From positions 1 to 24,476 of the IMG/VR virus record IMGVR_UViG_3300025102_000278: a DNA stretch of 24,476 nucleotides. The stretch is one strand, 5' to 3'. The notes under the pieces were generated by a model. It saw only the letters and a list, made by a program, of their open reading frames with translations. It had not been told where the DNA came from and searched no databases. Positions 1-24,476 of the stretch are shown here, piece by piece. Numbering within the stretch: the stretch's first letter is position 1; every line of letters begins with the position of its first letter. The position numbers and the translations under genes were made by a program. Source of the stretch: a virus.

Positions 1-980
1 CGGTCACTATAAATAAATCCATCAGCTTTATCACTTATAATTCTATAACTTTTAGCATCTTTTATAATAGCTGCTAATTTTAATTCTTCTAATCCCATTT
101 TAGAAACATTTAAAAATGTTTGAGCAGCTTTTGTTCTACTTGTTTCTGATCCTTCACCATGAATATATGCATCCATATTTTCATATATTGCATCATTAGG
201 TGTTGAATTTACATAATTTGTACTATTTAAATCAACTACTTTTGCAACATACTTTAATTTAGTAGGATTAGAATCATACATATTTTGTAATGCAGCAAGT
301 GCTTTATTTCTAATTTTAGAACTTGAAGTTCTAGTAGCAACAGTTTCTTTTAAATTATCTAAATAAAACTTACAAGCCGCTCCTTTTCTTTTAGCTGTTT
401 CTAAGTCTTTAGCACATATAGAAAATCCACCAGCTTCAATTGCAAAGATCTTTATTAAATCATAAGGATCTTTTTTAGGATCTAAATACAAAGGATCATT
501 TCCAACCCTTAAAGTAATTTTTGCCCAAAATGTATCATTATTTGGTTTAAGTAATTGAACCTTATTCCAAAATTCTGGATCATCTACAGATACAACATTT
601 TGTGCTAATTCTTTTTCTAATTCAGCAACAGCTGTTCTTATCTGTCTTATTTTAGCTTCTCTTTTATCAGAAGGTAATTGTTTTATTTCAGGAGCAAATT
701 CATTTAATCCCGTTAAATATCTTCTTACACCATTTACATCTAAACATGTAAGTTGTTCTTCATGAAATACATTGTCATATAATGATATTCCATAATTTTC
801 TAATCCCATGTTTTCATTATTTGTAACAAAAGGACGTATTGCAATACTTTGATTTTTTGATTGTTGATATTTTTCAATCATTGTGAAATCCTCCATTGAC
901 ACTTTAGGTTCAACAGTAGGTTCCATAGTTGTAGATTCTGTCATTTTTTCTTTTTTAGTTGTTTTTTTCTTTGCCATCAT
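1..980 (-). CDS. Conserved structural-module protein downstream of MCP (partial)
   Basis: The reading frame stays open from the ATG at 980 to the window edge, giving about 326 residues with the C-terminus missing. A second ATG follows immediately at 977. The N-terminus (MMAKKKTTKKEKM) is very basic and is followed by a Thr/Glu/Pro-rich linker. The rest is a mixed soluble sequence without a motif I recognise. It is the next late gene after the major capsid protein, separated from it by a hairpin terminator, so it may have its own promoter or depend on read-through. In crAss-like phages a conserved uncharacterised structural gene follows the MCP, and position is the only reason to suggest this is its counterpart. 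The function is not known. That it is coding is well supported by its length, A/T-rich codon use like its neighbours and the ATG-GCA start context. Confidence 0.8.
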   Translation of the reverse strand, partial: MMAKKKTTKKEKMTESTTMEPTVEPKVSMEDFTMIEKYQQSKNQSIAIRPFVTNNENMGLENYGISLYDNVFHEEQLTCLDVNGVRRYLTGLNEFAPEIKQLPSDKREAKIRQIRTAVAELEKELAQNVVSVDDPEFWNKVQLLKPNNDTFWAKITLRVGNDPLYLDPKKDPYDLIKIFAIEAGGFSICAKDLETAKRKGAACKFYLDNLKETVATRTSSSKIRNKALAALQNMYDSNPTKLKYVAKVVDLNSTNYVNSTPNDAIYENMDAYIHGEGSETSRTKAAQTFLNVSKMGLEELKLAAIIKDAKSYRIISDKADGFIYSD

Positions 981-1000
981 TAAAAGGTTTTTATGTTATT

Positions 1001-1037
1001 AAATAAAATTTAAAAGAGGGACCTATAAGATCCCTCT
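1001..1037 (-). terminator. Rho-independent terminator after the major capsid gene
   Basis: On the minus strand AGAGGGA (1037-1031) pairs perfectly with TCCCTCT (1021-1015) around a 9-nt loop. It is followed at once by the U-rich run TTTAAATTTTATTT. It lies 17 nt downstream of the MCP stop codon. This is a textbook intrinsic terminator placed so as to end or attenuate the capsid transcript before the next gene. Confidence 0.8.
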
Positions 1038-1053
1038 CTTAAATAGAAATATA

Positions 1054-2688
1054 TTAGAATGAACCACCCGTAGTTGGATTCTTCATAACTATTTTCAATA
1101 CCTTGGTAGGGTCTTTTACCCATATTGCCGGCATGGTTTGAGTCATATAAACTCTATAGCCATTGAATTGTCCAGATGATTGGAATCCTTGAGTTCTTCC
1201 CATATAATCCATAGTTCCATTTTGGTAGAACCATTTTAATTGATTATCCCAATTTAATTTCAACAAGTGAATGTTGTCATTTCCTTGGTCTGTAACATCA
1301 AAGATTATAAATGAATAAGAACTTAAAGGTCTTCCATCAATAAGTGGATTCTCAATATCATTAGTATGTAAGTTGTCAAATGCTGGATTCAATACGAATT
1401 TTACATTTGCTAAGAATGGAATTACAAAAGATGTAAATGAAAATCCATATCCCATATCCATACCTTTACCAGTAACTGCACCAACATTATCAGCATTAAT
1501 TACCCAAGGATTATTTCCACCACTATTGATCATGCTAACATCATCTTTAATAGCTTTATTAATCAATTGCATACCACCAATACCTGTTTGTACAATTAAA
1601 GATCTTTGTGGATCTGGTCCATCTAACTCAACTTTACCTTGATAGAAGTTATAAAGCTCAGCTTTGAACATGTCTAAGTTGAATGAAGACTTATTGTAAA
1701 CTCTTTTAAATGAGTTATCTAATTGTCTCCAAAGACCTACAGATAATCTAATATCATCTGGTCCGTCTTGCTTAACTCTACCTCCACGTCCCCACATTAG
1801 GTACGTTTCAATATCAGTTGCTATCTTAGAAAGATGAGCAGCTTCCATATTAGTAAGGAAAGTTCGTGAAAGATCACCATTGTCAAAAGCACGTCTTACA
1901 TAGTCAGCACCCATAATATCTACCATTGATTCCAATGAAGAAATTGATGGATCCATTCCTTTGTCAAATGATCTCCAAATCTCAGTAACTGGAACAGTAC
2001 CGTCAGCATTCATTCCTCCTTTAAGCATTAAGTCTGCTCTAGAAGAAATAGAATAATGAACATGTGCTTCAGCTCCTCCTACAAAGTTGTAGAATTCACG
2101 GAAACCTGTAGAAGTTGTTAGATCTGAAAATCTTTCACCATACTCACCACGTGCAGAACCTTTCCTAAAGTACTTAGTTCCAGCAGCTAAATAAGTAGTG
2201 CTAAAAGTTGCAGCGTTTGAATTGTTTACCATTTGAACAGTATAAACCCATCCTTCTCCTGCTTCATAAATGTCATCAGCCGTAATGTAAAGTTCAACAC
2301 CATTATACTTATCATAAGTAATGATGTCTCCATGACCGAATGCTCTTTTACTAAGCATAATCTTGAATGTAGTTCCATCTGCCCCTAAATAATCAGCTGC
2401 CGCTTCAATATTTTTGATTATATAAGGTAAATCTTGTGTAACGGGAGTTTGCCACTTATACTCACCACGAGCATTATCCACCATAATTGTATTCTGACCA
2501 CCAAAAGATGCTAATTGATATAAAGGCATTTCTACCTTTTGAGCTTGTGCCCAAATATCAATAGGGCCCATATCCATAGGCTCTGCATCCCCTAACATAT
2601 TTGTTAAGTGATAAGAATCAACATGTGAACTAGCTTTATAGTTCGTATCACGTAGGAAAATCCCATTATTTAAAACTGGAGTTGCCAT
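1054..2688 (-). CDS. Major capsid protein (probable)
   Basis: A 544-aa protein, near or slightly above the usual size of crAss-like major capsid proteins (about 500 aa). It begins MATPVLNNGIFLRD and has no signal or membrane segment. It contains many aromatic and Gly-rich beta-type stretches, as expected of an HK97-fold capsid subunit, though I cannot see a diagnostic motif. Context is the main evidence: it follows TerL, portal and an acidic scaffold/cargo-like protein in transcription order, and a strong terminator follows it. Its G/C-ending codons are somewhat more frequent than in neighbouring late genes, as often seen in the most highly expressed virion gene. The start is supported by the late-gene context AATTATGGC. 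Alternatives would be another abundant virion protein. No separate scaffold-like delta domain or protease is visible. Confidence 0.75.
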   Translation of the reverse strand: MATPVLNNGIFLRDTNYKASSHVDSYHLTNMLGDAEPMDMGPIDIWAQAQKVEMPLYQLASFGGQNTIMVDNARGEYKWQTPVTQDLPYIIKNIEAAADYLGADGTTFKIMLSKRAFGHGDIITYDKYNGVELYITADDIYEAGEGWVYTVQMVNNSNAATFSTTYLAAGTKYFRKGSARGEYGERFSDLTTSTGFREFYNFVGGAEAHVHYSISSRADLMLKGGMNADGTVPVTEIWRSFDKGMDPSISSLESMVDIMGADYVRRAFDNGDLSRTFLTNMEAAHLSKIATDIETYLMWGRGGRVKQDGPDDIRLSVGLWRQLDNSFKRVYNKSSFNLDMFKAELYNFYQGKVELDGPDPQRSLIVQTGIGGMQLINKAIKDDVSMINSGGNNPWVINADNVGAVTGKGMDMGYGFSFTSFVIPFLANVKFVLNPAFDNLHTNDIENPLIDGRPLSSYSFIIFDVTDQGNDNIHLLKLNWDNQLKWFYQNGTMDYMGRTQGFQSSGQFNGYRVYMTQTMPAIWVKDPTKVLKIVMKNPTTGGSF

Positions 2689-2729
2689 AATTTAATTCTT
2701 TTTTTATTTGTTAAACATTAATTAATATA

Positions 2730-4037
2730 TTAAAACCTTTTAAATATATTTTTATTTCTTGGTAGTTTTCTTGAAGTCCTACCTTTACTTTCTTCTTTAA
2801 CTGCTGCAGCACTATTTCCTTTTTGTGACTGAGCTGTTTTAAGTTTTCTAACTGTTTTTTCAACAGCTTTAGTTTCTCCTTTTTCCATTATCTTAGCTTT
2901 ATATCCTTTAGGATCTGCTAGTAACCATAATGCTTCTGCTATTATGGGATAATTTGGTTCTACAAATTGGTACTTCTCTAAAAGATGTCCCAATAAATTT
3001 GTATTCTTACCACTTATTGAAGGGTAAGCTGGATTAACAAGTCCATTATATAATAATGATTGAGTCTTTTTATCTATTTTAGTTTCTCCTACTTGTCCTC
3101 CTTTTAAAGTCTCATATACATTATTCATGTAATTTTCTGAAGCTTGTTGTTGTTGTTTCTTTTTCATTTCTTGCTCTTCCAATCTTTTAGCAACAACCTT
3201 CTCTTGCATCTTATCTAACTTTGGTTTAAATTTACTAGCTTGTGTTTCAAGCTTACCTAAATCTTTCCAAATTTCTATTTCTTCTGCAATTTCTTCTGCA
3301 TTACCATAACCAGTTGCGCCTAAGTATTCTCTAATTATACGCTCTTGATCATCTTCTTTTTTTACATCCAGTTCTTTAACTTCTTCTGTTCTTGATAAAG
3401 CTCCAAATAAACCTTTTAAATCTTTACCTCCATCTGCAACATATCTTGCTGCTATCTGTAGTTCTTCTGGTAAACTATTAAAAAACTGTTTAGGAGTTTC
3501 GCGTCTAACTGTATTTGCTTGCTCCTCTAAATTAGCTGCTATTAATTCTTCCCAATCTTTAGCACTATATTCATCCAGTTCTTTTTCATCATCAAAAGGA
3601 ATTATTTTTTCTTCTTTAATTAGTTTAGAAAATACATCACTAATTCCTTCTATTTTTTTTCTACCTCTTTTAGGAGATTCTTCTGTACTTGTTTCTTCTC
3701 CATCTCCTTCAACTAAACCTAAAACTTTATCAACATCTATTTCATCTTTAGAAGTTTCTTTAGGTTGTTGTTTTTTAGGCTCTTCTACTTTTTCATCAGT
3801 AGTTTCTTTTTCAGTTTCTTCTTTTACTTCTTCTTTTACTTCTTCCTTTTTATTTTCATTATATAGAAAACTTGTATCAACATCTGGTTTTCTACTGAAT
3901 AAATTTGGTTTCTTTTCAGTTTCTTCTGGAAGAGTTATTGATTCCCCACCAGGAGCTGCATTAAATATATCATCAAGATTAACATCTACTTGTTCAACCT
4001 TAGTTTCAACTGTTTTGGTTTCTTTACTTTCAGCCAT
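2730..4037 (-). CDS. Acidic low-complexity protein between portal and MCP (scaffold/cargo candidate)
   Basis: A 435-aa protein. Residues 1 to about 130 are low-complexity and dominated by Glu, Lys and Thr, for example the runs EEVKEEVKEETEKE and EEPKKQQPKE. Residues 135-370 are a more ordered helical region (GISDVFSKLIKEEKIIPFDD and onward) with a Gln/Lys coiled-coil stretch near 285-305. The C-terminus is basic (GRTSRKLPRNKNIFKRF). A gene at this place, between portal and MCP, in tailed phages is usually a scaffold. In crAss-like phages the corresponding gene is a structural or cargo protein that travels in the capsid. The sequence does not decide between the two. The start at 4037 carries the AATTATGGC context and is preceded by an A/T-rich promoter-like block. 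Confidence 0.7.
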   Translation of the reverse strand: MAESKETKTVETKVEQVDVNLDDIFNAAPGGESITLPEETEKKPNLFSRKPDVDTSFLYNENKKEEVKEEVKEETEKETTDEKVEEPKKQQPKETSKDEIDVDKVLGLVEGDGEETSTEESPKRGRKKIEGISDVFSKLIKEEKIIPFDDEKELDEYSAKDWEELIAANLEEQANTVRRETPKQFFNSLPEELQIAARYVADGGKDLKGLFGALSRTEEVKELDVKKEDDQERIIREYLGATGYGNAEEIAEEIEIWKDLGKLETQASKFKPKLDKMQEKVVAKRLEEQEMKKKQQQQASENYMNNVYETLKGGQVGETKIDKKTQSLLYNGLVNPAYPSISGKNTNLLGHLLEKYQFVEPNYPIIAEALWLLADPKGYKAKIMEKGETKAVEKTVRKLKTAQSQKGNSAAAVKEESKGRTSRKLPRNKNIFKRF

Positions 4038-4143
4038 AATTATTTTGGTTTTTAATGGTTATATATATAATATACAAAAGTTTTGTCACTAAACCTTAAA
4101 AATTTTTTTCAAATTTAAAATTTATGTTAGTATATAGCTAACA
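4038..4143 (-). promoter_or_regulatory. Candidate late promoter upstream of the acidic protein
   Basis: The 106-nt gap between portal and the acidic gene holds, on the minus strand, CTTTTGTATATTATATATAT (4080-4061). Its plus-strand core ATATATATAATATAC (15 nt) occurs again immediately upstream of the first late gene at 18942. A TTTG followed by an A/T block is loosely similar to the Bacteroidota TTTG / TAnnTTTG promoter, but it could equally be a phage-specific late promoter. The repeat of a 15-mer in two intergenic positions is direct observation. The promoter role is inference. Confidence 0.35.
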
Positions 4144-6915
4144 CTATTTTTTACTATCCTTTGTATTCTTTTTTGCTTTACTTTGCACATCATATTTGTT
4201 TTTATTTTCACGTGCAATTTGTAAATTTTTGTTAGCAATATCCCTTTGTGTTGCTAGTTTTTCCCTATCAACAGTAAGTTTTGCTTGATCTGTAGCATTT
4301 CTTTGAGCAGATTCTTCTCTTTTAAAGTTCATTTGCTCTCTATACTCATCTCTTTTACGCATATCTTGCATTGCATCTTTAAAATCACCTTGTTGATTTT
4401 GATCCATATCAACTTGACCACTAAAGCTTGCACCTCTTATTTCAGCAACCATAATATCCTTCTGTCTTTCTTTTTCATTTTCTTGTGATTGGAAATCACG
4501 TTCAGCTTGTTTTTCTTGAGCTTGTGCTTGAAGTTGTTGTTGTTGCATGTCTTGCTGTTGCTTCTGTTGTTGCTGCTGTTGCTGTTGTTGTTTAGCTTCA
4601 GCTTCTTTAAGTATATCACTTACTTCAGCAATAGATTCAGCTTTAACAATATTTCCAAGATCATATATAGTAGCACCTGTAGTATTGTTAGTCATTGCCA
4701 TTTGTTTAAGTTGATCTAATATAGCTCTGTGATTTGTTTTAGTTGTACAGAAAACATTAAAGTCTCTTAATAATAGATCAGTACCATTCATTTGAAAATT
4801 GACTTTTTCTGCTTCACTAGATATATAGTTTAATCTAATATTAGGATTAGTACTATGATAGTATTGTGAAAGATCAGTTCTCATTTGATGCACTCTTGGC
4901 ATAAGATGATCTGAATGTTGAATAAAATACATTTCAGTTTGAGAAAAAGATTGTTGCATTGCTTGTGTAACACCAGTTGCTGTTTGTTGTGCCACAGGAG
5001 CTCCCATTCTTTGTTGATTAATACCAATAGCTTCAAATGCTTGTTGTTTAAAATGATTAGCTAATTGTATTCTAGACATTATTCTATTTGTTTGTTCTAA
5101 GTTTAATGTTTGATAATGATTAAAATTTGTAGCATTTTCTGTATTAGTAATAGAAGTATCTAATGGTAACATACCAAAATCCTTCATTGCTACATATGCT
5201 TTTGCCATATTATTCTTACCCCAGTCTTCTCCCATTGAATGACGTGGTAATGCATTTTGATCAAACATGATAACAGTACCAAGTTCATCTACAAGTATAT
5301 CAGCTATTTGATTATTTACCATATTATAACCAACTTGATATGCTTTCATAAGATCTACTAATGAAGTTGATTTAGTATTTCTATCTGAAAATACTCTTCC
5401 TTCTACTGGTAACTTGCAACCATATAAAGAATTTTCTCCTTTAAATTGAAATTGTATTCTTCCTGGTTTAGTTTCATTAATACCAATATATATTGGATTT
5501 AATTCAGTTGATGATTGTCTCCATGTAGCTGGCATATTAGGTCCAATTTTAACTCCTCCCCATACTTCATTAATCCATATCCAATCTACATGTTCTCCAA
5601 AAGCAAGATTATCTTTTGTTTTATCTTTAAATAATTGTGTGTTATAGATTGGTTTATCTGTAAGCTCAAAAGTTTCATCAACAACCTTTTGTACAACATC
5701 ACCATTTTCTAAAACTCTTGTTAAATGTCCAACTTTTCTTTGAGTCTTCCAATAAATTGTAGATACTCTAAGCATATTTCGTTCTCCCCATTGATACATA
5801 TCCTCACCATTGCTTAGTATAAACTTTACAATATCATCACCAGCACCAGAATTATTTTGCCAATTACTAACAAATTGTCTGTAACCTAATGAAGGCATAT
5901 TAGTATTCCATTTATGAGATTTAGTTGGATCATAAAATGTACCATCATTTTGATACCCCATTGTAGCATATTTAACATCTTTTGCAGGATATATTTTCTG
6001 AAGAGATCTTAATTGTTTTTCTGTCATAAGATATCCATAGGCATCTACAACATCTGAAACAGTCATCATTTCACATTTACCTACATAATTAGAATCTGAT
6101 ATATATCTTGAATTAGGAGACTTTTGATAGAATGTTAATACAGGATTCCATAATTCTACTTCATAATCATCTTCCATCATTCTGAAATGCCAAAATTCTC
6201 TGTCACAAATAAGCATATCTTTAAAACCTCTTTCTTCTAATTCTTGCATTTTAAATCTTTCTTCATCAACAATCATTTGATGTGTTGCCCATTCTTCAAC
6301 TAAACTTCTATAATCTTTAGTAAAAAAGTCTTCTATTTCAGGTAATGTTTTTAATTGTTGAGGATCTAATTTTTGTTGAGCTTCTTCTGAATTAGGATCC
6401 ATACCCATTTTAATCATTTCTAATAACATCTTTCCTTTTGCATCAGCTAATAGATTTTCTTCAATCATTTTTCTTTTATGCTCAAGCATTTCATTGTAAG
6501 AAAGATCATCAACAGCTCTGAATTGAACTCTAGAAAATCTTTTGGAAAATTCTCCTGTAAGAACATTTACAACATTTGGTATAATAGGATAAAATTTAAG
6601 TTCTAATGCAGATTCATCTGACTTAGTTAAAACCTCCATAAGATCTTTATAGTCATTATCTTCTTCAACTATATAATCAGTTTTATCAATAATACCTTTT
6701 GCAAGCTTATAGTTTTTGAGAATTTTTCTTGCATTATGTTTAAGGTATTCCATTCCTTGTAACTCTAACCAATCCAAATTCCAAGCAGCCCAATCATCAT
6801 CTTTTTTCTTAGCTGATAAAAATTGTATAGGTTGTGTAAGACTTGATGAAGCTGGATAGTCACCACTATCAACCTTTGCACCTTTCTTCATTTGTAAAGC
6901 ATTAAGTACTCTCAT
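4144..6915 (-). CDS. Portal protein (probable), polyglutamine C-terminal region
   Basis: A 923-aa protein immediately downstream of TerL, the standard place of a portal gene. It is long for a portal but matches the 800-900-aa size class of crAss-like portals. The N-terminal two thirds is an ordered mixed sequence rich in Trp and Tyr. Residues from about 765 on turn into a long helical, highly charged tail containing a polyglutamine tract (around residues 770-795, interrupted by M, L and A) and then Lys/Arg/Glu/Gln-rich coiled coil ending KKNTKDSKK. The Gln tract is encoded by mixed CAA/CAG codons rather than a pure trinucleotide repeat. The protein would form the dodecameric ring at the packaging vertex, with the tail probably pointing into the capsid. 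No alternative assignment seems better. Short open frames overlapping the tract on the other strand are artefacts of it. Confidence 0.8.
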   Translation of the reverse strand: MRVLNALQMKKGAKVDSGDYPASSSLTQPIQFLSAKKKDDDWAAWNLDWLELQGMEYLKHNARKILKNYKLAKGIIDKTDYIVEEDNDYKDLMEVLTKSDESALELKFYPIIPNVVNVLTGEFSKRFSRVQFRAVDDLSYNEMLEHKRKMIEENLLADAKGKMLLEMIKMGMDPNSEEAQQKLDPQQLKTLPEIEDFFTKDYRSLVEEWATHQMIVDEERFKMQELEERGFKDMLICDREFWHFRMMEDDYEVELWNPVLTFYQKSPNSRYISDSNYVGKCEMMTVSDVVDAYGYLMTEKQLRSLQKIYPAKDVKYATMGYQNDGTFYDPTKSHKWNTNMPSLGYRQFVSNWQNNSGAGDDIVKFILSNGEDMYQWGERNMLRVSTIYWKTQRKVGHLTRVLENGDVVQKVVDETFELTDKPIYNTQLFKDKTKDNLAFGEHVDWIWINEVWGGVKIGPNMPATWRQSSTELNPIYIGINETKPGRIQFQFKGENSLYGCKLPVEGRVFSDRNTKSTSLVDLMKAYQVGYNMVNNQIADILVDELGTVIMFDQNALPRHSMGEDWGKNNMAKAYVAMKDFGMLPLDTSITNTENATNFNHYQTLNLEQTNRIMSRIQLANHFKQQAFEAIGINQQRMGAPVAQQTATGVTQAMQQSFSQTEMYFIQHSDHLMPRVHQMRTDLSQYYHSTNPNIRLNYISSEAEKVNFQMNGTDLLLRDFNVFCTTKTNHRAILDQLKQMAMTNNTTGATIYDLGNIVKAESIAEVSDILKEAEAKQQQQQQQQQKQQQDMQQQQLQAQAQEKQAERDFQSQENEKERQKDIMVAEIRGASFSGQVDMDQNQQGDFKDAMQDMRKRDEYREQMNFKREESAQRNATDQAKLTVDREKLATQRDIANKNLQIARENKNKYDVQSKAKKNTKDSKK

Positions 6916-6919
6916 ATCA

Positions 6920-7021
6920 TTATTTCTTTATAGTATAGGTGATAACAGCATTTTCAAATGTGCTATTAGTTTTCCAAGATGGAATATTTGCGGTTGATGT
7001 AGTTGTCCAGTAATTATTCAT
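6920..7021 (-). CDS. 33-aa mini-ORF between TerL and portal
   Basis: The ATG directly abuts the TerL stop codon (TAAATG) and the frame closes with TAA 4 nt before the portal ATG. The predicted peptide is 33 aa (begins MNNYWTTTSTANIPSWKTN, ends YTIKK), with two Trp and many Thr/Asn. The exact fit of the frame into the 106-nt gap with no spare bases is the main support. Alternatively it is a short translated spacer that keeps ribosomes coupled from TerL to portal. I do not recognise the sequence. Confidence 0.45.
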   Translation of the reverse strand: MNNYWTTTSTANIPSWKTNSTFENAVITYTIKK

Positions 7022-9211
7022 TTATTTAATATTTTTAAATGCAGACTTCTTAAATTTAGTAGATCCAAGTCTTTTTTTTCTAGCTAAATTTTTAAAAGGC
7101 CTCATAGATAATTTATACAAATTTTGTGATTTTTCCAAGTTATCTCTTGACATATCTTCTTCTTTATGCTTAATATAGCCTCTATTAGACTGTTGTATCC
7201 TAGCAAATGCAATTAATGCAGAAAATGCTACAAGTCTATCCACGTTTAATCCAGGGAAGTATTGCATCATTTCTGTTAATAACATTTTGTCTGGAATTCT
7301 TTCAACTCCTAAATTTGTTTTTAATACATTTCCATGCTCATCTGTATCTTGATTTATCTCTTCTCTAACAAACTCAATAGCATAAGATATTAGATGACTT
7401 TTAAATAGTGTACCAGTATTTTTCCAACCATATTCTTGAAAAACATTTTGATTAGATCCTAAGTCTTTTAAAAATACTATCTGTTGTTTTGGTACTAAAT
7501 ATTTTTGTTTCTTTTTAGATATCATGTATTGGATAAAAAGAGATATATTATTCTCAACTAATGTCCAAGCATTATACCATTCAATAATTAATTCTAATTG
7601 TTCATGTGTTTTGTTTATATCATCATATCTACCACACCAAGATGCTACAATTTTATCACCTTCTATAAATGCTTCAGGTTGATCTTTACTTTGTCTAGTT
7701 ACTTCAATAGGATTTTTATAAACAAATATACTACATAAAGAATCTGATGTAGTTGTTTTACCTTCTGATACAGGGTCAATAGAAGCATAGTACATACCAA
7801 ATGAAGGATTTTTAACAGGCTTCTCCCAAACTACTAATACTCCAGATTTATCTTCTAATTTTTTATTAACAGGGAAATTAAAAATAGGTAGCTTATTAGA
7901 CTTACTAGCTTTAATACTATTAGATGTTCTTTCTAATTTTACAAATTCATATGCATATTCTTTTTCTTCAATTCTTTTAAGTTGTCTTGATATTATAGCT
8001 TGTGGAAATATTGCTTCTTTTCTATATGCAAAAGCTTCTGCAATATCTATTGGTTTTTGTGATATTCTTAATTGATATTGTTCTGGGTTTAAATCTTTTT
8101 TCCATTGTGCTCTTTCTTCTTTTATAGCATTGAGAGCTTGCTCAACTAATGAATTTCCGTACTTATCTATATGAGGAGGCATAGACCATTGTTCAGGAAT
8201 AAATAAACCTGCTTTACCTATAGTTCCTTTTTCATCCATTAAGTTTGTTTCTACTGCATATATATCATTTCCTTCTGGATTTAATATCATTTGTTTTAAT
8301 GGATTACATTGATCAAGATCACCAACAGAACCAGCTGCAATAAACATACCAGTAGTTATCATACCTGATGTCATTGCAGGTCTAATATACTCAAATGTTT
8401 GATCCATTTTAGGAGCAATACCAGCCTCTTCATGAAAGAAATAAGTACAAGGTCCACCAACACCAGTTGTTGGATTTTTTTCAAAAGAAGCACCTTGAAT
8501 TTTTGACATTAAACCTTTATGTGTTTTTCTATTGTTAACTCTAACTTCAATTTTTTGTTCCCATAATAATACTTTAGCTGGATTAGTAGGTCTATACCAA
8601 GCAGTATGTTCATTGAGAAATGTTTTATATTCTTCTAAAAATTTCCAAGATCCTTTATCATTTATGTAATCTTTAAGTGATGCACCTATTTTACATATAG
8701 ATCCTTCTTCAAACCAAAATTGATTTAATACTTTAGCCATATGAAAATAAGAAGAAGCTATCTGACGTTTTTTAAGAATAGCTACATGTCTATAATGTAA
8801 TTCTGCAAGTAATTCATATAAAGCCATATGATACTGTGCATCCCTTACTTTAGCAAATCCGTACTTTTTTTCTTCTTTATCAAAGATTGGTAAGAAATTT
8901 AACCACATATAATAATCTCTTGTAAGATAAAATATATTTTTCTCACCATAATATAAAACACCTTCTTGACATTTTTCTTTTTCAGAATTCCAATACTTTA
9001 TATAATCTTTAGATCTAAAAGGTTTATTACAATAATAACCTTGAGTATTAAATATTCTAGCTTGTTCATTAAAAAGAAGGGCAGTTTCATCAAACTGATA
9101 CTGCCCTGGCTCTTTAAAAAGTGTTAAAATAAAATTTACAAAGTCTTCTTTTTCTTTAAATTCTTTGTAGTCCCATTCACCATTTTTATATGTAGGAACT
9201 TTTTTATACAT
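7022..9211 (-). CDS. terL: Terminase large subunit (DNA-packaging ATPase/nuclease)
   Basis: A 729-aa protein with the two-domain layout of tailed-phage terminases. The ATPase half shows a degenerate Walker A (KKRQIASSYF, residues 147-156), Walker B with catalytic Glu (TYFFHEEAG, 256-264) and a motif-III-like GSVGDLD (294-300). The nuclease half has the RNase H-like first acidic motif IDPVSEGKTTTSD (478-490), an acidic VENN (552-555) and a late Asp in NVDRL (656-660). It translocates DNA through the portal into the procapsid and cuts concatemers. The size and motif spelling suit crAss-like TerL. The start overlaps the GroES gene by 8 nt, implying translational coupling. No small terminase subunit is recognisable nearby, as is usual for this phage group. 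Confidence 0.92.
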   Translation of the reverse strand: MYKKVPTYKNGEWDYKEFKEKEDFVNFILTLFKEPGQYQFDETALLFNEQARIFNTQGYYCNKPFRSKDYIKYWNSEKEKCQEGVLYYGEKNIFYLTRDYYMWLNFLPIFDKEEKKYGFAKVRDAQYHMALYELLAELHYRHVAILKKRQIASSYFHMAKVLNQFWFEEGSICKIGASLKDYINDKGSWKFLEEYKTFLNEHTAWYRPTNPAKVLLWEQKIEVRVNNRKTHKGLMSKIQGASFEKNPTTGVGGPCTYFFHEEAGIAPKMDQTFEYIRPAMTSGMITTGMFIAAGSVGDLDQCNPLKQMILNPEGNDIYAVETNLMDEKGTIGKAGLFIPEQWSMPPHIDKYGNSLVEQALNAIKEERAQWKKDLNPEQYQLRISQKPIDIAEAFAYRKEAIFPQAIISRQLKRIEEKEYAYEFVKLERTSNSIKASKSNKLPIFNFPVNKKLEDKSGVLVVWEKPVKNPSFGMYYASIDPVSEGKTTTSDSLCSIFVYKNPIEVTRQSKDQPEAFIEGDKIVASWCGRYDDINKTHEQLELIIEWYNAWTLVENNISLFIQYMISKKKQKYLVPKQQIVFLKDLGSNQNVFQEYGWKNTGTLFKSHLISYAIEFVREEINQDTDEHGNVLKTNLGVERIPDKMLLTEMMQYFPGLNVDRLVAFSALIAFARIQQSNRGYIKHKEEDMSRDNLEKSQNLYKLSMRPFKNLARKKRLGSTKFKKSAFKNIK

Positions 9212-9506
9212 CTTCTAATTTACAAACTATTGCATCCTGAGTTAATAAAATATGACGTTCTCCATTGTGAATAAATTCTTTATCATCAACTGACATATTA
9301 ATAATCCATTGTACAAAATCTCCAATTTGAAGATCATCAAATACTTCTGGACCTCTTGCAACAATAGTACCTTGAGGTTTTTGTTGAACTTGAGAATCAG
9401 GAAGAATAATTCCTGAATTAGTTTGTTCTACCTTTTCAACTGGTTTTACTAATATTCTTTTACCAATAGGTATTACTTTATAGTTTTTAACATTTTCTTT
9501 TATCAT
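9204..9506 (-). CDS. Phage GroES-type co-chaperonin
   Basis: A 100-aa protein that aligns by eye with GroES along its full length. It has a beta-strand GKRILVKPVEKVE, a mobile-loop segment QTNSGIILPDSQVQ (the SGIIL corresponds to the GroEL-contacting GGIVL), GTIVARGPEVFDDLQIGDFV (matching GEVLAVG...VKVGDIV), and a C-terminal strand HILLTQDAIVCKLE matching VLIMSESDILAIVE. GroES caps the GroEL cavity. Phage versions such as T4 gp31 replace host GroES to allow folding of the capsid protein. It sits between a 172-aa gene and TerL in the packaging/capsid operon, which fits that job. The roof-loop region is shortened or altered around WIINMSVDDKEF. No GroEL gene is in this window, so it would work with the host chaperonin. 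Confidence 0.88.
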   Translation of the reverse strand: MIKENVKNYKVIPIGKRILVKPVEKVEQTNSGIILPDSQVQQKPQGTIVARGPEVFDDLQIGDFVQWIINMSVDDKEFIHNGERHILLTQDAIVCKLEDV

Positions 9507-9517
9507 AGTTTTAAAAT

Positions 9518-10036
9518 TTATAATTGATCATAAGCTAATCCCTGCCCACCGCGGACAGAGCTTTGTTGTTCATTTTTCATGTCAGTATATGCTCCTTTAA
9601 AAGATTGTCTAATTTGATCAAACTTAGCAGCAGTGTTAACTAATGCAGTTAAATTACCATCTCTACCGTGATCAATAGATGTAGTCTCCATATACCTAGC
9701 TAATCTATCTAACATACTTTTTATTCCTTTATATGCTCTATATGTAGGAGTTTCATATAACTCTTTACAAGTATCTATAGCATGTCTTATTGCACCATCT
9801 TCACTTGATTCTTCAAATTGTATTTCTTCTATAATCATATCTTCTTTTTCATGTTCAGGTAAATTAAAAAAAGGATTTAAATCAGGATCAGGACATGTCA
9901 TATAAAATACATATTGATATACAGATAAATAAGTATCTGGATATTTTTCCATAATTGTTTTTAAAGATTTTAATGTATAGCAATGTTCACTAGGTACAAC
10001 TTTGTTATTTTGTATATCAAATAATTTTATTAACAT
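9518..10036 (-). CDS. Unknown 172-aa protein upstream of the packaging genes
   Basis: A soluble 172-aa protein. Residues 1-60 form an alpha/beta segment ending in the Pro/Phe-rich CPDPDLNPFFNLP. The middle is acidic (EKEDMIIEEIQFEESSED). The C-terminal half is helical (DTCKELYETPTYRAYKG, LDRLARYMETTSIDHGRDG) and ends in Gly/Gln-rich GGQGLAYDQL. Its start overlaps the PD-(D/E)XK nuclease gene by 7 nt and it ends 11 nt before the GroES gene, so it belongs to the same operon. I do not recognise a family. Position next to TerL would allow a small-terminase or packaging-accessory role, but no DNA-binding motif supports that. Confidence 0.75.
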   Translation of the reverse strand: MLIKLFDIQNNKVVPSEHCYTLKSLKTIMEKYPDTYLSVYQYVFYMTCPDPDLNPFFNLPEHEKEDMIIEEIQFEESSEDGAIRHAIDTCKELYETPTYRAYKGIKSMLDRLARYMETTSIDHGRDGNLTALVNTAAKFDQIRQSFKGAYTDMKNEQQSSVRGGQGLAYDQL

Positions 10037-10860
10037 ATTGGATTATCTTTTAACCACATTATTAAACTTTGTATTTCTTGTTTTAAATATGGTAATTCAT
10101 AAATAATAATTTCTTTTACAACAGGTTCCCCATTAATATATTTACTTATTGGATATCCATATTCATCTTTTCCTTCTTCTTCAAATATTACATGTTGTAT
10201 TTTTAAATCTCCAATTTTAAGTTTTGGATTATGCTTTTTAATAATATAAGCATATAAACTTAATTGAAGATTATAATGTTTTAAATTGCAATCATCTAAA
10301 TGATTTACAGGTTTATACATTTTAGATGTTATTCCTTCCCAATTAGTAAAACCTTTTTTCTTTATTTCTTTGTTAGTCTTATAATCAAGTATATTTATTT
10401 TACCATTTACTATACTAACAAGATCAGCTTGTCCACATAATCCTGCAGATTTTAAATAGACAAAATGTTCTGGATATACACCATTTTTTAATTTTTGTTC
10501 TGGTGCAATTTTAATTCCATTTTGATCAGTAATAGGTTCAATAATTGGAACTTCAACACCATCTCTTTCTATTGTAGAAAATTCTAATAATCTTTTTTCT
10601 CTTTCATTATGATACCAATTACCAAGTTCAATAGCTCTTTCTGATTCTTTATTCCAAATATCTAAAATTTTTTTTGGAGGAATCTTATACCACTTTGATC
10701 TTTTATTTTTAGATGATTTTTTAGATTGTGCTTCTGCATTAAATTTAGGTTTAAACATACCTACAAATGATGTAACACTAGTCCATTTAATCTGATCTTT
10801 TTTAAGATCTTCATTAAGACTCTCATATATATGACCATCTTCTTTAAATATTACTGCCAT
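10030..10860 (-). CDS. PD-(D/E)XK nuclease (RecB/Cas4-like)
   Basis: A 276-aa protein with the motif series of RecB-family nucleases: GNWYH (80-84), CGQADLV with the metal-binding Asp (142-148), NILDYKTN with Asp159 and Lys161 of the D-x-K signature (156-163), and a Gln-x3-Tyr helix HYNLQLSLYAYI (195-206). No Cys cluster of the Cas4 Fe-S type is seen. A Lys/Ser-rich basic segment (residues 45-58) could contact DNA. It would cut DNA in recombination, replication-intermediate processing or host DNA breakdown. It overlaps its upstream neighbour by 17 nt, which suggests co-translation. Its location in the late module, next to packaging genes, hints at processing of DNA before or during packaging. 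That role is inference. Confidence 0.85.
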   Translation of the reverse strand: MAVIFKEDGHIYESLNEDLKKDQIKWTSVTSFVGMFKPKFNAEAQSKKSSKNKRSKWYKIPPKKILDIWNKESERAIELGNWYHNEREKRLLEFSTIERDGVEVPIIEPITDQNGIKIAPEQKLKNGVYPEHFVYLKSAGLCGQADLVSIVNGKINILDYKTNKEIKKKGFTNWEGITSKMYKPVNHLDDCNLKHYNLQLSLYAYIIKKHNPKLKIGDLKIQHVIFEEEGKDEYGYPISKYINGEPVVKEIIIYELPYLKQEIQSLIMWLKDNPIC

Positions 10861-11179
10861 TTTCTTTTTGTTTTATTTGTTGTTTAATAAGTTTTTCAGA
10901 TTTAGCATCAACAACAGCAGGCCATTTTCCTTTTGGACAACTTGATGACAAGGCTCTAAGTTTTAACCCTAAACTACAACCACAATCTCCACAACATGGT
11001 TGAGTTCCATTAACAGCACATTTATCTCCTTTACTATCTAATTCAGGACATGTAACACAATATGACCATCTTAAATCTGCAATTTGCTCTACATCTTCTT
11101 TTTTAAAGACTTTATTTTTAACTCCTTCTACTATTTGTTTTATATTACCAAAAGCTCCAATAATTTTATTTATTCTCAT
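10844..11179 (-). CDS. Cys-rich putative zinc-binding protein
   Basis: A 111-aa protein. The middle (residues about 38-82) carries nine Cys arranged as YCVTCPELDSKGDKCAVNG, then PCCGDCGCSLG, then SSSCPKGKW, consistent with two zinc-binding knuckles. The ends are Lys-rich and helical (NKVFKKEDVEQIADLRW; EKLIKQQIKQKENGSNI). Small proteins with this C-x2-C, CCGxCGC and CPxGKW spacing recur in phages of Bacteroidota in my recollection, without known function. It starts 14 nt inside the HU/IHF-like gene and ends inside the nuclease gene, so all three are probably co-expressed. A role in DNA or RNA binding is possible but not shown. Confidence 0.75.
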   Translation of the reverse strand: MRINKIIGAFGNIKQIVEGVKNKVFKKEDVEQIADLRWSYCVTCPELDSKGDKCAVNGTQPCCGDCGCSLGLKLRALSSSCPKGKWPAVVDAKSEKLIKQQIKQKENGSNI

Positions 11180-11525
11180 TTTTGAACTTTTTTTTATTTT
11201 TTATATTTTCATTTAGTTTACCCAAAGCTAATTCCATTTGTTCAATCTTACTTTTAACTGGAACATATTTCTCATAACCTTTATAAGTCATTTTTTCAAG
11301 ATTACCTAATATATCTTTTTGTCTTTTAATAGATTTTTCTAATTTATTTTTTCTTAAACTAAAGGTACCTAAACCTGCAACATTAATATTAGGATCTGAT
11401 AATTCAGATAAATTTTTTCTTACCTTACCATAATAAAAAGTAACAAAATCATCTACAACATCTTTATGTACTTTTACTTCTTCAGCCACTGATTTAAAAA
11501 AATATTTATGACTCTTTGGTTTCAA
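11166..11525 (-). CDS. HU/IHF-like DNA-bending protein
   Basis: A 119-aa protein. Its first 65 residues follow the HU/IHF pattern: a helical dimerisation part (FFKSVAEEVKVHKDVVDDFV), then beta-strands with the family's Gly signature NINVAGLGTFSLRKNK, corresponding to the I-x-G-F/L-G-x-F segment. The usual DNA-inserting arm with a Pro tip is not obvious, and the C-terminus is a Lys-rich helix (KLNENIKNKKKFKNENK). crAss-like phages typically encode one or two divergent IHF subunits next to structural genes, which agrees with the setting. It would bend or compact phage DNA, perhaps during packaging or transcription. Only one copy is seen here. The neighbouring wHTH-like gene overlaps it by 20 nt. 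Confidence 0.7.
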   Translation of the reverse strand: MKPKSHKYFFKSVAEEVKVHKDVVDDFVTFYYGKVRKNLSELSDPNINVAGLGTFSLRKNKLEKSIKRQKDILGNLEKMTYKGYEKYVPVKSKIEQMELALGKLNENIKNKKKFKNENK

Positions 11526-11877
11526 TACCTAAAATTTTATAATCTAATAATATAGTACCTTCAGTTTGTACATTTAAATCTTGATTAAGATATATTGTTT
11601 TTTTATTAGATCCATTTTTTACAATTAATTTTTTCTTTTCAGATTTTGTTATAGCATTTCTAGCAGATTGCTTACTTTTAAATATTCCTTTAGAAGATAT
11701 TAATTTACAAAAAGCTGTTAATTCTTTTCTTCCTTCTTTAGCTAATTCAGCTAAACATTCAAGATCAGAATTACTAATCTGTATATCATTCAAAAAGCAG
11801 TGAGTAAGGATTTGATATTTAATTATATCATCCCTACTCATTCTTACTTTTTTGTCTACTTTATTAACTATAGCCAT
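11506..11877 (-). CDS. Winged-helix-like conserved protein
   Basis: A 123-aa protein. The central helices (RDDIIKYQILTHCFLND, LECLAELAKEG, ELTAFCKLISSKGIF) are followed by SKQSARNAITKSEKKKLIVK, which resembles a recognition helix, and by the strand NKKTIYLNQDLNV, which resembles a wing. The order is typical of winged helix-turn-helix folds such as those in replication initiators and MarR-like regulators. It is located between the candidate lysin and the HU/IHF-like gene and overlaps both, suggesting a late DNA-binding or regulatory role. The family assignment is from the secondary-structure pattern only. It may instead be a structural protein. Confidence 0.65.
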   Translation of the reverse strand: MAIVNKVDKKVRMSRDDIIKYQILTHCFLNDIQISNSDLECLAELAKEGRKELTAFCKLISSKGIFKSKQSARNAITKSEKKKLIVKNGSNKKTIYLNQDLNVQTEGTILLDYKILGIETKES

Positions 11878-12524
11878 GTTTTTAATATCTTATTGCTTTC
11901 TAATAAAGTATAGGTAAATCTATTACCCCAAGTATCTCTAGCTTTTCTACAGATTTTCATAAATAGCTTCCAATCATCATTAGCTGCTATTACTTGACAT
12001 CCTGCAGACCACTTATCTACTTGACTAGATTTTTTATTAGCCCACTTAGTAGCTCTATGAATATTTATTCCAAAATTCCCTTCTTGTACAGATTCTTCTA
12101 AAAGATTATACCATGGATCACGGTTGTCATCTCTATAAACTTGCACAGGTCTATCTTGACCTAAAGCTTCATATCTACCTTGATGTTTTCTAATAATATG
12201 AGAACCTCTATATTGACCAGGTTTTAATATTGCAACACCATCCTCTCTCATTATATTCTCCACCCAATGAGTTCCAGGATCAGTAGTACAATCAAAACAA
12301 TGAAAATTCCAAACACCTCCCTCACCTGTTTTTGGATGAGTTCCTGTTTTATATGATAAAGTAATTTTATCATCAAAACGGTTTGTAACCTCATTATCTG
12401 TACTAGAATTTCTAATACCTACAATATTAAGATTATAATCTCCCTTTTCAAACCAGACATATTCAGTGCCTCTTTTAATGGTTTGTTCAATCTGTTCTCT
12501 AGTAACGTTTATTTGACTACTCAC
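11868..12524 (-). CDS. L,D-transpeptidase-like (YkuD-type) peptidoglycan enzyme, candidate endolysin
   Basis: A 218-aa protein whose C-terminal third contains FGINIHRA (residues 151-158), then, after 16 residues, WSAGCQVIA (172-180). This H...S-x-G-C arrangement is the active-site signature of YkuD/L,D-transpeptidase folds, with Cys176 as nucleophile and His156 as partner. The start of the domain has beta-strands (DNEVTNRFDDKITLSYKT, WNFHCFDCTTDPG). There is no signal peptide, so release through a holin would be needed. It lies downstream of the fibre genes and a few genes from the holin-like ORF. The natural reading is a lysis enzyme acting on peptidoglycan peptides as a hydrolase, not a cross-linker. 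No conventional lysozyme or amidase was seen elsewhere in the late module. Host-wall modification in the virion is an alternative. Confidence 0.65.
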   Translation of the reverse strand: MSSQINVTREQIEQTIKRGTEYVWFEKGDYNLNIVGIRNSSTDNEVTNRFDDKITLSYKTGTHPKTGEGGVWNFHCFDCTTDPGTHWVENIMREDGVAILKPGQYRGSHIIRKHQGRYEALGQDRPVQVYRDDNRDPWYNLLEESVQEGNFGINIHRATKWANKKSSQVDKWSAGCQVIAANDDWKLFMKICRKARDTWGNRFTYTLLESNKILKTWL

Positions 12525-12834
12525 TTTTAACAGCTTTTTTAAGAGATCTTTTGACTTCTGGTGCAGGTTGTGGAGTTGTCATTTTTGCATTGTCAAATTG
12601 AGTTTTAATTTCTGGCTCAGGTGGCGTAGCTGCCATCTTAGTCATAAACATTTGTGCCTGCATTCTTTCTGCACGACATTTTTCAATATCTCTTAATAAA
12701 TTTTCATATTCTAATTGTTTTTCTAGATGAGGAATATGATCACTATAATAGTTTGTAATCTCATCTCTTTTTGCAGCTAACTCTTCTTGTGAAAGTTCAA
12801 CTTTGTCTTTTGGATTTTCTTTATTATCCGCCAT
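12517..12834 (-). CDS. Small coiled-coil protein
   Basis: A 105-aa protein. Residues about 13-60 are strongly helical and charged (ELSQEELAAKRDEITNYYSD, LEKQLEYENLLRDIEKCRAE), giving a likely coiled coil. The C-terminal third is a Pro-rich linker (ATPPEPEIKTQ, TTPQPAPEVK) ending in a basic tip (RSLKKAVKSE). It overlaps the lysin gene by 8 nt. In this position it could be a spanin-like or virion accessory protein, but it lacks a membrane segment or lipobox, so a spanin is unlikely. The start at 12834 follows the only long A/T-rich gap in this part of the operon. Confidence 0.7.
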   Translation of the reverse strand: MADNKENPKDKVELSQEELAAKRDEITNYYSDHIPHLEKQLEYENLLRDIEKCRAERMQAQMFMTKMAATPPEPEIKTQFDNAKMTTPQPAPEVKRSLKKAVKSE

Positions 12835-12911
12835 GATTTTATATTTTTAATATTAATAATAGCAAATATATATAAAAAGTTTAAATAAAAAAAGTTTAAA
12901 GTAAAAATATT
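12835..12911 (-). promoter_or_regulatory. Candidate internal late promoter
   Basis: A 77-nt gap made almost only of A and T. On the minus strand it reads TTTTTATATATATTTGCTAT (about 12884-12865). TATATTTG matches the Bacteroidota -7 element TAnnTTTG, and a TTTAAAC lies about 15-20 nt upstream. A related block, TTTTTTATATATTAGCAAAA, occurs upstream of the 101-aa gene at 17943. The two suggest a shared promoter sequence, but they could also be A/T-rich spacers. Confidence 0.35.
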
Positions 12912-13253
12912 TTATTCAATGTGACTATGCTCATCTAACACCTCTGTTTGTGTAATCCAACTTACTTGATAATTAATATTATCTAATGCTATCATAAGAT
13001 CATATTTATCAGGATAATCAAAAGGTTTATCAAATAGTTCTACAGTATATCCTTTTCTTATATAAAAATTTCTTACAACATCAATAGAATTTGTACCATC
13101 ATGTATTCTAACATGTATATAAACATTAGTTGAATCTGTATTAGTTATTTTACAAGAATGAACTCTATATGTTCTGTTATTAGATTGTTTAATATGACCT
13201 AATAATGTATTATCTGTAGTACCTGTATGATTTGCTTTTATATTATATATCAT
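12912..13253 (-). CDS. Small beta-rich tail or fibre-associated protein
   Basis: A 113-aa protein with alternating short strands (TYRVHSCKITNTDSTNVYIH, VRIHDGTNSIDVV, KGYTVELFDKPF, DLMIALDNINYQVSW). No Cys pair, signal or membrane segment is seen. It follows the 178-aa fibre protein by 11 nt. The pattern resembles small jelly-roll or Ig-like domain proteins found after fibre genes in phages of marine bacteria, which decorate tails or heads. The specific family is not recognised. Confidence 0.65.
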   Translation of the reverse strand: MIYNIKANHTGTTDNTLLGHIKQSNNRTYRVHSCKITNTDSTNVYIHVRIHDGTNSIDVVRNFYIRKGYTVELFDKPFDYPDKYDLMIALDNINYQVSWITQTEVLDEHSHIE

Positions 13254-13264
13254 ATCTTATTTTA

Positions 13265-13801
13265 TTATTGTATTGTTATTGTTGCTCTACGTGTTACAGG
13301 ACTTTTCCCAGTATTATCTGTTATCGCTAAGTCTATTGTGCTACTTTTTAAACCTACTTTTAAATTATCAAACCTAGCTGTTATACCAGTAGCTGTACTA
13401 ACAGTTAAATTTTGCTGAACAACTTTCATATCATTAGTAAGACCTGTTATACTACTAGTATTACTAGTAACAGCTTTTTCATTAGCTGTTATAGCAGCAG
13501 CCTGTGTTCCAGTTATAGTTGTTGTATTACCAGCTAAAGCTGTTTTATTTGTTGTCCCTAACACCATACTATCTTTTGCAGTATTAGCTGTTATAGCATT
13601 TGCTTGTGCTGTTGTTATTCCAGTTTTAGCATTATTAGCTGCCATATCAGTTATATGAGTATTAATAAGATCAGTTAACTCATCTATCTTAGTTACTAAT
13701 CCTGCTAAAAACTTATCACGTTCAGTTTGATGAGCAGTATCTTTATTTATAGCAATATCATATCCTGAATCTGCTACATCTGTAAATTTTGTTATTGCCA
13801 T
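13265..13801 (-). CDS. Repetitive trimeric-fibre-like protein
   Basis: A 178-aa protein. Residues 60-135 are made of Thr/Asn/Ala-rich near-repeats such as TTAQANAITANTAK, NTTTITGTQAAAITANEKA and SNTSSITGLTNDMK, with hydrophobics spaced about every 7 residues. This is typical of a parallel trimeric coiled coil in fibres. The C-terminal part (TGITARFDNLKVGLKSSTID) is beta-type and ends RRATITIQ. It follows the 739-aa fibre by 6 nt and carries the AATTATGGC start context. It is probably a second fibre, a fibre connector or a fibre-tip protein. Confidence 0.7.
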   Translation of the reverse strand: MAITKFTDVADSGYDIAINKDTAHQTERDKFLAGLVTKIDELTDLINTHITDMAANNAKTGITTAQANAITANTAKDSMVLGTTNKTALAGNTTTITGTQAAAITANEKAVTSNTSSITGLTNDMKVVQQNLTVSTATGITARFDNLKVGLKSSTIDLAITDNTGKSPVTRRATITIQ

Positions 13802-13807
13802 AATTAT

Positions 13808-16027
13808 CTAATTTGTATAAACTCCATTAATATTAATATTAAAAAATAAATCTTGATTACCACTATTACTATCTTTCTTTAACCAAATAAATAACATGTC
13901 ATCTTCTGCAAATGTATTACTTGAAGTAAAATCTTCTGTATGACTCCATGTTTGATTTACTGCAGGAGGTGTTATTGCTGAAGTATTAAACATATGAGTA
14001 AGACTAACACTAGCTGAACCATTTGACATTGCTCCTTTCATTAAATAGAATTTAAAAGGATCTGTTGCTCCTGTATCTGCAGCAGTTCCTTGTATTTTTA
14101 TATTTGTTATTTTTCCAGCTCTTGGTGCTATCATAAAATTACTAAATGAATCAGTATATGATATACTAGTAGGACTACTATCTCCATTACTCCAATTCTC
14201 ATACCAATTTCTATAAAATGTATAGTAAAAAGTTGTACTTGTGTTGTTTTGTCTATAACCAGGAACTATTTGATGCCAATACTGTCCACCAGTTTCATCA
14301 TCAGTTAAAGCTAAAATTCCATTAGCATTTGGTAGCTCAACTGTTTTATCTGATGATAATGCAGCATTATCATATGCTTTTAGAGTAATATGGTTAGTAG
14401 CATATGCTGTATCTTCATAAAAATCTACTGAACCAGTAGCATCTCTTCCTCCAGAACTACCACCATATAAAGATAATTTACCTGCACTAGAAGCAGTATG
14501 AAACTTAGCAAAATGATTAGTATTATCTTTAATATCTACATTACCACCATCAGCATTTAATTCTATTTCTCCTGCTGAATCTAATAGTATATCATTAGAT
14601 GCATCAGTTGAAGCAATAGCTACTTTACCATCTGCTACAATAGTAAGATCTGCATTATGTGAAGCATTATCAACGGTTGTTAAAACAGTTTCACCATTTC
14701 CTTTAACTTCTGTAGTAAAGTAATTTCTTATATCATTTACATCATATAATTTTGTAAATGACGAGCTAGCAGCACCAGCTTGAGCATAAATTTGAAACAA
14801 TGCTTCTGGTCTTGATGTACCTGATCCTCCCGTTATATTTGCAGCAGGTGCTCCCATAAAAGTATACATTCCACCAGGAATACTTCCTGTACCTATACCA
14901 GAGTCAAATATTTGTTGACCTGCTGCTATATCAGTTCCTGCTCCTGAATTAGAACACGCAATAGTAAAACGATCACCAGCTTGTCCTGCAAGACTTCCAG
15001 GAGTAGTTATACCTACACTAGTATTAGTAGGTAATCCTATACTTAAGACATTACTATTATATGTTAATGTAGATTCAATATCAATTGTATTAGCACCCCC
15101 ATATGTTGCTACACCATTAGCTGTTGTACCATTTATTGTAGTACCTGTAGTAGCATCTGCCCATGTAGCATTACCACTTCCATCCTTAGTTAATCTTTGA
15201 CCAGCACTAGCACCACTAACTGCAGTTAAGGCATCAATAGCACCTTGTTGTGTAGTTTGTCCTGTTCCTCCATCTCCTATAGCTAAAGTACCTTGAATAT
15301 TGCTAGCTCCAAGATTCATTGATAATTCTGTAGAATCTATAATTATTCCGCTATTTGCTTTAACATCAGTGCTAAATTCAGTACCAGAAAGATCTAAACC
15401 ATCTCCTGCTGTATATGTAGTATTTATTTGTGTATTCCAGGTTGCATTTCCACTACCGTCTTTTGTTAAAGCTTGACCAGAACTTGCACTACTTACTTGT
15501 GTTAAAGCATCTATTGCTGCTTGTGCAGTGCTTTGACCAGTACCACCATTAGCAATAGCTAGATCAGTTCCTGACCAATCATCATTATTAATTGCAAGAG
15601 TTCCACCAAGAGTTAGATTACCTGATGAAGTTACAGTACCTGTTAATGTTAATCCATTTTCTGTTCCTGTACCACCTACAGAAGTTACAGTACCTGCATA
15701 CTGATCAGTTGAATTAATAGTAACTGTTGTGCCTGATACTGCTGTTGTAACGTTTGTACCACCTGTAAATGTAAGTGTACCTGAAGTTGTAATTGCTGTT
15801 CCTGATCCTGAGTCTGCTGCAGGAGTAATAGATGTAACAGTACCACTACTAGAACTAACCGTAGTCCAAGTAAGTAAACCATTACCATCAGTAGTTAGTA
15901 CTTGTCCTGTAGTACCATCATCATTAGGTAAAGTTAATTCATAAGAATATTGATTATCTGGAGGTGAAAGAAGAACTCCTCCAATAAGTAAATCACTAAA
16001 TACAGGGTGTTTTCCTATCCATTTCAT
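13808..16027 (-). CDS. Large fibre / receptor-binding protein
   Basis: A 739-aa Gly/Thr/Ser-rich protein, the largest likely adhesin in the window. The N-terminal ~60 residues (MKWIGKHPVFSDLLIGGVLL) probably anchor it. Residues about 60-150 are Thr-Gly beta repeats. Two copies of a 43-residue module with the signature NGGTGQSTAQAAIDAL...GQALTKDGSGNATW occur at about 158-200 and 249-291; this module is common in phage tail and head fibres. The C-terminal ~150 residues (from about PGYRQNNTSTTFYY) are different, aromatic-rich and probably the globular receptor-binding head. It binds the host cell surface. It overlaps the holin-like gene by 4 nt (ATGA). Attachment to tail or to head cannot be decided from sequence. 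Confidence 0.8.
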   Translation of the reverse strand: MKWIGKHPVFSDLLIGGVLLSPPDNQYSYELTLPNDDGTTGQVLTTDGNGLLTWTTVSSSSGTVTSITPAADSGSGTAITTSGTLTFTGGTNVTTAVSGTTVTINSTDQYAGTVTSVGGTGTENGLTLTGTVTSSGNLTLGGTLAINNDDWSGTDLAIANGGTGQSTAQAAIDALTQVSSASSGQALTKDGSGNATWNTQINTTYTAGDGLDLSGTEFSTDVKANSGIIIDSTELSMNLGASNIQGTLAIGDGGTGQTTQQGAIDALTAVSGASAGQRLTKDGSGNATWADATTGTTINGTTANGVATYGGANTIDIESTLTYNSNVLSIGLPTNTSVGITTPGSLAGQAGDRFTIACSNSGAGTDIAAGQQIFDSGIGTGSIPGGMYTFMGAPAANITGGSGTSRPEALFQIYAQAGAASSSFTKLYDVNDIRNYFTTEVKGNGETVLTTVDNASHNADLTIVADGKVAIASTDASNDILLDSAGEIELNADGGNVDIKDNTNHFAKFHTASSAGKLSLYGGSSGGRDATGSVDFYEDTAYATNHITLKAYDNAALSSDKTVELPNANGILALTDDETGGQYWHQIVPGYRQNNTSTTFYYTFYRNWYENWSNGDSSPTSISYTDSFSNFMIAPRAGKITNIKIQGTAADTGATDPFKFYLMKGAMSNGSASVSLTHMFNTSAITPPAVNQTWSHTEDFTSSNTFAEDDMLFIWLKKDSNSGNQDLFFNININGVYTN

Positions 16028-16236
16028 TTTTTGGCAAATTTCTCAACGCCACTAATACCAAAGCAGCCGAGAACAACCCAAACAAATGAATCATAAACAA
16101 ATTCATTAATTACAAGATCATAACCGTACCAACCAGTGGCAAGATCAGCAATCATTATTATACACATGATTATAAAAGCTACAAAACCAACTATAGCTTT
16201 TTCATTCCAATCATTATTATCTTTAAATATTTTCAT
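16024..16236 (-). CDS. Small two-helix membrane protein, holin candidate
   Basis: A 70-aa protein with two membrane segments: about residues 14-33 (AIVGFVAFIIMCIIMIADLA) and 47-62 (YDSFVWVVLGCFGISG). They are separated by a short loop containing Trp, Gly, Tyr and acidic residues. The N-terminus is charged (MKIFKDNNDWNEK) and the end is basic (EKFAKK). Size, topology and position among late genes are those of a class II-type holin that would release the candidate lysin encoded 3.5 kb downstream. Its start overlaps the stop of the preceding gene (TAATG) and its end overlaps the fibre gene. Other small phage membrane proteins cannot be excluded. Confidence 0.6.
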   Translation of the reverse strand: MKIFKDNNDWNEKAIVGFVAFIIMCIIMIADLATGWYGYDLVINEFVYDSFVWVVLGCFGISGVEKFAKK

Positions 16237-16535
16237 TATAATACATTATTAGGTCCTATTTGCATTCCGTAAGGACATCCACATCCTTGTACTGCACCAC
16301 CTTCCTTTTTTTTATATCTACTAACTCTACCTTTAGTTTTCTTTTCTTTTTTAGCAGCAGCTTTTTCAGAAGGGCTTAATTCACTCCATGTAGAAGGTGT
16401 TTTACTACTAACTTTTTTTGTAGGTCTAAAAGTAGTATCTCCACCACTATAGTCTTTATCACCAGATGGTGTTCTCCAATCTTCTTTAAACCATCGTTTA
16501 AGAGCTAATCCTTTTTTTGTTTTACGTACAGCCAT
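16236..16535 (-). CDS. Small basic protein of the KGL-x-RWFKEDW type
   Basis: A 99-aa, very basic protein. It begins MAVRKTKKGLALKRWFKEDW, followed by a Gly/Asp-rich stretch, then TFRPTKKVSSKTPSTWSEL and SPSEKAAAKKEKKTKGRVSR. It ends in a distinct Gly/Cys tail GGAVQGCGCPYGMQIGPN. From memory, the KGL..WFKE-W plus FRPTK-x-SSKTP core belongs to a family of small proteins (near DUF5872) that is widespread in aquatic phages and giant viruses and has no known function. The ATG abuts the stop of the 25-aa ORF (TAAATG). High charge and Ser/Thr-Lys composition suggest nucleic-acid binding or packaging inside the virion. Confidence 0.75.
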   Translation of the reverse strand: MAVRKTKKGLALKRWFKEDWRTPSGDKDYSGGDTTFRPTKKVSSKTPSTWSELSPSEKAAAKKEKKTKGRVSRYKKKEGGAVQGCGCPYGMQIGPNNVL

Positions 16536-16613
16536 TTACTTTTTAATTATTTTAATAACACCTATAGCTGCAATAACTGTTGCTGCTATACACATTGGAC
16601 ACGGTATACACAT
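16536..16613 (-). CDS. 25-aa Cys-bearing hydrophobic micropeptide
   Basis: A tiny frame with sequence beginning MCIPCPMCIAATVIAAIGVI and ending KIIKK. Its ATG lies 1 nt after the stop of the 57-aa gene, and its stop is followed directly by the ATG of the 99-aa gene (TAAATG), so it is embedded in a tight translational chain. It has three Cys at the start (C-x2-C-x2-C), one short membrane helix and a Lys tail. It could be a membrane-inserted or metal-binding peptide of the lysis or virion apparatus. The exact junctions on both sides and the non-random composition argue that it is real. Confidence 0.6.
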   Translation of the reverse strand: MCIPCPMCIAATVIAAIGVIKIIKK

Positions 16614-16614
16614 A

Positions 16615-16788
16615 TTATTTTTTCTTTTTATTACCCCAGTTAGCAGCACCAACTTTACGGCATTTAGCTAATGCACCACTAGCATAAGCAGAAGGCCAAA
16701 CACTGTATCTGGATTTTACTTTACTATAACATGCATCTTTTGATCCACCTTTTTTTCTATCTTCTAATACTTTTTTTAAAACACTCAT
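16615..16788 (-). CDS. 57-aa basic protein with WPSAYASGALAKCRKVG motif
   Basis: The frame runs from the ATG at 16788 to TAA at 16615. The protein begins MSVLKKVLEDRKKGGSKDAC, continues YSKVKSRYSVWPSAYASGAL and ends AKCRKVGAANWGNKKKK. The KDACYxKVKxRYxVWPSAYASGALxKCRKVG pattern is one I recognise as recurring in small proteins of marine and freshwater phages and large viruses, with no known role. Two conserved Cys, two Trp and dense Lys/Arg suggest a compact fold that binds nucleic acid or metal. It follows the 104-aa gene by 1 nt. Confidence 0.8.
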   Translation of the reverse strand: MSVLKKVLEDRKKGGSKDACYSKVKSRYSVWPSAYASGALAKCRKVGAANWGNKKKK

Positions 16789-16789
16789 A

Positions 16790-17104
16790 TTAACAGTTCC
16801 ATTTTTTTAGAGATAAGCTTAGTCTGTCTTTCCCTGTATTATTACTAGGTTTTTGTCTTTTTCTCATACCACGCATTCTAGCACAGAATGATTTTTTTCT
16901 TTTTTTCTTTTTGCCTGTAGGATTACTTTCAGTTACAGGAGGTTTTAAATTATCTCCTTGTTTTTTTGCAGATGCCCTGCCTTTAGCATTTAATCCACCA
17001 GAAGGACTTTGACCTTCTTTACGTTGCCATGCAGGAGTAGATCCTCCTTTTTTATACATACCTGGAACACGAGTACCTTTATTATTATAAACTGGATTCA
17101 TCAT
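16790..17104 (-). CDS. Basic protein of the GLNAKGRA / KSFCARMRGM type
   Basis: A 104-aa basic protein. Landmarks in order are AWQRKEGQSPSGGLNAKGRA (about 25-44), GDNLKPPVTESNPTGKKKKR, KSFCARMRGMRKRQK (about 71-85) and a terminal LSLKKWNC. This combination is a recognisable small-protein family (I believe DUF6321 or similar) shared by aquatic phages and nucleocytoplasmic giant viruses. The function is unknown. Cys in CARM and at the very C-terminus (KKWNC) are conserved in my memory of the family. The start overlaps the previous stop (ATGATG). Together with its neighbours it forms a compact block of basic mini-proteins. Confidence 0.75.
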   Translation of the reverse strand: MMNPVYNNKGTRVPGMYKKGGSTPAWQRKEGQSPSGGLNAKGRASAKKQGDNLKPPVTESNPTGKKKKRKKSFCARMRGMRKRQKPSNNTGKDRLSLSLKKWNC

Positions 17105-17262
17105 TTCTTTTTCTTTTTAGGTTTATCATGTCCCCAACCTTTAGCACTTAAGTCTAAATGGTCTTGACAAGATTTTGTCATTTTACCTTTACCAGTTTTA
17201 GGGTTATACATCATATGATCTTTATAACCTTCACAATTTACTTTATTTGCTTTCTTTGCCAT
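17101..17262 (-). CDS. 53-aa basic Cys-containing protein
   Basis: The frame starts at the ATG at 17262 (context AAATTATGGC, the same 9-mer as other late genes) and ends in a TGA that overlaps the next ATG. The sequence begins MAKKANKVNCEGYKDHMMYN, has the central KTGKGKMTKSCQDHLDLS and ends KGWGHDKPKKKKK. It has two Cys, three His and a strongly basic tail. It is the first of the run of five small basic or Cys-bearing proteins ending at 16236. I do not know its function. Confidence 0.75.
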   Translation of the reverse strand: MAKKANKVNCEGYKDHMMYNPKTGKGKMTKSCQDHLDLSAKGWGHDKPKKKKK

Positions 17263-17273
17263 AATTTATTTAT

Positions 17274-17651
17274 TTAACGTTTACCACCGTTATATTCAAC
17301 GGCATGACCTTCTTTTACGAGACAATCATTTACGCAAACTTGCGTTAATGTATCTTTGCCTGCAAGTTTATTTATATGTAATCTACCAAGAACTCTACCA
17401 TATTTACCAAGTTCTTGTGATTCCAACTCAAAACAATTAGCAGCTCCATCCATTATTTCAATTAATCTTTCTTTTGCAGCTAGCCCTAATTTCTTTTCAA
17501 CCTTATTTCTAGTTCTAGATTCTGGTGCATTAATACCAGCTAATCTTATTCTTTTTTTAATCTTAACACCAAAGCCAAGATCTATATCTGCGTCAATAGT
17601 ATCACCGTCTACTACTTTGATGCATGTTGCGTTATAATTATACATAATCAT
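17274..17651 (-). CDS. Staphylococcal-nuclease-like (SNase/thermonuclease) endonuclease
   Basis: A 125-aa single-domain SNase homologue. It shows VVDGDTID (13-20), KIKKRIRLAGINAPES (active-site Arg36 and Glu44), the ELGKYGRVLGRL segment with the second active-site Arg86 (80-91), and NDCLVKEGHAVEY near the C-terminus. Compared with the Staphylococcus enzyme, the calcium-ligand Asp of the V-D-T-P-E motif is Asn41 here, a substitution that occurs in other family members. No signal peptide is seen, so the enzyme would act in the cytoplasm on DNA or RNA, for example degrading host nucleic acid. The ATG at 17651 overlaps the upstream gene by 14 nt; a second Met two codons on is equally possible. 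Confidence 0.88.
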   Translation of the reverse strand: MIMYNYNATCIKVVDGDTIDADIDLGFGVKIKKRIRLAGINAPESRTRNKVEKKLGLAAKERLIEIMDGAANCFELESQELGKYGRVLGRLHINKLAGKDTLTQVCVNDCLVKEGHAVEYNGGKR

Positions 17652-17943
17652 CTAATATTTTTTTTAACTCAGCACATTTCTCATATTCTTCTTCATCTTC
17701 AAAATACTGAATTAGATCCACTAAAACCTCATCATCCCATCCATCACTTGGATCATAAATTAATATTGCTTGCATTTTATGACCAAATACACTTGTTACA
17801 TCTAACAAATCATCAAAGGTCATTTTTTTAGTTACGATCTTATAAGAATTTTCAAAAGCTTTTTGGACCATTATTTGTTCCATTTCATACTTTTCTGCTT
17901 CTGTTAAATTATTAAGACCATCTTCATTTTCTTTTTCACTCAT
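17638..17943 (-). CDS. Acidic 101-aa protein with a UVR-like C-terminal helix
   Basis: A soluble acidic protein of 101 aa. The first half is helical (NLTEAEKYEMEQIMVQKAFE). The C-terminal segment YFEDEEEYEKCAELKKILDD resembles the UvrB/UvrC (UVR) helical-hairpin motif E-x-Y-E-x-A-x2-L-x3-I. In phages of Bacteroidota such short tails probably mediate protein-protein contacts. It precedes the SNase gene and overlaps it, so it may regulate or chaperone the nuclease. This is inference from adjacency. It starts just downstream of a promoter-like A/T block and the terminator structure at 17986-18038. Confidence 0.7.
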   Translation of the reverse strand: MSEKENEDGLNNLTEAEKYEMEQIMVQKAFENSYKIVTKKMTFDDLLDVTSVFGHKMQAILIYDPSDGWDDEVLVDLIQYFEDEEEYEKCAELKKILDDYV

Positions 17944-17985
17944 GTATTTAAAATTTTTGCTAATATATAAAAAATAAATGAAGAA
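17944..17985 (-). promoter_or_regulatory. Candidate promoter for the main late operon
   Basis: On the minus strand, TTTTTTATATATTAGCAAAA (about 17975-17956) lies 12 nt before the ATG at 17943 and just downstream of a terminator structure. It resembles the A/T block upstream of the 12834 gene. A fresh promoter is expected here because the upstream transcript should end. No second element is clear. Confidence 0.3.
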
Positions 17986-18038
17986 AGGGACTTGTCAGTG
18001 TGTGATAACAAGATTGGGCCCAACCAACAGAGGTCCCT
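17986..18038 (-). terminator. Branched terminator after the 143-aa late gene
   Basis: Minus strand: AGGGAC (18038-18033) pairs with GTCCCT (17991-17986). The interior contains a second stem (CTTGT with ACAAG) and a TTGGGCCCAA palindrome. The outer stem is followed by TTCTTCATTTATTTTTT. It begins 17 nt after the stop codon of the 143-aa gene. The T-rich tail is interrupted, so it may be a processing or stability element as well as a terminator. Confidence 0.6.
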
Positions 18039-18055
18039 GTAATCTTCAACAACTA

Positions 18056-18487
18056 TTACGTTGGAGTGTTGCCAGCAGCATCAATAGTCCATGCAACGCC
18101 TGTAATATCAGCGTCTAAGTATGCACTATTAACATCATCAGCAACTACAATCCATCCTCTATCAAATCTAGAATTTGGATCACCAACAGTAACTGGAGTA
18201 TTTGCAGCCAAAGCTATTTGCTGCATTACTCTTTTTCCTTTTCCAGTTGCAACACTCAAAACAACTTTAAGTTGTCTTCGGAACTTCCATTGTGGATCAC
18301 TAGTTCTATCCGTATCTTGATCTATTTCTGCATGGTACCAAGGAGACATGTTAAACCATAAGTGTAACTCTGTTGCCCCATCTTTTGCCATATACATAAG
18401 ATCAGATGCTTTAAGTGCTAGATCAGTGTTTGCACCATCTAAGAAAAAAAAGTAATTTTCTGAATTACTATTATTTACTGTAGCCAT
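18056..18487 (-). CDS. 143-aa probable virion (head decoration/fibre) protein
   Basis: The protein begins MATVNNSNSENYFFFLDGAN. The upstream ATG at 18538 would add 17 residues but lies inside the terminator structure of the preceding gene. The ATG at 18487 has the late-gene context AATTATGGC, so I chose it. The protein is beta-rich with many Trp and Asp (HLWFNMSPWYHAEIDQDTD, QWKFRRQLKVVLSVATGKGK, FDRGWIVVADDVNSAYLDAD) and lacks signal or membrane parts. It sits alone between two terminator-like structures, as expected of a separately and strongly transcribed gene, and its codons use more C/G third bases, as in the capsid gene. An abundant capsid decoration or tail protein is likely. I recognise no family. 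Confidence 0.75.
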   Translation of the reverse strand: MATVNNSNSENYFFFLDGANTDLALKASDLMYMAKDGATELHLWFNMSPWYHAEIDQDTDRTSDPQWKFRRQLKVVLSVATGKGKRVMQQIALAANTPVTVGDPNSRFDRGWIVVADDVNSAYLDADITGVAWTIDAAGNTPT

Positions 18488-18509
18488 AATTAAAAAATTT
18501 TTAAAAATT

Positions 18510-18551
18510 ACATAAGAGGACATAAGGGACTTTCCCAAACGCTACCCTCTG
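18510..18551 (-). terminator. Terminator after the secreted-protein gene
   Basis: On the minus strand, AGAGG pairs with CCTCT (outer) and GGGA with TCCC (inner) across the gap between the genes at 18556 and 18487. The structure is followed by TTATGTAATTTTTAAAAATTTTTT. It lies just downstream of the T9SS-like gene stop, so it probably insulates that gene from the 143-aa gene. Confidence 0.55.
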
Positions 18552-18555
18552 AACA

Positions 18556-18942
18556 TTATTTAGTTAGTTTTATATAAATACGACCATCATGAATATATAC
18601 GACATTATCAGGAATAGATTCATACGAATCATAGTTCCTACCCAACATATCATAATATATACCCTCAAGAGTAGTTATTTTATTTTCTTCTAAACCTATT
18701 TGTTGCTGACATGGTGTTAATGAAAACCCTGGTTCATCTACAGAACCAGCGCAACATTGCCAATAACTAGGATAAATACTAACAGAAGCATCATTACATA
18801 AAGCATTAGGTACAGGAGTGTAACAATCATAAAGGAGTTCACCTCTCCATTCAATATATGTCCACACATATGATGTGGCACAATCTTGGGCCTGCACAAA
18901 CCCTGCTATAAAAAAAGCAAATGCATATAATAGATTCTTCAT
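18556..18942 (-). CDS. Secreted Cys-rich protein with T9SS-like C-terminal domain
   Basis: A 128-aa protein. Residues 1-19 (MKNLLYAFAFFIAGFVQAQ) form a Sec signal peptide: a basic start, a hydrophobic core and a small-residue A-x-A-like cleavage area. The middle has seven Cys (DC, YDC, LC, QCC, PC), likely disulfide-bonded after export. The C-terminal ~35 residues (GIYYDMLGRNYDSYESIPDN, then VVYIHDGRIYIKLTK) strongly resemble the type A T9SS sorting domain of Bacteroidota (YDxxGR ... LPxGIYixxxxx...xKixxK). The phage therefore seems to encode a protein for export to the host periplasm and possibly the cell surface. It is the promoter-proximal late gene and is monocistronic. A superinfection-exclusion or surface-modifying role is plausible but unproven. 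Confidence 0.8.
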   Translation of the reverse strand: MKNLLYAFAFFIAGFVQAQDCATSYVWTYIEWRGELLYDCYTPVPNALCNDASVSIYPSYWQCCAGSVDEPGFSLTPCQQQIGLEENKITTLEGIYYDMLGRNYDSYESIPDNVVYIHDGRIYIKLTK

Positions 18943-18965
18943 ATATATAATATACTCAAATTTTT
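18943..18965 (-). promoter_or_regulatory. Candidate promoter abutting the first late gene
   Basis: The minus strand reads TTTGAGTATATTATATATAT directly into the ATG at 18942. The plus-strand core ATATATATAATATAC is identical to 15 nt upstream of the acidic gene at 4037. If the block is a promoter, the transcript would have almost no leader. Confidence 0.35.
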
Positions 18966-19044
18966 TTTCCCAAAAAAGTTTTATTGCGTGTTTTGCATTC
19001 TTAGTGGGTCCTACTGTTCTGCTCCCCCGCTTTAAATTGGCAGG

Positions 19045-19073
19045 TTGCTACCCCCTGTTTAATTGGGTGGCAA
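19045..19073 (+). promoter_or_regulatory. Stable leader hairpin before the 104-aa gene
   Basis: TTGCTACCC (19045-19053) pairs with GGGTGGCAA (19065-19073): 9 bp including one T.G pair around an 11-nt loop, ending 15 nt before the ATG at 19089. The wobble is G.U on the plus strand, so the structure belongs to the rightward transcript. It has no U tract, so it is more likely a translational or stability element than a terminator. The rest of the 146-nt divergent gap is A/T-rich near 18942 and G/C-rich near 19010-19060. No clear promoter for the rightward unit is visible. Confidence 0.55.
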
Positions 19074-19088
19074 AAACAAATACAAGGT

Positions 19089-19403
19089 ATGGATGTTTAT
19101 TTCCACAAGATTCCCGAAGATAGTAACACTATCATCGTGAAGTCTGCACCCATTGCTAGGTCTCAAATGACCTTCAATGGTAAGCCTGGATTTACCAGAA
19201 CACAAGGTTCTGCTAAGTTTGGCTTACTTGTCATATGTGACGAGGATGGCAACACTGTTGACCCTCGTCAGTATGGGTTTGAATTCAATCAACCTATTCC
19301 AGGAGTCAGACTATCTGACTCTCCTGTCTTGGATCAAGAATCCAAGGAGGAGACTGGGTTGTATTGGGCAGAGCCCTATGACAATAGTGCAGAGGAAGAT
19401 TAG
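19089..19403 (+). CDS. 104-aa protein of unusual composition, first rightward gene
   Basis: A 104-aa acidic protein. It starts MDVYFHKIPEDSNTIIVKSA, continues through a Gly/Phe-rich middle (TFNGKPGFTRTQGSAKFGLL, VICDEDGNTVDPRQYGFEFN) and ends in an acidic tail (EPYDNSAEED). No signal or membrane part is seen. Codon choice is clearly different from the rest of the window, with many C- and G-ending codons (AAC, ATC, CCC, GAC, CTC), against a nearly all-A/T pattern in the early genes to the right. That suggests recent acquisition or strong selection for expression. The stop codon lies inside an 11-bp hairpin (19394-19419). It is likely an immediate-early protein. I do not recognise a family. Frames overlapping it in other phases are shadows. 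Confidence 0.65.
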   Translation: MDVYFHKIPEDSNTIIVKSAPIARSQMTFNGKPGFTRTQGSAKFGLLVICDEDGNTVDPRQYGFEFNQPIPGVRLSDSPVLDQESKEETGLYWAEPYDNSAEED

Positions 19404-20660
19404 CAGAGCTAAGTCTTCCCTCGCACCCTGTTGCTTGGTGTGTTCCTCAAGAGTAACAAAGCCCAACCATGGAGGTGATAGCCCATGGGTAAGCTCTAAG
19501 TATCTTCCGTCAAGGGTATACTTACTGGTTAAAGTCCAGACAAATTCATTAGACTATCCACAATATACTCACTTAAACAGAGTTTTATTCTCAACTTAGA
19601 CACAATCCCTGTGATAATGGTTGAATTGTCCACTAACTGGTAATAAAATTCTGTTTGGTGTTGTGTGTTGCACTGAATGTAGGTGGTCATAATTCCCACA
19701 TTATACCACCTTGCAAGAAATAATATAATGGTTAACTCCATAATATATAATATAGCTATAACTAGAGCATAAACATTCAATTGGGTGTGAACATGGAGGT
19801 TACTCGTATATTAACACATGGTACTAGTGTTAACATGTTCTAACTCTAGTTGTAGTCTATATAATACTTATGTTCTCTCTCTATAGGATAAGAGACATAG
19901 TAACCGCAACATTTAAACCAACTAACTATTGATACAGGATAGCAAATGTCTGTATTGATAATACCTGTAAAATTAGTTACAACTATAATATGCCTTCGGG
20001 AGTGTGGAGTTAGTTGGTGTGATAAGTCTCAAAGTACCAGGGACTATAAACTGTTAGGTCTGGGTTTGGAAGGTCTAGTGAACCTTGGTGAAACACCTTA
20101 AACTTCCTAATTATAATAGTACAAGGGATACAACGGCTAGCTACCAACGTATCCTGAGTGTCGCACAATAAACCTTCTCAAAGGGGTTAGTGCATCTGAT
20201 TGGCCTGTGATGGGTGGTCGTACAGTTAAATAATTGTATGATCGTATGTAGTGTATCAATTGGAGTATGATGAATAAAGTAATTTAATTATTAACTTACT
20301 TTGAAATCATTAATGTTATAGGGCCATCTTCAAGTCCTGACAACTTATGAAGTTCTTAACAGAACTATACAATGTTATAACCTTGGTATCTAATCAATAT
20401 TGAGAACATAATGAGTATAAAGGTTAATCGCCTGCATAGGGTTAATGAATACAAAGGGGGAACCCAAGAGTCATCATTGTGAGAGTAGTTTGCTCATCAC
20501 TCATTGTACTATTTATTATAACAGAGTAAACTGTTTAAATTAAACTGTGCCATAATTAGATAAGCTAAAACGGTTTTATGGGCAGATATAAAGTGGATAA
20601 ATTCACCTAGGAACCACACACGGTAATAGTGAACTAGGAAAACTAACAGAGTAAACTGTA
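19394..20660 (+). ncRNA. Large structured RNA candidate (~1.25 kb)
   Basis: No credible gene lies between 19404 and 20698. Instead there is a dense series of helices, including: 19394-19399 + 19400-19404 with 19408-19412 + 19414-19419 (11 bp); 19575-19588 with 19643-19656 (14 bp, one G.U); hairpin 19681-19711 (12 bp, one bulge); a nested element 19750-19862 made of ATATAG/CTATAT, an 11-bp helix 19757-19767/19844-19854, GAACATG/CATGTTC and TTAACAC/GTGTTAA; 19869-19899 (9 bp); 19917-19927/20008-20018 (11 bp) enclosing smaller stems; GGGATAC/GTATCCT at 20125-20155; 20216-20224/20235-20243 (9 bp); 20267-20310 (12 bp); and 20351-20366. Wobbles are G.U on this strand and would be A.C on the other. 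Base composition is also visibly richer in G/C than the flanks. The boundaries are approximate. Confidence 0.65.
20519..20659 (+). repeat. Pair of 16-nt direct repeats, each a small hairpin
   Basis: TAACAGAGTAAACTGT occurs at 20519-20534 and again, identically, at 20644-20659. Each copy is itself a hairpin (ACAG/CTGT, loop AGTAAA). A partial copy, AAACTGT, is found at about 20542-20548. The pair flanks ~110 nt at the 3' end of the structured region and upstream of the membrane-protein gene. They may be protein-binding sites, RNA processing signals or end sequences of the RNA. Confidence 0.6.
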
Positions 20661-20698
20661 GTAAATCATTTAATTAATGTTCACTTAAATATATAATT

Positions 20699-20926
20699 AT
20701 GAAAAACTTTTTGCAAAGACTTATTTTACCAGTGAAGTTGGCTATACTATTTATAATGCCGCCACTATTCACTGTTGTCACATGTGTTGTTACATCAGCT
20801 ACACTTTCAGTATTATGTGCTGAAGGTACAGTATCTGAATACACATTGTGGAATGTTTATGAGATATTGGTTTATATCTTATATACTATGGGGTTTGTTA
20901 AACTCTTATTTAAACCTTTTAATTAA
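20699..20926 (+). CDS. 75-aa membrane protein
   Basis: The protein begins MKNFLQRLILPVKLAILFIM. It has two probable membrane helices, about residues 10-40 (possibly one long or two short spans) and 52-68 (ILVYILYTMGFVKLLF), and ends KLLFKPFN. The start is preceded by A/T-rich TTAAATATATAATTATG. It stands alone between the structured region and a hairpin at 20950-20975. The stop is TAA at 20924-20926. Small membrane proteins at this location may act early in infection, for example in superinfection exclusion, but nothing in the sequence shows the function. Confidence 0.6.
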   Translation: MKNFLQRLILPVKLAILFIMPPLFTVVTCVVTSATLSVLCAEGTVSEYTLWNVYEILVYILYTMGFVKLLFKPFN

Positions 20927-20949
20927 GGTTGAGGAACACTAAGTAAACC

Positions 20950-20975
20950 ATAAGAGGGCAGTAATGTCCTCTTAT
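20950..20975 (+). terminator. Hairpin after the membrane-protein gene
   Basis: ATAAGAGG (20950-20957) pairs perfectly with CCTCTTAT (20968-20975) around a 10-nt loop, 24 nt after the stop codon. The following ACTTTCTAAC is only weakly T-rich, so termination would be partial. Confidence 0.5.
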
Positions 20976-21033
20976 ACTTTCTAACGCTAACATATTGCGT
21001 GCAAAATATGTACTTACTTTAAAACAATAATAA

Positions 21034-21159
21034 ATGAAAAAATTTACATACTCCAATCCAAAGTTAGCTTTGGAAATATTATCTGATCTTAATGATAGAA
21101 TAATTACATCAGAAAAAGAAAGATTTAATCTAGTAAAGAAAAAAAAGAAAAAAAAGTGA
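21034..21159 (+). CDS. 41-aa basic peptide
   Basis: The frame runs ATG AAA AAA TTT ... AAG TGA. The peptide begins MKKFTYSNPKLALEILSDLN, continues DRIITSEKERFNLV and ends with seven Lys. The middle is an amphipathic helix. The upstream sequence AAAACAATAATAA is the A-rich leader type used by other rightward genes here. A Lys tail of this kind suggests RNA or DNA binding. It is too short to classify and could be a chance frame, although its codon use fits the early module. Confidence 0.5.
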   Translation: MKKFTYSNPKLALEILSDLNDRIITSEKERFNLVKKKKKKK

Positions 21160-21185
21160 CACGTATGTCTAACTAACAATACCAT

Positions 21186-21354
21186 AACAATAGGATAAAG
21201 AGTAGGTAATAGCTACATGGGGGTATAATATACCTACTCATCCTTATTGTTTACATTTGAATAGGTTGAGAAGCCTATTCTGTTTAAGTGAGTAGTGATA
21301 GAGGGAATTAATGAAAGAATAGTTACGGGATTTAATTCCCTTTGTCCATTCTTT
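21186..21354 (+). promoter_or_regulatory. Structured leader: branched hairpin, hairpin and possible pseudoknot
   Basis: There are three successive elements in the ~230-nt leader. (1) A 19-bp interrupted stem: AACAATA and GGAT (21186-21196) with ATCC and TATTGTT (21240-21251), plus inner AGTAGGTA/TACCTACT (21201-21208/21231-21238). (2) The perfect 7-bp hairpin GAATAGG/CCTATTC (21259-21280). (3) GGGAATTAA (21303-21311) with TTAATTCCC (21332-21340), interlocked with AAAGAAT (21314-21320) and ATTCTTT (21348-21354): order A-B-A'-B', an H-type pseudoknot or two alternative stems. The leader ends 35 nt before the ATG at 21390. Confidence 0.6.
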
Positions 21355-21389
21355 TACTGAATAAAAATAAAAATAAAAATAATAATCAA

Positions 21390-21851
21390 ATGAATATAGA
21401 AAAAATAACATATAAACTAGTAAAAGATACACTTGAAAACGGAACAATCAGTCCATTTATAGTTAAAATGCTAATATCATATTTAACTGATGAGCAAAGA
21501 GGTGCAGTATTAGATGAAATAGTAAATGAAAGACAAAGTTTATTATTTAAAAAAGGAGATGAAGTATGGATTGATCCTAAAGATAATAAATATGATCTAA
21601 AAGACTGTTATGAAGATGACATGATGAAAGATGCTATAATGATGGATGAACATGGTTTTATTAAAGGTGTAATCATAGATGATACAAATTATCAAGATGG
21701 TTGTAGTCCTTATGCAACTGAATATAAAATTAAAATTCAGTTTGCTACAATAAGAACTGGAGCTACACTTGATATGGATACAAATATGGCAAATAAAGAA
21801 ATAAGAGTAAAGAGATCTAATATTATGGGATTATGGAGACCTTTGGAATAG
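21390..21851 (+). CDS. Unknown 153-aa early protein
   Basis: I take the ATG at 21390 (MNIEKITYKLVKDTLENGTI). The in-frame ATG at 21342 would add a low-complexity Asn/Lys stretch and lies within the pseudoknot structure. The protein has a helical N-terminal ~50 residues (ISYLTDEQRGAVLDEIVNER), then a beta-rich part with KKGDEVWIDPKDNKYDL and GFIKGVIIDDTNYQDG, reminiscent of an SH3/KOW-like barrel. It ends IRVKRSNIMGLWRPLE. It overlaps the next gene by 19 nt. I do not recognise a family; a nucleic-acid-binding role would fit but is speculation. Confidence 0.7.
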   Translation: MNIEKITYKLVKDTLENGTISPFIVKMLISYLTDEQRGAVLDEIVNERQSLLFKKGDEVWIDPKDNKYDLKDCYEDDMMKDAIMMDEHGFIKGVIIDDTNYQDGCSPYATEYKIKIQFATIRTGATLDMDTNMANKEIRVKRSNIMGLWRPLE

Positions 21852-22072
21852 TAAATAAAGATGTAGTTACTGATCCAGAGTTATCTATACAAGCAAAAGG
21901 TGTATATGCTGTTATATGCACTTATTGTAATAAAAGTAGAACTTGTTTTCCTTCAGTAAATACTTTAGCTGATCTATGTGATGTGCATCCACGCACAATT
22001 AGTAGAAAAATTAAAGAATTAAAGGAAAAAGGATATATAAAAAGGATTGGTAGAAGATTTATTGTAGCATGA
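21833..22072 (+). CDS. Winged helix-turn-helix DNA-binding protein
   Basis: A 79-aa protein with a clear wHTH domain spanning nearly its whole length: LSIQAKGVYAVICTYCN (helix 1), CFPSVNTLADLCDVHPRTIS (helix-turn-helix), RKIKELKEKGYIKRIGRRFI (recognition helix and wing). This is the helix-turn-helix form found at the N-terminus of phage and plasmid replication initiators and of small phage regulators. It is either a transcription regulator of the early unit or a replication-initiation factor. Its ATG lies inside the end of the upstream gene, in another frame. The short length means it is a stand-alone domain. Confidence 0.8.
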   Translation: METFGIVNKDVVTDPELSIQAKGVYAVICTYCNKSRTCFPSVNTLADLCDVHPRTISRKIKELKEKGYIKRIGRRFIVA

Positions 22073-22076
22073 TAGC

Positions 22077-22142
22077 TATACTACTCTTCTATTTGTTCAC
22101 TAGTCAGGTTTTTTGACTATGTAAACTAAATAAAATAGTATA
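22077..22142 (+). promoter_or_regulatory. Intergenic stem-loop before the 91-aa gene
   Basis: TATACTA (22077-22083) pairs perfectly with TAGTATA (22136-22142). The enclosed segment contains a second perfect hairpin TAGTCA/TGACTA (22101-22106/22114-22119). This covers nearly the whole 80-nt gap and stops 10 nt before the ATG at 22153. It may be an early terminator/leader or a translational control element. Confidence 0.45.
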
Positions 22143-22152
22143 CATTTGTGCT

Positions 22153-22428
22153 ATGATTTACCAATTGCCTAACGGACGTATTATAGAGTTAAGCTTAGAA
22201 CAATATCTAGACATGGATGATATTGAGATAAGAGAATTAAACGGTCTTGGTAAAGAATATACATCTGAAATAACTAATCCTTTTCATAAATCTGTTTTAA
22301 AGAGTAATCAAAAAGAAAAAGCAGATGAACCAGAAGTCTGGGAATTTAATGAAAGAGAACCAAATCTTGATGAAATCAAGGATATAGAAAAAATGGAAGA
22401 CAAATACTTCCATCGTGATGACACATAA
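22153..22428 (+). CDS. Unknown acidic 91-aa early protein
   Basis: It begins MIYQLPNGRIIELSLEQYLD and is acidic throughout (MDDIEIRELNGLGKE; EPEVWEFNEREPNLDEIKD), ending YFHRDDT. The N-terminus has a beta-strand pair followed by helical, charged segments. It may form a small adaptor that binds a basic partner. A 47-nt A/T-rich gap separates it from the next gene. No family is recognised. Confidence 0.65.
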   Translation: MIYQLPNGRIIELSLEQYLDMDDIEIRELNGLGKEYTSEITNPFHKSVLKSNQKEKADEPEVWEFNEREPNLDEIKDIEKMEDKYFHRDDT

Positions 22429-22475
22429 TCACACACACAATCAATAATAATTTTAATAACTAATTTTTTAAAAAC

Positions 22476-23069
22476 ATGAAATCAACTTCAAGTAAAGTAA
22501 CTGTTGCTCCAGATGAGCAAGGTAACGCAATCAGAGTATCTAAAAATAATCCTGAATATGGACACGTAAGAATAGTTCAAAACTCAGTACAATTTAATGC
22601 ACAAGGTTGGGTAAATAAAAAACAATTAAGTACTTTAATACATGGTACTGTAGAAGATCTTAATGATCTAGAATTCAAAGCTAATATGGAATTAGATGGT
22701 AATATAATTGTAAGAGAACAATTAACAGCATTTAATACTAATGACTCTGAAAGAGACCTTAAAATAGCTGGTGAAACTGGTATAGTATGTAAAGGTGTAG
22801 ATCAAGAAACAGGTGAAGTAAAAGATATTTACAGAAAAAGTTTCTATGATCCAACAGGATTACAAAAATCTGTTTCTATTCCACATATTAATGGTGATGA
22901 AATTAGAGAAGCTAATGGTACTGAAACTACAAGCAAGAAGAAAACTTTATCTCAATCTCAACTGAATGACATCTTAGATAAAAATAAGAAGTCAAAGAAA
23001 GAAGAGGTAGTTGAGGAAATTAAAGAAGAAGAAGAAGTAGTAATGGAAGATGAAACTTTTGAATTATAA
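22476..23069 (+). CDS. Putative ssDNA-binding protein with acidic tail
   Basis: A 197-aa protein. Residues 1-140 are beta-rich with repeated strand-turn pairs (NPEYGHVRIVQNSVQFN, MELDGNIIVREQLTAFN, IAGETGIVCKGVDQETGE), compatible with an OB fold. Residues 145-165 are a Lys/Ser linker. The last 35 are highly acidic (KEEVVEEIKEEEEVVMEDE) and end in the hydrophobic tip TFEL. An OB-like core plus acidic tail with an aromatic end is the layout of phage and bacterial SSBs, whose tail recruits replication partners. Position in the early replication block fits. The OB fold is my reading of the strand pattern and not a matched motif, so the call is moderate. Confidence 0.5.
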   Translation: MKSTSSKVTVAPDEQGNAIRVSKNNPEYGHVRIVQNSVQFNAQGWVNKKQLSTLIHGTVEDLNDLEFKANMELDGNIIVREQLTAFNTNDSERDLKIAGETGIVCKGVDQETGEVKDIYRKSFYDPTGLQKSVSIPHINGDEIREANGTETTSKKKTLSQSQLNDILDKNKKSKKEEVVEEIKEEEEVVMEDETFEL

Positions 23070-23095
23070 GACTGATCAACTTTGACTGATCACAT

Positions 23096-23157
23096 CTAGT
23101 AGTAATACTAGTTTAAATTTTTTATTGTTGAGAAGGGTCCGAATGGGCCCTTTTCTC
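23096..23157 (+). terminator. Tandem intrinsic terminators
   Basis: The first is CTAGTA (23096-23101) with TACTAG (23106-23111), loop GTAA, followed by TTTAAATTTTTTATT. The second is AAGGGTCC (23133-23140) with GGGCCCTT (23145-23152), GAAT loop, plus GAG/CTC flanks (23130-23132/23155-23157), followed by TTTTATAAAC. Both follow the SSB-like gene, so the 5' early unit probably ends here. The 9-nt direct repeat GACTGATCA (23070-23078 and 23084-23092) precedes them. Confidence 0.8.
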
Positions 23158-23186
23158 TTTTATAAACTCATTTAATAATTAAAACA

Positions 23187-23696
23187 ATGCTTAGTGAAAA
23201 ACAAATACAAAAACTCAAACCTACTTTAGATAAATTTGAAGATGAAAGAAAAATAGCTAGATATACATATCTTGGAATGCTTTCTGAATATCAATTATAT
23301 TTAAAAGAATCAAGACAAAAAATAGTATATTCTAAACTTAACCCAAAGCAACATTTTTTATTTAAAAGAATATTACATGGATTAAGAATGTATAAATCTA
23401 GTGAAATATCTGAAATGCATTGGGACAAGAAAAGAAGAATAACTAAAGTTTGGAAACGTGGTCAAAACACAATAAATGAACTTAAACAATATGTTGCATT
23501 TCAACAAGTTAAGCCAATATTTCGTATATTTGCTAAATCAGAACTTGGTAGAGAAATATATGAGATGCCTTTTGAATATATTCCTGATTATAAAAATAAA
23601 ATGACTCTTCAGGAATTAGGTATAAACTATGAAGATGTAATTTTAAAGTTTATGGGTAAAGGTTTATTACCAACAAATTATTTAAGTGTAAGATGA
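23187..23696 (+). CDS. Unknown 169-aa early protein
   Basis: A basic, helical 169-aa protein (MLSEKQIQKLKPTLDKFEDE; FKRILHGLRMYKSSEISEMH; NTINELKQYVAFQQVKPIFR) ending MGKGLLPTNYLSVR. It is Lys/Arg-rich, with no clear nuclease or polymerase motif. Its stop overlaps the ATG of the HNH-type gene (ATGA), which suggests coupled expression with that gene. It could be a replication or recombination accessory factor; this is inferred only from position. The start follows the tandem terminator and an A-rich leader (AATAATTAAAACAATG). Confidence 0.7.
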   Translation: MLSEKQIQKLKPTLDKFEDERKIARYTYLGMLSEYQLYLKESRQKIVYSKLNPKQHFLFKRILHGLRMYKSSEISEMHWDKKRRITKVWKRGQNTINELKQYVAFQQVKPIFRIFAKSELGREIYEMPFEYIPDYKNKMTLQELGINYEDVILKFMGKGLLPTNYLSVR

Positions 23697-23956
23697 GACA
23701 AAAATCAAAGAAGATGCAGAAACTTGATGCAAAGTATAGTAAACTAAGGCTGACATTCCTTAGTAAATATCCTATGTGTCAAGCTGCACTTCCTAGATGC
23801 ACTCACAGATCAACAGATGTACATCATAAAAAAGGTAGAGGAATTTATCACAATGATGTAAGTACCTGGTTATCAGTATGTAGAACATGTCACAATTGGA
23901 TAGAACTTAATCCAATAGAGGCAGAAGAATTAGGATTTTCAATTAAAAGAATATGA
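23693..23956 (+). CDS. HNH-type zinc protein (putative endonuclease)
   Basis: An 87-aa basic protein. Landmarks are FLSKYPMCQAALPRCTHRST (C-x6-C), DVHHKKGR (the catalytic-type His pair), WLSVCRTCHNWIELNP (C-x2-C-H plus Asn). The four Cys would bind one zinc, and DVHH with the later H-N resembles the beta-beta-alpha-metal HNH fold. In phages such small HNH proteins act as recombination or packaging endonucleases; the placement beside early replication genes suggests the former. There is no attached DNA-binding domain, so it is not a typical homing endonuclease. It overlaps the next gene by 4 nt. Confidence 0.75.
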   Translation: MRQKSKKMQKLDAKYSKLRLTFLSKYPMCQAALPRCTHRSTDVHHKKGRGIYHNDVSTWLSVCRTCHNWIELNPIEAEELGFSIKRI

Positions 23957-24216
23957 TAGAATTATTAAAATATTTAGCAAACAATTTAAAACCAGAGCAA
24001 TTATTAGAGGTTGCACATATAATATCAAAAAATCCTGAGATGATAGATCAGGAAGCATTTCTACACATAGTAAATGAAGTTGACGGACAGGAAATGAGAA
24101 CTATGGGTGACAGTGAGTTTAAAGAAATGGAAAAAAGATTTAATGAAATAGATCAAGTAAGATTTAATTCAGAAATATATGATCTATTAAAAGATAATGA
24201 CATAAGTTTAAATTAA
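23953..24216 (+). CDS. Unknown acidic 87-aa protein
   Basis: A helical acidic protein (MIELLKYLANNLKPEQLLEV; AHIISKNPEMIDQEAFLHIV; MGDSEFKEMEKRFNEIDQVR) ending YDLLKDNDISLN. It starts inside the HNH gene's stop (ATGA) and its TAA is followed directly by the ATG of the helicase gene, so three genes are translationally linked. Its job could be to bind one of these neighbours. No family is recognised. Confidence 0.65.
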   Translation: MIELLKYLANNLKPEQLLEVAHIISKNPEMIDQEAFLHIVNEVDGQEMRTMGDSEFKEMEKRFNEIDQVRFNSEIYDLLKDNDISLN

Positions 24217-24476
24217 ATGGAAGTGAAAGAAATATCAAGAGAAGAAGTACAACTTAAGGCTTTATCTAAAGCACTTGAATATGAAAGAGGCACACTAGCA
24301 ATATCAATGGGTGTTGGTAAAACTAGAATTGCACTATATCATTTAGAAAAACTCTTTGATGCTTTCACAAGAGTTTTAGTTGTTGTTCCAAAATGGTCTG
24401 TTAAAGACTCATGGGTCAATGAGATAAATTTAATGGGTAAACAAACTTTATTAAACCACATAGAGTTTACAACATA
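24217..24476 (+). CDS. SNF2/SF2-type helicase, N-terminal part (partial)
   Basis: The start codon directly follows the previous stop (TAAATG) and the frame is open to the window end (86 codons). The protein begins MEVKEISREEVQLKALSKAL, then has the Walker A motif AISMGVGKTRIAL (about residues 28-40) and motif Ia RVLVVVPKWSVKDSW (about 55-69). In SNF2-like helicases motif I is preceded by DEMGLGKT; here SMGVGKT is the same shape, and VVVPKWSVKDSWVNEI matches the SNF2 V-P-x2-L-x2-NW-x2-E pattern. crAss-like phages encode a SNF2-type helicase in the replication module. The remaining motifs (DEAH box and others) lie outside the window. Confidence 0.75.
   Translation, partial: MEVKEISREEVQLKALSKALEYERGTLAISMGVGKTRIALYHLEKLFDAFTRVLVVVPKWSVKDSWVNEINLMGKQTLLNHIEFTT

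Follow-up and report, generated by a model that had tools for sequence, protein, structure and literature searches.

The locus studied here raises the question of what a phage keeps in a tract of about 1.25 kb that is rich in long helices and lies where its gene blocks diverge. It belongs to virus record IMGVR_UViG_3300025102_000278, and "the window" below means the whole stretch of 24,476 nucleotides that was analysed. In the window, the minus-strand structural genes reach position 18,942 and a plus-strand block begins at 19,089, encoding a replication-initiation-like winged-helix protein, an HNH protein and others. The initial annotation described the tract as one giant non-coding RNA, either new or a divergent member of a class such as GOLLD or ROOL, between early and late modules, a label inferred from gene content only. 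Comparison with relatives indicated that the tract is a modular island of a conserved core and swappable modules. The locus is thus modular, with a single-copy core and plus-strand polarity, and its conserved units are a core of ~250 nt and a module, D, of ~400 nt; the remainder consists of variable cassettes, which does not agree with a single RNA of ~1.25 kb.

Results

The phage is a crAss-like phage according to its terminase (phrog_6681) and portal (phrog_6547), with identities of only 20–35%, and its crAss-like relatives include cr1_1 and phi17:2; the closest GenBank relative of the portal is 35% identical. The 104-aa gene at the start of the plus-strand block had no Pfam or PHROG match, and in relatives the core sits 3' of this gene or of an unrelated one. 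The equivalent junction starts a plus-strand block of ~24 kb in two long relatives, of 114 and 122 kb. In the divergent intergenic region, the GT-rich element is similar to the core at its 5' end (TTGYGTGTTTTGCATTCT.AGTGGGTCC) and has a counterpart at the equivalent place in G054 (41155) and L004 (by eye), and it is a candidate for a promoter part common to the intergenic region and the core. Elsewhere in the window, a 739-aa tail-fibre-like gene (13808-16027) contains internal repeats that are 72% identical (15161-15285 and 15437-15561) and diverges strongly among relatives, and a 100-aa protein encoded at 9204-9506, GroES co-chaperonin-like by eye, adjoins the terminase.

Table 1. Positions of the elements of the tract and its upstream flank in the window.
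Feature	Position	Strand	Remarks
GT-rich element TTGCGTGTTTTGCATT...GTGGGTCC	18984..19030	+	Divergent intergenic region, ahead of first plus-strand gene
104-aa gene, FHK family	19089..19403	+	Opens plus-strand block
14-bp hairpin 5' of core	19575..19656	+	Reduced form in L004
Core left half: GU-rich arm and CCAC boxes (19696, 19706)	19663..19727	+	10-nt period
Hairpin A, ATGG/CCAT	19728..19741	+	Elsewhere ACGG/CCGT, ACTGT/ACAGT
Conserved ATAATATAGCTAT	19747..19759	+	In several phages, ORF ATG directly 3' of TATAGCT
Hairpin B with hypervariable tip (proposed first cargo slot)	19750..19862	+	Basal helix 19756-19767/19844-19855
Motif/hairpin C (TTCTCTCTCTATAGGATAAGAG at 19873) and tail ACCGCAAC	19870..19910	+	Nucleotide-invariant, one exact copy per genome
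Module M1	19910..20030	+	In the window, closed by 11-bp helix 19917-19927/20008-20018
Module D, ~400-nt structured RNA	20112..20519	+	Closing helix 20115-20124/20504-20513
Junction repeat AACAGAGTAAACTGT, copy 1	20520..20534	+	
Module E	20577..20644	+	93–96% identical in L004 and L153, position differs in each
Junction repeat AACAGAGTAAACTGT, copy 2	20645..20659	+	5' of 75-aa gene at 20699

The helices listed from the single sequence are present, with small corrections only. The 14-bp helix (19575-19588/19643-19656) contains one G·U pair, the 11-bp helix of M1 is perfect, and the outer ATATAG/CTATAT of the element regarded as the best one pairs at 19750-19755/19857-19862, while the 12-bp hairpin at 19681-19711 can pair only if one nucleotide is bulged (AGGTGGT-c-ATAAT/ATTATACCACCT). 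Helices of at least 11 bp numbered 20 in the tract vs 10.7±2.9 (maximum 17) in 40 dinucleotide shuffles, and the minimum free energy of 19404-20698 gave z scores of −4.5 on the plus strand and −3.2 on the minus strand (60 shuffles per strand). The description as gene-free holds as far as tested: the ORFs of at least 60 aa that reach into the tract, one of 140 aa from 19177, which is an alternative frame of the 104-aa gene, and one of 83 aa on the minus strand, had no equivalent in the ORF list of the syntenic L004 tract. The higher G/C content claimed for the tract was found mainly at 19001-19750 (0.41–0.46, vs about 0.26–0.33 in most flanking genes), and afterwards the rise was modest (0.30–0.37).

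A portal scan yielded 80 relatives, and blastn with the tract, covering 45 of these, matched 14. In L004, a syntenic contig of 61 kb that carries the tract, a block of ~440 nt is 90% identical, and a block of 93 nt is 95% identical and relocated relative to the window. The alignment of the matching relatives revealed a common core ending in TTCTCTCTCTATAGGATAAGAG...ACCGCAA, a motif found in 47 stretches of viral contigs, almost all of which contain the full core. A looser left-half pattern was found in at least 119 stretches, and among the matches listed, 54 of the 74 new loci read had the full left half, many with a variant motif C. The full core is known from about 45 viral contigs and the left half from many more. 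Exact motif C occurred once in 15 and not at all in 5 of 20 long records, several of which had been picked for carrying it. Among GenBank phages, blastn with the tract and another core variant gave short chance-like hits or none, and the covariance model R1 did not match Lbo-JY46 or phi17:2. Motif C had only two matches in the genomes of sequenced bacteria and archaea, and these were discounted, both lying within unrelated coding genes. A search of open-licence papers turned up none on an RNA of this kind in these phages.

The core, at about 19,660-19,910, is single copy, on the plus strand and at the start of the plus-strand block in relatives. It consists of the CCAC boxes, TATAGCTA, hairpin B with its hypervariable tip, and an invariant CTCTATAGGAT block, and folding was stronger on the plus strand in 28 of 34 cores. 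RNAalifold obtained no structure from the whole core alignment because the tips cannot be aligned. Hairpin A was supported by the comparison of own with swapped halves (0 of 20000 permutations). The arms of hairpin B averaged −13.1 kcal/mol when matched and −8.3 when swapped between phages, with none of 10,000 permutations as good; double changes were found in 9 of 12 pairs, and the covariation score exceeded all 500 shuffles and all slid registers, in an alignment that was CM-fitted and so biased towards the structure. The long B element of the window has a compensated counterpart in L218. Hairpin B is an RNA structure with strong covariation. The left half can fold as a further hairpin, P, which is weakly supported; its initial 0/5000 became 70/20000 with more lineages, the reverse-complement control was similar, and it was not retained as an RNA.

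Motif C and its tail lie 50–90 nt 5' of the next ORF in several phages. Hairpin C showed scarcely any variation, and the invariance of the motif is partly imposed, as the first core set was chosen by exact motif C; the variants TCTTCCTCTATAGG and TCTCTATAGAG exist among further loci. A T7-like repeated promoter was ruled out by the one exact copy per genome. The FSLYRI... frame of the motif is open in many phages (by eye), and a coding segment was likewise ruled out, as the motif is nucleotide-invariant, with third positions unchanged and stops in some members. In L217, L231, L241 and L262, an ORF replaces hairpin B. Since an ORF ATG follows TATAGCT in this slot, the left half is a good candidate for a promoter or a 5' leader. 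Small ORFs (about 50–70 aa) begin exactly at TATAGCT-ATG in the slot of these four contigs and of L132 and L177.

Module D is carried by five phage contigs, and we regard it as a self-contained domain because a 10-bp helix closes it. Its structure has 114 pairs, with 98.4% of 569 cells paired, a percentage favoured by prediction from the same alignment; when the partners were slid by 1–3 columns, 37–47% were paired. Compensatory pairs numbered 17 vs 7.1±1.6 in shuffles (0 of 500 reached 17), and the consensus energy was −95.4 kcal/mol vs −52.9±4.3 (minimum −65.5) in 100 column-shuffled alignments. The double changes and this shuffled-alignment control do not depend on the same-alignment prediction alone. 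Helices 1, 10 and 11 of the fold show no variation among the carriers so far. The reverse complement reached −67.2 kcal/mol, so that the plus strand is clearly favoured. That all wobbles are G·U on the plus strand had been put forward for the tract from one sequence, where the argument is circular because only G·U counts as paired; it stands in the alignment of module D, with 87 G·U and 5 A·C cells. The longest stop-free run in any frame is 48–83 codons and varies between members, and the single-sequence z score in the window is modest (−2.2). Module D matched none of the known families tested in Rfam, and these data identify it as a new structured RNA. The proposal of a new plus-strand RNA at the divergent junction is therefore supported by strong covariation across relatives, in module D and in hairpin B, the element singled out at the outset.

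A covariance model of the 5' half of module D found no further carriers among 50 tract-bearing records, and most relatives have ORFs instead. Module D is 89% identical between L319 and the window, and the winged-helix gene 77%. In L139, the distance from motif C to its start is 536 nt and includes an ORF; in other carriers, the module lies closer. The carrier L231 (record G061, 245,646 bp) has an unchanged gene order in a contig double the genome length typical of the group, which reflects either assembly joining or a much larger phage. Within module D, GGCTAGCTACCAACG (20130-20146) equals the catalytic core of the 10-23 DNAzyme plus one inserted base, which we take to be almost certainly a coincidence.

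The other modules change place. M1 lies 3' of the core in the window and 3' of the repeat TAACAGAGTAAACTGT in L122/L150, and the first ~90 nt of M1 are placed elsewhere in L135, L122/L150, L153 and L170. Module E comes before module D in L004, after it in the window, and adjoins the core in L153. The repeat is found at the junctions where RNA modules and small ORFs swap, and the neighbours on its left combine freely with those on its right. Module E, which has few variable homologs, could fold into a compact pseudoknot (GTGG/CCAC with TTCAC/GTGAA).

Discussion

Our favoured reading, to which we give an even chance, is that the tract is an accessory "cargo island" heading the plus-strand (replication) block and carries structured RNAs or small proteins. 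Its first cargo slot would lie within a control element that is single copy and common to the family, with the CCAC boxes, hairpin A and TATAGCTA on the left and CTCTATAGGAT...ACCCGCAA on the right. Further slots, several divided by the repeat, would follow downstream, each holding a small ORF or a structured RNA, and those of the window phage would hold RNA, namely hairpin B, M1, module D and module E. With the left half as a putative promoter or 5' leader, the RNA cargos would be co-transcribed with the plus-strand block at an early stage of infection and may act in trans like the ORFs with which they alternate, as host-takeover or anti-defence effectors and not as leader RNA alone.

The cargo island is suggested by the covariation, energy and strand bias of module D, the covariation of hairpin B and the plus-strand folding of the core; by modules that change position, repeat junctions that recombine and the ORF that separates module D from the core in L139; by the ORF that replaces hairpin B and the high identity of module D in L319 despite the lower identity of the winged-helix gene; and by a core that is always single copy at the start of the plus-strand block. 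That RNA and ORFs alternate in the slots, and that module D is rare, speaks for cargo and against an essential cis part. Against it, module D is found in five contigs only, and a spacer tolerating anything would predict the interchange with ORFs too. The flanking ORF cargos gave no function, so the term anti-defence draws on position and turnover.

The main rival remains a cis-acting one, above all for the core: the tract may serve the replication block as a structured 5' leader or an intercistronic region, with the modules as interchangeable leader parts acting by put/nut-type processive antitermination, RNA stability or processing, or translational control. We consider this possible, at a low level of confidence. 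Nut and put elements promote terminator read-through in cis, and the tract resembles the layout of lambda, in which PR-cro-nutR is followed by O and P. Like lambda nutR and HK022 put, it places structured RNA between the opening gene of a block and replication genes; unlike them, it is much larger, has no recognisable boxA or boxB, and carries modular cargo. The single-copy core, always on the plus strand, 3' of the first gene and 5' of a long plus-strand block, agrees with a leader, as do the plus-strand RNA structure and the short distance from motif C and its tail to the next ORF. However, module D is self-contained, rare and position-independent in the tract, and most relatives have ORFs, which would be unexpected of an essential cis part. 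The argument from rarity bears on module D alone, and a cis role of the core is likely. A replication origin or other DNA-level site, possibly transcribed, would account for the single copy, the CCAC boxes as iterons with 10-bp spacing, the AT-rich TATAATATAG, the hairpins, the neighbouring winged-helix protein that resembles replication initiators, and the weak RNA support of the left half. We judge it improbable, given the plus-strand RNA covariation of hairpin B and module D. The GC-skew minimum was discarded as an origin signal because in two long relatives the skew tracks gene strand throughout.

It has been reported that the genes for GOLLD and ROOL often lie close to tRNA islands, and that GOLLD has a conserved and a less conserved part (PMC12286853). 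The tract shares with them large, highly structured, phage-encoded plus-strand RNA and, with GOLLD, conserved next to less conserved parts. A divergent GOLLD, ROOL, OLE, HEARO or intron is nevertheless very unlikely. In Rfam 15, the tract had no match at gathering score and only two chance-level hits at E≤10, none of them to a giant-RNA model, and the covariance models of OLE, HEARO and group I and II introns did not match; no tRNA was found in the window. Moreover, module D has roughly half the length of GOLLD and sits in an array of swappable modules. RNA-only nanocage assembly is a feature of GOLLD. HEARO/omega RNA and other nuclease guide RNAs are likewise structured RNAs of a few hundred nucleotides, and an HNH gene lies 3 kb downstream (23693-23956); the tract differs in having no such Rfam match, and we do not link this gene to module D because relatives without module D also have it. 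The idea that the helices arose by chance in non-coding filler, with which the modest single-sequence score of module D would agree, is effectively refuted by covariation and conservation in module D and hairpin B and by the excess of helices over shuffles.

Phage accessory-gene hotspots carry small anti-defence genes. The cargo island resembles them in its conserved flanks and its fast-exchanged small cargo near the start of a gene block, and differs in that much of the cargo is structured RNA and the anti-defence role is a proposal. Tentatively, and with some doubt, we suggest that crAss-like phages keep a dedicated locus for interchangeable RNA and small-protein cargo between fixed flanks and junction repeats, in which module D would be a trans-acting RNA effector of a new class, passed between phages like an anti-defence gene.

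Conclusions

The few known large phage RNAs gain an RNA of ~400 nt with strong covariation, and a smaller RNA or control element, spread over many phage contigs, is likewise added. Because RNA and ORFs are exchanged at fixed junctions, reading between the flanks could bring further such RNAs to light, and the locus allows a direct test of structured RNAs as exchangeable phage effectors.
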